Source: Vicinamibacterales bacterium (GTDB lineage Bacteria; Acidobacteriota; Vicinamibacteria; Vicinamibacterales; Fen-181). Taken from it: a stretch of 64,000 nt of DNA. This document shows positions 1-64,000 of the stretch, in pieces (position 1 is the stretch's first letter; each line of letters opens with the position of its first letter). The stretch is taken from assembly GCA_036504215.1 (NCBI GenBank), contig DASXVO010000038.1, positions 1 to 64,000 on the forward strand, read 5' to 3'. A program made the position numbers and the translations under genes. The notes under the pieces were generated by a model. The model searched no databases, was not told where the DNA came from, and saw nothing but the letters and a program-made list of their open reading frames with translations.

Positions 1-117
1 GCCACCGTCGGCGACCTCGTCGTCAAACTCGACCGGGCGCGCCAGCGGCTCGAATCCATCCAGCCGGGGTGCACGCTGTCGCGCCGACGCAAAACACCGA
101 AGATTGTCGCTGTATAG
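1..117 (+). CDS. C-terminal tail of an unidentified gene (partial)
   Basis: The first frame is open from the window edge to a TAG at 115-117 and gives about 38 residues ending in a basic stretch ([13 protein letters not shown]). The segment begins with a helix-like run ([16 protein letters not shown]) and its third codon positions are mostly G or C, as in the real genes here. I do not recognise the family and the start lies outside the window. It could also be chance open sequence. Confidence 0.35.
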
Positions 118-283
118 CTATTTCAGGGACACTACACTAGAGAATCACCCGGCGAGCCGTTCTGATACAGTGGCGCAAACCCGCCTCAATCTGGAAGATT
201 CCTCACGCCGCCGACTACAGGGACTGCCTCCAGATGCCGATTCTGTAAATACCGGGCCACGCGGCCGTGTCCCTGTGCATCCG

Positions 284-4297
<4,014 letters not shown>

Positions 4298-4331
4298 GGC
4301 AGGCTCTCCCGCGCGAACGCCGAACCCCCCT

Positions 4332-6080
4332 TCACTCGAGCGTGAAGTTCACCGTGACGGTCATGATGACGGGGACGGCCACGCCGTTCAGCAGCGTCGG
4401 CGTGAATTGCCACTGGCACACGGCGTCGAAGGCCGCCTGGTCGAGCATCGGAACCGAGCGCAGGATGCGAGCATCGGCCACCTCGCCATCTGTGCCGATC
4501 AATACCTCGAGAATCACCACCCCCTGCACCTGCGCCTGGTGGGCCTCGTCCGGATAGATTGGCTTCACGTCGCGCGTCTTCGTTGGAGGCGTGATGCCCC
4601 CACCCACTTTTATCGCGTCGGCCGGCCAGTCCATCGAACGCTCGTATTGAGCCGGCGGTGGCGGCGGGGTCTGGGGCGGCGCCGGGGGATTCGGCGGTGC
4701 GGGCGGCGCCTTCGGCGCCGGCGGCTGAGGAGTCCGTGCGGCGGTTGGCGGCGCAGGCGGCGCCGGAGCTTGTGCGGCCGCAGGTGGTGCCGGCGGCGCT
4801 GGCGGGGTTGACGCGCGAAGCGTCCGACTGCGCAGGATCTCCACGCTCCGTGGTCCGACAACCCGGTACGACAGCCCGGCTGCCGACTTCGCAATCGAGG
4901 TCAGCGCCTGCTCCGCTGTCGCGTTGTCGAGCACGACGTCGATGTGCGCGGCGAGGAGTCGTTCGAGGCCAGGGTGCGGCAGAATCTCGATGCTGCAGCT
5001 CTTGGCCACCGTATCGAGCGCCTGCTGAACGGTGGCGTTCGGCAGCTTCAGGGTGACCCGCGCCGTCGTGGCCAGCTTCGGCCCGATGGCCGTGACGGCG
5101 GGCACAGGGGCGGGCGCCTGCAACGGAAACGCTCCAACGGCGAGGCGGCCCCCGACGAAGACGCAAGCCATCATCACACCGGTCGCCAGAACGAGCCGCG
5201 CTTTCGACATGGAAACCTCCTTGACCAACAGGGTGACGCGCTGGCGCAGGTGCGCCCGCTTCAGGAACAGCGACGCAGGGGCGAGCGCTGAACAACGAGG
5301 GGCCGTCGCCATCTGCAGCAGCGTCTGCAGATAGGGCTGTTTTGCCCCGAGGCACCGAACCGCCTCGCGGTCGACGACCTGCTCGCGGGCCAGCTCGAGT
5401 TGATCGACGAGCCACCAGATGCCCGGGTGGAACCAGCACACCGCACGGAGCAGTTCGTCGAATCCGGTGCGCAGCCAGTCCCGCCGTCGGACGTGCAGGA
5501 GTTCGTGGAGCGTGATCGCGGTTTGCCCGTCCGCCGAGAACGTCGGGAACTCGGGGGGCAGGAGCACGACGGGCCGTACGACGCCCCAGGTCACAGGCTT
5601 GTTGGCGGTCATCGCCACCAGGAATTCCGCGTCGGCCCCCGCGAGGGCGACGGCCCGCTGCACGGCCTCGGGACGCGGATCGAGAGCGTGAGCGGCGCGC
5701 CGCAGTCGCGCCATGGCAAGCAGGCCAACGGCCAGCCACAGCGTCCGCAGGACGATGCCCGCCACGATCACCTCCTGCAGGGTGAACGGCACCCACCACC
5801 GGGTCGCCGCGGCTGCATCCGCAGGAGCCGGCGAAGGGTCCGTCGAGGCAGTCGCGCTGTAGCTCGCCTGGTCAGTCGGGACGGGGGCGGCAGGCGGGGA
5901 TGTCCACGCCTGCAGCAGCGGCAGCACCAGGCAGACCGCGAGAACCACGCGCCAGAGTACAAGCCGTGCGCGTGGCGACCAGATCCCGAGCAGGCGCGGC
6001 AGTGGGGCTGCGACCAGGATCACCGCCGCGGCCTGGAGCGCCCAGGCGACGAGGTTCGCCGTGGTGAGCGCGTCCATCAC
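4332..6080 (-). CDS. BlaR1-type M56 membrane metallopeptidase fused to STN and TonB C-terminal domains
   Basis: A 582-residue membrane peptidase paired with a BlaI repressor. N-terminal membrane helices (about 10-60 and 100-122) lead to the M56 core with the zinc motif HELLH at 192-196 and downstream LELAREQVVDREAV, which should supply the third ligand. A further helix (about 293-318) is followed by an STN-like segment (about 330-410, NATVQQALDTVAKSCSIEI), a Pro/Ala-rich spacer and a TonB C-terminal domain (PIYPDEAHQAQVQG to TVNFTLE). In BlaR1/MecR1 relatives the peptidase cleaves or inactivates the repressor on a signal. Here the penicillin-binding sensor domain is replaced by STN plus TonB, suggesting an envelope signal rather than a beta-lactam. 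Its start overlaps the blaI stop by 4 nt, so the two genes are co-translated. Confidence 0.9.
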   Translation of the reverse strand: MMDALTTANLVAWALQAAAVILVAAPLPRLLGIWSPRARLVLWRVVLAVCLVLPLLQAWTSPPAAPVPTDQASYSATASTDPSPAPADAAAATRWWVPFTLQEVIVAGIVLRTLWLAVGLLAMARLRRAAHALDPRPEAVQRAVALAGADAEFLVAMTANKPVTWGVVRPVVLLPPEFPTFSADGQTAITLHELLHVRRRDWLRTGFDELLRAVCWFHPGIWWLVDQLELAREQVVDREAVRCLGAKQPYLQTLLQMATAPRCSALAPASLFLKRAHLRQRVTLLVKEVSMSKARLVLATGVMMACVFVGGRLAVGAFPLQAPAPVPAVTAIGPKLATTARVTLKLPNATVQQALDTVAKSCSIEILPHPGLERLLAAHIDVVLDNATAEQALTSIAKSAAGLSYRVVGPRSVEILRSRTLRASTPPAPPAPPAAAQAPAPPAPPTAARTPQPPAPKAPPAPPNPPAPPQTPPPPPAQYERSMDWPADAIKVGGGITPPTKTRDVKPIYPDEAHQAQVQGVVILEVLIGTDGEVADARILRSVPMLDQAAFDAVCQWQFTPTLLNGVAVPVIMTVTVNFTLE

Positions 6081-6451
6081 TCAGCCTCGCGGACGAGCCG
6101 CTCGAGTTCCTCGAGTTCGCGGGCCGACAGGCGCCGGTCCTCGACGAGGTGCACGAGCAGCGGATGCGCCGAGCCATTGAATACGCGGTCGACGAAATCG
6201 CGAACCATGGAGCGAACGACCTGGCGTTCCGGGCGCGCGGGCTTGTAGACGAACGCCCGGTTCTCGCGGCTGGCCTTCACGTACCCCTTTCGCTCCAGCA
6301 CCCGCATCATCGTCATCACCGTGGTGTAGGCGATCTTGCGGCGCTCGAGGAGCGTCTCGTACACGTCGCGGACGGTCGCCGGCCCCTTCTGCCAGACGAT
6401 CTTCATGATCTCGAGTTCCTGAGGGGTGAGCGTCGAACTAGGCGGTCTCAT
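6077..6451 (-). CDS. blaI: BlaI/MecI-family transcriptional repressor
   Basis: 124 residues, the family length. A winged helix (LTPQELEIMKIVWQKGPATV, then YETLLERRKIAYTTVMTMM) is followed by a dimerisation region. This family binds a dyad operator and is inactivated by the partner M56 protease, which is the next gene and overlaps by 4 nt. The start ATG at 6451 abuts the palindromic operator and has no Shine-Dalgarno, which fits a leaderless transcript (see the promoter entry). Autoregulation of this operon is inferred. The symbol denotes the family and does not imply beta-lactam resistance. Confidence 0.93.
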   Translation of the reverse strand: MRPPSSTLTPQELEIMKIVWQKGPATVRDVYETLLERRKIAYTTVMTMMRVLERKGYVKASRENRAFVYKPARPERQVVRSMVRDFVDRVFNGSAHPLLVHLVEDRRLSARELEELERLVREAE

Positions 6452-6452
6452 A

Positions 6453-6489
6453 GTACTAATAACATAGTACGTAAGAACAACGATGTCAA
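6453..6489 (-). promoter_or_regulatory. blaI-M56 promoter with embedded BlaI-type operator
   Basis: On the minus strand a perfect -35 TTGACA (6489-6484) is followed after 17 nt by -10 TATGTT (6466-6461). An 18-bp dyad with 6-bp arms, GTACTA/TAGTAC, spans 6453-6470. It covers the -10 and the predicted start site, as expected for a BlaI operator that blocks RNA polymerase. The predicted +1 falls within a few bases of the ATG at 6451. Confidence 0.8.
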
Positions 6490-6561
6490 GCAGAACGCCG
6501 TCCTCCGCCGCTGGCCCCGCCGCCCCAGCTACCCCATCACCGTCAGCACCTCCAGCACCTT

Positions 6562-6643
6562 CAGCACCGCACCCCCGGCACCCGCAGCACCTTCAGCACC
6601 TCCAGCACCGCACCCCCGGCACCCGCAGCACCCTCAGCACCTC
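6562..6643. repeat. 41-bp tandem repeat, two copies, inside a CAGCACC-rich tract
   Basis: 6562-6602 and 6603-6643 are two adjacent 41-bp units differing at one base. The unit is itself built from CAGCACC and GGCACCC words, and further CAGCACC words extend from 6544 to 6650. The tract lies between the blaI promoter and the alpha-galactosidase ribosome-binding site. It is strongly C-rich on the plus strand. Confidence 0.9.
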
Positions 6644-6681
6644 CAGCACCTGTGCTACAGTCCGTCCTCGGAGGCGTCCTC

Positions 6682-7866
6682 GTGAGCTTCATCCGTCTCG
6701 GACTCTGCGCGTTCGCGTTAGCGGTCGCTCTCGGCGTGAGGGCCGGCGGCCAGGGACCGGGTGCGTGGATGGATCTCGCCAGGACGCCTCCGATGGGGTG
6801 GAACAGCTGGAACAAGTTCGGGTGCGATGTCAGCGAGCAACTCATTCGCGAGGCAGCCGATGCCATGGTGTCGAACGGCATGAAGGACGCCGGCTACCAA
6901 TACGTTGTCATCGACGACTGCTGGCAGGTGGCGCGCGCGAACAACGGCAGCATCGTGCCTGATCCGCAGCGATTCCCGTCTGGCATGAGGACGCTCGCCG
7001 ACTACGTCCACGCGAAGGGCCTGAAGTTCGGTCTCTACTCCGACGCGGGATCGAGAACCTGCCAGGGGCGCCCGGGCAGCAACGGGTACGAGACCGAGGA
7101 CGCCCGTCAGTACGCGGCGTGGGGCGTGGACTACTTGAAGTACGACTGGTGCAACACGGACGGAGTCGATCCCAAGATCGCCTACCCGACGATGCGGGAT
7201 GCGCTGAAGGCGACGGGTCGGCCGGTCGTGTTCAGCATGTGCGAGTGGGGGCGAAGCAACCCGTCGACATGGGCTCGCGGCGTCGCGCATCTGTGGCGGA
7301 CGACCGAGGACATCCTCGACTGCTGGGAATGTGTCACGGAATGGGGCGGCGCGGGCTGGCCACACCTGCTCGACAAGCAGGCCGGCCTCGAGAAATTCGC
7401 CGGTCCGGGCGGCTGGAACGACCCGGACATGCTCGAGGTCGGCAACGGCGGGCTGTCGCTGGCCGAGAGCCGTGGCCACTTCAGCTTCTGGTGCCTGCTG
7501 GCTGCGCCCCTCATGGCCGGCAATGACATCCGTCACATGAACGACGATACGCGGGCGATCCTGACGAACAAGGAAGCGATCGCCGTCGATCAGGATCCGC
7601 TCGGCCGGCAGGGTCGCCGCATCCGGAAGGACGGCAAGCTGGAGGTGTGGGCGAAGAAGCTCTCGAACGACGCCCACGCGGTGATCCTGTTCAACCGCGG
7701 CGAGCAGGAGACGATGATGGGCGTGTCGTGGGTGGAAATCGGGATGCGCTACGACGCCGAACCGACGGTGCGCGATCTGTGGGCGAAGAAGGACCTCGGC
7801 AGGATCAAAGGCACCTTCTCGATCCGCGTGCCGTCACACGACGTGGTGATGATCAAGGTACAGTAG
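6682..7866 (+). CDS. Secreted alpha-galactosidase, glycoside hydrolase family 27
   Basis: 394 residues. It hydrolyses terminal alpha-galactosides with retention. GTG 6682 is chosen because GGAGG lies 7 nt upstream (6670-6674) and it gives a clean signal peptide (IRLGLCAFALAVALGVRAGG). The mature protein starts with the GH27 signature TPPMGWNSWNKFGC. The nucleophile is Asp 155 (LKYDWCN) and the acid/base is Asp 210 (WRTTEDI); GGWNDPDML is also typical. The single (beta/alpha)8 domain plus C-terminal beta domain fits the length, with no extra carbohydrate-binding module. Neighbours are unrelated, so it probably forms its own unit for plant galactoside use. Confidence 0.95.
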   Translation: MSFIRLGLCAFALAVALGVRAGGQGPGAWMDLARTPPMGWNSWNKFGCDVSEQLIREAADAMVSNGMKDAGYQYVVIDDCWQVARANNGSIVPDPQRFPSGMRTLADYVHAKGLKFGLYSDAGSRTCQGRPGSNGYETEDARQYAAWGVDYLKYDWCNTDGVDPKIAYPTMRDALKATGRPVVFSMCEWGRSNPSTWARGVAHLWRTTEDILDCWECVTEWGGAGWPHLLDKQAGLEKFAGPGGWNDPDMLEVGNGGLSLAESRGHFSFWCLLAAPLMAGNDIRHMNDDTRAILTNKEAIAVDQDPLGRQGRRIRKDGKLEVWAKKLSNDAHAVILFNRGEQETMMGVSWVEIGMRYDAEPTVRDLWAKKDLGRIKGTFSIRVPSHDVVMIKVQ

Positions 7867-7878
7867 GGCAGCGCAGTT

Positions 7879-9775
<1,897 letters not shown>

Positions 9776-9815
9776 CAGAGATTCACTATATCACCCCGTC
9801 GGCGGCACCGCGTCC

Positions 9816-10025
9816 ATGATGTCCGCGATGCTGAGCCATGTGCTGGCGGCGATCCTGCTGGTCGCCAGCCTGGCGCCGACCGGGGCCGTTCCGGATGAGC
9901 GGCGGGGCGAACGCGATCAGGGTTTCGCCTCTTCGGCGCACATTCTCGAGCTCATTCTCGAGCACGAGCGGGCGGATCCAGACGGCCTGTACGGGTTCCT
10001 CCTGCTGATGCATCTGGGAGCGTGA
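9816..10025 (+). CDS. Possible small secreted or membrane protein, unknown
   Basis: A 69-residue frame starting with tandem ATG codons has a signal-like N terminus (LSHVLAAILLVASLAPTGA) and an amphipathic tail (AHILELILEHERADPDGLYG). It lies just upstream of the thiC riboswitch on the opposite strand. No Shine-Dalgarno is evident and I do not recognise it. It may be the start of a decayed gene (see 10026-10303). Confidence 0.3.
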   Translation: MMSAMLSHVLAAILLVASLAPTGAVPDERRGERDQGFASSAHILELILEHERADPDGLYGFLLLMHLGA

Positions 10026-10303
10026 CCGATGATGGCCGCTCGCGCCATCGCCGCCTCCGCCGCTGATCGGTGGGGAGCAGGCGTATGGCGAACGGCGCGG
10101 GATGGCGAGCGTTCTCGAAGTGTACGTCCTCGACGGTGGCCATCTGTTCGTGGAATCTCGCGCCGGGTGGCAGGACGAACGGGGGCACGCGCAGCCGGTG
10201 GTGCCGGGCTTCGGATGGCATCGGTTGTTCGGCTTCCGCGGACACCGTGCGCGTGTACCGGATCGACCTCGGTCGCTGAGCCTCAGAGACCCTGGTTCTT
10301 CCG
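10026..10303. other. Unresolved stretch with coding-like segments on both strands
   Basis: No intact gene is convincing here. On the plus strand the frame from 10102 has GC-rich third positions to about 10235 (VLEVYVLDGGHLFVESR), after which a different frame looks coding to a stop at 10277-10279 (DTVRVYRIDLGR), as a frameshifted gene would. The minus strand also reads plausibly (RFHEQMATVEDVHFENARH) but ends in a basic run. A decayed gene is possible. Confidence 0.3.
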
Positions 10304-11467
10304 CTATTCCAGCCGCCGCAGGATGAAGCACTTGAGGTAGTAGGTTTCGGGCACGCCGAGCAGGACGGGATGGTCGCGGCCCTGCATCCGCTTCTCGACG
10401 ACGTCCACGTGGACGCGCGCATCGGTCGCGGCCTCGTGGACGATCTGGCCGAATGTCGCCTCGTCCACGTTGTAGGAGCAGCTGCACGTGGTCAGCACGC
10501 CGCCGGGTTTCAACAACCGCAGCGCGCGCAGGTTGATCTCGCGGTAGCCCGCGATCGCCTTCGGGACAGACGCCTTGTTCTTGGCGAACGCCGGCGGGTC
10601 GAGAACGACAGAGTCGAACCGTTCGCCCTCCCGCTCGAGGCGACGCAGTTCGTCGAACACGTTGGCTTCGCGCGCTTCGACCTGCGGCAGATGGTTCCGT
10701 GAGGCATTTGCCGCAATCCGGGAGACCGCATCGGCGGAAATGTCCACCGCGATCACCTCGTCGCACGACGCGGCCAGCCGCAGCGCGAAGCCGCCGTTGT
10801 AGCTGAAGCAGTCGAGCAGCCGTCCGCGCGCGTACTGCGCGGCGGCCACGCGGTTCTCGCGCTGATCCAGGAACAGTCCTGTCTTCTGGCCCTTGAAGGG
10901 GTCGACCTCGTATTCGATCGGGCCTTCACGCACCGCAATCAGTGTTGGCACTTCACCGTGGAGGCACGCGACCGAAGATTCGAGCCCCTCCAGCGCCCTC
11001 ACCTTCGCGTCGTTGCGCGCCAGGATGCCAGCCGGCGCGGTCAACTCGACCAGCAGCCGCGTGATCATGGGCAGGTTCCGCTCGGTTCCCTGCGAGAGCG
11101 ACTGCAGCACCAGGTAGTCGCCGTAGCGATCGACGATCAGCGATGGCAGCAGGTCACCTTCGCCGTGGACGAGGCGATACGCCGTGGCGTCGATGCCGAG
11201 CGACGCGCGGAAGGCGATGGCTCGCTCCAGGCGGCGGCGCCACAACCCCTCATCCGCCAGCTCGTCACCGTGGGTCAGAAGTCGCAGCGCGATCTGGGAG
11301 CGGTCGCTGTACAGCGCATGTCCGAGCACTCGGCCCCTGGGGCCGAGCAGCGCGACCGTATCCCCTGGCTCGGCCTCGGCGTCGAGCACATCGCTCCGGT
11401 AGATCCACAGGTGACCTGCAAGCAGGCGTTGTTCGGCCCGGCCGTTGATGGCGACGGAAGCTGGCAT
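10304..11467 (-). CDS. rlmI: RlmI-like class I SAM-dependent rRNA methyltransferase with PUA domain
   Basis: 387 residues, the usual length for the 23S rRNA m5C methyltransferase family (RlmI, acting at C1962 in E. coli). The N-terminal PUA domain (about 1-75) starts INGRAEQRLLAGHLWIYRSDV. A middle domain follows, then the Rossmann methyltransferase with LDCFSYNGGFAL (SAM loop), VLDPPAFAKNK and TTCSCSYNV, where the catalytic cysteine sits. ATG 11467 matches the family N terminus. It is divergent from rpiB with only about 40 bp between starts. A paralogue with another target base is possible. Confidence 0.9.
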   Translation of the reverse strand: MPASVAINGRAEQRLLAGHLWIYRSDVLDAEAEPGDTVALLGPRGRVLGHALYSDRSQIALRLLTHGDELADEGLWRRRLERAIAFRASLGIDATAYRLVHGEGDLLPSLIVDRYGDYLVLQSLSQGTERNLPMITRLLVELTAPAGILARNDAKVRALEGLESSVACLHGEVPTLIAVREGPIEYEVDPFKGQKTGLFLDQRENRVAAAQYARGRLLDCFSYNGGFALRLAASCDEVIAVDISADAVSRIAANASRNHLPQVEAREANVFDELRRLEREGERFDSVVLDPPAFAKNKASVPKAIAGYREINLRALRLLKPGGVLTTCSCSYNVDEATFGQIVHEAATDARVHVDVVEKRMQGRDHPVLLGVPETYYLKCFILRRLE

Positions 11468-11494
11468 GCACAATAGCTTATCCCGAAAATCCGG

Positions 11495-11507
11495 TACAAT
11501 CGCCTCG
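11495..11507 (+). promoter_or_regulatory. -10 element placed for a leaderless rpiB mRNA
   Basis: TACAAT (11495-11500) ends 6 nt before the GTG start of rpiB at 11507, the spacing expected when transcription begins at the start codon. No Shine-Dalgarno precedes the GTG. I do not see a convincing -35. Confidence 0.5.
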
Positions 11508-11968
11508 TGCGCATTGCTATTGGAGCGGACCACGCCGGCTTCGCGTTGAAAGAGGACCTCGTGCGACGCCTGGCATCCATCGTCACCCACATCGAAGACG
11601 TGGGCACCCACAGCGACGAGTCGACCGACTACCCCGACTTCGCGGCGGCGGTCGGCGCACTGGTCGCGTCGGGCGCGTGCGATCGCGGCATCCTGATCTG
11701 CGGCACCGGCATCGGGATGTCGATGGCCGCCAACAAGATACACGGCATCCGCGCGGCCGTCGTCGGAGACCTCGTGTCGGCCCGACTCTCTCGCCAGCAC
11801 AACGACGCCAACGTCCTGACGCTCGGCGCGCGTATTACGACGCCCGAGCTCGCGATGGCGATCGTCCGCGTGTTCCTCGAGACGACGTTCGAAGGCGGGC
11901 GACACCAGCGGCGGGTCGACAAGATCATGGCCCTCGAGAATACTCCCGCCGCGCCGCCGGCTCGGTGA
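11507..11968 (+). CDS. rpiB: Ribose-5-phosphate isomerase B
   Basis: 153 residues. It interconverts ribose 5-phosphate and ribulose 5-phosphate in the pentose phosphate pathway. The N terminus IAIGADHAGFALKE and the active-site block CGTGIGMSMAANK (Cys 65) are diagnostic, as is RLSRQHNDANVLTLGAR. LacA/B-type isomerases are related, but the full motif set and single gene favour RpiB. GTG is the start. The helicase gene follows 6 nt downstream and is probably co-transcribed. Confidence 0.96.
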   Translation: MRIAIGADHAGFALKEDLVRRLASIVTHIEDVGTHSDESTDYPDFAAAVGALVASGACDRGILICGTGIGMSMAANKIHGIRAAVVGDLVSARLSRQHNDANVLTLGARITTPELAMAIVRVFLETTFEGGRHQRRVDKIMALENTPAAPPAR

Positions 11969-11974
11969 ACGACC

Positions 11975-13960
11975 GTGGTACCAGGCAAGTCCGGTCCACC
12001 CGTCGGCAGTCTCGCGGCCGCTGTGGACGACGTCTTCCGCGACGACGGGCGTCTGGCACGCACGGTCCCAGAGTTCGAAGCGCGCCCCGGTCAGCGCACG
12101 ATGGCGGTGGCCGTGGCGGAGGTGATCGAAGAGGGGGGGATTCTCCTCGCAGAGGCGGGGACGGGCACGGGGAAGACGCTCGCCTACCTCGTCCCGGCCA
12201 TTCTCAGCGGACGCCGCGTGCTCGTCTCGACCGGCACCAAGACACTCCAGGAACAGATCTTCTTCAAGGACCTGCCGGAACTCCAGGCCGCGCTCGGCGT
12301 CGCGTTCAAGGCGACCTACATGAAAGGTCGCGGCAACTACCTGTGCCTTCATCGGTTCGATGCCTTCCGCGACAACCCGATGGCCGTGGCGTTTGCGGAC
12401 GTGGATGCGCTGGCGACGATCACCGCCTGGGCCGAATCGACTGAGGCTGGTGACCGGGCGGAACTCGAGGGACTGCCGGACGATCTGTCGCTGTGGGCCG
12501 AAGTCGCCGCGACGTCCGAGAACTGCATCGGGGCGCAGTGCCCGCGGTTCGAGGAGTGCTTCATCACGAAGATGCGACAGCGCGCCGCGGAGTCCGACCT
12601 GGTGATCGTCAATCACCACCTGCTCTGTGCCGACGCAAACGTGCGCCAGAACGCCTACGGAGAGGTGATCCCGGAATGCCACGTCGCCATCATCGACGAG
12701 GCCCACCAGCTCGAGGACGTGGCCACTCAGTATTTCGGGGTCGTGGTCAGCACCTACCGGATCGATGACTTCGCGCGGGACGGCGAGCGGTTGCTCGCGG
12801 CTGGACGTTTTGCCGACGACCCCGGTGAAGCGCGCCGGTCATTCGATCGCGTGCGGGACAGGGGCTCACTGTTCTTCCAGGCGCTGAAGCACCTGCCAGC
12901 GCTCGGCGGCCGGCCTCGCGCCACCGCCGCCGACGACCGACAGCGGGTGAGCGCGGACATCCTGGCGGACGCGTTCCAGTCCGGCGCGGGCCTGATCGAG
13001 GCGCTCGACGCGATCCAGGGCACCGTGGCTCTCGTGCGGGATGCGGCCGAAGACGTCGTGGCCATCGGGCGCCGGGCCGGCGAGATCCGCGACGAGCTGA
13101 AGTTCCTGCTTCGGGCGAACGATCCGGATTACGTCTACTATCTCGAGTCGCGCGGGCGCGGCGTGTTCCTACGAGCTTCACCCATCGACGTCTCCACCGT
13201 CGTGCGCGAGTTGCTGCTGGCACGGATGCATGCCACCGTCCTGACGTCCGCGACGCTCTCCGTCGGCGGATCGTTCGACTACGTCCGGGCACGGCTGGGC
13301 GTCCGCGAGGCGGATGAGGTGCGTCTGCCGTCCGAGTTCAGGTACTCGGAACAAGCCGTGCTCTATCTCCCCCCGCATATGCCGGACCCGCGGTCTCCGC
13401 AGTTCGCGGAGGCGGCCAGCCGGGAGATCCGCGAGATTCTGAGACGAACCGAGGGACGCGCGTTCGTGCTGTTCACGAGCTACGCGATGCTGCGCGAGGC
13501 AGAACGAGCGCTGGCGTCCGCGCTGGACTACCCCATTCTCGTGCAGGGCAGCGCACCGCGTTCGGTATTGCTGAGGCAGTTTCGATCGCTCGGAAATGCG
13601 GTCCTGCTCGCGACATCCAGCTTCTGGCAAGGCGTTGATGTGGTGGGCGAAGCACTGAGCTGCGTCATCGTGGACAAGCTGCCATTCGCCTCGCCGGCCG
13701 ATCCCGTCACATCGGCCCGCATCGAGGCGATTGCCGCCAGCGGCCAGAGCGCATTCGAACAGTACCAACTCCCCCTGGCCATCCTCACGCTACAGCAGGG
13801 GCTCGGCCGGTTGATCCGCCATCGGCAGGATCGCGGTGTGCTTGCCGTCCTCGATCCGCGAATCCGGAGCAAGGGCTACGGTTCGCGGTTCCTGGACGCC
13901 CTGCCGCCCGCCCCGGTCATTACCCGCCTCGACGACATCACGCGGTTTCTCGAGCGGTAG
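11975..13960 (+). CDS. DinG-family Fe-S ATP-dependent DNA helicase
   Basis: 661 residues, XPD/DinG-like superfamily 2 helicase, 5'-3' by family. Walker A is AEAGTGTGKTLAYL and the Walker B/DEAH box is AIIDEAHQLEDV. Between them sit the iron-sulfur cysteines: one in GRGNYLCLHR and three in NCIGAQCPRFEEC. The C-terminal half holds motif VI (QGLGRLIRHRQDRG). DinG/YoaA proteins unwind forked DNA, R-loops and DNA-RNA hybrids. There is no exonuclease domain, unlike the Gram-positive form. GTG start, closely following rpiB. Confidence 0.92.
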   Translation: MVPGKSGPPVGSLAAAVDDVFRDDGRLARTVPEFEARPGQRTMAVAVAEVIEEGGILLAEAGTGTGKTLAYLVPAILSGRRVLVSTGTKTLQEQIFFKDLPELQAALGVAFKATYMKGRGNYLCLHRFDAFRDNPMAVAFADVDALATITAWAESTEAGDRAELEGLPDDLSLWAEVAATSENCIGAQCPRFEECFITKMRQRAAESDLVIVNHHLLCADANVRQNAYGEVIPECHVAIIDEAHQLEDVATQYFGVVVSTYRIDDFARDGERLLAAGRFADDPGEARRSFDRVRDRGSLFFQALKHLPALGGRPRATAADDRQRVSADILADAFQSGAGLIEALDAIQGTVALVRDAAEDVVAIGRRAGEIRDELKFLLRANDPDYVYYLESRGRGVFLRASPIDVSTVVRELLLARMHATVLTSATLSVGGSFDYVRARLGVREADEVRLPSEFRYSEQAVLYLPPHMPDPRSPQFAEAASREIREILRRTEGRAFVLFTSYAMLREAERALASALDYPILVQGSAPRSVLLRQFRSLGNAVLLATSSFWQGVDVVGEALSCVIVDKLPFASPADPVTSARIEAIAASGQSAFEQYQLPLAILTLQQGLGRLIRHRQDRGVLAVLDPRIRSKGYGSRFLDALPPAPVITRLDDITRFLER

Positions 13961-14077
13961 CCCACGCGAAGAACAGGCGAAGCGGCGGCGCGACTGTCAC
14001 AATGCCGGGCACTCGGCGGGCCGGGGCCGCTGATCGGCGCTTGCACAAATATCTGGGTGCATTTCGGTGTAGACTAA

Positions 14078-14091
14078 GGGGGTTCGCCCCC
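14078..14091 (+). other. GC hairpin with TTCG loop in the TPR-gene leader
   Basis: GGGGG-TTCG-CCCCC forms a 5-bp all-GC stem closed by the extra-stable UUCG tetraloop, about 40 nt upstream of the TPR-protein start. Because it lies in the predicted leader it may stabilise the 5' end of the mRNA; that role is inference. Confidence 0.5.
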
Positions 14092-14130
14092 TGCGATCCT
14101 GCTTAATCCATATCTGACGGAGGACCTGAG

Positions 14131-15105
14131 ATGCTTCCCGTTCATTCCGGCCGCCGTGCGCTGCTCGTTGCGCTGGCAGTGCTCGTGGCCTTTGCGATGG
14201 CCTCCCCCGGCTCTGCCCAGTCTACTGGGATGGTCAAGGGGAAGATCATTGACGGCCAGAACCAGCCCGTCGAGGGCGCGAAGGTCACCATCGATTACAA
14301 GGACGGGATCTCGCGCAGCTACACCGTCAAGTCCAACAAGAAGGGTGAGTTCACCCAGATCGGTCTGCCTCCCGGCAACTACAAGGTGACGGCCGAGAAG
14401 GAGAAGCTGGGCTCTCAGTCTTTCGATGTGCGCGTGCGTCTCGGCGATGCGGCCGAGGTGAACTTCATCCTCGATCCGAAGAGCGCTGGTCCGACGAAGG
14501 AAGATCTCGCGAAGGTCGCAGCCATCAAGAAACTGTTCGATGAGGGCGTCGCGGCGAGCCGCGCGAGCGACTACGACGGGGCCATCGCCAAATTCACCGA
14601 GGCGACGACCGTCATGCCGACCTGCTACGACTGCTTCTACAACATCGGCTATGCCCACTCCCAGAAGAAGGAGTACGACAAGGCCGAGGCGGCGTTCAAG
14701 AAGTCGATTGAGCTGAAGGCGGACTACGTGGACGCCTACAATGGCCTCGCGACGATCTACAACGCCCAGAAGAAGTTCGATGAAGCCCAGGCGATGAGCC
14801 AGAAGGCCGCGTCGTTGGCCACCGCTGCCGGCCCTGGTGCGGGCGGCGGCAGCGTCGATGCCGTCTACAACCAGGGTGTCATCGCGTGGAACGCCGGAAA
14901 GGCCGAGGACGCCAAGAAGGCCTTCGAGGACGCCATCAAGGTCGACCCGAATCACGCCAACTCGCACTACCAGCTCGCGATGTGCTTCATCAACCTCGGC
15001 AAGATGCCCGAGGCGGTCAGTGAGTTCGAGACGTATCTGAAGCTGGCGCCGGACGGACAGTATGCTGTGACCGTCAAGGCGATGGTGGCCCAGCTCAAGA
15101 AGTAG
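14131..15105 (+). CDS. Secreted tetratricopeptide-repeat protein with carboxypeptidase-regulatory-like domain
   Basis: 324 residues. A signal peptide (RRALLVALAVLVAFAMASPGSAQ) leads to a beta-sandwich regulatory domain (about 30-110, VKGKIIDGQNQPVEGAKVTI and LPPGNYKVTAE). TPR units follow: EGVAASRASDYDGAIAKFTE, NIGYAHSQKKEYDKAEAAFK, NGLATIYNAQKKFDEAQAM and a C-terminal pair (NQGVIAWNAGKAEDAKKAFE, YQLAMCFINLGKMPEAVSEF). It is probably exported and binds protein partners; no enzymatic motif is seen. A strong GGAGG precedes the ATG. A terminator follows directly, so it is a single-gene transcript. Confidence 0.88.
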   Translation: MLPVHSGRRALLVALAVLVAFAMASPGSAQSTGMVKGKIIDGQNQPVEGAKVTIDYKDGISRSYTVKSNKKGEFTQIGLPPGNYKVTAEKEKLGSQSFDVRVRLGDAAEVNFILDPKSAGPTKEDLAKVAAIKKLFDEGVAASRASDYDGAIAKFTEATTVMPTCYDCFYNIGYAHSQKKEYDKAEAAFKKSIELKADYVDAYNGLATIYNAQKKFDEAQAMSQKAASLATAAGPGAGGGSVDAVYNQGVIAWNAGKAEDAKKAFEDAIKVDPNHANSHYQLAMCFINLGKMPEAVSEFETYLKLAPDGQYAVTVKAMVAQLKK

Positions 15106-15135
15106 GCATCGATCCGGTTCGACGGGACTGAACAC

Positions 15136-15179
15136 GAGGTCGCCGGTTGGCGCTGCCAGCCGGCGACCTCTTCCTTTCT
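15136..15179 (+). terminator. Rho-independent terminator after the TPR gene
   Basis: A 16-bp stem (15136-15151 with 15155-15170, one G-U pair) closes on a 3-nt loop and is followed by TTCCTTTCT. It is the clearest intrinsic terminator in the window. It overlaps the upstream TTG at 15147, which argues that the next gene starts at GTG 15192. Confidence 0.9.
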
Positions 15180-15191
15180 CTGCTGGCTGCT

Positions 15192-15905
15192 GTGAACCTT
15201 GAAGCCGAACTGGCCGATCGTCTTGCCGAGGTCCGCGAGCGCATGGCGCGCGCGGCCTCGGGTTGTGGACGGGCGCCCGGCGACGTTCGCCTGATTGCCG
15301 TCTCGAAGACCTATTCTCTCGATTACGTGCGCGCAGCCGCTGCCGCCGGGCAGCGTGATTTCGGCGAGAATCGCGTCCAAGAGGCGCTTCAGAAGATCGA
15401 GGCCTCACCGGATCTCGACGTCCGCTGGCACCTGATCGGCCACCTGCAATCGAACAAGGCGCGAAAGGCAGCTCGTCCGTTCGCCTGGATCCACTCGATC
15501 GACCGCCTCGAGTTGCTCGACGCCGTGGACCACGCGGCCACGGAGATCGGAACGACACCGGAGGTGCTCGTTCAGGTTGATCTGGCCGGCGAACCCACCA
15601 AGCACGGGGCGACGCTCGACCATGTTCGCACGATGTTCGACGCCACCTCCCGGATGCGCGCGGTTCGCCTGGTTGGCCTGATGCTGCTGCCGCCCTTCTT
15701 CGACGATCCCGAGCAGACGCGGCCCTACTTCCGGCAACTTCGCGAGCTGCGGGACCGGCTGGACGACGACGGAGTGGACCCGGCTTATCTGCGCGAACTG
15801 TCGATGGGCATGAGCCACGACTTCGAGGTGGCCATCGAAGAAGGCGCGACGATGGTGCGCGTCGGGACGGCAATTTTCGGGGCGCGAGTGCAGGGACGGG
15901 TTTGA
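15192..15905 (+). CDS. YggS-family pyridoxal-phosphate homeostasis protein
   Basis: 237 residues, the normal PLPBP/YggS length. This single-domain alanine-racemase-fold protein binds PLP and buffers vitamin B6 and amino-acid pools; it is not a racemase. PLP would attach to Lys in LIAVSKTYS. DFGENRVQE, HLIGHLQSNK and SMGMSHDFEVAIEEGATMVR are family signatures. GTG 15192 is preferred because the only earlier start lies inside the preceding terminator. A DivIVA-domain gene follows, as in many bacteria where yggS sits among division genes. Confidence 0.94.
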   Translation: MNLEAELADRLAEVRERMARAASGCGRAPGDVRLIAVSKTYSLDYVRAAAAAGQRDFGENRVQEALQKIEASPDLDVRWHLIGHLQSNKARKAARPFAWIHSIDRLELLDAVDHAATEIGTTPEVLVQVDLAGEPTKHGATLDHVRTMFDATSRMRAVRLVGLMLLPPFFDDPEQTRPYFRQLRELRDRLDDDGVDPAYLRELSMGMSHDFEVAIEEGATMVRVGTAIFGARVQGRV

Positions 15906-16031
15906 AATCCGGCCCTCCACTACAGGCCCGACGCCAATCGACCGAAACGCAGGACGGCGACGTGTGCAGGACTGCGTCCATCGATCCCAGATCGCGACGG
16001 CCCTCGGTGAGGGCGTAGAGGAGAGCGTGTC

Positions 16032-16619
16032 ATGAAGGTGACTCCACTCGATTTGCGGCAGACGAAGTTCCGGGTTGCGCTCCGGGGCTACGACCGGAAC
16101 GAGGTCGACGCGCTGCTCAACGAGGTGGCTGACGACTACGAGCAGGCGCTGCGCGAGACGGACCGTCTCCACCAGGAACTGCTGCGGCTCGAGGCGGTCA
16201 TTGCCGAGCACCGCGAGCACGAGCGCAACCTCAGGAATACGCTGCTCACCGCCCAACGGCTCGCCGACGAGATCCGCGAGCACGCGGAGCAGGAGTCGCG
16301 GCGCATCGTCGATGACGCCGAGACCCGCGCAGACCTCATCTTCCAACAGACGCAAGGTCGCATCGAAGAGGTTCAGCGGGAAATCGACAGCCTGAAGATG
16401 AAGCGCCGCGACGTCGAGACAACCCTTCAATCCACGATCGCGACCCTGCGAAACGCACTCGAATTCGTACGGGAGCAGGAGCAGAAGGAGCGAGAGGACA
16501 AGATCCTGCTCCATCGCCCCAGACAGGCCACCACCGAGCCGGCCGCTGGTCAGCCTGCGGCGGCAGGCACTGCGACGCCGGTGATGCGCGCGCTCGACCA
16601 GGCGGCAGAAGGCAAGTGA
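16032..16619 (+). CDS. divIVA: DivIVA-domain coiled-coil protein
   Basis: 195 residues. The N-terminal DivIVA motif (VTPLDLRQTKFRVALRGYDR, then NEVDALLNEVADDY) is the membrane-binding crossed-beta tip. A long coiled coil (about 35-150) and a Pro/Ala-rich tail follow. DivIVA proteins mark curved membrane at poles or septa and recruit partners. GAGGAGAG lies upstream of the ATG. It follows yggS and is separated from hutI by 4 nt. In non-Firmicute lineages its exact role is uncertain. Confidence 0.88.
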   Translation: MKVTPLDLRQTKFRVALRGYDRNEVDALLNEVADDYEQALRETDRLHQELLRLEAVIAEHREHERNLRNTLLTAQRLADEIREHAEQESRRIVDDAETRADLIFQQTQGRIEEVQREIDSLKMKRRDVETTLQSTIATLRNALEFVREQEQKEREDKILLHRPRQATTEPAAGQPAAAGTATPVMRALDQAAEGK

Positions 16620-16623
16620 TGGC

Positions 16624-17877
16624 GTGATCGCAGCCGATTTCGTCATCAGGAACACGAGGCAGGTCATCACCTGCGCCGGCCCGGCGCCCCGATCCGGCGC
16701 GGCGCAGCACGACGTCGCTCCCCTCGCCAACGGGGTGGTCGCCTCTCGTCGCGGCCGCATCGTCTTTGTCGGCACCGCGTCCGACGCGGAGGCCCTCCTC
16801 GACGTCGACGCCACCGCGGTGGTCGTGGACGCAGGCGGCGGGACCGTCATGCCCGGCTTCGTCGATCCACACACCCACGTCATCTACGGCGGCGACCGCC
16901 GCGAGGAACTGCGCCAACGCCTGGCTGGTGCGACCTACGCCGAGATCGCCGCGTCTGGCGGTGGCATTCTCAGCACCGTGCGCGCCACACGCGAGGCCAC
17001 CGAGAACGACCTCGTGGACTCCGCGAAATGCCGACTCGCCGAGATGCTTCGCTGCGGGACGACCACAGCCGAAGCCAAGAGCGGGTACGGGCTCGAAACA
17101 GCAGCCGAGCTGAAGATGCTGCGGGCGATCCGACGCTTGTCGGCCTCTCAACCCATCGAGTTGGTGCCCACGTTCCTCGGAGCGCATGAGATTCCGGTCG
17201 AGTACCGGGACCGGCGGCAGGAGTACGTGGATTTGCTCGTCCGCGAGATGATCCCGACGGTGGCGGCGCAGCATCTTGCGAAGTGGTGTGACGTGTTCTG
17301 TGAAGTGGGCGTCTTCACGCCCGCCGAATCGCGGGCCATCCTCGAAGCCGGTACCGCGGCCGGCCTGCGGCCGCGCATCCATGCCGACGAACTCGCGGCA
17401 TCCGGCGGATCGGACGTCGCCGCAGAGGTTGGGGCGCGATCGGCCGACCACCTGCTGTTCGTGCAGCCCGCGTCGGCCGATAGGATGGCACGTTCCGGAG
17501 TCGTCGCGACGCTGCTGCCCGCGGCGGCCTTCTACCTCAAGCTCGGCGCGTATGCCCCGGCTCGCATGCTCATCGAACACGGGGTGCCCGTCGCCCTGGC
17601 CACCGACCTGAATCCCGGCGGCGGGTTCACACCGTCGATGCCGTTTGTCATCACGCTGGCATGCTTCGGGATGAAGATGACGCTGGAGGAGGCGCTGGTC
17701 GCCGCCACGCTCAACGCGGCCTACGCCATCGACCGCGATCGCGACGTGGGCAGCCTCGAGGCCGGCAAGCAGTTGGACGCCGTTGTCGTCGACGGCGACG
17801 CCATCGATCTAATCAGGGTTGGGGCTCGGGCCATCACGGCGGTCGTCAAGAACGGTGTCGTCGTCAGTACATCCTGA
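16624..17877 (+). CDS. hutI: Imidazolonepropionase HutI
   Basis: 417 residues. It hydrolyses imidazolone-5-propanoate to formiminoglutamate in histidine degradation. It is a metal-dependent amidohydrolase: metal-binding HxH in MPGFVDPHTHVIYGG, further ligands in TFLGAHEIP and RIHADELAASGGSD, and the catalytic Asp in ATDLNPGG. The start is GTG 16624, 4 nt after the divIVA stop, so translation may be coupled. No hutH, hutU or hutG occurs in the window, so the rest of the pathway must lie elsewhere. The 3' end overlaps the convergent unknown gene by 14 bp. Confidence 0.95.
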   Translation: MIAADFVIRNTRQVITCAGPAPRSGAAQHDVAPLANGVVASRRGRIVFVGTASDAEALLDVDATAVVVDAGGGTVMPGFVDPHTHVIYGGDRREELRQRLAGATYAEIAASGGGILSTVRATREATENDLVDSAKCRLAEMLRCGTTTAEAKSGYGLETAAELKMLRAIRRLSASQPIELVPTFLGAHEIPVEYRDRRQEYVDLLVREMIPTVAAQHLAKWCDVFCEVGVFTPAESRAILEAGTAAGLRPRIHADELAASGGSDVAAEVGARSADHLLFVQPASADRMARSGVVATLLPAAAFYLKLGAYAPARMLIEHGVPVALATDLNPGGGFTPSMPFVITLACFGMKMTLEEALVAATLNAAYAIDRDRDVGSLEAGKQLDAVVVDGDAIDLIRVGARAITAVVKNGVVVSTS

Positions 17878-18268
17878 TCCACGCTCTGACGGCGGGCTTG
17901 AACTCCCATTGGTAGTTGTAGCCTGGCAGCACCTGGATCTGATCGACGTAGGCCGCGTCGATCGCCAACTGCCCGTTGGGCACCTTGGATTCTGGGGGCA
18001 TAGGCGCCACCGGCCCACCGCCGCAACTGTACGGCGGGTTCGTGCCCCGTCGGACCACGATGGCGTCCGCGTCGATCGGAACCCGGTACGTCGCCGCCGT
18101 CGTGATCGACTCCTCGCACAACTGCTTGTCGGTCCGGCGCTCACCAAACTGCGCCAACTGCTGCAGGGCGTCTTCGAAGCGGTAGAACGTCCAGTACGCC
18201 GTGCCGATGCGGAATGCAGCGTGCAGCACGACGAGCGCGATCACAATCTTGACCACCACTCGCACCAT
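17864..18268 (-). CDS. Membrane-anchored small protein, unknown function
   Basis: 134 residues with one N-terminal membrane helix (VVVKIVIALVVLHAAFRIGTAY). An extracytoplasmic part of about 110 residues holds two cysteines (LCEESIT and YSCGGG) that could form a disulfide. I do not recognise the family. ATG 18268 has GGGG upstream at suitable spacing. It converges on hutI with a 14-bp overlap. The 292 bp upstream (18269-18560) hold no gene I can support and include an AT-richer patch at about 18440-18530. Confidence 0.7.
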   Translation of the reverse strand: MVRVVVKIVIALVVLHAAFRIGTAYWTFYRFEDALQQLAQFGERRTDKQLCEESITTAATYRVPIDADAIVVRRGTNPPYSCGGGPVAPMPPESKVPNGQLAIDAAYVDQIQVLPGYNYQWEFKPAVRAWIRMY

Positions 18269-18560
18269 GATTGACCCCTAGTCGCGCAAGCCCCCGGGCC
18301 GGGCCTTTCGACGCGCAAGCCTCCTGCCCGGCATCCGAACGTACGGGTGCCAGTATTTGTGTCGGCATCTCGACCACGGAAGATTAGGTGCCGGTCGCTG
18401 GCAAACAGGCGCCGGGCGGGCGGAATGGCTCCATACTGCTGAGGTTCCGATAAGGTAGAGCTTGCAACATCTTCGAATCTTTTTACCACCTTGCGGCGTC
18501 TTAATAGCGTAAAGTAGCTTAGGGCTGATTGCCAGAAGCCTGCAGTCGAGAGAAGCACCT

Positions 18561-18734
18561 ATGGTCAAAGGACGTTGCACCGAGTGTCAGATCTTCGTGG
18601 TTCACGAAGAAATCGACAGGCTGATCCTGTCCGGCTGGAAGTCGTTGGAGGAGACGCATCCAACGGTACGGGACATCGTGCCGATGCTGTGTCCAGATTG
18701 CCGGCGGAATCCCAAACTGCGCCGCCAGCGCTAG
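18561..18734 (+). CDS. 57-residue zinc-knuckle protein
   Basis: A short frame begins MVKGRCTECQIFVVHEEIDR and ends DCRRNPKLRRQR. It has two CxxC knuckles (CTEC and CPDC) about 37 residues apart, a likely zinc ribbon, and a basic tail. The spacing suggests a nucleic-acid or protein-binding ribbon. The upstream context has little Shine-Dalgarno character. Support comes from the paired CxxC motifs and coding-like codon use. No family is recognised. Confidence 0.6.
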   Translation: MVKGRCTECQIFVVHEEIDRLILSGWKSLEETHPTVRDIVPMLCPDCRRNPKLRRQR

Positions 18735-19070
18735 CCGGCCACTGAACGAAGGTCGGCCGGAATTCGCTGGGCCCAATCGACTCGATCAATCTCCAAGACA
18801 GGCGACCGCCGTACCCTCAGGCCGACCCGATCGCAGGCAGCGCTCGCTTGGCCCGTGTCGACGGCGGTCGCGCTCTCGGCCTTCTCTACCGTGCCGGCCA
18901 TCACTGCATCCGCCCTGCTTCCTCGACCGCGGTCAATCCTGCGGCCCGGATCATCATGGCAGGTGCCTCCTCGAACAGTCAGGGCGCCTGACGGAGACTG
19001 CGGCCGAAAGATCCATCGCCGTCGAACGCTGATCGACGACGACAAGAAGTAGACGAGGAGGGAGGTCCCG
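18735..19070. other. Gene-free stretch with a 3'-end hairpin
   Basis: CCGGCC (18735-18740) pairs with GGCCGG (18755-18760) directly after the zinc-knuckle stop and may act as a weak terminator. The rest of the 336 bp shows no convincing gene. A 65-residue plus-strand frame ending at 19052 has no start signal or family feature. GAGGAGGGAGG at the far end is the ribosome-binding site of the next gene. Confidence 0.5.
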
Positions 19071-19619
19071 ATGTCGTTTCTCGACAAAGTGACGAAGGCC
19101 GTCGGGGATGTGGTGGACCGGGGCAAGAAGGACCTGGACCAGTTCATGCGCATCCAGAAGGTCAATGGTGAGATCAGCGCAATCGAGACGAAGGTCGCTG
19201 AACTCAAGGGCCAAGTCCAGCAGGCCAAGCAGGAAGCCGGCGAGAAGGCGATCGACCTGATGAAGGCGGGAACTCTCTCGAACCCGGATCTGCTGGTGTT
19301 CGTCGAGCGGTTGACGGCGATTGACGAGCGGATTGCGGCCGAGCAAGCGGCGATCGCGGCGAAGAGAGCTGACATCGAGAAGATCAAGGCGGAGGCTGCC
19401 GCTGAGCACGCCGCTCAGTCTCAGATGGCGACAACGCCAGCCGTTCCCCCGGCGGCACCTGTCGTTCCGCCGCCTCTGCCCGTGCCGCCCGAGGCCGCTC
19501 CGGCACCCGCGGCGTCCAGCGTTCCTCCATTGCCTGAGGCCGCGAAGGCCTGTCCTCAGTGCGGTCAGCCCGTTGCCAACGGTGCGTTCTGTACCGAGTG
19601 CGGGGCGAAGCTCGGCTGA
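19071..19619 (+). CDS. Coiled-coil protein with C-terminal zinc ribbon, unknown function
   Basis: 182 residues. An N-terminal alpha-helical coiled coil (about 1-110, KVNGEISAIETKVAELKGQV and IAAEQAAIAAKRADIEKI) leads through a Pro/Ala linker to a zinc ribbon (CPQCGQPVANGAFCTECGAK, four cysteines). This layout recurs in bacterial zinc-ribbon proteins of unknown role. There is no signal peptide, so it is cytoplasmic. A very strong GGAGGGAGG precedes the ATG, suggesting high translation. Confidence 0.8.
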   Translation: MSFLDKVTKAVGDVVDRGKKDLDQFMRIQKVNGEISAIETKVAELKGQVQQAKQEAGEKAIDLMKAGTLSNPDLLVFVERLTAIDERIAAEQAAIAAKRADIEKIKAEAAAEHAAQSQMATTPAVPPAAPVVPPPLPVPPEAAPAPAASSVPPLPEAAKACPQCGQPVANGAFCTECGAKLG

Positions 19620-19693
19620 CCGGGCACAATCGGCCAGTTTCAGCGAAGATGGATCGTGGCCGCAACTGTGAGTCGACAGACTGAGGTCGACAG

Positions 19694-20302
19694 TCACTCC
19701 GGGAGTGATTTCCGGCCTGCGGCGAGGCGCGCGATCAGGTCGGCCAGCATCCACTGTGTCAGGCCCCATACGAGACGGCCTTCGTAGCGATAGGCAGGCG
19801 GTACCTGCGGCAGCCAACGCGCCGCCCACACCCATGGACGACGCGTTGCCCACCCCGTGAAGTACGTCAGGGGAATCCAGACCGTCTCCTGCACCTCGGC
19901 ACTCGGCCGCAGGTCGGGCAGCCTCGCCACGCAGAAGACGTAGGGCACGATGGCACGCAGCCCTTTCGCGCCCGTGCCCTGGAACCGAACCACGCTCAGT
20001 CGGCCCAACAGCTCGCCATCGGCGGCGAGGTCGAGGCCCACCTCCTCGCATGTCTCGCGGATGGCGCATTCGATCATGGCGCCGTCGTTCGGTTCGCGCT
20101 TGCCGCCTGGCCAGGCCATGTGGCCCGACCACGGGTCTCCGCGGCGCCTCGCCCGTCTGATGAACAACAACTCCACGCCTGCGCGGCCCTCGTGCAGCAC
20201 CGCGGCGACGGCGGCCGCGCGGCCGTCAACCTCCTCTGCGGGGCTGGCCACCGTCTCGATCAGTGCAGCACGGACGTCCGCGAGACCCAGGCTGGAGGTC
20301 AT
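19694..20302 (-). CDS. NUDIX hydrolase, CoA-pyrophosphatase-like
   Basis: 202 residues. The NUDIX box is complete: GGKREPNDGAMIECAIRETC followed by EEVGL, giving metal-binding glutamates. Residues before it (LLFIRRARRRGDPWSGHMAW) match the CoA-pyrophosphatase (NudL/YeaB) group, which cleaves CoA to phosphopantetheine; substrate is inferred. It starts 6 nt after the stop of the C69 dipeptidase and ends the minus-strand block that begins near 26.4 kb. Confidence 0.9.
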   Translation of the reverse strand: MTSSLGLADVRAALIETVASPAEEVDGRAAAVAAVLHEGRAGVELLFIRRARRRGDPWSGHMAWPGGKREPNDGAMIECAIRETCEEVGLDLAADGELLGRLSVVRFQGTGAKGLRAIVPYVFCVARLPDLRPSAEVQETVWIPLTYFTGWATRRPWVWAARWLPQVPPAYRYEGRLVWGLTQWMLADLIARLAAGRKSLPE

Positions 20303-20308
20303 CGGCGT

Positions 20309-21904
20309 CTACCGCACGAGCGGCTTATAGCCGATCAACTCGTTCCACCACTGCGGATAGCCGACGGTCAGGCCGTCGACCGTCCCCAAGGCGTACTTGC
20401 CGAGCAGGGTGTCGCCGAGCGTCAGCCATTCGCGCTGCCACGCGACGGCGTTCGAGTCGCCGAACTGGGTGATGATGTTGATGGCCGCCTTCGGATCCTT
20501 GCCGTACATTCTCGCGGCAGCCTCGAGAATCCTCGGCGTCACCTCGTAGAGCATCTGCTGCCGCGGTTCGCGCGCCGCGCGCACGTGCTTGATCGCCTCG
20601 CTGTAGTGCAGTTGGGCCATCTGCTGCACGTAGATGTTCGTCCACCAGCCCGATTCCCGGTCGAACACCCCGTAGCGGTCGCCGCGTCCGAGCGAGGCCG
20701 GCAGTTCGGTCATCGCCGGCCAGAGCGGCGTGAGGTACGACGTATCCGGCGCGCCGTAACCGAACCAACTCGTCCCGCGCAACGGTTCGGGCAGTGCCGC
20801 GTTCACCTGGCCGACGTGCAGATAGTACGTGCGCTGCACGTTGATGCTGCGCTCGAAGGACCCTTTCCCGCCCTTGTTGACATAGCGGATTGGGTCGCCC
20901 CAGGGACCGGCGGCGGGTCCCTTCGTCATGTCGTAGGGCGTGCCCTCGTAGTAGTCCGCGGCAATCCTCCTGACGTCTTCGACCGTCAGCGGGTGATCGG
21001 GCTTCACGGAGAACGGATAGGAGGCCTGGTTGGCGGCCAGCTTCAGCGACGGCGCAACCAGGTCGTACGCGCGCCACTCGCGCCGCGACGATGTCACCGG
21101 TTCGTCCGGCGCGTAGATCTCATGAACGACGAAGGGCTTCCCTGCCTTCGGATCGAACCAGCCCTGCTCGACCGCAAACGACACGAGCTTCGGCGCGGCC
21201 ATCACGTTGGCCTTGTCGGCCAGATTGATCTCGCCGATCCGCGCGCGATTCGCCGCGACGAAGACGTGGTCCTCGGGAATCCGCACGGCGGCCCACATGT
21301 CGCGCCCGTAGAACTCGGCAACCCATGTCTCGTTCCCGTCCGTGATGGTCATCGTCTCGCCACCGCCGCCGGTTTCGGTCAGGAAACTGAACTCCTCGAC
21401 CAGCTTGCCCATGACCTGCACGGCTTCGCGCGCGGTCGCCGCCCGCTCGAGTGCCACATCCTGCAGCAGCCAGCAGTCGGCCAGGCCGTCGCCCTTCGTG
21501 TACATCACGTCCTTGACCTTCTTGCCGCGCTCGGTGGACGTGTCGATGCCAAACGTCGATTCCGCGATGGCGACGCCCTTCTCGTTCATGAACGAGTAGC
21601 GCGACATGAAGTAGCGATAGGTGTGCTTCACCTGCGGCATGGTCCCGAGCACGTTGCCGCCCTCGATCGTGTGTGCGTTGGCGACGATCTTCCGTGTCGC
21701 GCCGTCCGGCCAGTCCTGCGCCGGGACGATGCGCAGCGGAAAGTTCGCCACGCTGGAATCGTCGTTGTGCGAGATGACCGTCGTCCCGTCCGCCATCGCC
21801 TTCTTGCCGATACCGAGAATCGTGCACGCGTCCAGCACCTGGCTCCACTGGAAGGCCACGAGACCCACCAGCACCCATGCAACCGCCTTCGAATGCCTCT
21901 TCAT
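20309..21904 (-). CDS. Secreted C69-family dipeptidase
   Basis: 531 residues. After a signal peptide (AVAWVLVGLVAFQWSQVLDA) the mature protein starts at Cys in ACTILGIGKKAM, the N-terminal nucleophile of the Ntn-hydrolase fold used by PepD/C69 enzymes. ISHNDDSS and GESTFG-like AIAESTFGID follow, as in the family. It would cleave dipeptides outside the cytoplasm. ATG 21904 follows GGAGGACGAGGC, and a GC-rich palindrome lies just upstream. It sits between an AstE-like hydrolase and the NUDIX gene. Confidence 0.88.
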   Translation of the reverse strand: MKRHSKAVAWVLVGLVAFQWSQVLDACTILGIGKKAMADGTTVISHNDDSSVANFPLRIVPAQDWPDGATRKIVANAHTIEGGNVLGTMPQVKHTYRYFMSRYSFMNEKGVAIAESTFGIDTSTERGKKVKDVMYTKGDGLADCWLLQDVALERAATAREAVQVMGKLVEEFSFLTETGGGGETMTITDGNETWVAEFYGRDMWAAVRIPEDHVFVAANRARIGEINLADKANVMAAPKLVSFAVEQGWFDPKAGKPFVVHEIYAPDEPVTSSRREWRAYDLVAPSLKLAANQASYPFSVKPDHPLTVEDVRRIAADYYEGTPYDMTKGPAAGPWGDPIRYVNKGGKGSFERSINVQRTYYLHVGQVNAALPEPLRGTSWFGYGAPDTSYLTPLWPAMTELPASLGRGDRYGVFDRESGWWTNIYVQQMAQLHYSEAIKHVRAAREPRQQMLYEVTPRILEAAARMYGKDPKAAINIITQFGDSNAVAWQREWLTLGDTLLGKYALGTVDGLTVGYPQWWNELIGYKPLVR

Positions 21905-21916
21905 GCCTCGTCCTCC

Positions 21917-21940
21917 GGCGGGTCTGAACCCCCGCCCCAC
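21917..21940. repeat. GC-rich palindromic element, copy 1
   Basis: A 24-bp element with arms GGCGGG and CCCGCC, ending CCCCAC. It lies 12 nt upstream of the C69 start codon. It resembles the copy at 25404-25427 in length, arms and flank. Confidence 0.75.
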
Positions 21941-21980
21941 AACACACCGTCGGCAGGACTGCCGCGGCCCACCAACCGTG

Positions 21981-22026
21981 TCACTGTCCGCCGTTCCGCC
22001 TGCCCGCCTCTCCGTCTGGCCTCCTG
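21981..22026. repeat. C-rich CCGCC tract
   Basis: A pyrimidine-biased run of CCGCC words between the AstE-like stop and the C69 leader. It shares the exact 14-mer CCGCCTGCCCGCCT (21996-22009) with the intergenic tract at 32286-32299. Confidence 0.6.
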
Positions 22027-22027
22027 C

Positions 22028-23239
22028 CTAGTCGAAGAACACCCTGCGTCGATTCGCCTTCGCCGGGTCGTGCAGGAAATGACCGATTCCGTGCTGCATG
22101 ACGTCTGCGTAGGTCGGCCACGTGACGCGCACGATCTTGTCCGGGTAGAACTCACCCATCTGCTTCATCACCTCGAACGCGCCGGCCAGGTGCCGGCCGA
22201 CCCGGTAGTCGAGCGAGGCGCCGGTCTTCAGGCTGTAATCCGTGTACAGCAGGCCGCGCGTGGACGCCGTCTGGATGAACTCGTCCTTGCCGGCCAGCAT
22301 CAACTGTTCGGTCATCGGACCCGCGAACTTCTCGATGAAGGGTTCGGGCGTTTCCATCAGCACGGCGAGGCTGTCCGTGAAATCGCCCACCTCGCGGTGC
22401 GTGAGACCGCGCAGCGACTTCGGTGACGTCTCCGTCTTCATCGGGAACTGTTCGGCAGAGAGCGTCATCGCCGCCATCATGCACATCTCGTCGGCGCGCT
22501 GGTGGCACACGTAGGTACTGACGACCGGGTAGCCGAGCGACGCCTCGTGGATATCGATCGTCATGTCGATCTTCTCGTGGCGAATCAGCTCGCTGATGGC
22601 GAATGCCGTTCGCTCCGTCAGGTTTCCGTCCGGCCGCCCTGGAAACGTGCGATTGAGGTTGCGGCTGTCCTGGTACGCCAGGTTCTGTGTCGAGGGGTAG
22701 TGCACGAACGTGAATGGATCGGGCCACTGCTCGAGAGGGTGTGTCTCGCGGTCGCCGATCCGGTACTGCTTCTCACCCCAGGGGGTGCGGATGTGGAAGA
22801 ACGGCGGGTACGCGTTGCCAAGCATGCCGAGCGTCGACGCGCTCATGTTCGCGCGCGGAATGATGAACACCCGCCCGCGCGTCACCGCGATGTTCTCCAT
22901 CATGACGTAGGCGGCCATCGGCCCCGCCGGCTCGTAGGCGTGCATGCCACCGATGAGCAGCACCGAACCGCCCGGCACCCCCGAGTCGAACACGTAGATG
23001 GACGTGTCCATCAGCGTGCCGGCGATGCCGCTGAAATACGCGCTCAATGGCACGCGTCTCGTGAACGCATCGGAGGCGACGACCGTCTCCTGGTACGCGC
23101 GGAGCGCGCGAATGTCCTTCGTGCCGAAGACCATCAGGAGGACGGCCCCGACCAGCAGCGCGATCCGCCGCGCCATCAGCGTCCGGCTGCCCGTCGCCGC
23201 CTGTCCCGATTCAAGTTCCTGCTCGACGCTCGTCGTCAC
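22028..23239 (-). CDS. AstE/AspA-like zinc metallohydrolase with N-terminal anchor
   Basis: 403 residues. An N-terminal membrane segment (RRIALLVGAVLLMVFGTKDI) precedes a succinylglutamate-desuccinylase/aspartoacylase-like M14 domain. Zinc ligands appear in LIGGMHAYEPAG (His, Glu) with a third candidate downstream in TIDIHEASLG, and NRTFPGRP is a substrate-loop-like motif. The family removes acyl or amino-acid groups from amino acids and small peptides. GTG 23239 has GAGG at good spacing. It starts 9 nt after the stop of the 57-residue membrane protein, so co-translation is likely. The true substrate is unknown. Confidence 0.82.
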   Translation of the reverse strand: MTTSVEQELESGQAATGSRTLMARRIALLVGAVLLMVFGTKDIRALRAYQETVVASDAFTRRVPLSAYFSGIAGTLMDTSIYVFDSGVPGGSVLLIGGMHAYEPAGPMAAYVMMENIAVTRGRVFIIPRANMSASTLGMLGNAYPPFFHIRTPWGEKQYRIGDRETHPLEQWPDPFTFVHYPSTQNLAYQDSRNLNRTFPGRPDGNLTERTAFAISELIRHEKIDMTIDIHEASLGYPVVSTYVCHQRADEMCMMAAMTLSAEQFPMKTETSPKSLRGLTHREVGDFTDSLAVLMETPEPFIEKFAGPMTEQLMLAGKDEFIQTASTRGLLYTDYSLKTGASLDYRVGRHLAGAFEVMKQMGEFYPDKIVRVTWPTYADVMQHGIGHFLHDPAKANRRRVFFD

Positions 23240-23248
23240 CTGATGACC

Positions 23249-23422
23249 TCACTTGATGTGGAGCGCGCGGAGAATGAACGGGATGACCGTGTAGGCGTAC
23301 ACGATGTCGTAGGCGAGGCCGGGCCGGCTCTTCCTGCGGAACAGTCGCGACAGCAGGAGCGCGGCCGCCAGGCCTGCCATGAGGAAGTAGATCTGGTGAA
23401 TCACTTGCTGCGTCAGAATCAT
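23249..23422 (-). CDS. 57-residue membrane protein in the permease operon
   Basis: The frame begins MILTQQVIHQIYFLMAGLAA, continues through a hydrophobic helix (about 10-28), a basic loop RLFRRKSRP and a second hydrophobic segment (YDIVYAYTVIPFILRAL). Gaps of 12 nt to the permease stop and 9 nt to the AstE-like start leave no room for separate promoters. It is probably an inner-membrane accessory subunit of the preceding permease, as small membrane subunits often are. I do not recognise its family. Confidence 0.75.
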   Translation of the reverse strand: MILTQQVIHQIYFLMAGLAAALLLSRLFRRKSRPGLAYDIVYAYTVIPFILRALHIK

Positions 23423-23434
23423 CGGTGTGCCCTG

Positions 23435-24736
23435 CTAGTACCTGACCAGGAACCCGAACCTGGTCGAGAACACGAGCATTCCCAGCGCTACGAGACCCAT
23501 GATGAGCCACGGGACCGCGGTGGCTTTCAGGAACGAAGTGTAGCTCCCGTGGAACCCGACTGTCTCAATGGCCGTGCGGCCCACGATGCGCGAGGGCGGC
23601 AGGCAGTCGCCGAGGGCGAACAACAGGCTGAACGCCGCCGCCACGACCGTGACGTTGGCACCGACCGCGTTGAAGACGAAGATCAGCGGCGTTCCGAGGA
23701 TGACCGCGCTGCCGAAGCCGAGCGACCCCTGCGCCAGCGGGCACACGAAGAGCGAGGTGACATAGATCCCGAGAATGGGCAGTGCGACGAAGCTGATCGC
23801 AATCAGGCCGCGCACGCCGGTGGCCGCCAGGATGTTGACCAGCACCCCAACGCTCACCATGGTCGCCACGAGTGGAAAGACCTGTTCCACCGTCTGGTTC
23901 ACGACCGCGAGCCAGCGGGATGCCGGACGCCGCACCGGGTCGATCGCCACCGTCGCCAGCGCACAGATGACGAAGATGAGCGGGAATCCAAGCGTCGGCA
24001 GCGTGAAGGCGGAGTATTTGGCCGCGGCGGCCAGCGCGACCAGAATCACCAACGGGATGGCCGCGCGCCACCAGGTCATCCCCGGCGGCAGCGGCGGCAA
24101 CCCGGCGAGAATCGCTTCCTTCGCCTGCGGCACCGCGCCCCACCCGAGATACAGCACGGTGAAGATCGTGACGACAAGCACCGGAACGAGGAGCACGAGG
24201 TCGAAGCCGACGTACGGTATGTTCGCCCCGGCGGCCATCAGCATCGCCCACACGTTGATGGGCGGGGCCACCGCCGACAGGATGCCGAGCATGAAGACGA
24301 ACGCGGCGGTGCGCTCCTCCGACAGCCCCATCAGTCGGAGAACGGCGGCCACGAGACCTCCGACGACCAACACCGAAACGACGCCGGCTCCCGTCAGCGC
24401 GCCGGGGATCAGCATCAGGCCGGCGAGGACCAGCAACAGCAGCCACTTCCGCCGATGCAACCGGACCACCAGGGCGCGCACGAGCGCATTCATGGCGCCC
24501 ACCTCCGAGTACGCGTTCATGAACACGCACGCCGTGATGAAGATGAACGCGAGGTCGAGGAACGTGAACGTTCCCTCGACGAACAGGTGCGCCGGAAAGC
24601 CCAGTCCGGCGACCAGTGCCCCCACCAGCGCCGTGATCACCATCGACAACTCCGGCGATCGGAGCCGCCAACTGCAGACGACAAAGGTCACCACCATCGC
24701 CGCCAGCGTGTAGGTCGTCGTCACGTACGTGCTCAC
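23435..24736 (-). CDS. DctM/ion-transporter-superfamily permease
   Basis: 433 residues with about 11-12 membrane helices. The pattern of two inverted halves with a conserved loop (SAVAPPINVWAMLMAAGANI, then PYVGF) is typical of TRAP large subunits and related anion transporters. TRAP systems need a small membrane subunit and a periplasmic binding protein. Here a 57-residue membrane protein follows and a DUF6305-like exported protein precedes, which may fill those roles (inference). GTG 24736 is chosen because GGGGAG lies about 8 nt upstream; a TTG at 24757 is the alternative. Confidence 0.8.
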   Translation of the reverse strand: MSTYVTTTYTLAAMVVTFVVCSWRLRSPELSMVITALVGALVAGLGFPAHLFVEGTFTFLDLAFIFITACVFMNAYSEVGAMNALVRALVVRLHRRKWLLLLVLAGLMLIPGALTGAGVVSVLVVGGLVAAVLRLMGLSEERTAAFVFMLGILSAVAPPINVWAMLMAAGANIPYVGFDLVLLVPVLVVTIFTVLYLGWGAVPQAKEAILAGLPPLPPGMTWWRAAIPLVILVALAAAAKYSAFTLPTLGFPLIFVICALATVAIDPVRRPASRWLAVVNQTVEQVFPLVATMVSVGVLVNILAATGVRGLIAISFVALPILGIYVTSLFVCPLAQGSLGFGSAVILGTPLIFVFNAVGANVTVVAAAFSLLFALGDCLPPSRIVGRTAIETVGFHGSYTSFLKATAVPWLIMGLVALGMLVFSTRFGFLVRY

Positions 24737-24790
24737 GTCGGTCTCCCCGGAGGTCAAGCCTGCGCGGCTGCGCCTGACTGCGGCGAACCG

Positions 24791-25381
24791 CTACTTCGCG
24801 TACATCTTCTTCACGACTTCGCCGAAGTCCATCGCATCGTCGATCAGCGTGAGCGGCGCGCCGGTCTTCTTGGCGATCGCGTCGAAACGGCCGTCTTCGT
24901 TGCCGTCCTTCTTCACGACCAGGTACTGCGCGTTCGGCGCGACGGCGTCGACGCAGCGTTCGTCGGCGCCGCCCGGCTTGCCGCGCCGAGCCTTGCCCTC
25001 GAGCAGCACGGCCACGACCTGCATCTTCTGCCTCTTCGCCTCGGCAATCACGGCGTTGAGGCGGTCGATCTCCTGGTCGATCGTGATGCCCGACGCGCCC
25101 AGCCCCTTGGCCGTGGACCCGATGACCACGAACATCGTCTTGAACGCCTTCTTCTGGAGGTCGGCGACCTTCGGTTCGGCGCTGTACTCGAAGTCGGTGA
25201 CGACGCCGGTACGCTGGATGAGCAGGCGCGACATCTTGGCGCCGGGGCCCTGACCGGCATTCGTGATCAGAATTGGAAGACCGCCCTTGACCGGTGCCGC
25301 ACCGGACACGGCCGCGTGAGCGGGCGCCGCACCGAGGAACATCGCCGCCGCCATCAGCACGAACCAGACGCTGCGTTTCAT
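24791..25381 (-). CDS. DUF6305-like exported protein
   Basis: 196 residues. A signal peptide (RSVWFVLMAAAMFLGAAPAHA) is followed by a Rossmann-like domain with LPILITNAGQGPGAKMSRLL, FKTMFVVIGSTAKGLGASGI, VVAVLLEGKARRG and YLVVKKDGNEDGRFDAIAKK. This pattern matches my memory of the uncharacterised DUF6305 family. It would act in the periplasm. It lies between the poly-gamma-glutamate-system-type gene and the permease, all on one strand. Function is unknown; a substrate-binding role beside the permease is a hypothesis. Confidence 0.72.
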   Translation of the reverse strand: MKRSVWFVLMAAAMFLGAAPAHAAVSGAAPVKGGLPILITNAGQGPGAKMSRLLIQRTGVVTDFEYSAEPKVADLQKKAFKTMFVVIGSTAKGLGASGITIDQEIDRLNAVIAEAKRQKMQVVAVLLEGKARRGKPGGADERCVDAVAPNAQYLVVKKDGNEDGRFDAIAKKTGAPLTLIDDAMDFGEVVKKMYAK

Positions 25382-25403
25382 GACCGCTCCTTTGCAGTTC
25401 CAA

Positions 25404-25427
25404 GGCGGGTCCGGCGACCCGCCCCAC
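25404..25427. repeat. GC-rich palindromic element, copy 2
   Basis: A 24-bp near-perfect palindrome with arms GGCGGGTC and GACCCGCC, ending CCCCAC. It lies 22 nt upstream of the DUF6305-like start. See copy 1 at 21917-21940. Confidence 0.8.
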
Positions 25428-25434
25428 AGGCTGC

Positions 25435-26433
25435 CTACTCCCGTCGGTACACCTCGCCCACGCCAATTGGCGGGAGCGGAATCGGATCGAACGGCAGATG
25501 GTTGTCCCGCGCAAGCCCCCGGACGTGCAGGAGGTGCACCACTGGGACGCCGCGCGACGCGAACTCGAAGACAACGCCTCGCGTCGGTGACCGTGGCAGG
25601 TCGGTCACCCGGCGCACGAGTCCGTTGGGCAGCGTCAGCGAGGCCGGCGTATCGCCGAAACTGGCCGACGAACCGCCGATGTTCACGAAACAACGGATCG
25701 GGCGCCCGGCGGCGGCCGCCTCGTAGAGATGCAGCCGCCGTTCGATGCTGTCCGCCAGCGTCGATCCCTCCACGAACTGGAGCCCGCTCCGGCGCGTCTC
25801 CGCGATCAGCGACGCCCCTGAGTCGTCGAACAGGACGCCCGTGCCGCGGTCGTCGTCACCGCCGGGCGAGACCGCCGCCAGGTGATACGGCAGCACGCCG
25901 TCGGCGCGCAGCCGCGCCTGCATGTCCACGAAGGTGAACCCCGGAAGGTTGGCGCCGTACATCGACGCGCCGACCGAGTAGATGACGACTGGCTCGAGAT
26001 CCAGCGCGCGCGTCGCGCACAGCGTCGCGAGCAGCAGCCCGGGGAACGATCCGCTGGCGCCGATCGCCACTACATCACCCTGATGGAGGCCGGCCGCCCG
26101 AAAATAGCGCACGATCGCGGCCGCGAACGCCGGGTTCGTCGTCGTGCGCTTGGCCTCCACCTCGCCGAGCGACGTCGTCAACGGCGAGAACTCGTCGCCG
26201 ATGAGCGCCGTCTGGTTCGGGTCCACCTGGCGATCGATCGCCAGTCCCCTGGCCTCGCGCAGCGCCTTGATGCTGACGAGCGACCGCGCCATCAGCCGCG
26301 CGGCTTCGATTCCGCGGCTGGCGTCGCCCGTGCGCCCCGGGCCGACGGCAGACTCCGGCGACGTTCTGCCGAAGCAGAGCAGCACCGCACATGACGCGGC
26401 GAGGCACCACGAACGCCTGATGGGGTGAAGCAT
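25435..26433 (-). CDS. Poly-gamma-glutamate-system-type protein (PgsW-like)
   Basis: 332 residues with an N-terminal signal/anchor (RRSWCLAASCAVLLCFG). The body matches the poly-gamma-glutamate system protein family as I recall it: GIEAARLMARSLVSIKALRE, DPNQTALIGDEFSPLTTSLG, EAKRTTTNPAFAA and CFVNIGGSSASFGD. In other genomes the family accompanies pgsB/pgsC capsule genes. Neither pgsB nor pgsC is present here. It is the first gene of a minus-strand block leading into the DUF6305-like gene and the permease. Family call is from memory of motifs; function is inferred from context. Confidence 0.7.
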   Translation of the reverse strand: MLHPIRRSWCLAASCAVLLCFGRTSPESAVGPGRTGDASRGIEAARLMARSLVSIKALREARGLAIDRQVDPNQTALIGDEFSPLTTSLGEVEAKRTTTNPAFAAAIVRYFRAAGLHQGDVVAIGASGSFPGLLLATLCATRALDLEPVVIYSVGASMYGANLPGFTFVDMQARLRADGVLPYHLAAVSPGGDDDRGTGVLFDDSGASLIAETRRSGLQFVEGSTLADSIERRLHLYEAAAAGRPIRCFVNIGGSSASFGDTPASLTLPNGLVRRVTDLPRSPTRGVVFEFASRGVPVVHLLHVRGLARDNHLPFDPIPLPPIGVGEVYRRE

Positions 26434-26491
26434 GAACCTGCGATGGCCGCCTGGGGGGCAACGCGGATCCGAGGGGCAGCGTCCGCCTATC

Positions 26492-27103
26492 TTACAGGGA
26501 ATCGCAGCGCGCACGAAACCCGGCCTGGCGCGGCCGGATGAACGGAGGCGCGGGCAGGCCGCGGGCCGAGCATTCGATGAGCGCCTCGAGCCGGTGACGG
26601 CGTGTCTCTTCCTTCTTGGCGCTGGTCACCCACCAGGTTGCCGTCCGCTGGTAGGACGGCGGCCGACTGGAGAAGAAGGACCAGGCCGACACGTTTGCCC
26701 TCAACCTACGCCGGTCGGCGGGCGCGAGGGCGACATCCTTCCGCGCCTCGTAGGAATAGCGCCCCGAGCGCTCGGGCGTGCGGCGTCCGAACGCCGCGAG
26801 CCCGGCCGGCGCCATGCGCCCGAGCGAGATCAACTCGTTCGCACGAGCGATGTTGACGGAACTCCAGGTGCTGCGGGCCTTCCTCGGGGTGAACCGGATG
26901 GTGTAGCTGACCGCGTCCACCCGCTTTCGCACACCGTCGATCCATCCGAAGCAGAGGGCCTCGTCCAGCGCCTCGGCGTAGGTCACTGACGTGCGCCCGG
27001 TCCCCTTCCTGTGGAGACCCATCCACAGTTCCGTCTCGGAGGCGTGGTGCGCAGAGAGCCACCGGCGAAGCGTGGCCGGCGTGCGGAAGAATCTCGGAGA
27101 CAC
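26492..27103 (-). CDS. YdeI/OmpD-associated-like protein
   Basis: 203 residues. Motifs include FFRTPATLRRWLSAHHASET, ELWMGLHRKGTG, YAEALDEALCFGWIDGVRKR and VSYTIRFTPRKARSTWSSVN, the pattern of the YdeI family, whose biochemical role is not settled. GTG 27103 overlaps the lepB stop region by a few bases less than the longer open frame would; the start is therefore uncertain. It probably rides on the lepA-lepB transcript. Confidence 0.78.
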   Translation of the reverse strand: MSPRFFRTPATLRRWLSAHHASETELWMGLHRKGTGRTSVTYAEALDEALCFGWIDGVRKRVDAVSYTIRFTPRKARSTWSSVNIARANELISLGRMAPAGLAAFGRRTPERSGRYSYEARKDVALAPADRRRLRANVSAWSFFSSRPPSYQRTATWWVTSAKKEETRRHRLEALIECSARGLPAPPFIRPRQAGFRARCDSL

Positions 27104-27110
27104 GGTCCGC

Positions 27111-27866
27111 TCAGTGGAGGACGTTGAACATCCGCGTCCACCGCGTGCGCGTGAAGAAGTGCGTGACGACGGTGAACAGATCCTTTGCGATCGCCCCGAT
27201 GCCGGTCTGCTGGTAATCCTCGGTCTCGGACTCATACGACCAGTAGATCAGGAGGGCGCGCCCCTTGACGTACTCCTGCGGCAGCAGGCCCCAGTAGCGG
27301 CTGTCCTGCGAGTTGTCGCGGTTGTCGCCCATCATGAAGTACTTGCCGGCTGGAATCTGGACGGGGCCATACCGTTCTCTCAGGTCGAACGAAGTCACCT
27401 CGTTCAGCGTCGACGGCGACGAGGGCGGCTCGAGGTAGTGCACGTAGGGCTCGTCCAGCCGCCTGCCGTTGATGTAGACGCGCTTCTCCTTCACCTCGAG
27501 CGTCTCGCCAGGCAGGCCGATCACCCGCTTGATGAAGTCGCGCTCGGGGTCCTCCGGGTACTTGAACACGACGATGTCGCCGCGGCGGATGTCGCGGATC
27601 GGCAGGATCGCCTTCTCGATGGTGCTGGCGGTCGGGCCGAACACGAACTTGTTCACCAGCAGATGGTCGCCGATCAGCAGGTTGTTCTCCATGGACCCGG
27701 TCGGGATCTTGAAGGCCTGCACGACGAACGTCCGGATGAACAGGGCCAGGATGACCGCAATGACGATCGACTCGAAGTACTCCCGCGCCGTCGACTTCCT
27801 GAAGGGCTGGGGCGCAACGGGCGCAGGCGCTGGCTTGCTGACCGGCTTCGTCTTCTGGTTCTTCAT
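27111..27866 (-). CDS. lepB: Signal peptidase I
   Basis: 251 residues. It removes signal peptides from exported preproteins at the membrane. One N-terminal anchor (YFESIVIAVILALFIRTFVV) is followed by the Ser/Lys dyad: Ser 58 (IPTGSMENNLLIGDHLLVNK) and Lys 113 (RDFIKRVIGLPGE). The box GDNRDNSQDSRYWG is also present. A Pro/Ala/Lys-rich N-terminal tail is unusual but short. ATG 27866 lies 8 nt after the lepA stop, the classic lepA-lepB operon. Confidence 0.96.
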   Translation of the reverse strand: MKNQKTKPVSKPAPAPVAPQPFRKSTAREYFESIVIAVILALFIRTFVVQAFKIPTGSMENNLLIGDHLLVNKFVFGPTASTIEKAILPIRDIRRGDIVVFKYPEDPERDFIKRVIGLPGETLEVKEKRVYINGRRLDEPYVHYLEPPSSPSTLNEVTSFDLRERYGPVQIPAGKYFMMGDNRDNSQDSRYWGLLPQEYVKGRALLIYWSYESETEDYQQTGIGAIAKDLFTVVTHFFTRTRWTRMFNVLH

Positions 27867-27874
27867 CGGGCTCC

Positions 27875-29680
<1,806 letters not shown>

Positions 29681-29691
29681 TGGAACTAGAA

Positions 29692-29700
29692 ATTATATCA
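29692..29700 (-). promoter_or_regulatory. Extended -10 promoter element of lepA
   Basis: On the minus strand TGATATAAT gives a perfect TATAAT (29697-29692) with the upstream TG of an extended -10. Transcription would start about 5 nt before the lepA ATG. No -35 match is visible, as expected for extended -10 promoters. The TG comes from the end of the adjoining inverted repeat. Confidence 0.65.
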
Positions 29701-29874
29701 GGAGCCAGGAGCCAGGAAGCAGAATCCAGAGGCGCAGTGCGACGAGAGCGAGACGCCGGTTCGTGGAGGCGCGAATGACGATTCGAACGAAGACGAAAAG
29801 AGCCAGAAGCGGCTGCCTCGCTTCTGGCTCTCGGTCTCTGGCCTGAATTCCGAATTCTGGCTCCTGGCTCCTGA
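29698..29874. repeat. Large inverted repeat with nested 12-bp hairpin
   Basis: TCAGGAGCCAGGAGCCAG at 29698-29715 recurs exactly inverted at 29857-29874. Each arm is two copies of AGGAGCC plus flank. Inside lies a second perfect hairpin, GAGCCAGAAGCG (29800-29811) with its complement at 29819-29830 around a 7-nt loop. The element fills the gap between lepA and the glycosyltransferase stop. Confidence 0.9.
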
Positions 29875-29886
29875 CTCCTCGTCCAG

Positions 29887-31383
29887 CTACTTCGCCACCT
29901 CGGTCTTCAGCACCACCGCGTCGCCGGCGTACTGTTGAACGACCGAGAGGACGCCGGTGTAGAGGAAGCCGACCTGGAAGAGCATCAGGAACGGCACGGT
30001 CGCGTAGATGCCGTTCGCCAGGGCGTAGAACACCGTCCAGGTGAAGTAGAGGCCGAGCATCAACTCGACGAGCGGCTGAATGGCGACCGACTGCCGGTAT
30101 TTCTTGTTCTGCCAGTCGTCCGTGTCGCGCTGCACGACGCCGTATTTCGGCGTGCGGGCGAACTCACTCTTCTTGTCGAGCAGCGCCTCGATGACCGCGC
30201 GCGTGTTGTTCACCGACAATCCGATGCCGATGGACATCAGGAACGGCAGGTACCGCAGGCGCGACATCCAGGTCTGCGGATACAGTTCCCGTTGCGACAC
30301 GATATAGAAATTCGCCACCGAGGCCGTGGCCGCGAAGAACAGCGGTACGTCGATGAGCAGCATCTCGTACCAGCCCATGTTGTAGCGGATGACCATCGAC
30401 GGGAAGATCAACACGCACAGCACGGACATCAGCAGGTAGTTGAAGTTCGCCGTGAGGTGCATGAACGCCTCGGCCTTCACGTGGAAGGGAGCGTTCGAGC
30501 GGAGGATGTGCGGCAGCAGCTTGAGGCAGGTCTGAATCGAGCCCTTGGCCCACCGGTGCTGCTGCGACTTGAAGGCGTTCATCTCGACCGGGACTTCCGC
30601 CGGCGCTTCCACGTCGGGCAGGAACACGAACTGCCAGCCTTTGAGCTGCGTCCGGTAGCTGAGATCGAGGTCCTCGGTGAGCGTGTCGTGCTGCCAGCCG
30701 CCGCCATCCGCGATGGCTTCAGGGCGCCAGATGCCGGCCGTGCCGTTGAAATTGAAGAACCGGCCCGATCGGTTGCGGCCACCATGCTCGAGCACGAAGT
30801 GCGCGTCGAGCAGGATGGACTGCACCTTGGTGAGGAGCGAGTAGTCCTGGTTGAGGTGCGTCCAGCGCGCCTGCACCATGGCCACCTTCGGATCGGCGAA
30901 GTACGGCACCGTGCGGATCAGGAAATCCGCCGATGGGACGAAGTCGGCGTCGAAGATGGCCACGTAGCGGCCGCGGGCCACCTTCAGCCCGGCGTCGAGC
31001 GCGCCGGCCTTGTAGCCGGTGCGGTCGTCGCGGTGGATGTACTGAACGTCGAATCCCTGGGCGACGTGGCGCTGCGCGGCGAGGCGGGCGATGTCCTGTG
31101 TCTCGTCGGTCGAATCGTCCAGGATCTGGATTTCCATCCGATCCTTCGGGTAGTCAATCCGGCACACGGCCTCGACCAACCGGTCCACCACGTACATCTC
31201 GTTGTACAGCGGCAGTTGAATGGTCACGACGGGCCATTGGTCGGGGACGGCGGGAATCGCCACTTTGTCGTCCTTGTGCTTCATGTAAAGATACACAAGG
31301 TAGTAGCGGTGCCAGCCGTACACGGCGAGAATGCTGAGGATGAAGAAATACGCCCCGAGGATCAGGGTTTCAGTGGGCGTCAT
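29887..31383 (-). CDS. Processive family 2 glycosyltransferase, membrane-bound
   Basis: 498 residues. An N-terminal helix (ILGAYFFILSILAVYGWH) precedes a cytosolic GT-A domain with VTIQLPLYNE, the first Asp in QILDDSTDET, DAD in VAIFDADFVP, TED in DTLTEDLDLSYR and the processivity motif QQHRW. Four or so C-terminal helices follow. This set marks cellulose-synthase-like enzymes that make beta-linked polymers or glycolipids such as glucosylceramide or glucomannan. There is no PilZ domain. The polymer is unknown. It is divergent from larB with its own good promoter. Confidence 0.9.
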   Translation of the reverse strand: MTPTETLILGAYFFILSILAVYGWHRYYLVYLYMKHKDDKVAIPAVPDQWPVVTIQLPLYNEMYVVDRLVEAVCRIDYPKDRMEIQILDDSTDETQDIARLAAQRHVAQGFDVQYIHRDDRTGYKAGALDAGLKVARGRYVAIFDADFVPSADFLIRTVPYFADPKVAMVQARWTHLNQDYSLLTKVQSILLDAHFVLEHGGRNRSGRFFNFNGTAGIWRPEAIADGGGWQHDTLTEDLDLSYRTQLKGWQFVFLPDVEAPAEVPVEMNAFKSQQHRWAKGSIQTCLKLLPHILRSNAPFHVKAEAFMHLTANFNYLLMSVLCVLIFPSMVIRYNMGWYEMLLIDVPLFFAATASVANFYIVSQRELYPQTWMSRLRYLPFLMSIGIGLSVNNTRAVIEALLDKKSEFARTPKYGVVQRDTDDWQNKKYRQSVAIQPLVELMLGLYFTWTVFYALANGIYATVPFLMLFQVGFLYTGVLSVVQQYAGDAVVLKTEVAK

Positions 31384-31418
31384 AGCGTCTGTGTCTTGGT
31401 TGTGGGCACAAGAGGGTC

Positions 31419-31446
31419 ATTATACTGCCCGGTCATGAGAAGTCAA
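31419..31446 (-). promoter_or_regulatory. Promoter of the glycosyltransferase gene, overlapping a larB -10
   Basis: On the minus strand -35 TTGACT (31446-31441), 16-nt spacer, -10 TATAAT (31424-31419), with a leader of about 30 nt. On the plus strand TATACT (31421-31426) shares the same bases and could be the larB -10, preceded by a weak TTGTGG at 31400. The two promoters would therefore compete. Confidence 0.75.
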
Positions 31447-31475
31447 CGAAGCTACCCGGCCCCGGAGGGTCCGCG

Positions 31476-32234
31476 ATGAAGCTGCCGGCCCTGCGCGAAA
31501 TGCTCGACCAGGTCGAACGGGGAACCCTTCCGGCCGCCGACGCCGAGCAGCGTCTGACCGAGTACCTCAGGGAACTCCCGTACGAGGACCTGGGCTTCGC
31601 TCGAGTGGACCATCACCGTGCTCTTCGACAGGGTTTTCCCGAGGTCATCCTGGGTACAGGCAAAAGTCCGGCCCACATTGCGGCGATCGGCGCCAGAATC
31701 GTGAGCCGGGGCCATTCTCTGCTCGTCACCCGAACCGACGAGGTGGCGTACGCGGCCGTCAAGGCCGAGGTTCCCTCGGCGATCTTCCACCCGTCAGCGC
31801 GAGCTATCACGCTGCAACAGAAGGATATAACTCCTGGCAAGGGGACCATCCTGGTCGTCGCGGCCGGCACCGCCGACCTGCCCGTTGCCGAGGAGGCGGT
31901 CATCACCGCCGAGCTGATGGGTAACCAGGTGGACCGGCTGTACGACGTCGGTGTGGCAGGTTTGCACCGCCTCCTGAGCGCGCAGGATCGCCTCACTGCG
32001 GCACGCGTGATCATCGTCGCGGCCGGAATGGAGGGAGCCCTGCCGTCGGTCGTGGGCGGGCTGGTACAGGTGCCGATCATCGCCGTACCGACCAGCATCG
32101 GCTACGGCGCGAGTTTCGGCGGTGTGGCCGCGCTCCTGGGCATGCTCAACAGCTGCGCCGGCGGTGTCTCGGTGGTCAACATCGACAACGGATTCGGCGC
32201 GGCAACGATTGCGAGCCTGATCAACCACCTGTAG
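31476..32234 (+). CDS. larB: LarB, pyridinium-3,5-biscarboxylic acid mononucleotide synthase
   Basis: 252 residues. LarB carboxylates and hydrolyses nicotinic acid adenine dinucleotide in the first step of nickel-pincer cofactor synthesis for lactate racemase-type enzymes. The PurE-like domain shows LGTGKSPAHIAAIGARI, VVAAGTADLPVAEEA, DVGVAGLHRLL and PTSIGYGASFGG. The N-terminal part (LRELPYEDLGFARVDHHRAL) is family-typical. GGAGG precedes the ATG. larC and larE are not in the window. Confidence 0.93.
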   Translation: MKLPALREMLDQVERGTLPAADAEQRLTEYLRELPYEDLGFARVDHHRALRQGFPEVILGTGKSPAHIAAIGARIVSRGHSLLVTRTDEVAYAAVKAEVPSAIFHPSARAITLQQKDITPGKGTILVVAAGTADLPVAEEAVITAELMGNQVDRLYDVGVAGLHRLLSAQDRLTAARVIIVAAGMEGALPSVVGGLVQVPIIAVPTSIGYGASFGGVAALLGMLNSCAGGVSVVNIDNGFGAATIASLINHL

Positions 32235-32317
32235 GCTCTCGGCCCCGGGGTTGCCGCCTGTCCGCCTCTGCGCCCGCCCACCTGGCCGCCTGCCCGCCTT
32301 CTCGCGCCCCGTGCCCC

Positions 32318-32346
32318 TTGACAGCCCCTATCTCACGGCCGATATT
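32318..32346 (+). promoter_or_regulatory. Promoter upstream of mutS2
   Basis: A perfect -35 TTGACA (32318-32323) is followed after 17 nt by GATATT (32341-32346), four of six matches to the -10 consensus. It would drive mutS2-dnaG and possibly rpoD. A C-rich tract with CCGCC words lies just upstream. Confidence 0.6.
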
Positions 32347-32430
32347 GATGTTTGACTCCCCATACGCCCTATGCTACCGTGGGAGGTTGCCTCCGGCCCT
32401 ATCTTCCCCAGCCGGTTCCCCAACCCCTAT

Positions 32431-34962
32431 ATGCAGCGAGCCGCGCAGCAGGCCCTGGAGTTCTACCGGATCGTCGACGCGGTGCGCAGTTTCTCTGCGA
32501 CGCCCCTCGGACGCGACAGGCTCGCCTCGCTGCGGCCGCAGTCCGATCCGCGGCGGGCCGCGCAGTGGCTGTCGGCCACGAGCGAGGGGGTCCGGTACCT
32601 GGCCGACGGAGGATTGTTTCCCCTGCAGGCCCCGGCGGACATCGACAGCACCCTCGGCGCGCTCGCGATCGAGGGGCGTCCCCTCGAGCCCATCCGGCTC
32701 CTGGGGCTGGCCGATTTCCTCGACTCGCTCGAGCAGACCCGGACGGCCATCCGCAAGGCGGCTGGCAACTACGTCTACCTGGGCACGCTCATCGAGATGG
32801 GCGCGTCCTTCAAGAGCGAGATCGGAGAGATCCGCGAGAAGATCGACCCGAGTGGCGAGGTCGCCGACCACGCCAGCGGTGAACTCCGGTCGATTCGCGA
32901 TCGCCTGCGCAAGCAGCGCACGCGGCTGCGGACGACGCTCGAATCGTACCTGCGCGGCCGCGACACGTCGCGTTACCTGCAGGATCAGATCGTCACCGAT
33001 CGCAATGGACGGTACGTGCTCGTCGTCCGCGCCGAGCATCGCACCGCGATCCCGGGCATCATCCACGGCAGTTCGTCGAGCGGGGCGAGCCTCTACCTCG
33101 AGCCGCTGAGCACCGTCGAAGTCAACAACGAGATCGTCGCGCTCGAGGAGCAGGAGGCGGCGGAGGTGCGCCGGATCCTCCTCGCGCTCACCGACGCGTT
33201 CCGTCGGCGGGCGGTCGACGTGCAGCGGACGCTCGAGTGCGCGACCGAACTCGACGTGGTGCAGGCGAAGGCGCGGTTCTCGCTGCTGGTCGGTGGCGTC
33301 GAGCCGACCATCTCGACTGACGGGGCGCTGGAGCTCCAGTCGGCCCGGCACCCGCTGCTCATCCGCGCAGTCACCGAGCGGCTCGACGAGCGTGACATGC
33401 GCCCGGCGGGAAGCGACGCGGACGAGGGCCGTGACGTCCGCGAGTCGCGCGAGCAGCCGGCCGAACCGGTCCCCGTGGACATTCTCCTGACGCCGCCGTC
33501 GATGGTGCTCGTCATCACTGGACCGAACACGGGCGGAAAGACGGTCGCGCTCAAGACCGCCGGCTTGCTCGCCCTCATGGCACAGGCCGGCCTGCACATC
33601 CCGGCAGCACCCGGGTCGCGGCTGCCGGTCTTCCGATCGATTTTCGCCGATATCGGCGACGAGCAGTCGATCGCGGCCAACCTCAGCACCTTCTCCTGGC
33701 ACGTCACCAACATCGCTTCGATGGACCGATTGTTGGCGCTCCCCGCGCTGGTGCTGTTCGACGAACTCGGCTCGGGCACCGATCCGGCCGAGGGCGGTGC
33801 GTTGGCAACGGCTGTCGTCGACTACTTCAGGACTCGTGGCGCCCTGGTGTTGTGCACCAGTCACAGCGAGGCGGTGAAGACGTACGCCACGACCACGGCC
33901 GGCGTCACGGTGGCCGCGTTCGGCTTCGATCCCGCGACGTTCGCGCCGAGCTACCGGCTCGTCTACGGCTCGCCGGGACGCAGCCTGGCGCTCGAGATCG
34001 CCGGCCGCCTGGGGCTGAACGCCGACGTCATCGCGAAGGCGCGGCAGAACATGGGCGAACGCGACGCCCAACTGGCCGAGCACCTGGCGAAGATCGATCA
34101 GAACCTGCACGAACTCGAACACGAGCGCCGGCTGGTCGCCCGAGAGCGCCAGGTGTTGACCGATGCCGAGACCCGCGTGAAGTCGCGCGAGGACACGCTG
34201 CGCCAGCGTGAAGAGGCCTTCCACCGGAAGACCGAGGAGCGACTCGACGACCGGCTTCGGGATGCGCGACGCGAGATCGACAAGGTCATCGACGATCTCA
34301 AGAAGAAGACGACCGAACTCACGGCGGAGGCCGAACGGCGCGTCTACAAGCACGCGTCGACCGGTCCCGTCATCTCGACGGGCGCCGCCGGCGCGGCCCG
34401 TGTCGAGGCGCGACAGGCCCTCGAGGACACGGCTGCGCGGCTCAGGGGCGAGGCCGCCGAACGCCCCGCGGCACAGGCCGGACAGCCATCCCTGGGCAAG
34501 CCGAGTATCGGGGATCGCGTGGCGGTGGCCGGTCTGGGGCTCGAGGGGGTCCTGGCGTCGCTCCATGGCGACGAAGCCGAGATCGACATGTCGGGAAAGC
34601 GGCTGCGCGCACGCATGGCCGATGTGCGACTGGTCGCCCGCGCGGCGACGGCCTCCGCGTCCCAGCCGGCGTCCCGCGTCAGCGTGCAGGTGCAGCTCCA
34701 GCCACGCGGCGACTCGCGCGCCAGCGATTTGAACGTGATCGGCTGCACCGTGGAGGAGGCGCTGACGAGGACCGAGCGGTTCCTCGACGAGACGCTGCTC
34801 GCCGACCAGCGCACGGTGCGCGTGATCCACGGCTATGGAACCGGCCAGTTGCGCCGCGCGATCGCGGAGTACCTGCGAACCCACCCGCTCGTCGCGAACT
34901 ACCAGCAGGCGCCACCGGAACAGGGGGGCGGAGGGGTGACGGTCGTGGATCTGAAGGACTAG
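32431..34962 (+). CDS. mutS2: MutS2 (DNA mismatch-repair-like ATPase with Smr domain)
   Basis: 843 residues from ATG 32431, chosen because the family begins close to ALEFYRIVDAV; ATG 32371 would add 20 poorly fitting residues. The Walker A ITGPNTGGKTVALKT (about 360) and Walker B LVLFDELGSGTDPAEG mark the MutS ATPase. A long coiled coil (about 550-640) and a C-terminal Smr domain (LNVIGCTVEEAL and VIHGYGTG) follow. MutS2 suppresses recombination and/or rescues collided ribosomes in species studied. A Pro/Glu-rich insertion lies just before the ATPase core. dnaG starts 8 nt downstream. Confidence 0.94.
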   Translation: MQRAAQQALEFYRIVDAVRSFSATPLGRDRLASLRPQSDPRRAAQWLSATSEGVRYLADGGLFPLQAPADIDSTLGALAIEGRPLEPIRLLGLADFLDSLEQTRTAIRKAAGNYVYLGTLIEMGASFKSEIGEIREKIDPSGEVADHASGELRSIRDRLRKQRTRLRTTLESYLRGRDTSRYLQDQIVTDRNGRYVLVVRAEHRTAIPGIIHGSSSSGASLYLEPLSTVEVNNEIVALEEQEAAEVRRILLALTDAFRRRAVDVQRTLECATELDVVQAKARFSLLVGGVEPTISTDGALELQSARHPLLIRAVTERLDERDMRPAGSDADEGRDVRESREQPAEPVPVDILLTPPSMVLVITGPNTGGKTVALKTAGLLALMAQAGLHIPAAPGSRLPVFRSIFADIGDEQSIAANLSTFSWHVTNIASMDRLLALPALVLFDELGSGTDPAEGGALATAVVDYFRTRGALVLCTSHSEAVKTYATTTAGVTVAAFGFDPATFAPSYRLVYGSPGRSLALEIAGRLGLNADVIAKARQNMGERDAQLAEHLAKIDQNLHELEHERRLVARERQVLTDAETRVKSREDTLRQREEAFHRKTEERLDDRLRDARREIDKVIDDLKKKTTELTAEAERRVYKHASTGPVISTGAAGAARVEARQALEDTAARLRGEAAERPAAQAGQPSLGKPSIGDRVAVAGLGLEGVLASLHGDEAEIDMSGKRLRARMADVRLVARAATASASQPASRVSVQVQLQPRGDSRASDLNVIGCTVEEALTRTERFLDETLLADQRTVRVIHGYGTGQLRRAIAEYLRTHPLVANYQQAPPEQGGGGVTVVDLKD

Positions 34963-34970
34963 AAGCAGAA

Positions 34971-36740
34971 ATGTCGTTGGTCCCCCACTCCTTCGTCGAC
35001 GACCTGCGGGCTCGGGCGGATATCGTCCAGGTCGTGCAGGACTACGTCCCGCTGAAGAAGGCGGGATCGACGTGGAAGGGGCTGTGCCCGTTCCATGGAG
35101 AGAAGACGCCGTCGTTCCACGTCAACCCGGACAAGGGGTTCTTCTACTGTTTCGGGTGCCAGACCGGAGGCGACGTCTTCAAGTTCGTGGAGCTGCAGGA
35201 GAAGGTCGGGTTCCAGGACGCGATCCGGATCATCGCGCGCAAGTTCGGGATGACGGTACCCGAGGCGACCGGTACGGACGACACCGACGGCGTCGAGCGC
35301 GAAACGCTGCTGAAGATCCACGAACTGGCGGCCGCGAGGTTCTGTGAGCAACTCGCCTCGCCCGCCGGGGCACGTGGCCGCCAGCAATTGGCGGCCCGTG
35401 GCATCGCACGCGAGACGATCGAGAAGCTGGGCCTGGGCTACGCGGTCTCGTCGCGTGACGCGATCAAGGGATGGTTGCAGAAGCAGGGATTCGACCTGCC
35501 GCTCCTCGTCAAGAGCGGCTTGGTCGTGCAGCGCGATGACGGTCAGGCGGTCGATCGGTTCCGTGGACGGCTGATGATTCCCATCTGTCGCGACAGCGGA
35601 TCGGTCGCCGCGTTTGGCGGCCGGGCGATGGAACCCGATCAGCAGCCAAAGTACCTGAATTCGCCGGAAACGCCCATCTACTCCAAGGGGCGGACGCTCT
35701 ACGGTCTGAACGTCACCAAGGGTGACATCCGGCGCGTGGGCTACGCGGTGCTCGTGGAGGGTTACTTCGATTTCGCACAGGCATGGCAGGCTGGCGTCCT
35801 GCCGGTGGTTGCGTCGTGCGGAACGGCCTTGACGAACCAGCAGGCACACCTGCTCCGCCGGTTCGCGTCGAAGGTGGTCCTCAGCTACGACCCCGACGCG
35901 GCCGGTCAGGGCGCGGCGGAACGATCGTCGCAACTGCTCGTGCAGGAAGGTTTTCTCGTGAACGTCGCCCTGCTGCCGCCGGGAGACGACCCGGACGGGT
36001 TCATCAGGAAGCAGGGGGCCGCCCCGTACATGGAACGGATCAGGACCTCTCGGCCGTATCTCGAGTACCTGATCGATCGCGCGGCCGAGGGGCGTGACTT
36101 CGGCAGCGACGACGTCAGGCGTGAGTTCCTGAATCGGATGCTGCCCGTGGCGGCCCAGATTCCGGATGCGGCGGGTCGTGACCAGTTCGCCGATCGCCTC
36201 GCGCACAAGGCCAGGATTACAGAAGATGTCGTTCGAGCCGAAATACGTAGAGCAGCCGTTGATCGGAGGACGACGCTCACCCCGAAGGAATTGCCGAGCT
36301 TCGGCCAGATTCGGGAGGCCGAACGGGGGATGATTTGGGGCCTGTTCCACGAGCCCGAGGCCGCACGGGAAGCGCTCGACGGGCTGGATGCCGGAGATTT
36401 CGACACCCTGTTGACTCGCAATATCCTGCAAATGGCGCTCGATCTGCATCAGAACGGGGTGGAGGACGTACCGTCGGCGCTGCTCGCGCGTCTAAATACA
36501 GAGGAAGCCCGGTTGGTCACGGCCGTCGCGGCCGAGTCCGAGCGCCCGGTGCCAGTGGCGGAGTCGGCCGCCGAGCTTCGGCTGCTCCGCTACGAGCGCG
36601 AGCGCGCTGAGCTCCAGCGGGAAATCGAGCGGTTGCAGTCGAGCGGAGAAGACCCCGGGGGCCTGGAGCACCTGGGACAGCGGAAAGTGGAGTTGAGCCG
36701 GGAAATCAACCGGCTCCGCATTGAGAAACTGTCGGCATAG
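34971..36740 (+). CDS. dnaG: DNA primase DnaG
   Basis: 589 residues. It makes RNA primers at replication forks. The zinc-binding domain shows CPFHGEKTPSFHVNPDKGFF followed by YCFGCQTGGDVF. The RNA-polymerase domain includes FGGRAMEPDQQPKYLNSPET. The Toprim catalytic motifs are VLVEGYFDF and VVLSYDPDAAGQ. The C-terminal helicase-binding domain is present but diverged. It lies in a mutS2-dnaG-rpoD arrangement, the common macromolecular-synthesis block with mutS2 in place of rpsU. Confidence 0.96.
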   Translation: MSLVPHSFVDDLRARADIVQVVQDYVPLKKAGSTWKGLCPFHGEKTPSFHVNPDKGFFYCFGCQTGGDVFKFVELQEKVGFQDAIRIIARKFGMTVPEATGTDDTDGVERETLLKIHELAAARFCEQLASPAGARGRQQLAARGIARETIEKLGLGYAVSSRDAIKGWLQKQGFDLPLLVKSGLVVQRDDGQAVDRFRGRLMIPICRDSGSVAAFGGRAMEPDQQPKYLNSPETPIYSKGRTLYGLNVTKGDIRRVGYAVLVEGYFDFAQAWQAGVLPVVASCGTALTNQQAHLLRRFASKVVLSYDPDAAGQGAAERSSQLLVQEGFLVNVALLPPGDDPDGFIRKQGAAPYMERIRTSRPYLEYLIDRAAEGRDFGSDDVRREFLNRMLPVAAQIPDAAGRDQFADRLAHKARITEDVVRAEIRRAAVDRRTTLTPKELPSFGQIREAERGMIWGLFHEPEAAREALDGLDAGDFDTLLTRNILQMALDLHQNGVEDVPSALLARLNTEEARLVTAVAAESERPVPVAESAAELRLLRYERERAELQREIERLQSSGEDPGGLEHLGQRKVELSREINRLRIEKLSA

Positions 36741-36773
36741 CGATGACATTCATGTTTTCGAGGAGGACAGCCC

Positions 36774-38456
<1,683 letters not shown>

Positions 38457-38530
38457 GAAGTCGGAACCGACGCGGGCCAGTCGGAGCTGACGCGGCCAGT
38501 CGGAAAGGACGCGCTCAGTCGGAGCTGACG
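38457..38530. repeat. Four direct copies of an AGTCGGAnCTGACGCGG repeat
   Basis: Copies at 38457-38475, 38479-38495, 38498-38513 and 38517-38530 have a period near 20 bp with one to three differences each. They begin right after the rpoD stop. Two inverted copies lie at 38734-38769. Confidence 0.85.
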
Positions 38531-38545
38531 ACAAGTGGTCGGAGG

Positions 38546-38580
38546 GGGCGCCGAGGACCGATTCCGGCGCCCTTTCTCTC
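38546..38580 (+). terminator. Rho-independent terminator after rpoD
   Basis: GGGCGCCG (38546-38553) pairs with CGGCGCCC (38565-38572) and is followed by TTTCTCTC. It ends the mutS2-dnaG-rpoD unit. The rest of the gap to the tRNA (38581-38772) holds no gene I can support. Confidence 0.8.
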
Positions 38581-38733
38581 GTACGGTGAAGGACCTCTCG
38601 CGAGTGCGGGCTGGTCGGCTGGGCAGCGGGCCCCGGCCTTTCGTTTTGGTCGGAGCCTCGCATGGAGTTAGACTATTCAGGGTCCGGGACCGAGGGCGTC
38701 CGCTTCGACGGATTGAACTGGCTCCGATCGAAG

Positions 38734-38769
38734 GCGTCAGGTCCGACTAACCGCGTCAGTTCCGACTTC
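38734..38769. repeat. Two inverted copies of the rpoD-downstream repeat
   Basis: GCGTCAGGTCCGACT (38734-38748) and CCGCGTCAGTTCCGACTTC (38751-38769) are reverse complements of the direct repeats after rpoD. The second matches 38457-38475 at 18 of 19 positions. They end 3 bp before the tRNA, so the terminator region is enclosed by an inverted repeat. Confidence 0.85.
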
Positions 38770-38772
38770 TCC

Positions 38773-38848
38773 GGGCCCATAGCTCAGCGGTCAGAGCCGC
38801 CGGCTCATAACCGGCCTGTCCCAGGTTCGAATCCTGGTGGGCCCACCA
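38773..38848 (+). tRNA. tRNA with CAT anticodon (tRNA-Ile2 favoured over tRNA-Met)
   Basis: 76 nt with encoded CCA. The acceptor stem is GGGCCCA/TGGGCCC with discriminator A. The D stem is GCTC/GAGC, the anticodon stem GCCGG/CCGGC with loop CTCATAA, and the T stem CCAGG/CCTGG with TTCGAAT. The G1-C72 pair rules out a typical initiator. C4-G69 and C5-G68 match known determinants for lysidine modification by TilS, which would make it an AUA-decoding isoleucine tRNA. Elongator tRNA-Met remains possible. Confidence 0.95.
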
Positions 38849-39016
38849 ACACATGAACAGTCCTCGATTGGAACGACCGGCTGGAACACGTCGCGACGCG
38901 CGGAGCGACGCGCGCGCTCGACCATGCAGGCCCCGGTCCTCGGGGCCTTTTTTTTGCCCCCTCGCCCGCAGTTCATCGTCAACCCGCCGGTGTGACCGGC
39001 CTTCCGTAAAGACTCC

Positions 39017-39754
39017 ATGCACGCTGACCTCGAACGATTGATTCGCCTGCAGCAGACGGACACCTTCATTGAAAACGCCCGGCGGCGGATTGCCAATCAT
39101 CCCAGCCTCGTCATCGCACTCGACACCCGGCTGGCCGATGCCACGCGGGCGCTCGAGGAAGCCCGCAAGCGCGTGGACGACGACAAGGCTGGGCGGCGAG
39201 TGGTCGAGAAGGACCTGTCGATGGTCCAGACGCGTCTCGGCAAGTACAAAGACCAGTTGATGGAGGTCAAGACCAACCGCGAATACCAGGCGATGCAGAA
39301 GGAAATCGAGGCCGCGCAGCACGAGGTGCGGCAACTCGAGGACCGTATCCTCGAGCACATGCTCGCGGCGGACGACCTGACGGCTGGCGTCAAGGCCGCC
39401 GAGGCGAAGCTGGCGTCGGACACGGGACTGATTGCCGACGAGCGCCGACGGCTGGAAGTGGAAACGGCCAAGCTCGAGGTCGACCTCGAGCGGGCGGTAG
39501 CAGCGCGCGCCGACATCGTCTCCGGGCTCGCTCCCGCTGCGCTCTCGACCTACGAAACCGTCTACCGCGGCCGCAAGAGCGTCGCCGTCGTCGCCGCGAA
39601 GGACGGATTCTGCAGCGCCTGTCACGTCCGGGTGCGTCCGCAGATGTACAACGAGCTCCACCGCAACGACACGATCTACCAGTGCGCGAGTTGCCAGCGG
39701 ATCCTCTACTACGTGCCGGCGGCAGACGCCACGGACTCGGGAGTCACTCAGTGA
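39017..39754 (+). CDS. Coiled-coil C4 zinc-ribbon protein (COG1579 type)
   Basis: 245 residues. A long antiparallel coiled coil (about 1-175, QQTDTFIENARRRIANHPSL and ITDERR-like LIADERRRLEVETAKL) precedes a C-terminal zinc ribbon with CSACHVRVRP and CASCQRILYY. Proteins of this type are often called predicted nucleic-acid-binding proteins; the role is not settled. It overlaps the RNase H gene by 4 nt (GTGA), suggesting a shared RNA-related function or at least coupled translation. Confidence 0.88.
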   Translation: MHADLERLIRLQQTDTFIENARRRIANHPSLVIALDTRLADATRALEEARKRVDDDKAGRRVVEKDLSMVQTRLGKYKDQLMEVKTNREYQAMQKEIEAAQHEVRQLEDRILEHMLAADDLTAGVKAAEAKLASDTGLIADERRRLEVETAKLEVDLERAVAARADIVSGLAPAALSTYETVYRGRKSVAVVAAKDGFCSACHVRVRPQMYNELHRNDTIYQCASCQRILYYVPAADATDSGVTQ

Positions 39755-40194
39755 CGGTGGCGTACATCGACGGGGGTTCGCGCGGCAACCCGGGCCCCGC
39801 GGGCTACGGTGTTCGCATCGAGGATTCCGGCGGCCAGATGATCGAGGAGATGTGCGGGGCGCTCGGGACCGTGACGAACAACGTGGCGGAATACCGGGGA
39901 CTGCTGGTGGCACTGCAATGGGCCGTGGACCACGGCGTCCGGCGACTGACCGTGCGATCCGATTCGGAGCTGCTCGTCAAGCAGATGAAGGGCGTGTACC
40001 GGGTCAAGAACGCCGGCCTCCAGCCGCTCCATCGTCAGGCGCAACACCTGGCGGCGTCGATGGAGCGAGTGACGTTCGAGCACGTCCGCCGCGAATTCAA
40101 CGTCGATGCCGACCGCCTGGCCAACAAGGCGATGGATGATGCGGCGGGCGAGAAGACGCCACACCGGCCGCAGGGATCGTTCAGCTGGGATTAG
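39751..40194 (+). CDS. RNase H family protein (RNase HI-like)
   Basis: 147 residues. It should cleave RNA in RNA-DNA hybrids. The catalytic acids are Asp 7 (AYIDGGSRGNPGPAG), Glu 47 (NNVAEYRGLLVAL), Asp 71 (VRSDSELLVKQM) and Asp 121 (NVDADRLANKA). This is the short archaeal/Bacillus YpdQ-like RNase HI group without the basic handle. GTG 39751 overlaps the preceding stop. It converges on pgeF with a 14-bp overlap. Confidence 0.93.
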   Translation: MTVAYIDGGSRGNPGPAGYGVRIEDSGGQMIEEMCGALGTVTNNVAEYRGLLVALQWAVDHGVRRLTVRSDSELLVKQMKGVYRVKNAGLQPLHRQAQHLAASMERVTFEHVRREFNVDADRLANKAMDDAAGEKTPHRPQGSFSWD

Positions 40195-40975
40195 ACGCCC
40201 GGATGACCGCGGCGATCCGGCCCGTGTCCTTGCCGTCGCGCCGGTACGACGCGAACAACTCGGGATGGCTCGACGTGCACAGCCGCGACGCGTGAATCGC
40301 CTCGCCCCGGATGCCTGCGGCTCTCAACAGATCGCAGTTCGCTGTCCAGAGGTCGAGCCGGAGACGGCCCTCGTCTCCGCGCGAGAACCAGCAGGCGACC
40401 GAGCCGCCGAACCCGCCATCCTCGAACGCCCGGCGGACTTCGTCACCAACCACGTAGCAGCAGGCGCCGATGCTGGGACCGAGAGCGACGACCAGGTCGG
40501 ACGCGCGCACGCCGAATTCCCGGCCGAGCGCCCGGACCGCCGACGGCCCGGCGGACGCCAGCGTTCCCCGCCAGCCGGCGTGCACGGCCGCCACGGCGCC
40601 GGTCCGAGGATCGGCCATCAGGATCGGAACGCAGTCAGCCGCCTGCACGGCCACGGCAACATCGGGGTCGTCGGAGATGATGATGTCCGCGCGGCGCCAG
40701 CCGGTGGTCGAGCCGGGCGCGACCTCGCCGCGCCGGACAACCTGCACGTCGCAGCCGTGGACCTGGTCGAGACGCACCAAGCGCTCGGCCGACACGCCAA
40801 TCGTGGACGCCACGCGCGCCCAGTCGTCGTCCTCCGTCCGCTCGCCCCGAAGGCGGAGCGCGGAGGTCGTGAAGAAATGGTCCGCAACCTCTCCGAGCGC
40901 TCGCGACCGCAACGCCCGTCCCCAGGTCTCCGTCGTCCAGTGGAACCCGTCAGAGAGAATCATCCCCATCCCCAT
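40181..40975 (-). CDS. pgeF: Peptidoglycan editing factor PgeF (YfiH/laccase-domain)
   Basis: 264 residues. PgeF hydrolyses cytosolic UDP-MurNAc carrying L-Ser in place of L-Ala, keeping muropeptides correct. The zinc/catalytic set is His 73 (LDQVHGCDV), Cys 115 (AADCVPIL) and His 132 (AVHAGWRGT), and GPSIGACCYVVG is also typical. Several in-frame Met codons sit at the N terminus, so the start could be up to 4 residues shorter. Relatives have also been reported to act on purine nucleosides. acpS lies upstream on the same strand, 98 bp away. Confidence 0.93.
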   Translation of the reverse strand: MGMGMILSDGFHWTTETWGRALRSRALGEVADHFFTTSALRLRGERTEDDDWARVASTIGVSAERLVRLDQVHGCDVQVVRRGEVAPGSTTGWRRADIIISDDPDVAVAVQAADCVPILMADPRTGAVAAVHAGWRGTLASAGPSAVRALGREFGVRASDLVVALGPSIGACCYVVGDEVRRAFEDGGFGGSVACWFSRGDEGRLRLDLWTANCDLLRAAGIRGEAIHASRLCTSSHPELFASYRRDGKDTGRIAAVIRASNPS

Positions 40976-41073
40976 GCATGCAGCTTGCGAGTCGCGCCCC
41001 TCGGCATCGATGTCCTCAGCTGGCTCTCCTCACTTGGCACCCAGCACTCTGCCGCGCACCCAGCACGTAGCCG

Positions 41074-41451
41074 CTATCTCAGCAGTATCACCTGCGCCAT
41101 CGCCAGCGTGTCGGTGTGCGTGATCGTGACGACCGACGAACGCCCGCCGAGCGTCGCGAAACGCCGGTTGGCAGCACCGTGCAACTGCAGTTGGGGCGGC
41201 CCCCCGTGGCGCACCACCTCGACGTCGCGCCACAGCACACCGAGCGAGTGGCCGGTGCCGAGTGCCTTCATCGCGGCTTCCTTCACGGCAAACCGCGCGG
41301 CGAAATGCTGGGCTGCGTGCCGGTGGGCCTGGCAGTAGGCAACCTCGGCCTCCGTGAACACACGCCGCAGGAACCTGTCGCCATACCGAGCCATCGTAGC
41401 CGCCACACGGGGAATCTCCGTGGCGTCGAGTCCGATGCCGATGATGTCCAT
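41074..41451 (-). CDS. acpS: Holo-[acyl-carrier-protein] synthase
   Basis: 125 residues. It transfers 4'-phosphopantetheine from CoA to the serine of acyl carrier protein. Mg/CoA-binding acids lie in IIGIGLDATEI and FAARFAVKEAAMKALGTG; VTITHTDTLAMAQVIL closes the fold. ATG 41451 gives the canonical N terminus, and the open frame upstream is not conserved-looking. The 213 bp between this start and the divergent small gene at 41665 show no clear promoter. Confidence 0.95.
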   Translation of the reverse strand: MDIIGIGLDATEIPRVAATMARYGDRFLRRVFTEAEVAYCQAHRHAAQHFAARFAVKEAAMKALGTGHSLGVLWRDVEVVRHGGPPQLQLHGAANRRFATLGGRSSVVTITHTDTLAMAQVILLR

Positions 41452-41664
41452 CACCTGATCGTACACGTCTCGGGCCAGGTCCACCAGGCCGCCAGCCGGC
41501 GCGGTAACCGTGGTTGTCGTCCGCCATGGCCGCGCGTGGCCTGTCGGTGCCATCGCCGAGGCTGGTGATTGCAAGCGGCGTTCGGGGAGAGAGTTGCGGC
41601 CACGCACGTGGTCGGCCGCCGCGGAATCCGGCTTGCTGTGGCTTCTGAACGGAGGAGGCTGCAC

Positions 41665-41967
41665 ATGGTGATCAAGATCAGCCGCAACGACAAGGGCAAC
41701 CCGCCGGGCAAGCTGGCCGACGCAGAACTGCACTTCAGCGACGGCCCACTCGACGGCCTCAAGCTGATTGGCTTCGGGATCTGGGAGCGCCGGACCGGCG
41801 GCGGGCGCAACGTGACCTTTCCCGCGCGCCAGTACTCGGTGAATGGCGAACGGCGCAGTTTTGCGCTCCTCCGGCCCGTGGTGGACGGCACCTCACAGGA
41901 TCGGCTGCGCGACCTGATTCTCGAGGCGTACGCCGAGCACGAAGAGCAGCTCGCGGTGGCGCAGTAG
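41665..41967 (+). CDS. Small conserved-looking protein, possibly SpoVG-like
   Basis: 100 residues beginning MVIKISRNDKGNPPGKLADA. The central block (GLKLIGFGIWERR, then NVTFPARQYSVNG and FALLRPVV) loosely recalls the SpoVG fold, in which a short beta sheet ends in MPS-like and RPI-like motifs. This resemblance is weak and by eye only. A strong GGAGGAGG precedes the ATG. It converges on the radical-SAM gene with only 2 bp between stops. Confidence 0.72.
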   Translation: MVIKISRNDKGNPPGKLADAELHFSDGPLDGLKLIGFGIWERRTGGGRNVTFPARQYSVNGERRSFALLRPVVDGTSQDRLRDLILEAYAEHEEQLAVAQ

Positions 41968-41969
41968 CG

Positions 41970-43712
41970 TCACGGGAGCACGCTGTCGGAAGCGTCGGGG
42001 TTGGGTCGTGCCGAGGAGAGGGTCCACTCTTCACGGAGGCCGCGGTCGAACTCCGCGCGGAGGAAGGTGGACTTCATGCCCCCGTCGATCACGTCCCAGG
42101 GCAGGACGGAGTCGTGGCTGCGATCGCGGTAGACGTAGCCCTCGGGGTCGACGCCGGCTGCCGAGGCGGCGGCTCGCCATTGTCCGCCGTTCTGCTCCGC
42201 GGCCTCGATGACGGGTGCGATCCGGCGATCGCCGAGCGACAGCAGGGCCTGGTAGTACGAGTGCCGCTCCGACTTGATGTTGAAGTAGACGTTGTCGAGG
42301 CCGGCCACCAGTTGACGGAGGCGACGCATCTTCCGCTCGGTCGCCACGGGAAGTTCCATCGGCATCCACTGGTACGCCGTGCCAGGCTTCGGCACCAGCG
42401 GGTTCACGCTCGCGACGATGCGTCCGATGGTGCCGCGGGGGCGTGCGTGGGCCAGCATGCGCTCACGAATGCCGATCGTCAGATCTCGGATCGCCACCAG
42501 GTCGTCGTCTGTCTCCGTGGGCAGGCCGATCATGTAATACAGCTTCAGGTTCTCGATGCCTGAGGCGAACACCAGGTCGGCGCGGTCGAGGATCTGCGCG
42601 TTGGTCACGGTCTTGTTGATGACGCGCCTGAGCCGGTCCGAGCCCGTTTCCGGCGCGATGGTGATGCTCCGCTCGCCGCTCGCCCGCAGCAGGCGGACGA
42701 TGGGCTCGGTCAGGTCGTCGAGACGCAGTGATGCCGGGCTGATGCCGTACCCCAGCTCGTGCAGGCGCGCGAGGATCCGGTTGATCTCCGGGTGATCGCA
42801 GAGGGCGATCGACACGAGGCCCGCCCGCGTGGCGTGAGGCCTTGCCTCCTCGGCGATACGCAGGATCCGGTCGGCATCGAACGCCCGGACGGGCAGGTAG
42901 TTGTAGCCGGCCCAGCAGAAGCGGCACAGGTTCGCGCACCCGCGAACCACCTCGACGAGGAGCCGTGACCCAAACTCGGTGTTTGGCGTGAAGACAACGG
43001 TGGCGGGTGGCTCGGCCATGTCGGCGGCCCGCAGCGCGGCCTTGTGAATCGGCAGACGCACCGGCGTCGTGCCGTTGGCTGCCACGAAGCCGCTCACGCG
43101 GTCTCCGTCGTAATTCACCTGGACGAACGAGGGTACGTACATTCCCGGACGGCCGGACAGCCTGTGCAATACCGCGGCCCTGCCGCCGCCGGCAGTCACG
43201 GATTGCACGAGCTCGGGGATCAGGACTTCGCCTTCGCCAGCGGCGACGACGTCGACGAACAGGGCGAGCGGCTCGGGGTTGAGAAAGCTGATCGCACCGC
43301 CGAGCACGATGAGAGGGTGTCGCTCGTGCCGCGACTCGGCGCGGATGGGCAGCCCGGCCAGCCGCAGCATTGTGACCACGTTCGTGTAGTCCCACTCGAA
43401 CGAGACCGAGAAGGCGAGTACGTCCATGTCTGCGACGGGCGTCTGCGATTCCAGCGTGCGCAGGCGATCGCCGGCCCGAAGACGCTCCTGGAGTTCCTGC
43501 TTGGGCGGCAGGAACACGCGTTCGCACACCACGCCGTCGCAGTCGTTGAACAGCCGGTAGGCCGTCTGGAAGCCGAGGTTCGACATCCCGACGAAGTAGG
43601 TATTGGGGAAGGCCAATGCGATGCGCAGGCGGTTGCCGTGCGGCTTGCGAATGGTGCCAACCTCTCGAGAGAGGGTCTCCCGGGCCTGTTCTCGCTGCTG
43701 CCAGGAACTCAT
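41970..43712 (-). CDS. B12-binding-type radical SAM protein (TIGR03960-like)
   Basis: 580 residues. An N-terminal cobalamin-binding-like domain (LRIALAFPNTYFVGMSNLGF) precedes the radical SAM core with VVRGCANLCRFCWAGYNY, a CxxxCxxC cluster motif. SITIAPETGSDRLRRVINKT and YYMIGLPTETDDDLVAI are typical of this uncharacterised group. ATG 43712 is chosen from the start of the conserved region. It often precedes a DUF2344 partner in other genomes, which is absent here. It lies directly downstream of ftsZ; substrate unknown. Confidence 0.85.
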   Translation of the reverse strand: MSSWQQREQARETLSREVGTIRKPHGNRLRIALAFPNTYFVGMSNLGFQTAYRLFNDCDGVVCERVFLPPKQELQERLRAGDRLRTLESQTPVADMDVLAFSVSFEWDYTNVVTMLRLAGLPIRAESRHERHPLIVLGGAISFLNPEPLALFVDVVAAGEGEVLIPELVQSVTAGGGRAAVLHRLSGRPGMYVPSFVQVNYDGDRVSGFVAANGTTPVRLPIHKAALRAADMAEPPATVVFTPNTEFGSRLLVEVVRGCANLCRFCWAGYNYLPVRAFDADRILRIAEEARPHATRAGLVSIALCDHPEINRILARLHELGYGISPASLRLDDLTEPIVRLLRASGERSITIAPETGSDRLRRVINKTVTNAQILDRADLVFASGIENLKLYYMIGLPTETDDDLVAIRDLTIGIRERMLAHARPRGTIGRIVASVNPLVPKPGTAYQWMPMELPVATERKMRRLRQLVAGLDNVYFNIKSERHSYYQALLSLGDRRIAPVIEAAEQNGGQWRAAASAAGVDPEGYVYRDRSHDSVLPWDVIDGGMKSTFLRAEFDRGLREEWTLSSARPNPDASDSVLP

Positions 43713-43851
43713 GCTGTGATGCCGGCGGGACGGCCTGCGTGCCCGAAGGGGCGCGTCAGGTCGAACGGAAGCTTCGTCTTCGGCGCCGTCGGTCGCGTGT
43801 GCCGTGGATATTCCTAGTCTATCACGCGAGCGCGGACGAGCCGGGGGGCCC

Positions 43852-43875
43852 GGGTGAGGCCGACGACCCTCACCC
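43852..43875 (-). other. Hairpin overlapping the ftsZ stop codon
   Basis: CCTCACCC (43868-43875) and GGGTGAGG (43852-43859) form a perfect 8-bp stem with an 8-nt loop across the ftsZ TGA. There is no T-rich tail. It may protect the ftsZ mRNA 3' end or weaken read-through into the radical-SAM gene. Confidence 0.5.
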
Positions 43876-45174
43876 CTGCTGACGCCGCAGGAACGCCGGC
43901 ACGTCCAGAGGGGACGTGTCGTCGTCATCGGCAGCCTGACCCGTCGGCGGTTCGGCCGGCGTGCCGTTCACGACGGCCCGTCCCTGCTGCGGCACCGAGA
44001 TCACTGCCCGCCGCCGCACCGGAATCGACGGTGCGGTCGACCCAACCTCGGCAGCCGACGCCCCCTGGTGGTGTTCCTCGTACCAGCCGTCGTAGTCGTG
44101 GCGATGGTTCTCCATGTCCACCGGCGTCTTCGCGGAGGACCGCGAACGGCCGGGGCGACCCTCGGTGAAGCCGGTGGCGATCACCGTGATCTTCACGCGG
44201 TTCTCGAGGCTCGGGTCGACGACCGCGCCGAAGATGATGTTCGCTTCCTCGTGGGCGGCCTTGAAGATGATCTGCGATGCGTCGTTCACCTCGCCGATCC
44301 CGAGGTCACTGCCGCCGGTGATGTTGATGATCACACCGCGGGCGCCGTCCACCGACGCGTCTTCGAGCAGCGGGCTCGAAATCGCTTTCCGCGCCGCTTC
44401 GATGGCGCGGTCCGGGCCCTCGGCGGTTCCCGTGCCCATCACGGCCACGCCCATCCCGCTCATGATCGTCTTGACGTCGGCGAAGTCGAGGTTGATGAGG
44501 CCAGGCACGAGGATGAGATCCGAGATGCCCTGGATGGCCTGTCGCAGCACGTCGTCCGCCGCCTCGAAGGCGCGCAACAGCGTCAGGCCGCGATCCACCG
44601 TGAGCAGTCGCTCGTTGGGGATGGTGATCACGCTGTCCACCGTCTCGCGCAGTTCGGCGAGCCCCTGATCGGCCTGGCGGTTGCGCCGGCCGCCCTCGAA
44701 GGTGAACGGCTTGGTCACGACGGCGATCGTGAGTGCGCCTATTTCGCTGGCCAGGCTGGCGACGACGGGCGCAGCGCCCGTGCCGGTGCCGCCGCCCATG
44801 CCGGCCGTCACGAACACCATGTCGGCATTGTCGAGCACTTCGAGCAACCGCTCGGTGTCCTCGAGGGCCGCTGCCCGGCCGATGTCGGGGTCTGCGCCCG
44901 CTCCGAGGCCCTTGGTCAGTTTCTCGCCCAACTGCACCTTGACTGGAGCCACGCTCTGCTGCAGCGCCTGCACATCGGTGTTGGCGACGATGAATTCGAC
45001 GCCGGGGAAACCGGCGCGCACCATCCGATTGACGGCGTTGCCGCCGCCACCGCCCACGCCAATCACCTTGATCCGCGCACCGAGCCGGCGAGGGTCGTCA
45101 CCAAGCCGTATGCGCATCGACTCTGTCGTAGAATCGATGCCGGTGTCGGATTGCTGCTGCTGCGGGTTCGCCAT
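43870..45174 (-). CDS. ftsZ: Cell division GTPase FtsZ
   Basis: 434 residues. It polymerises into the Z-ring that organises division. The glycine-rich start ([18 protein letters not shown]), tubulin signature ([19 protein letters not shown]) and T7 loop region ([11 protein letters not shown]) are present. A variable linker ends in the FtsA-binding tail [13 protein letters not shown] 45174 (MANPQQQQ) is chosen; a longer frame exists. It closes the dcw cluster, 315 bp after ftsA. Confidence 0.97.
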
Positions 45175-45265
45175 TCGGGCCTCCAGGTCACGCAACCATC
45201 GGTCTGTCAACGTGTCGATGTCTCATCGGGCGTGCCGACCACCGGCCGACGCCATGTCCTGTCGT

Positions 45266-45490
45266 TCACGGCCGCGGCTCTCGTTCCGGCGCCGCCACGG
45301 ATACCTGTGGCCGCAACAGCGCCAGCCGAGCGAACAGCGTGGTGCGGTTCATCGGTCCGTGGGCCGTCGGCACCAGCGTCACGAGTGGCGCCGGTGCCGC
45401 GCGCGGCGCCGTTGTCCCAACTGGTGACGCCTTCCTGGGACGTCCTTCGACCCGGCCTGCGTGTGACGAACCCTCATGCCTCACGTCCAT
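45266..45490 (-). CDS. Possible 74-residue ORF between ftsA and ftsZ
   Basis: An ATG at 45490 shares its A with the ftsA TGA stop (TGATG), the arrangement of translationally coupled genes. The product starts MDVRHEGSSHAGRVEGRPRK and is rich in Arg, Pro and Ala, with no recognised domain. It ends 91 bp before ftsZ. It may be real, or may be a leader that affects ftsZ translation, or chance. Confidence 0.3.
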   Translation of the reverse strand: MDVRHEGSSHAGRVEGRPRKASPVGTTAPRAAPAPLVTLVPTAHGPMNRTTLFARLALLRPQVSVAAPEREPRP

Positions 45491-46725
45491 CAGAGAAACT
45501 CCCGAAGCAGCCGTCCGAGCTTGCCGGCTGCGCGCGAAAACGGTCCACCGCCCGTGCTTGGCGTCTCGCGCAGCCACTGCGCGTGTGCGCGCTGCGCCAG
45601 CCCGACGGCGGTGGCAAACGCCGGGCTGTTGACGTGATCCGCAAGGCCACCCCCGATGTCGGCCGGGCAGCCTCGCCGGATCGGGAGATCGAAGATCTGT
45701 TCGGCAATTTCCGGCAGTCCGTTGAGAATCGCGCCCCCTCCGGTCAGCACGATGCCCGAGTTCAGGGCCTTCTCGTACCCCGCATGCCTGATCTCGTCCC
45801 ACACCAGGTGGAAGATCTCCTCGGCCCGCGGCTGCAGGACTTCGGTCAGAATCCTGCGGCCCATCACGCGGGGCCGCCGCCCGCCGACGCTGGCCACCTC
45901 GATGGTCTCCTCGTCCTCGACCATCGCCGACAGGGCACAGCCGCTCCGCTGCTTCAGCTTCTCCGCCTCGGGGATTGGCATGCGCAGGCCGACCGCGATG
46001 TCGTTGGTGAAGTGATCACCGCCGACCGGAACGACCGCGGTGTGCCACAGGCTCCCACGCTCGAAGATCGCCAGGTCGGTCGTGCCCCCGCCGATGTCGA
46101 GCAGCGCCACGCCGAGTTCCTTCTCGTCCTCGGTCAACACCGCATCGCTCGCCGCCAGTTGACCGAGCGCCGTGCCCTTGACGTGGACGCCCGCACGGTT
46201 GACGCAGGCGACGATGTTCTGCGTCGCCGTCACGCTTCCCGTCACGACGTGGACGTTGACTTCCAGCCGCGCCCCCGTCATCCCAATCGGGTCGCGGATG
46301 CCATCCTGGTCGTCCACGACGAAGTCCTGCGGCAGCACATGCAGGATCTGTCGGCCGGTGGGAAGGGAGACCGCCTTGGCGGCGTCGATGGCGCGGCCCA
46401 CGTCCTCGTGCGTGATCTCCCGGTTCTTGCCCGCAACTGCGACGACGCCCCGACTGTTGAATCCCTTGACGTGCGGTCCGCACAGGGCCAGGTGCACGTT
46501 GTCGATCTCGATGCCCGCCGTCAGCTCCGCCTCGACGACGGCTCTCTTGATCGAATCCACCGCGGCGACGAGGTTGACGACGAGGCCGCGACGGATCCCG
46601 TGCGACTCGGCCACACCCATGCCGACGATGTTGAGGCTGTTGTTCTCGCCAGGTTCCCCGACGATGGCAGTCGTCTTCGACGTGCCGATATCGAGTCCGA
46701 CGAGATAGCGCTCTCTACGTCCCAC
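45490..46725 (-). CDS. ftsA: Cell division protein FtsA
   Basis: 411 residues, actin-fold ATPase that tethers FtsZ to the membrane and recruits later proteins. VGLDIGTSKTTAIVGEPGE (phosphate 1), LDIGGGTTDLAIFERG (phosphate 2) and IVLTGGGAILNGLPE (adenosine) are in order. The 1C domain (residues about 85-165) is present. The C-terminal amphipathic helix is seen as FSRAAGKLGRLLREFL. GTG start. Confidence 0.97.
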   Translation of the reverse strand: MGRRERYLVGLDIGTSKTTAIVGEPGENNSLNIVGMGVAESHGIRRGLVVNLVAAVDSIKRAVVEAELTAGIEIDNVHLALCGPHVKGFNSRGVVAVAGKNREITHEDVGRAIDAAKAVSLPTGRQILHVLPQDFVVDDQDGIRDPIGMTGARLEVNVHVVTGSVTATQNIVACVNRAGVHVKGTALGQLAASDAVLTEDEKELGVALLDIGGGTTDLAIFERGSLWHTAVVPVGGDHFTNDIAVGLRMPIPEAEKLKQRSGCALSAMVEDEETIEVASVGGRRPRVMGRRILTEVLQPRAEEIFHLVWDEIRHAGYEKALNSGIVLTGGGAILNGLPEIAEQIFDLPIRRGCPADIGGGLADHVNSPAFATAVGLAQRAHAQWLRETPSTGGGPFSRAAGKLGRLLREFL

Positions 46726-46798
46726 GCCCCCTCCGCTCCTGCCCTACCGCCCTCGTGGTCTGCACCCGCCGGCGCGCGCTCGTCCGCGATGCGCGCCG

Positions 46799-47671
46799 TC
46801 AGTGGTTCGATGCCGGCGACGCGCCCGTCCTTCGACCGGTGACCGGTGCCGCGATCGGCACCGTGCTGGCCTGCGCCCCGACGTACACCCGCTCCCCGAA
46901 TCTCAGATCGACGTAATCGATGGCCGGCACCTGGTCGCGCAACGCTGGTGCGAGGTCCAGATACGATTGCAGCCGTTCGAGGAACCGGTCGTCGCCCAGT
47001 CTGACGCGCGCCGTGTCCTGGTCCACGATCACCACCGCATTGTGCGGGTCCGAGACGTCGAGCTGCGAGATCCGTCGCGCCAGCTCCGGCTGGCGGCGGA
47101 CCGCGCCCAGCACCCGCTCGGCCAGCGCCGCCCGCCGTTCGTTCAGTGTCGCGTCCGCGGAAGTCTCCAGCCTCAGGCCATCGACGATCGGCAGATCGAG
47201 CTCGGCGTACCGCGGGCCGTATTCGTCGATCACCCGGCCATGGTCGTCCACCAGGAACAGCTCGTCGTCGATGCGCCCGATCGCCAGGGGGTGTCGCTCG
47301 ACCACGACGACCTCGATCGTCGACGGCAGCGAACGGCGGAGCGTGACGCTCTCCACCCATGGACACGCGAGCACCCTGGCTCTCCATTCCTCCAGGCGCA
47401 GGCTCAGGATGTTGCGCCCGCGAATGCCGGCGACGAGCGCGAGCACCTCCCCCTTCGACAGTTGCTGATGACCCGACACGGCGATTCGGCTGACCTGCAG
47501 CACGGGCGCCCCGAGCAGCCCGGCCGTCGTGAACCAGCAGGAACAGCCGACCATCACGAGCAGCACTACGATCTTGACGAGGCGCAGCCAGCGCCGCCAG
47601 GAGGTGCGACGACGCCCGGGCTTCACCTGCGCACGCAGGAAACGACGATCGGCTGGAGCAGTGACTGGCAC
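46799..47671 (-). CDS. ftsQ: Cell division protein FtsQ
   Basis: 290 residues. A basic cytoplasmic tail and one membrane helix (LVKIVVLLVMVGCSCWFTTA) precede a periplasmic POTRA domain (LQVSRIAVSGHQQLSKGEVL) and the FtsQ domain (VESVTLRRSLPSTIEVVVVE, IGRIDDELFLVDDHGRVI). It links early and late divisome proteins. GTG 47671, 15 nt after murC. It occupies its usual slot before ftsA, but without murB or ddl in front. Confidence 0.92.
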   Translation of the reverse strand: MPVTAPADRRFLRAQVKPGRRRTSWRRWLRLVKIVVLLVMVGCSCWFTTAGLLGAPVLQVSRIAVSGHQQLSKGEVLALVAGIRGRNILSLRLEEWRARVLACPWVESVTLRRSLPSTIEVVVVERHPLAIGRIDDELFLVDDHGRVIDEYGPRYAELDLPIVDGLRLETSADATLNERRAALAERVLGAVRRQPELARRISQLDVSDPHNAVVIVDQDTARVRLGDDRFLERLQSYLDLAPALRDQVPAIDYVDLRFGERVYVGAQASTVPIAAPVTGRRTGASPASNH

Positions 47672-47686
47672 GTTGTCGACTCCGTC

Positions 47687-49168
47687 TTACTCCGGGTGCG
47701 TTCCGGGCCGTTCTCGTAACCGCAACGCGGCGATGATGCCGTCCGACGCCGCGCCGATCGAGCCTGCCCCGAGCGTGATGACCACGTCGCCCGGTCGCGC
47801 GATCTCGGCAACGCGAGCCGGCACGTCCCGGACGTCCTTCACCAGATGCAGCGGCACGGTCACGCGCCGCCGGATCTCCTCAGCCAGCGCCTCGACGGTC
47901 ACGCCCGGGAGTGGATCTTCACCGGCTGCGTAGATGTCCGTGAGGACGATTTCGTCGGCGCCGGAGAGGGCCGGCCCGAATCGATCGAGCAGCCGCTTCG
48001 TCCGGCTGAATCGATGGGGCTGGAAGACGACGACCAGCCGTCGATCGAGCGCCGCACGCGCCGCCGCTATCACCGCCGCCATCTCGGTCGGATGGTGACC
48101 GTAGTCCTCGATGACCCGGACGCCATCCGCTTCACCGTGATCCTCGAACCGACGCTCGGCGCCGCGGAACTCGTCGAGGGCGCTCGCAATGCGGTCGAAC
48201 GGCACCCCGAGCTCCACGCCGACCGCGACGGCCGCCAGCGCGTTCTGCAGGTTGTGCCGGCCTGGCACGTGGAGCACGAGTTCGCCGAGCACGGCGGCCT
48301 CCGGGGCTCTGGCGTGGCCGGGTGCACGGGTCCGTACGACGGTGCACCGCCAGTCGAAGCCCGCGCCGGACACGCCGGTCCCGCGATACTGCGCATCGGC
48401 CGCATCCAAGCCGTACGTGATCACGCTTCGCGACATCGCCGTCAGCAACTGCCGCAGATGGCCATCGTCCGCGCAGGCGAAGATCGTGCCGTAGAACGGC
48501 ACCTTGTTCGCGAAGGTGACGAATGCCTGTTGCAGGTCCTCGAAATCGCGGTAGCTCTCCAGGTGCTCGTGGTCGATGTTCGTGATGACCGCGATGGTCG
48601 GCGTCAGCTTCAGGAACGACCGATCGCTCTCGTCGGCCTCCACGACCATGTACTCGCCCCGACCCAGACGTGCGCTGCTGCCGAACGCGCTCAGGCGGCC
48701 CCCGATGACCGCCGTCGGGTCGAGGCCCCCGCGCTCGAGCACGAGCGCGATCATCGACGTCGTCGTCGTCTTGCCGTGGGCGCCGGCCACCGCGATCCCG
48801 TACCGCAAACGCATCAGCTCGGCCAGCATCTCGGCGCGCGGGATCACGGGGATTCGACGGCGCGTCGCTTCGACGATCTCGGGGTTCGTTGGTCGGATCG
48901 CCGACGAATAGACGACGACGTCGGCATGGCCGACGTGCTGCGCCTCGTGGCCCTCGAACACCTCGACCCCACGCGACGCCAGATGGACGGTGACCGGGGA
49001 GAGTCTCGTGTCGGACCCACTCACGGCGTAGCCCAGGTTGGCGAGCAGTTCGGCGATACCGCTCATGCCGCTGCCACCAACGCCGACGAAGTGCACTCTC
49101 CGGGTTCGTCCGAGCACGTTACTCCTTGCCACCGCACCGTTCGCCGGCGCCAGCCGGCGGCGACTCAT
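47687..49168 (-). CDS. murC: UDP-N-acetylmuramate--L-alanine ligase
   Basis: 493 residues. It adds L-alanine to UDP-MurNAc. Motifs: VHFVGVGGSGMSGIAELLAN, ATP loop VAGAHGKTTTTSMIALV, NIDHEHLESY, GRHNLQNALAAVAVG and VIEDYGHHPTEM. The start may be at ATG 49168 or slightly later. It follows ftsW after a 112-bp gap where murG normally sits. Confidence 0.96.
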   Translation of the reverse strand: MSRRRLAPANGAVARSNVLGRTRRVHFVGVGGSGMSGIAELLANLGYAVSGSDTRLSPVTVHLASRGVEVFEGHEAQHVGHADVVVYSSAIRPTNPEIVEATRRRIPVIPRAEMLAELMRLRYGIAVAGAHGKTTTTSMIALVLERGGLDPTAVIGGRLSAFGSSARLGRGEYMVVEADESDRSFLKLTPTIAVITNIDHEHLESYRDFEDLQQAFVTFANKVPFYGTIFACADDGHLRQLLTAMSRSVITYGLDAADAQYRGTGVSGAGFDWRCTVVRTRAPGHARAPEAAVLGELVLHVPGRHNLQNALAAVAVGVELGVPFDRIASALDEFRGAERRFEDHGEADGVRVIEDYGHHPTEMAAVIAAARAALDRRLVVVFQPHRFSRTKRLLDRFGPALSGADEIVLTDIYAAGEDPLPGVTVEALAEEIRRRVTVPLHLVKDVRDVPARVAEIARPGDVVITLGAGSIGAASDGIIAALRLRERPGTHPE

Positions 49169-49280
49169 CGCGGCCGGTTGCAGCGCCCAACCGTCTTCTG
49201 CTCGAGCCGTGTCGGCGGATGGTGAAACGGGTCCGCCCCAGTGGCTCGGTGGTGTCGCGCACGTCGATCGAACGCCGGGT

Positions 49281-50390
49281 CTACCCGCCCTCGTAGATCG
49301 CCGACGCCTGCTGCGAGATGTTCAGCAGGATTCCCATCGCCACGAGACTGATCGCCATGGACGACCCGCCGGCGCTCACGAACGGGAGCGGAATGCCCTT
49401 GGCGGGCATCAGCCCGATCACGACGCTGATGTTCACGAGCGCCTGCAGGCCGATCATCATCGTGATCCCGAGGGCGACCAGGCTTCCGAATGCGTCCGGT
49501 GCCTGCCTCGCGACAACCAGGCCGCGCCAGATGATCACGGCGAAGCAGATCAGCACCACCGTGGCGCCGATGAGTCCCCTCTCTTCCGCGATGACGGCGT
49601 AGATGAAGTCGCTTTGCGCCTCGGGCAGGTAGAACATCTTCTGCACGCCCTGCATGAAACCCTTGCCCCAGACGCCGCCGCCGCCGACCGCGAGCAGCGA
49701 TTGACGGATCTGGAACCCGATGCCCTGCGGATCGGCCGACGGATCGAGGAACGCGAAGATCCTGGCGCGCCGGTACGGCGCGGCCCACAACAGCAGACCC
49801 ATCACCGGCAGCGCCGTGCCGCCGGCCGCGAGGACCCACTTGTAGGCGATGCCGGCGACGAACAACATCGCACACGCGATTGCGCACAGCGCGGTCGCGC
49901 TGCCCGCGTCCGGCTCGCGCCAGATGAGGGCTCCGAACACCGCGAGCACCAGACCGACCTTCACCAGGCCCGGCGGGAGCGCATCCTGCTGCTCCACGCG
50001 GCGGTCCACCGCCATCGCGACGAACAGGATCGTCACCAGCTTGGCCAGCTCAGACGGTTGGATGCCGAGTCCGTACAGGTTCAACCAGCGATGCGCGTGG
50101 TTGACCGGAGGGCTCAGGAACACGGCCACGAGGGCGACGACGGTGGCGCCGAACAGGCCCCACAGCAGCCGCTGGTTCCGATACCAGTGATAGTCCAGTC
50201 TCATCGCGGACAGCATGAAAGCCAGGCCGAGGGCGACCCACAGGAGTTGCCTGACCAGGAACCGGCCAGGATCGCCGAATCTCTGCTCGGCCTGTACGAC
50301 AGACGCGCTGTACACCCAGGCGATGCTGATCACGAGGAGCAGCAGCGTCGCGGTGAACAGGAGTCTGTCGGACTTGAGCTTGCGTGCCAT
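49281..50390 (-). CDS. ftsW: SEDS-family peptidoglycan glycosyltransferase FtsW
   Basis: 369 residues, about ten membrane helices. It polymerises septal glycan together with FtsI. Motifs: HRWLNLYGLGIQPSELAKL, REPDAGSATALCAIACAMLF, YAVIAEERGLIGATVV and the C-terminal GLMPAKGIPLPFVSAGGSSM. It sits in the dcw cluster, which favours FtsW over RodA. ATG 50390. It is separated from murD by a 185-bp gap with an inverted repeat. Confidence 0.95.
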   Translation of the reverse strand: MARKLKSDRLLFTATLLLLVISIAWVYSASVVQAEQRFGDPGRFLVRQLLWVALGLAFMLSAMRLDYHWYRNQRLLWGLFGATVVALVAVFLSPPVNHAHRWLNLYGLGIQPSELAKLVTILFVAMAVDRRVEQQDALPPGLVKVGLVLAVFGALIWREPDAGSATALCAIACAMLFVAGIAYKWVLAAGGTALPVMGLLLWAAPYRRARIFAFLDPSADPQGIGFQIRQSLLAVGGGGVWGKGFMQGVQKMFYLPEAQSDFIYAVIAEERGLIGATVVLICFAVIIWRGLVVARQAPDAFGSLVALGITMMIGLQALVNISVVIGLMPAKGIPLPFVSAGGSSMAISLVAMGILLNISQQASAIYEGG

Positions 50391-50457
50391 CCTGCTTCGT
50401 CCCTAAACCCGATTGGCCTTCGACCCGAAACACTCTGTGCACCGCCCGGGAGACCCT

Positions 50458-50577
50458 GAGCGGCGAGCAGTCATCAGTCAGCCGGGATCGAGACACCGGC
50501 CTCGCAGACCGGGGCAGCCTGCGTTCCCAGCGGACGGCTCTCAATCGCGCGGACCGACTGACGACTGCTCACCGCTC
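50458..50577. repeat. 24-nt imperfect inverted repeat between murD and ftsW
   Basis: Arm 1 (50458-50481, starts GAGCGGCGAGCAGTCATCAG) matches the reverse complement of arm 2 (50554-50577) at 21 of 24 positions. Arm 2 reaches the murD stop. The pair could fold back in the mRNA between the two genes. Confidence 0.85.
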
Positions 50578-51952
50578 ACGGTTCCCGTCCCAACTCCTCG
50601 GCGAGTCGGGCCACCTCGCGCTTGAATACCCTGCCGCGTTCCGCGTAGTCGTGGAACATGTCGAAGCTCGCGCACGCCGGCGCAAGGAGCACCGTTCCAC
50701 CCGGCAGCGAGGCGGCAAACGCCGCCCGGACGGCCTCGGCCATCGATGCCACATCCACGACCGCGACCATGTCGCCGAGTGCCTCGCGGATGATCGGGCG
50801 CGCCTCGCCGATGGCAATCACCGCCGTCGAACGGCCCTTCAGTGCAGGCCGCAGGTCGCGAAGGTCTCCGCCCTTGAACTTCCCGCCGATGATCGGCACG
50901 AGCCGCTGCCCGAAGCTCTCGATCCCGCGTCGCGCCGCATCGACATTCGTGGCCTTCGAGTCGTTGACGAACCGGATGCCGGCCACGGTCATCACGGGTT
51001 CGAGCGCGTGCTCGAGCCCCGTGAACCCCGCGACGGCCTCTCGAATGGCTGCCGGCGGCACGCCTGCGAGCCGGGCCGTCGTCACCGCTGCCACCACGTC
51101 GGTCAACAGGTGACGGCCGATCAGCTTCACGTCGCTGACCGGCAGGATCGGAACGTCGTCTCGTCCGGGGTGCCGATCGACGATCCATCCGTCGTTCACC
51201 ACGGTCCCCTGTTCGATCCTCCTCTCGACCGCGAAGAACCGCGCCGGCGCCTTGGCGCGACGTTTCGCGAGCGACAGCGCCGGGCGATCGTCGGCGTTGA
51301 TCACCGCCCAGTCCTGCTGGCCCTGGTTGGCGAACACCCGAGCCTTCGCCGCGGAGTACTCCCGAAGATCCTTGTGCCGGTCGAGGTGGTCCGCCGACAG
51401 GTTCAGCAGCACGGCGATCCACGGGTGGAACTCGACCGTCGTCTCGAGCTGGAAGCTGCTCACCTCCACGACGTGGACCATGTCGTCGGTGGACGACTCG
51501 ATCTTGGCGGCGAGCGGTGCGCCGATGTTCCCGGCGACGGACCCGGGCACACCCCCCGCCGCCAGCATCCGCCCGATGAGCGTCGTCGTCGTCGACTTCC
51601 CCTTGGTTCCCGTGACCGCGATGATCCGACCGCGAAGGAGCCGACTCGCCAGTTCGATCTCACCAATGACCGGCACGCCCCGGCGCCGCGCACCCGCGAA
51701 CACTGGCTGACGACACGGGACACCCGGGCTCAGCACGACCATGTCGGCGTCATCGAACGTCGCGGCGGTGTGCGCGCCGAGTGCGAGCGTCAGGCCCGAG
51801 TCCCTCAATCGCGCCTGGTCCGGGAGGTCGCCGTTCAGGTCGGCCAGCGTGACGCGCGCACCGTGCCGGACCAGGTACTCCGCGGCGGCAATGCCGCTGC
51901 GGGCGGCCCCGACGACGACCACGCGCGTGCCGGCGACCTCCAACTCGGACAT
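50576..51952 (-). CDS. murD: UDP-N-acetylmuramoylalanine--D-glutamate ligase
   Basis: 458 residues. It adds D-glutamate to UDP-MurNAc-L-Ala. VVVVGAARSGIAAAEYLVRH starts the uracil-binding domain; VTGTKGKSTTTTLIGRML is the ATP loop; NLSADHLDRHKDL and VNDSKATNVDAARRGIES complete the ligase core. ATG 51952, 29 nt after mraY. Confidence 0.97.
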   Translation of the reverse strand: MSELEVAGTRVVVVGAARSGIAAAEYLVRHGARVTLADLNGDLPDQARLRDSGLTLALGAHTAATFDDADMVVLSPGVPCRQPVFAGARRRGVPVIGEIELASRLLRGRIIAVTGTKGKSTTTTLIGRMLAAGGVPGSVAGNIGAPLAAKIESSTDDMVHVVEVSSFQLETTVEFHPWIAVLLNLSADHLDRHKDLREYSAAKARVFANQGQQDWAVINADDRPALSLAKRRAKAPARFFAVERRIEQGTVVNDGWIVDRHPGRDDVPILPVSDVKLIGRHLLTDVVAAVTTARLAGVPPAAIREAVAGFTGLEHALEPVMTVAGIRFVNDSKATNVDAARRGIESFGQRLVPIIGGKFKGGDLRDLRPALKGRSTAVIAIGEARPIIREALGDMVAVVDVASMAEAVRAAFAASLPGGTVLLAPACASFDMFHDYAERGRVFKREVARLAEELGREP

Positions 51953-51981
51953 GGTTTCCGTCCCTCTTTCCGTCCGCGGCG

Positions 51982-53067
51982 CTATCGAAGCTTGAGCGTT
52001 GTCAGGCTGAAGAGCGCGCAGATGATCGCCATGATCACGAAGCGCGTCATCACCTTCGTCTCGGTCCAGCCCGCCAGCTCGAAGTGATGGTGCAGCGGCG
52101 CCATCCTGAACACGCGCCGGCCGGTCAGCCGAAACGACGCCACCTGCACGATCACCGAGAGTGCCTCGAGCACGAACACCCCGCCAACGATGACCAGCAG
52201 GATCTCCTGCTTGATCAGGATCGCAACCGTACCGAGCGCCGCACCCAGGGCGAGCGACCCCACGTCGCCCATGAAGATCTCAGCGGGGTGGGCGTTGTAC
52301 CAGAGAAACGCCAGGCTCGCCCCCACCAGCGAGCCGCAGAACACCGTCAACTCGCCCGCCTCCGGCAGCCGGATCAGCAGCAGGTACTCCGCAAACACAC
52401 GGTGGCCGGTCACGTACGCCAGCGCCGTGAACGTGGATGCGGCAATCGCGAACGTGCTGATGGCCAGGCCGTCGAGGCCGTCGGTCAGGTTGACGGCGTT
52501 CGAGGCACCCACGAGAACGACGACTGCGAAGACCGCGTATCCCCACCCGAGGTCCGGAATCAGCCGCTTGAAGAACGGGAAGATCAGCCGCGTACTGTAG
52601 AGCGCGTGCTCCGACAGCACGAGGAGCGTGATCCCGACCGTCACCGCCACCGCCACCTGCCACGCGAGCTTGAAGCGCGGCCGCAGCCCGTGATGTGAAT
52701 GGCGGACGATCTTCAAGTAGTCGTCCGCGAACCCGATCGCGCCGAACGCCGCGGTGGTCAGCACGGCGATCCACACGTCCACGTTCGTCAGATCGGCCCA
52801 CAGCAGTGTGGGCACCAGCGCCGCCCACAGGATCAGCAGGCCGCCCATCGTCGGGGTCCCGGCCTTCCCCCGGTGGCTGGCCGGTCCCTCGTTCCGGATC
52901 ACCTGCCCGATCTGGAACTCCCGCAGCGTCCTAATCAGCCACGGACCGAGCACGAGCCCGAGCGCCAGCGCCGTCAGACTCGCGGCCGCCGTACGGAACG
53001 TGATGTACCGCGTCACGTTCAGCGCGGGCATCCACCCACGCAACGGGTAGAGCAGGTGGAAGAGCAT
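51982..53067 (-). CDS. mraY: Phospho-N-acetylmuramoyl-pentapeptide-transferase
   Basis: 361 residues, ten membrane helices. It moves phospho-MurNAc-pentapeptide to undecaprenyl phosphate (lipid I). Signature blocks: [17 protein letters not shown], the Asp pair in [34 protein letters not shown] and [17 protein letters not shown]; the tail [20 protein letters not shown] is universal. ATG 53067 shares one base with the murF stop (TGATG). Confidence 0.97.
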
Positions 53068-54491
53068 CAGCCGAACTCGGCGGCCAGGCGATCCACCACC
53101 CGTTCCGTCCTGATGCCGCGCGACCCCTTCACCAGCACGAGATCCCCGGCGCGCACCGCGGCCGCGACCAGGTCCGCCGCCGCCTCACTGGTCTCTGCGT
53201 GGCACACCTGCGTCGCCGGCAAACCCGCGTCCAGGCTCGCTCGGCCAAGTGCCCGCGCCGGCTCGCCACCGACCGTAATCAGCAGCGAGAGCCCGGACGC
53301 TGCCGCCACACGGCCGCACGTTTCGTGCAGCGCCACGCTCTGTTCGCCGAGCTCGAGCATCTCGCCGAGCACCGCAACACGCCGCGTGAATCCCCGTTCA
53401 GCCGCGATGACCTTCAGCACACCCTGGACGGCCCGCGGGTTCGAGTTGTACGCGTCGTCCACCACCGTGACGCCACCGGGAAGCCGCATCACCTCACCGC
53501 GATGAAGAGCGGGGCGCAGCGTCTTCGCACGTTCCACCATGTCCGCCAGCGGAACGCCGAACTGCAGTCCAACTCCGATGGCCGCCAGCGCGTTGGCCAT
53601 GTTCCCCCGCCCGAGCAGCGGCACCAACAGATGCGCGTCGCCGTCGTTCGTCCGAACGAGCGCGCGCGTGCCGTCGAGTCCCGCGTCCTCGATATCGAGC
53701 GCCTGCACCGTCGCACCGTCCGAGGCGCCGAAGGTCACGCGCAGACCTGGGAACTCCTCGGTTCGCACCATCACGCGCGGATCGTCCGCATTGGCGACGA
53801 GCACGGTCGTGTCCCGCGCGTTCTCCAGGACCTCGGCCTTCGCGTCGGCGATGGCATCGAGCGACCCGAAGAACTCGATGTGTACCTCTGCGACGTTCGT
53901 CCACACCCGCACGTCCGGTTCGGCGATCGCCACCAGCCTGCTGATCTCTCCGACGTGGTTCATCCCGAGTTCGACCACCGCGACTTCGGCCCCCCGTCTG
54001 AGCTCGAGCAGCGAGAGGGGCAAGCCGATGTGGTTGTTCAGGTTTCCGCTCGAACGCATCACCCGGTGGCGCAGGCTCAGGAACGCGGCGGCCATCTCCT
54101 TCGTCGTCGTCTTCCCCGCGCTCCCGGTGATGCCGACGACGCGGGCCCCGGACTTCCGGCGGACCCACCGGGCGAGCCGCTGAAGCGCGTACGTGGTGTC
54201 GGGCGCCACAATCAGCAATCGGTGGCCGAGCCGCGCCGGATCGAGGCCCGGCATCGGCCGCCCGATCAGGACGCCGCACGCCCCGCGGTCGAGCGCGTCA
54301 TCGACGAACTCGTGGCCGTCCAGCCGTTGTCCCTGTATGGCGATGTAGAGATCACCGGGTTCGAGCGTTCGGCTGTCGATCGAGAACCCCGACACCTCGG
54401 TGTCAGGAGCCCCCGAGAGCTGCCGGCCCTTGACCGCGTCGACGATGTCAGCCGCCGTCACCCTCATCCCGTCCCACCAGTCGAAAGCCAC
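53067..54491 (-). CDS. murF: UDP-N-acetylmuramoyl-tripeptide--D-alanyl-D-alanine ligase
   Basis: 474 residues. It adds D-Ala-D-Ala to the tripeptide. [23 protein letters not shown] loop [32 protein letters not shown] and [17 protein letters not shown] are characteristic. The start may be GTG 54491 or ATG 54467 ([12 protein letters not shown]), the latter closer to the family N terminus. The gap to murE is 38 nt. Confidence 0.96.
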
Positions 54492-54529
54492 TCCTCGAAA
54501 CCACTCCCGGAGCGGTCCAGGAACGCCGG

Positions 54530-56071
54530 CTACGCGCCGCGCCGGCGGTCCAACGCCTCGCGGGCCACCAGGACGTCGTCGAACGGCAGTTCGCGGTCGC
54601 CGATGACCTGGTACTTCTCATGGCCCTTCCCCGCCAACAACACGACGTCATCGGGTTTCGCCAGGCTGATCGCGCGCTCGATCGCAGCCCGTCGATCGAC
54701 AATCCCCATGTGCGGCGTGGAGCGCGGCGGCGTGTAGTTCTGCTGGGCCTCGCGCGCGTCGGCGGGCCGCGCACGTTCCGACGGCACGACGATGCCGCGC
54801 TTGATCTCCTCGATGATCTCGGCCGGATCCTCGCCCCGTGGGTTGTCCGAGGTGACAATGACGAGATCGCTCAACCGCGCGGCCACCGCGCCCATCAGCG
54901 GCCGCTTCGTGCGATCCCGCTCTCCGCCCGCACCGAACACCGTGATGAGGCGCTGCCGGGCGAGCGGGCGCGCCGTCTCCAGCAGGTTCTTCAGCGCGTC
55001 GTCGGTGTGCGCGTAGTCAACCACCACGGTGATGTCGTCGGCGGGACCGGAGACGACCTGGAACCGGCCGGGCACGCCCTCGAGCTCCGCGAGCCCGCGC
55101 TCGATGGCCGCCGTCGGCAGGTCGCACGCGATCGCCGCGCCGATCGCGGCGAGCACGTTGTACACGTTCGGCCGCCCGACGAGGCGTGACCGCACCTGCA
55201 CGGCGCCCCTCGGCGTCGCCGCGGCAAAGCTGAGCCCCTGGAGGGAGTCGACAATTGCGGTCGGGTGGATGTCGGCGCGGCGATCGATCGCGTACGTCAG
55301 CGAACGCCGGGCGGTTCCAGCCAGCAACGCCCCGCGCGGGTCGTCGAGGTTGATCACGGCGGTCGCCGAGGGCGACAGCATCTCGAACAACCGCCGCTTG
55401 GCCGCGAAGTACGAGTCCATGTCGCGGTGGTAGTCGAGGTGGTCGCGCGTCAGGTTCGTGAAGACCCCTGCGGAGAACTCCGTCTCGTCCACCCGGTGCT
55501 GCGACAGCGCGTGCGAGGAGACTTCAATGGCCGCCGCCAGGCAGCCCTTCGAGACCATCTCCCGCAGCATGTGCTGGACGTCGACGGCCTCGGGCGTGGT
55601 TCGCGTCGCGCTACGCTCCTCGTCGCCCACACGGTAGACCACCGTACCCAGCATGCCGCATCGGATGCCGGCCGCCTCGAAGAGCGCGCTGACGAGATAC
55701 GCCGTCGTCGTCTTGCCGTTGGTCCCGGTGATTCCGACCACCTGCATCTCGCGGCTCGGATGCTGGTAGAACGCACCGGCGAGCCTCGCCAGTGCGAGGC
55801 GCGCATCGGGCACGACGATCCACGGCGCCTGGAGATCGGGAGGCGGAGCACTCTCGCTCACGACGGCCAGCGCGCCCCTCGACAGCGCCTGCACCGCAAA
55901 GGCGCTGCCGTCGGACTTCAGGCCCTTCAGCGCGATGAACACCGACCCCGCCGTGACCTTCCTCGAGTCGTACGCGAGGCCCTTGACGGGTCGACCGAGC
56001 GCCGAGTCCGGGTCCACGCCGGTGGGCGGTGCGAGATCGCCGAGCGCCTGCAGGAGTTCACCGAGCGTCAT
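54530..56071 (-). CDS. murE: UDP-N-acetylmuramoyl-tripeptide synthetase (meso-DAP type)
   Basis: 513 residues. ATP loop is GITGTNGKTTTAYLVSALFE. The amino-acid specificity motif is DNPR (VIVTSDNPRGEDPAEIIEEI), which marks meso-diaminopimelate addition rather than lysine and predicts DAP-type peptidoglycan. ATG 56071 overlaps the ftsI stop by 4 nt (ATGA); the longer frame is unlikely. LLAGKGHEKYQVIG is the family tail motif. Confidence 0.97.
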   Translation of the reverse strand: MTLGELLQALGDLAPPTGVDPDSALGRPVKGLAYDSRKVTAGSVFIALKGLKSDGSAFAVQALSRGALAVVSESAPPPDLQAPWIVVPDARLALARLAGAFYQHPSREMQVVGITGTNGKTTTAYLVSALFEAAGIRCGMLGTVVYRVGDEERSATRTTPEAVDVQHMLREMVSKGCLAAAIEVSSHALSQHRVDETEFSAGVFTNLTRDHLDYHRDMDSYFAAKRRLFEMLSPSATAVINLDDPRGALLAGTARRSLTYAIDRRADIHPTAIVDSLQGLSFAAATPRGAVQVRSRLVGRPNVYNVLAAIGAAIACDLPTAAIERGLAELEGVPGRFQVVSGPADDITVVVDYAHTDDALKNLLETARPLARQRLITVFGAGGERDRTKRPLMGAVAARLSDLVIVTSDNPRGEDPAEIIEEIKRGIVVPSERARPADAREAQQNYTPPRSTPHMGIVDRRAAIERAISLAKPDDVVLLAGKGHEKYQVIGDRELPFDDVLVAREALDRRRGA

Positions 56072-58089
56072 GGACGCAACCCCGGGTTGACGTCGCGGTT
56101 CGGCTGCCGGCCGAGCCCGAGCTTGCACGAGCCGCCTTGTTCGAGCGGCGTGCCCGGCGACGGGTACTGCTCGAGCACGATGCCGTCGCCGGCAAGGCGC
56201 GCGCTCAATCCGAGGCGCGCGAGCACTCGAAGCGCCTCGCGTCCACTCAGACCGCGCAGTTCCGGCAGCACGATCTGGCCGGACGCATCGGCCCCCGGCG
56301 GGGGCAGAATGGTGAGCGGCACGGCCGGCCCCGCAACCCTGACGGCGCCGTCCGGATGGCGGACCAGCACCGGGGGAACCGGGTTGATCGTGGGGCAGAC
56401 GGCCAGATGCCGCAGGGCGTCCTCCGCGATCCGCTTGAACACGGGGGCCGAGACCACTCCACCGTAGTAGCCGTGACCGTGCGGCGAGTCGATGACGACG
56501 ATAATCGTGAGCACCGGACTTCGCGACGGCACGAAGCCGACGAACGACGAGTTGTAGTCGGTCTTCGAATAGTGCCCGTTGACCAGCTTGCCGGCGGTTC
56601 CGGTCTTGCCGGCAACGGTGAAGCCCTCGATGGCCGCCGTCTTGGCCGTGCCGCGCTCCACGACACCTTCCATGATCGACGTGAGTTCAGCCGCCGTCTC
56701 CGGCGTCACGGCCCGGCGGATGACCTTCCGCGGGACCACCGCCCGCCTGTTGCCCTCGATCACCGCCCTGAGCACCCGCGGCTGCAACAGTTCACCGCCA
56801 TTCGCGACGGCGCTCGCCGCGGCTGCCATCTGGAGCGGCGTCACCCCAATCTCGTAGCCCATCGAGACGGATGCCAGCGTGCTGTCGGTCCACTTCGCGG
56901 GATCCCAGACGATGCCGGCGTTCTCGCTGGGGAAATCGGGCGAGAGACGCGTCCCGAAACCGTAGCGCCGGACGAACCGACCGAGCCGGTCGGCCCCTAT
57001 CCGGAAGCCGATCTTCGCCGCGCCGATGTTGCTCGACTTCACGATCACATCGACGAAGGAAAGCACCCAGTGGGGGGTCGTGTCCCTGATGAGCCTGGAG
57101 CCGAACGCGTATTGCCCGGCGCCCGTGTCGATCATGTCGCCCGGCGACATCACCTTCTCATCGAGCGCGGCCGAGGCGGTCACGATCTTGAACGTGGAGC
57201 CCGGTTCGTAGACGTCCTGCACGGCCCGATTCCGGCGCTCGTCTTCCGGCGCCTTGCCGAACGCGTTCGGGTTGAACGTCGGCTCGTTGGCCATCGCCAG
57301 GATTTCGCCGGTCGTGGGATCCATGATCACCACGCTGCCACCCCGGGCGTTGTTCTCCTTGACGCCGATTTGCAGCTCGCGTTCGGCGATGTGCTGCAGG
57401 TATTCGTCGATGGTCAACTCGAGCGTCGCACCCGGCACCGGCGGATCGCCCACCCGGCTGAACGTGTGCTGCAGGGCGTCGTTCTGGACGAGCACCATCC
57501 CTGATCGCCCCCGGACCGTCCGGTCATACGTCGCCTCGAGACCGCTCAGTCCGTTGCCATCGACGCCGACGTAGCCGAGCAGGTGCGCCGCAAGCTCGCG
57601 ATTCGGATAGAACCGCCGCGGCTTCGCCATCAGGCCGATCCCCTCGAGCTTCAGAGCGCTGACGCGACGGGCCTGTTCGATCGAGACCTGCCGGCGCACG
57701 TACGCGAAGTACGCGGTGTGACGGTCGAGCCGCTTCGTCAGGTCGGCGACCTCCGCAGGTCCGCAGTCACCGAGCGCCTCGCACAGTCGGGCGGCTGTAG
57801 CGGCGGGTATCTGCACGTCTGCCGGTACCGCGATGACGGCGTCCCCATCGACGCTGTACGCGAGCAGGCGGCCGTGGCGATCGAGGAACTCTCCCCGCCG
57901 CGCGGGCACCTCAATCAGCCGCATCTGCTGGCGCTCGGCCAGCGCCTGGAACTCCTGGTGCTGGTAGACCTGCAGGTCCACGAGGCGGCCGACGATGCCG
58001 ACCGACCAGAGGGCGAAGATCGCGCCGACGATCAGGAGGCGGGTGCGGACCACGCGTCGCCAGGCGTTCGCAGCGGGCTGTTCGACCAT
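56068..58089 (-). CDS. ftsI: FtsI/PBP3-type peptidoglycan transpeptidase with PASTA domain
   Basis: 673 residues. A membrane anchor (LLIVGAIFALWSVGIVGRLV) and PBP dimerisation domain lead to the transpeptidase domain: Ser 298 in PGSTFKIVTA, SxN in VKSSNIGAAK and KTGT in VAGKTGTAGK. A C-terminal PASTA domain (VLPELRGLSGREALRVLARL, then YPSPGTPLEQG) is present, unlike in enterobacterial FtsI. It cross-links septal peptidoglycan with FtsW. ATG 58089, 9 nt after ftsL. Confidence 0.95.
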   Translation of the reverse strand: MVEQPAANAWRRVVRTRLLIVGAIFALWSVGIVGRLVDLQVYQHQEFQALAERQQMRLIEVPARRGEFLDRHGRLLAYSVDGDAVIAVPADVQIPAATAARLCEALGDCGPAEVADLTKRLDRHTAYFAYVRRQVSIEQARRVSALKLEGIGLMAKPRRFYPNRELAAHLLGYVGVDGNGLSGLEATYDRTVRGRSGMVLVQNDALQHTFSRVGDPPVPGATLELTIDEYLQHIAERELQIGVKENNARGGSVVIMDPTTGEILAMANEPTFNPNAFGKAPEDERRNRAVQDVYEPGSTFKIVTASAALDEKVMSPGDMIDTGAGQYAFGSRLIRDTTPHWVLSFVDVIVKSSNIGAAKIGFRIGADRLGRFVRRYGFGTRLSPDFPSENAGIVWDPAKWTDSTLASVSMGYEIGVTPLQMAAAASAVANGGELLQPRVLRAVIEGNRRAVVPRKVIRRAVTPETAAELTSIMEGVVERGTAKTAAIEGFTVAGKTGTAGKLVNGHYSKTDYNSSFVGFVPSRSPVLTIIVVIDSPHGHGYYGGVVSAPVFKRIAEDALRHLAVCPTINPVPPVLVRHPDGAVRVAGPAVPLTILPPPGADASGQIVLPELRGLSGREALRVLARLGLSARLAGDGIVLEQYPSPGTPLEQGGSCKLGLGRQPNRDVNPGLRP

Positions 58090-58098
58090 GAGGCACTC

Positions 58099-58524
58099 CT
58101 ACCGCTTGGCGACAACCGACGATGGCGGCTGATCGGGCGGCACGACCCGCTCGATCACGATGGCGTTGGTGGGCGTGGGCGCGACGAGATTCAGCTCAGT
58201 CGTTGCGAGCTTCTCGATACGGGCGGGGGACCGCAGCGTTTCGATCTCGAGGCGCAGATGGCGCGCCGTGCCCTCCTCTCGCGCCCGCGCCCGCTGCACA
58301 TCCTCGAGCCGGTAGCCGTGCGAGATCAGACCATATCGCTGCCAGCCGTCGAACAGCGCCGCGACCACCAGCACCAGGCCGATGAGCAGCCAGCGGCGGA
58401 ACTCACGCTGACGCGCCGGATCCACCTCCAGCCGAATCGGTTGGTTGGGGATCGGCGGATTGACCTCGAAGCCGATCGTGTCGATGGCCCTGCCGTGCAT
58501 GCCCCGGTCCTTTCGCTCACGCAA
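58099..58524 (-). CDS. ftsL: Cell division protein FtsL
   Basis: 141 residues, low conservation as usual; the call rests on position and layout. One membrane helix (WLLIGLVLVVAALFDGWQRY) is followed by a periplasmic coiled coil (YRLEDVQRARAREEGTARHL) and LRSPARIEKLATTELNLVAP, the usual FtsL end. The start is GTG 58524, overlapping rsmH by 8 nt, or ATG 58500 with AAAGGA upstream. It should pair with FtsB, not in this window. Confidence 0.8.
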   Translation of the reverse strand: MRERKDRGMHGRAIDTIGFEVNPPIPNQPIRLEVDPARQREFRRWLLIGLVLVVAALFDGWQRYGLISHGYRLEDVQRARAREEGTARHLRLEIETLRSPARIEKLATTELNLVAPTPTNAIVIERVVPPDQPPSSVVAKR

Positions 58525-59407
58525 TCCGTTCGAGTGCCCGCAGCCGCGCGCTGCGCGCCCGCGGGTTCGCCACGACCTCCTCGTCGGTGGGTGGCAGCGG
58601 CTTCTTCGTCAGGATTCGGAACGACCCCTGTTCTTGCGTGACCAACCGTCGCAGCGTGTGCTTGACGATCCGGTCTTCCAATGAATGAAAGGCGATCATC
58701 GCCAGCCGTCCGTTCGGCGCGAGCCGTTGGCAGGCGTGGCCGATGAACGCGTCGAGTCCTTCGAGTTCCTCGTTCACCCGGATGCGCAGCGCCTGAAACG
58801 TGCGCGTGGCCGGATGGATCGGGCTGTATCCGCGGCGCGGGACGGCGCGCCGGACGATCGCGGCCAACTGCCCCGTCGTCGCAACCGGCGCTTCCTGTCT
58901 CGCCTCGACTATTGCCCGTGCAATCCGTCGTGAGTACCGCTCCTCGCCGAACTGATAGACGAGGTCGGCGAGTTCCTTCTCCGGCAGCCCGGCAATCAGG
59001 TCGGCTGCGGTGATCCCCGACGACCGGTCCATGCGCATGTCGAGGGGCTCGTCGCGTTGAAAGCTGAAGCCCCGGCCTTCGCCGTCGAACTGCAGCGACG
59101 AGACACCGAGATCGACGAGGACGCCGTCCACCCGGTCGATGGTGCGCGCGTCGAGCACACGGTTCAGCTCGCGGTAGTCGGCGTGCACGAGAACGACGCG
59201 TTCCCCCCAGCGAGCCAGCCGGTCGGACGCCACCGCGAGCGCATCGGCGTCGCGATCGATCCCGACCACGCGCGTGGCGCCGGCTTCGAGCAGCGCGTCC
59301 GCATGCCCACCCAGCCCGATCGTGCAGTCGACAAACAGTCCGCCACGAGCCGGTGCGAGAGCCGTCAGCACTTCCGCTCTCATGACCGGCACGTGTCCGG
59401 GCATCAC
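58517..59407 (-). CDS. rsmH: 16S rRNA (cytosine-1402-N4)-methyltransferase RsmH
   Basis: 296 residues (formerly MraW). HVPVMRAEVLTAL begins the protein; SAM motif VDCTIGLGGHADALLEAGA; DGVLVDLGVSSLQFD and GRGFSFQRDEPLDMRMD are family-specific, as is MIAFHSLEDRIVKH. GTG 59407 overlaps the mraZ stop (GTGA), or ATG 59404 directly after it. Confidence 0.97.
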   Translation of the reverse strand: MMPGHVPVMRAEVLTALAPARGGLFVDCTIGLGGHADALLEAGATRVVGIDRDADALAVASDRLARWGERVVLVHADYRELNRVLDARTIDRVDGVLVDLGVSSLQFDGEGRGFSFQRDEPLDMRMDRSSGITAADLIAGLPEKELADLVYQFGEERYSRRIARAIVEARQEAPVATTGQLAAIVRRAVPRRGYSPIHPATRTFQALRIRVNEELEGLDAFIGHACQRLAPNGRLAMIAFHSLEDRIVKHTLRRLVTQEQGSFRILTKKPLPPTDEEVVANPRARSARLRALERIA

Positions 59408-59871
59408 GTGTCCTGCGCGGCGCTGCCACGGCGCAGCAGGTCAGCCACCACCCGCATGTCGTCGTCGTTGAACGGCTCCTGCACGAGCTTCGTACGCAGT
59501 CGCTCGAGGTTCCAGACTTGCAGATGGTCGTAGTCGCCGACCACATCCACCTCGCCGGTCATCGCCGTCTGCTCGCGCAGGCGCGGATGAACCAGAACGC
59601 GTCCCTGGTTGTCGATCTCCGCCGCCTGACCGTAGAAGCTGGTATGCTGGAAGAAGCGGTTGATGGCGGGATCGCGTACGAGCCCTTGCGCCCCGAGGCG
59701 GCGCTCGAGTTCGGCCCAGACGGGCATGGGGTAGATGCGGACGCAGTCACCCGCAAAGCTGGTCACGAAGAGCTGGCGCCCGTGCCGTTCCTCGATGAGG
59801 GTGAGGAAGTCGCGAGGGATCTTCAGCCGGCTTTTGTCGTCGATCTTCGCCGGGAAGCTGCCCCGAAACAT
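59404..59871 (-). CDS. mraZ: Transcriptional regulator MraZ
   Basis: 155 residues. MraZ binds repeats in its own promoter and represses the dcw cluster. Two SpoVT/AbrB-like halves are visible: FRGSFPAKIDDKSRLKIPRD and QAAEIDNQGRVLVHPRLREQ, with the DxxxR signature in each. ATG 59871 fits the family N terminus and has GGAGG upstream; the longer frame would read through the promoter. First gene of the 16-kb division cluster. Confidence 0.96.
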   Translation of the reverse strand: MFRGSFPAKIDDKSRLKIPRDFLTLIEERHGRQLFVTSFAGDCVRIYPMPVWAELERRLGAQGLVRDPAINRFFQHTSFYGQAAEIDNQGRVLVHPRLREQTAMTGEVDVVGDYDHLQVWNLERLRTKLVQEPFNDDDMRVVADLLRRGSAAQDT

Positions 59872-59880
59872 CCGCGTCCT

Positions 59881-59904
59881 CCACTTGACTCCACCTGAGA
59901 CCAC
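59881..59904 (-). promoter_or_regulatory. MraZ operator: three GTGG boxes at 10-bp spacing
   Basis: On the minus strand GTGG occurs at 59904-59901, 59894-59891 and 59884-59881, exactly 10 bp apart. Known MraZ sites are short G-rich direct repeats one helical turn apart (TGGGN in E. coli, GTG-based in mollicutes). The boxes span the predicted transcription start and the last overlaps the ribosome-binding site. Confidence 0.8.
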
Positions 59905-59908
59905 TCGG

Positions 59909-59937
59909 ATGGTAGAAGACCTGCAGAGCCTTGTCAA
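59909..59937 (-). promoter_or_regulatory. mraZ promoter
   Basis: On the minus strand a perfect TTGACA (59937-59932), 17-nt spacer and TACCAT (59914-59909). Transcription would start near 59902, at the first GTGG box. The rest of the 275-bp gap to the divergent ychF-like gene shows no clear plus-strand promoter. Confidence 0.75.
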
Positions 59938-60146
59938 TCACTAAGAAACAGAGGGGGTTGGCCTTGCGTGCAGCCTCGTCAGATATTCGCCTTTGATTCG
60001 CTTTTTCCCGCCGCCAGGGCTCGACTCGGAAGCTACACGCCGCGCGCTCACCGGCCCGCCCGGGCCCCGGATCAACTGCCGGCCGGAACAGGTTGGAGGA
60101 GAGCGCGGATGTCCAGGCGGTGACCGTGATAGCATGTCCGTTTGCC

Positions 60147-61241
60147 ATGCTACGCACCGCATTGATCGGATTCCCATCCTCGGGCAAGACGACGCTCTTC
60201 CAGCTGATGACGAGCCAGCACGAGGCCCCCAAGGGCGGCCACGGCAAGCTGGAGGCGGTCATCGGCGTCGCGCGGGTACCCGACGCCCGTGTCGCGCGGC
60301 TGGCCGAGCTGTACAAACCCAAGAAGACGACACCCGCCACGGTCGAGTTCGCGGATTTGGCGGGTCCAGGTCGCACCGGCGCGCAGGCCCTGCTCGACGT
60401 CGCGCCGTACCGGAACGCCGACGCGCTCGTCCACGTGATTCGGGCCTTCCGCGATCCGTCGGTGACGCATCACGCGGAGACGCTCAGTCCGGCCTTTGAC
60501 GCACAGGCGATGGAAGACGAACTTCTCCTCGCCGATCTCGCGGTGACCGAGAAGCGCCTGGAGCGGATCGAGCGCGACCTCAAGAAGGGCCGGACGCCGG
60601 AACTCGAACGCGAGCGTGCCCTGATCCTCCGCTGCAAGAGCTCGCTCGAAGAGGGTTTGCCGCTTCGCGGCGTGACGATGACCGACGACGAGCGGAAGCT
60701 GCTCCGCGGCTTCCAGTTCCTGTCGGCCAAGCCGTTGCTGCTCGTGATCAACATGGACGAAGCGGATACGAACCTGCTGGCCGACGGCGCCCGGGCCGCG
60801 GAGAGCGCCGGCCTCACGGCGTTTCTGTCCCGTGCCGGAACGCGTGCGGTTGCGGTCTGCGCGAAGATCGAACTGGAGATTGCCCAACTCGACGCCGCCG
60901 ATGCCCGGGCCTTTCTCGCCGACCTCGGCCTGGCCGAGCCTGGCGTCAATCGCGTCATCAGCACCACGTACGACCTGCTCGGCTACATCTCGTTTCTCAC
61001 CGCCGGGGAGGATGAGTGCCGGGCGTGGTCGATCCCGCGCGGCACGCCGGCCCAGTTGGCGGCCGCCGAGATTCACAGCGACATCGCACGCGGCTTCATC
61101 CGCGCCGAAGTCGTGCGCTTCGAACACCTCGTGGCCCGCGGGTCGCTGGCGATCTGCCGGGAGCACGGCGAGGTCCGCCTCGAGGGCAAGGAATACGTCG
61201 TCGAGGACGGTGACGTCATCAACTTCCGATTCGCGACCTAG
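60147..61241 (+). CDS. YchF/Obg-like P-loop NTPase, divergent form
   Basis: 364 residues, the YchF length. A P-loop domain, a coiled-coil insert (about 130-175) and a TGS-like C-terminal domain (ISFLTAGEDECRAWSIPRGT, IHSDIARGFIRAEVVRFEHL, EGKEYVVEDGDVINFRF) give the YchF layout. The P-loop is GFPSSGKTT rather than the usual NVGKST, the switch II region is DLAGPGRTG and the base motif is NMDE. YchF binds ATP and ribosomes and affects stress responses. The changes suggest a distinct subfamily. ATG 60147; divergent from mraZ and followed 2 nt later by a glycosyltransferase. Confidence 0.85.
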   Translation: MLRTALIGFPSSGKTTLFQLMTSQHEAPKGGHGKLEAVIGVARVPDARVARLAELYKPKKTTPATVEFADLAGPGRTGAQALLDVAPYRNADALVHVIRAFRDPSVTHHAETLSPAFDAQAMEDELLLADLAVTEKRLERIERDLKKGRTPELERERALILRCKSSLEEGLPLRGVTMTDDERKLLRGFQFLSAKPLLLVINMDEADTNLLADGARAAESAGLTAFLSRAGTRAVAVCAKIELEIAQLDAADARAFLADLGLAEPGVNRVISTTYDLLGYISFLTAGEDECRAWSIPRGTPAQLAAAEIHSDIARGFIRAEVVRFEHLVARGSLAICREHGEVRLEGKEYVVEDGDVINFRFAT

Positions 61242-61243
61242 CG

Positions 61244-62287
61244 ATGTCCATCCGCACGGTACTCGTGTGCGAGGCGCAGGTGCCGCTCGTCGAGGGCGGC
61301 GCCGAGAGCCTCGTTCGCCAACTCGTGCACCAGCTTCGGCTGCGTGGATACGTGGCCGGCCTCGTGTCGGTGCCGTTCAAGTGGTATCCCAAACAGGAAA
61401 TCCTGACGCACGCGGCGGCCTGGCGCCTGCTGGATCTGAGTGAGAGCGACGGCCGTCCAATCGACCTGGTGATCGGCACGAAGTTCCCGTCCTATTTCGC
61501 GCGCCACCCGAACAAGGTCACCTGGCTCGTTCATCAGTACCGCGCGGTGTACGAGTTGTGCGGGACACCGTACAGCGACATCGAGCTCACCGAACTCGAT
61601 CTCGGCCTGCGCGAGCGGATCTTCGGTCTCGATCGTGAGATGCTGCTCGAATCGCGGCGTATCTTCACGATCGCAAGAAACACGACCGCCCGGCTGGAGA
61701 AATACATCGGCATCTCGGCCCAGCCGCTCTACCATCCACCACGGCTCGCCGACCGTTTGCACGGTGGTCCTTTCGGAGACTACGTGCTCTCGGTCGGTCG
61801 GATCCAGGGGATCAAGCGCGTGGACATGGCCGTGCGTGCGATGCGGTTCGTCGACCCGCCGATTCGCCTCGTCGTGGTCGGCGAGGGCACCGAACGATCG
61901 AATGTCGAGCGCGTGGCCGGAGAATCGGGCGTGCTCGATCGCGTGCAGTTCCTCGGCAAACAGAGTGACGCGGAGTTGATCGACCTGTACGCCGGCGCCT
62001 TGGCAGTCATCTATCCGCCGTTCGACGAAGACTACGGCTACGTCACGCTCGAAGCGTTCCTCAGCGGGAAGCCCGTGATCACCGCCAGCGACTCGGGCGG
62101 CGTGCTGGAGTTCGTGGAAGACGGCGTCAACGGATGCGTCTGCGCTCCGGTGGATGAGGAGTTGGCACGCGCGATCAACACGCTCGCGGCCAGCCGTGCC
62201 CGCGCGGCGACGCTTGGCGCCGCCGGCCGCGAGCGGGCCGTCACCATCACGTGGGATCATGTGATCGAGGAACTGGTTGGCGGGTAG
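61244..62287 (+). CDS. Family 4 glycosyltransferase
   Basis: 347 residues, GT-B fold. VEGGAESLVRQLVHQLRLRG is the N-terminal acceptor-side motif. The nucleotide-sugar-binding half shows YVLSVGRIQGIKRVDMAVRA, LVVVGEGTE and the EX7E-type motif EDYGYVTLEAFLSGKPVITA. It probably builds lipopolysaccharide, capsule or glycan precursors; donor and acceptor are unknown. Starts 2 nt after the ychF-like gene. Confidence 0.9.
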   Translation: MSIRTVLVCEAQVPLVEGGAESLVRQLVHQLRLRGYVAGLVSVPFKWYPKQEILTHAAAWRLLDLSESDGRPIDLVIGTKFPSYFARHPNKVTWLVHQYRAVYELCGTPYSDIELTELDLGLRERIFGLDREMLLESRRIFTIARNTTARLEKYIGISAQPLYHPPRLADRLHGGPFGDYVLSVGRIQGIKRVDMAVRAMRFVDPPIRLVVVGEGTERSNVERVAGESGVLDRVQFLGKQSDAELIDLYAGALAVIYPPFDEDYGYVTLEAFLSGKPVITASDSGGVLEFVEDGVNGCVCAPVDEELARAINTLAASRARAATLGAAGRERAVTITWDHVIEELVGG

Positions 62288-62338
62288 ACCAGGGCTGGGC
62301 AGCCAGTCAGGCGGCGGACTCAGACAGCAGGAGAGCCA

Positions 62339-63199
62339 GTGGCGGCACCACAGCAGACTTCCGTCGTCATTCCCGCATTCAACGAGGCCGCTGGTATCGG
62401 CGACGTCGTGGCCGGGCTGCGACGGGAGGCCGAGTGGCACGAGATTCTGGTGATCGACGACGGATCGCGGGACGACACGGCCCGGGTGGCTGCCGACGCC
62501 GGCGCTCGCGTGGTTCGTCACCCGTACAACAAGGGAAACGGCGCCTCGGTGAAGAGCGGGATCCGGACGGCAACCGGCGAGTACATCCTGATCATCGACG
62601 CGGATGGCCAGCACCAGCCGGCGGACGCGACCCGCCTCGTGTCGCGGCTGGACGAGTACGACCTCGTGATCGGCGCGCGTGCCCACTCGACGCAGGCCAC
62701 ACTCGCCAGGCGCATGGGGAATCATCTGCTCAACGCGCTGGCCAGCTACCTCACGGGCCGGGCGATCCCCGATCTCACGTCGGGTTTCCGCGCCGCCCGG
62801 CGCCGGCACCTGCGCGAGTTCCTCCATCTGCTGCCCAACCAGTTCTCGACGCCGACGACCACAACCCTCGCGTTCTTGAAGGCGGGATACAACGTGCAGT
62901 TCGAGCCGGTCGAGGCGCGGCCCCGGATCGGACACTCGAAGATTCGGCTGCTCCGCGACGGCGTGAAGTTCCTGCTGATTGTCCTGAAGGTCGTCACGAT
63001 CTTCAGCCCGTGGCGCATCTTCCTTCCCGTCAGCCTGGCGGCCTTCTTCCTGGGCGGCGCGTACGCGGTGTGGACTGTCGCCACGCAATCGCACGTCACC
63101 AACTCCTCGGTGCTGCTGATCACGCTCGGCGTCATCGTGTTTCTGATGGGGCTGGTCTCCGAGCAGATCGCCTCGCTGCACTTCGAAAGACGGGAATAG
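62339..63199 (+). CDS. Family 2 glycosyltransferase with C-terminal membrane helices
   Basis: 286 residues. GT-A motifs: SVVIPAFNEAAGIGDVVAGL, VIDDGSRDDT, HPYNKGNGASVKSG and IIDADGQHQPADATR. Two C-terminal helices (FLPVSLAAFFLGGAYAVWTV and VLLITLGVIVFLMGLV) suggest a dolichyl-phosphate-mannose-synthase or GtrB-like enzyme that loads a sugar onto a polyprenyl phosphate. GTG start with AGGAGA upstream. Confidence 0.9.
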   Translation: MAAPQQTSVVIPAFNEAAGIGDVVAGLRREAEWHEILVIDDGSRDDTARVAADAGARVVRHPYNKGNGASVKSGIRTATGEYILIIDADGQHQPADATRLVSRLDEYDLVIGARAHSTQATLARRMGNHLLNALASYLTGRAIPDLTSGFRAARRRHLREFLHLLPNQFSTPTTTTLAFLKAGYNVQFEPVEARPRIGHSKIRLLRDGVKFLLIVLKVVTIFSPWRIFLPVSLAAFFLGGAYAVWTVATQSHVTNSSVLLITLGVIVFLMGLVSEQIASLHFERRE

Positions 63200-63287
63200 C
63201 AGGGGTTCCGGCGGTCGCGCAGAATGGCCCGATGCATCTGCTTGCCCTTCAAGTGACGCCCGTGCTATGGTTTAGCGCCTTCGTACC

Positions 63288-64000
63288 ATGTCGTCTCCAC
63301 TCGAGAACACGCCTGTCGGGCTGACGGTCTTCTTTCCCGCCTACAACGACAGCGGCACCATCGCAAGCCTGGTGATCGCTGCCGTGCAGACGGCCGCCCG
63401 ACTCACGCCCGATTTCGAGGTGCTGGTCATCAACGACGGCAGCACCGATGCCACCGCCGAGATCATCGACGAGTTGGCGCGGCTCTACCCGCAGGTCCGG
63501 GCGATTCACCATGACCGCAACCGCGGGTACGGCGGGGCGCTGCGGACCGGGTTCGGGTCGGCGACGAAGGATTTGATCTTCTACACCGACGGGGACGCAC
63601 AGTACGACCCCCGCGAAATGGCCCGGCTCTGGGAGAGGATGTCGGATTCGGTGGATCTCGTGAACGGCTACAAGATCAGCCGATCCGACCCCCTGCACCG
63701 GATCCTCATCGGCCGGTGCTACCACTATACGGTCAAGCTGCTGTTCGGGCTGCGCGTGCGGGACGTGGACTGTGACTTCAGGCTGATGCGACGCACCATC
63801 TTCGAGCGCGTCCACCTCGAGAAGTCGAGCGGGGTGATTTGCCTCGAGATGATGAAGAAGATCACCGACGCGGGCTTCCGCGTCGTCGAGGTCCCGGTGC
63901 ACCACTACCACCGCGCGTACGGCAAGTCACAGTTCTTCAACTTCGGCCGCATCGCACGCACGGCAGTCGATGTCTTCCGGCTCTGGTGGGCGCTCGTCGT
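63288..64000 (+). CDS. Family 2 glycosyltransferase, truncated by the window edge
   Basis: At least 237 residues, open at the window end. GT-A motifs: TVFFPAYNDSGTIASLVIAA, VINDGSTDAT, HHDRNRGYGGALRTGFG and FYTDGDAQYDPREM. VRDVDCDFRLMRR and VHHYHRAYGKSQFF are typical of polyprenyl-phosphate hexose transferases. ATG 63288; a possible promoter TTGCCC-18-TATGGT lies at 63242-63271. It is a paralogue of the preceding gene rather than a duplicate. Confidence 0.88.
   Translation, partial: MSSPLENTPVGLTVFFPAYNDSGTIASLVIAAVQTAARLTPDFEVLVINDGSTDATAEIIDELARLYPQVRAIHHDRNRGYGGALRTGFGSATKDLIFYTDGDAQYDPREMARLWERMSDSVDLVNGYKISRSDPLHRILIGRCYHYTVKLLFGLRVRDVDCDFRLMRRTIFERVHLEKSSGVICLEMMKKITDAGFRVVEVPVHHYHRAYGKSQFFNFGRIARTAVDVFRLWWALV

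Follow-up and report, generated by a model that had tools for sequence, protein, structure and literature searches.

Gene content and layout

Six genes separated by short gaps occupy the minus strand between positions 20309 and 26433 of the window, i.e., the whole 64,000-nucleotide stretch that was analysed (Table 1). This arrangement had been described in a sequence-only reading and was found as such, including the NUDIX gene located 6 nt behind the C69 gene. From the PgsW-like gene to the NUDIX gene, the gaps amount to 53, 33–54, 12, 9, 87–123, and 6 nt, with the two ranges reflecting alternative starts of the permease and C69 genes. None of the other 80 related loci contains a recognisable relative of the NUDIX gene, which is thus placed outside the conserved module discussed below. 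No match was found in plasmid records.

Table 1. Genes of the block and its co-directional neighbour.
Feature	Position	Strand	Start and basis of assignment
PgsW-like exported/anchored protein (TIGR04332)	25435..26433	-	ATG at 26433; NCBIfam profile and 26-homologue alignment
DUF6305 exported protein, Sec signal	24791..25381	-	PF19823 and structure model
Permease, distantly DctM/TRAP-M-like	23435..24757	-	likely start GTG 24736; fold and profile
57-residue membrane protein	23249..23422	-	homologues in loci, hydropathy
AstE/aspartoacylase-type zinc amidohydrolase, N-terminal membrane anchor	22028..23239	-	PF24827
Secreted C69-family dipeptidase (Ntn hydrolase)	20309..21940	-	PF03577; probable start ATG 21904
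NUDIX hydrolase, co-directional neighbour	19694..20302	-	PF00293 5e-13

Profile searches returned a family for every product except the permease, which has no Pfam or NCBIfam match of its own. The PgsW-like protein is assigned to TIGR04332 (poly-gamma-glutamate system protein) with an E-value of 3e-98 and 328.8 bits, the curated cut-off being 100. A search for its solved relatives gave none that was convincing.

The permease and its small partner

The permease is a distant relative of DctM, the M subunit of TRAP transporters, both by profile and by fold, as had been suggested from its sequence. Its score lies below the Pfam DctM cut-off, a sequence-profile search for solved relatives returned none, and the homologue in locus L046 shows weak DcuC/DctM matches. 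Profile–profile comparison gives DctM a probability of 96% over 404 columns (E 3.5e-9), compared to 54% for DcuC and 0.1% for AbgT. In the fold search, the TRAP proteins SiaQM and IseQM were matched with TM scores of 0.67–0.69 and Z-scores of 22–25 over ~400 residues, tied with further members of the ion-transporter superfamily such as ArsB and NaS1; INDY was also matched.

According to hydropathy analysis, the 57-residue protein consists of two short hydrophobic segments flanking a basic loop. The tiny partner proteins of the other loci have 48–60 amino acids and likewise two hydrophobic segments. Comparison of the gene with its counterpart in L067 revealed 13, 4, and 22 changes at the first, second, and third codon positions, respectively, i.e., mainly at the third. 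A Pfam search gave no DctQ match for the protein, and a four-TM subunit of the DctQ type (~160 aa) was not found.

The system is similar to TRAP transporters (DctP-DctQ-DctM, such as SiaPQM and IseQM) in that the remotely related permease has the same fold and in that its gene is accompanied by those of a small membrane protein and an exported protein. It differs in having a ~50-aa two-segment protein where TRAP has the four-TM Q subunit, a single-domain DUF6305 protein where TRAP has the two-lobed P subunit, and linked hydrolases. The module may define the minimal size of a Q-like part in a TRAP-like transporter.

The DUF6305 protein

PF19823 is the sole family above cut-off for the DUF6305 protein (1.6e-43). 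Its model shows a single α/β domain of ~160 residues with a Rossmann/flavodoxin-like fold (pLDDT 95). Most of the invariant GQ and KGxGxxG..E..R residues are located in or just after loops following parallel strands; Q44, K92, E104, and R107 are among the invariant positions. Comparison of the model with the PDB revealed no clear relative, and no binding protein is among the matches listed. The best of these (Z 10) is to a single lobe from UDP-GlcNAc 2-epimerases, whose α/β arrangement is a common one. The proposal that the protein is a TRAP binding protein is not supported in its original form, as a single domain lacks the two-lobed DctP/TAXI architecture; a binding role of the protein is conceivable. 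A remote relationship to PgsW was also considered and rejected (profile comparison, 1%).

Recurrence of the module

Co-occurrence of the genes elsewhere had been specified beforehand as a test of the block. A genome-wide scan was performed with the permease as query, and the resulting loci were scored for neighbours. The ~50-residue protein lies between permease and AstE-like gene in all 75 testable loci, from about ten phyla, and an AstE-like gene follows the permease in 73 of the 73 loci with room for it. The DUF6305 protein, the permease, the ~50-residue membrane protein, and the anchored AstE-like enzyme are thus the core of a real and widespread module, in which the nearly invariant ~50-residue gene is easily overlooked. 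The module carries no name in the family libraries or papers searched, and it provides DUF6305 and TIGR04332 with a testable context.

In this neighbourhood survey, the module proved to be strongly linked to C69 and to the gamma-glutamyl enzymes PgsB/C and GGT. Of 42 loci, 28 encode a relative of the C69 dipeptidase no more than 5 kb from the permease, and M28 peptidases also occur nearby in some. In 14 of the 31 loci with long flanks, pgsB, pgsC, and PgsW are close to the module; PgsW is missing nearby in 14 and PgsB in 17 of these 31. Two Gemmatimonadota loci (L129 and L138) contain the co-directional series pgsB-pgsC-PgsW-DUF6305-permease-small protein-AstE-C69, whereas in Bacillota a divergent pgsBCW adjoins the module. 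The block in the window looks like the full Gemmatimonadota operon minus pgsBC, and Synergistota have the same reduced gene set. A second subtype of the module is headed by a gamma-glutamyltransferase (GGT; PF01019, 2e-158) and has no pgs genes; the GGT gene adjoins the module in L113, L117, and L137. An 804-aa frame in L050 was considered as a natural GGT-DUF6305 fusion, but Pfam detects only DUF6305, at the C-terminus, so that it is probably no fusion.

Link to poly-gamma-glutamate synthesis

The absence of pgsB and pgsC noted from the sequence is correct for the locus, and the block likewise contains no PgsA/CapA family match. It does not apply to the genome, where pgsB and a second PgsW flank a PgsC-family gene at C35:248342-250908, nor to many relatives, in which homologues adjoin the module. 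The system is therefore connected with poly-gamma-glutamate (PGA) synthesis and does not stand apart from it. Among 297 genomes of the phylum, the permease occurs in 25, PgsB in 26, and both in 23 (Fisher p 6e-29, uncorrected for kinship, which inflates the statistic); the permease co-occurs in 10 of 12 PgsB-bearing families. Literature searches on DUF6305, PgsW, and TRAP together with PGA yielded nothing relevant.

Compared with the PgsBCAE/CapBCADE systems, homologues of PgsB, PgsC, and PgsW are frequent neighbours of the module, and GGT-family enzymes join both. In contrast to these systems, the block in the window lacks pgsB/pgsC and PgsA/CapA and adds a transporter together with AstE and C69 enzymes.

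It could be argued that the module serves PGA synthesis instead of recycling, with PgsBC receiving glutamate or D-glutamate through the transporter and the nascent polymer being released, trimmed, or sized by the hydrolases, similar to PgdS, GGT, and CapD in Bacillus. The co-directional and divergent pgsBCW arrangements, the co-occurrence at genome level, and the presence of a GGT-family enzyme in known PGA loci (PMC4497714) are in line with this. However, the genome carries three copies of the module and a single PgsB (C35:249964-250908), the GGT-headed subtype does without pgs genes, and Fretibacterium has the module and PgsW with a PgsB match of 36 bits only. Since Fretibacterium thus has no clear PgsB, and since loci exist without PgsW or PgsB nearby, PGA synthesis is not obligatory for the module. 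A dedicated role in synthesis is considered rather unlikely.

The AstE-like and C69 enzymes

The AstE-like enzyme matches PF24827 (1e-10; 42 bits, cut-off 25). H100, E103, H231, and E296, representing the HxxE...H zinc ligands and the catalytic Glu, are invariant in 30 homologues. The zinc site, the RNxNR motif, and the catalytic Glu are shared with AstE/aspartoacylase and DoeB. Unlike these, the window enzyme is membrane-anchored, is predicted to lie outside the cytoplasm, and contains family-specific conserved blocks. The C69 protein matches PF03577 (5.5e-59; 200.6 bits, cut-off 23) and does not reach the NCBIfam equivalog threshold for C69 dipeptidases (183.8 versus 250). Cys39, which corresponds to the N-terminal catalytic Cys and lies where the signal peptide ends, is invariant in 24 homologues.

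The nearest solved relatives of the AstE-like enzyme are DoeB-type deacetylases, and the closest characterised ones are N-acetyl-diaminobutyrate deacetylases rather than PGA hydrolases, which counts against a gamma-glutamyl substrate. N-acyl amino acids are the substrates of AstE/AspA enzymes. The module might accordingly be of general use for peptides or N-acylated amino acids, such as N-acyl-glutamate or -aspartate, its link to pgs reflecting the amino-acid-fermenting lifestyle of the hosts. The C69 and M28 peptidases nearby and the many hosts in anaerobic lineages would suit such a system, but the associated genes extend beyond generic peptidases to the gamma-glutamyl-specific PgsB/C and GGT, and the association is one of physical adjacency, not merely of shared genomes; this explanation is regarded as improbable. 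A chance neighbourhood of unrelated exported-protein genes, to which the non-conserved NUDIX neighbour might point, is refuted by the constant core order in the survey and can practically be dismissed.

Proposed function

The preferred reading, which is given an even chance of being correct, is that the block encodes extracytoplasmic processing enzymes together with a TRAP-like secondary transporter of atypical make-up, all serving gamma-glutamyl compounds, including the products of the cell's own PgsBC. Speaking for it are the near-universal core order, the co-occurrence and co-directional arrangement with pgs genes, the link to GGT, the DctM kinship of the permease, the invariant AstE and C69 residues, and the precedent of PghP and GGT/CapD; speaking against it are the one-domain DUF6305 protein, the deacetylase relatives of the AstE-like enzyme, the loci lacking PgsW or PgsB nearby, and the kinship among the genomes compared. 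The probable task of the module is uptake or recycling of fragments that contain glutamate. As synthase genes pgsBC are located elsewhere in the genome, the window copy is probably a salvage or recycling branch.

In the proposed pathway, C69 and/or GGT together with the AstE-like zinc enzyme would act outside the cytoplasm, cleaving either gamma-glutamyl oligomers or conjugates of the N-acyl-glutamyl type. The conserved pocket of DUF6305 may hold the freed carboxylate before handing it over, and its inward transport by the permease would follow an ion-coupled elevator mechanism. The tiny protein would be an accessory, a reduced partner at the place of the four-TM Q subunit. PgsW, usually accompanied by PgsBC, may have been retained here as a polymer-handling protein.

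A more far-reaching and tentative proposal, which is somewhat doubtful, is that the DctM-like permease, its obligate ~50-residue partner, and the one-domain DUF6305 protein form a previously unnamed class of tripartite transporters. Together with AstE, C69, and GGT, this class would be dedicated to gamma-glutamyl recovery, making the PgsBC(W)-derived PGA of many anaerobic phyla a recyclable store and not a capsule only. The transporter-hydrolase module itself, present in about ten phyla, suggests a turnover route for the PGA of poorly studied anaerobes.

Known gamma-PGA hydrolases include PghP, which is a zinc enzyme and a relative of carboxypeptidase A; gamma-PGA is also degraded by GGT/CapD (PMC4497714). 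The extracytoplasmic gamma-glutamyl cleavage performed by PghP, PgdS, and GGT/CapD is the job proposed for the module enzymes, and PghP shares with the AstE-like enzyme the use of zinc; the AstE and C69 enzymes are likened to them by this proposed role, not by sequence membership.

The gene block and its module

The six same-strand genes proposed by the sequence-only reading were confirmed, and library searches recovered its PgsW-like (poly-gamma-glutamate, PGA, system protein), DUF6305, AstE, C69 and NUDIX assignments. Four of the products form a recurring module: an exported DUF6305 protein, a DctM-like permease, a tiny membrane protein and an anchored AstE-like zinc amidohydrolase. No name for this module exists in the family libraries searched, and no description was found in the open-access literature searched. 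The name of TIGR04332 has been applied to the capA product of Francisella (PMC5362203), and pgsBC-like loci are now being noticed in candidate phyla, e.g., Cloacimonadota (PMC13082233); the passages concerned do not describe the present module.

Features of the window, its source genome (contigs C35, C54, C60) and compared loci (L-numbers)
Feature	Location	Strand	Observation
Six-gene block	window 20309-26433	-	gaps 6 to ~120 nt
PgsW-like	block	-	TIGR04332, 328.8 bits (cut-off 100)
DUF6305	block	-	PF19823, 1.6e-43
Permease	block	-	no accepted family match in the library searches
57-residue protein	block	-	no accepted family match in the library searches
AstE-like	block	-	AstE_AspA_cat PF24827, 1e-10
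C69	block	-	PF03577, 5.5e-59
NUDIX	adjoining block		NUDIX family match
HutI-like	window 16624-17877	+	sequence reading
Second PgsW	C35:248342-249181		genome search
PgsB	C35:249964-250908		adjoins second PgsW
Module copy	C60 (L051:239-5297)		
Module copy	C54 (L050:6515-9615)		
DcuC-family permease and C69	C54:121358-124098		~20 kb from second module copy
Module on short contig	L071:752-5716		binned as Methanoculleus
Long DUF6305 frames	L119:1703-3217; L050:9151-11565		

Recurrence across genomes

A permease alignment run against 84,980 species genomes yielded at least 529 relatives, of which the 80 best derive from Acidobacteriota/Aminicenantes, Bacillota, Synergistota, Thermotogota, Atribacterota, Bipolaricaulota, Spirochaetota, Gemmatimonadota and Bacteroidota, plus one contig binned as Methanoculleus. 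Among these 80, which represent the nearer part of the permease family, AstE starts less than 700 bp downstream of the permease in 73/73 loci with room, DUF6305 lies within 6 kb on the same strand in 35/36, and C69 within 5 kb in 28/42; PgsW and PgsB are near in 17 and 14 of the 31 loci with long flanks. Since the permease was the sole query, its neighbours are unbiased, and the predicted co-occurrence is common rather than rare. All 22 genomes tested contain C69 matches (1 to 11 each), so that chance proximity of a C69 gene is estimated by us at a few percent.

Within the phylum (297 genomes), the permease is present in 25 genomes, PgsB in 26 and PgsW in 24. Permease and PgsB coincide in 23 (Fisher p 6e-29 when counted by genome, 4e-11 when counted by family, both ignoring deeper kinship). 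By family (~81), ten have both, none the permease only and two PgsB only.

The module on the Methanoculleus (archaeon) contig is complete; its permease groups with Thermotogota, and the contig is therefore probably mis-binned bacterial DNA.

Arrangements and pgs genes

In Gemmatimonadota (L129, L138), the order pgsB-pgsC-PgsW-DUF6305-permease-small gene-AstE-C69 runs in one direction, and the window holds this full operon minus pgsBC. In Bacillota (L068-L070, L089), pgsBCW adjoins the module divergently. Synergistota (L073, L074, L075, L083) combine module, C69 and PgsW, with the small gene visible in all four and pgsBC not nearby; in the complete sequence of Fretibacterium (L074), the best PgsB match reaches just 36 bits, and one PgsW was found. 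In L066, a close relative of the window, the PgsW gene is found 5.7 kb upstream, separated from the module by ABC-transporter-like genes on the opposite strand. A second, divergent subtype carries a gamma-glutamyltransferase (GGT) immediately before DUF6305 (L053, L055-L058, L060). Aminicenantes-type loci (L026, L031, L032, L036-L043, L085, L091, L123, L130, L131, L141) encode two additional products near the module, often between DUF6305 and permease: a peptidase of family M28 (PF04389, ~700 aa) and a membrane protein of ~200 aa lacking a Pfam match.

The source genome (5.9 Mb, 90 contigs) encodes two PgsW, three DUF6305 and three permeases of the window family (window, C54, C60), each permease beside an AstE gene. 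The reported absence of pgsB and pgsC holds for the block itself and fails for the genome: the second PgsW gene adjoins PgsB, with a PgsC-family gene in between. Of the two further module copies, one has C69 and the other is of the divergent subtype; each adjoins a large protein whose cluster resembles TonB-type receptors.

The permease and its small partner

The permease model (pLDDT 91) best matched the TRAP membrane subunits IseQM and SiaQM in Foldseek, along with ArsB, DASS/INDY and AbgT proteins; a second structural comparison returned ArsB, NaS1 and SiaQM (Z 25-28 over ~400 residues). Profile comparison favoured DctM (96%, 404 columns) over DcuC (54%) and AbgT (0.1%). Profile and predicted fold therefore place the permease in the ion transporter superfamily, as a TRAP-M-like protein, in line with the initial assignment. 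The module shares this component with TRAP transporters, yet fails two of their three defining parts and is a TRAP-like variant.

In the permease tree, the window copy groups with L066, then Bacillota, apart from other Acidobacteriota copies; the set of window, L066, Bacillota, Synergistota and Thermotogota is fully supported (100/100). Transfer between phyla is likely, with paralogy a possible alternative.

The 57-residue protein proved a recurring partner: a profile built from 64 copies recovered a homologue in the permease-AstE interval of 75/75 loci, and in 14/14 further loci tested, divergent subtype included. At 48-60 aa, these proteins combine a pair of short hydrophobic stretches with a basic loop and a C-terminal tail that is likewise basic. 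When the window gene is compared with its L067 counterpart, the changes at first, second and third codon positions (13/4/22) follow the pattern of a coding gene.

Exported proteins and proposed function

DUF6305 had been suggested as the binding protein; its confident model (pLDDT 95) shows a single alpha/beta domain, not a two-lobed binding protein. The invariant residues GQ and KGxGxxG..E..R fall mostly in or just after loops following parallel strands; alpha/beta domains of this kind usually bind their ligands there, and the residues may mark a ligand site. No further domain was found in the very long frames ending in DUF6305 (L119, L050), which are probably GC-rich frame extensions rather than fusions.

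With a single N-terminal anchor and with H100, E103, H231 and E296 all invariant, the AstE-like protein is likely to be a catalytically active zinc amidohydrolase located outside the cytoplasm. In C69, the invariant Cys39 falls in the region of signal cleavage.

The observations comprise the module, its partner genes and intact active sites. In the proposed mechanism, gamma-glutamyl oligomers or N-acyl-glutamyl conjugates would be cleaved by the enzymes outside the cytoplasm, and the TRAP-like permease, its tiny partner and DUF6305 would import the cleavage product. The gamma-glutamyl assignment derives from the association of the module with PgsB/C and GGT genes, and from known PGA-degrading enzymes (PMC4497714). 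The module may possibly serve PGA synthesis or release instead, or general N-acyl amino acid use. A HutI (imidazolonepropionase)-like gene lies near the block; glutamate is also the end product of histidine breakdown.
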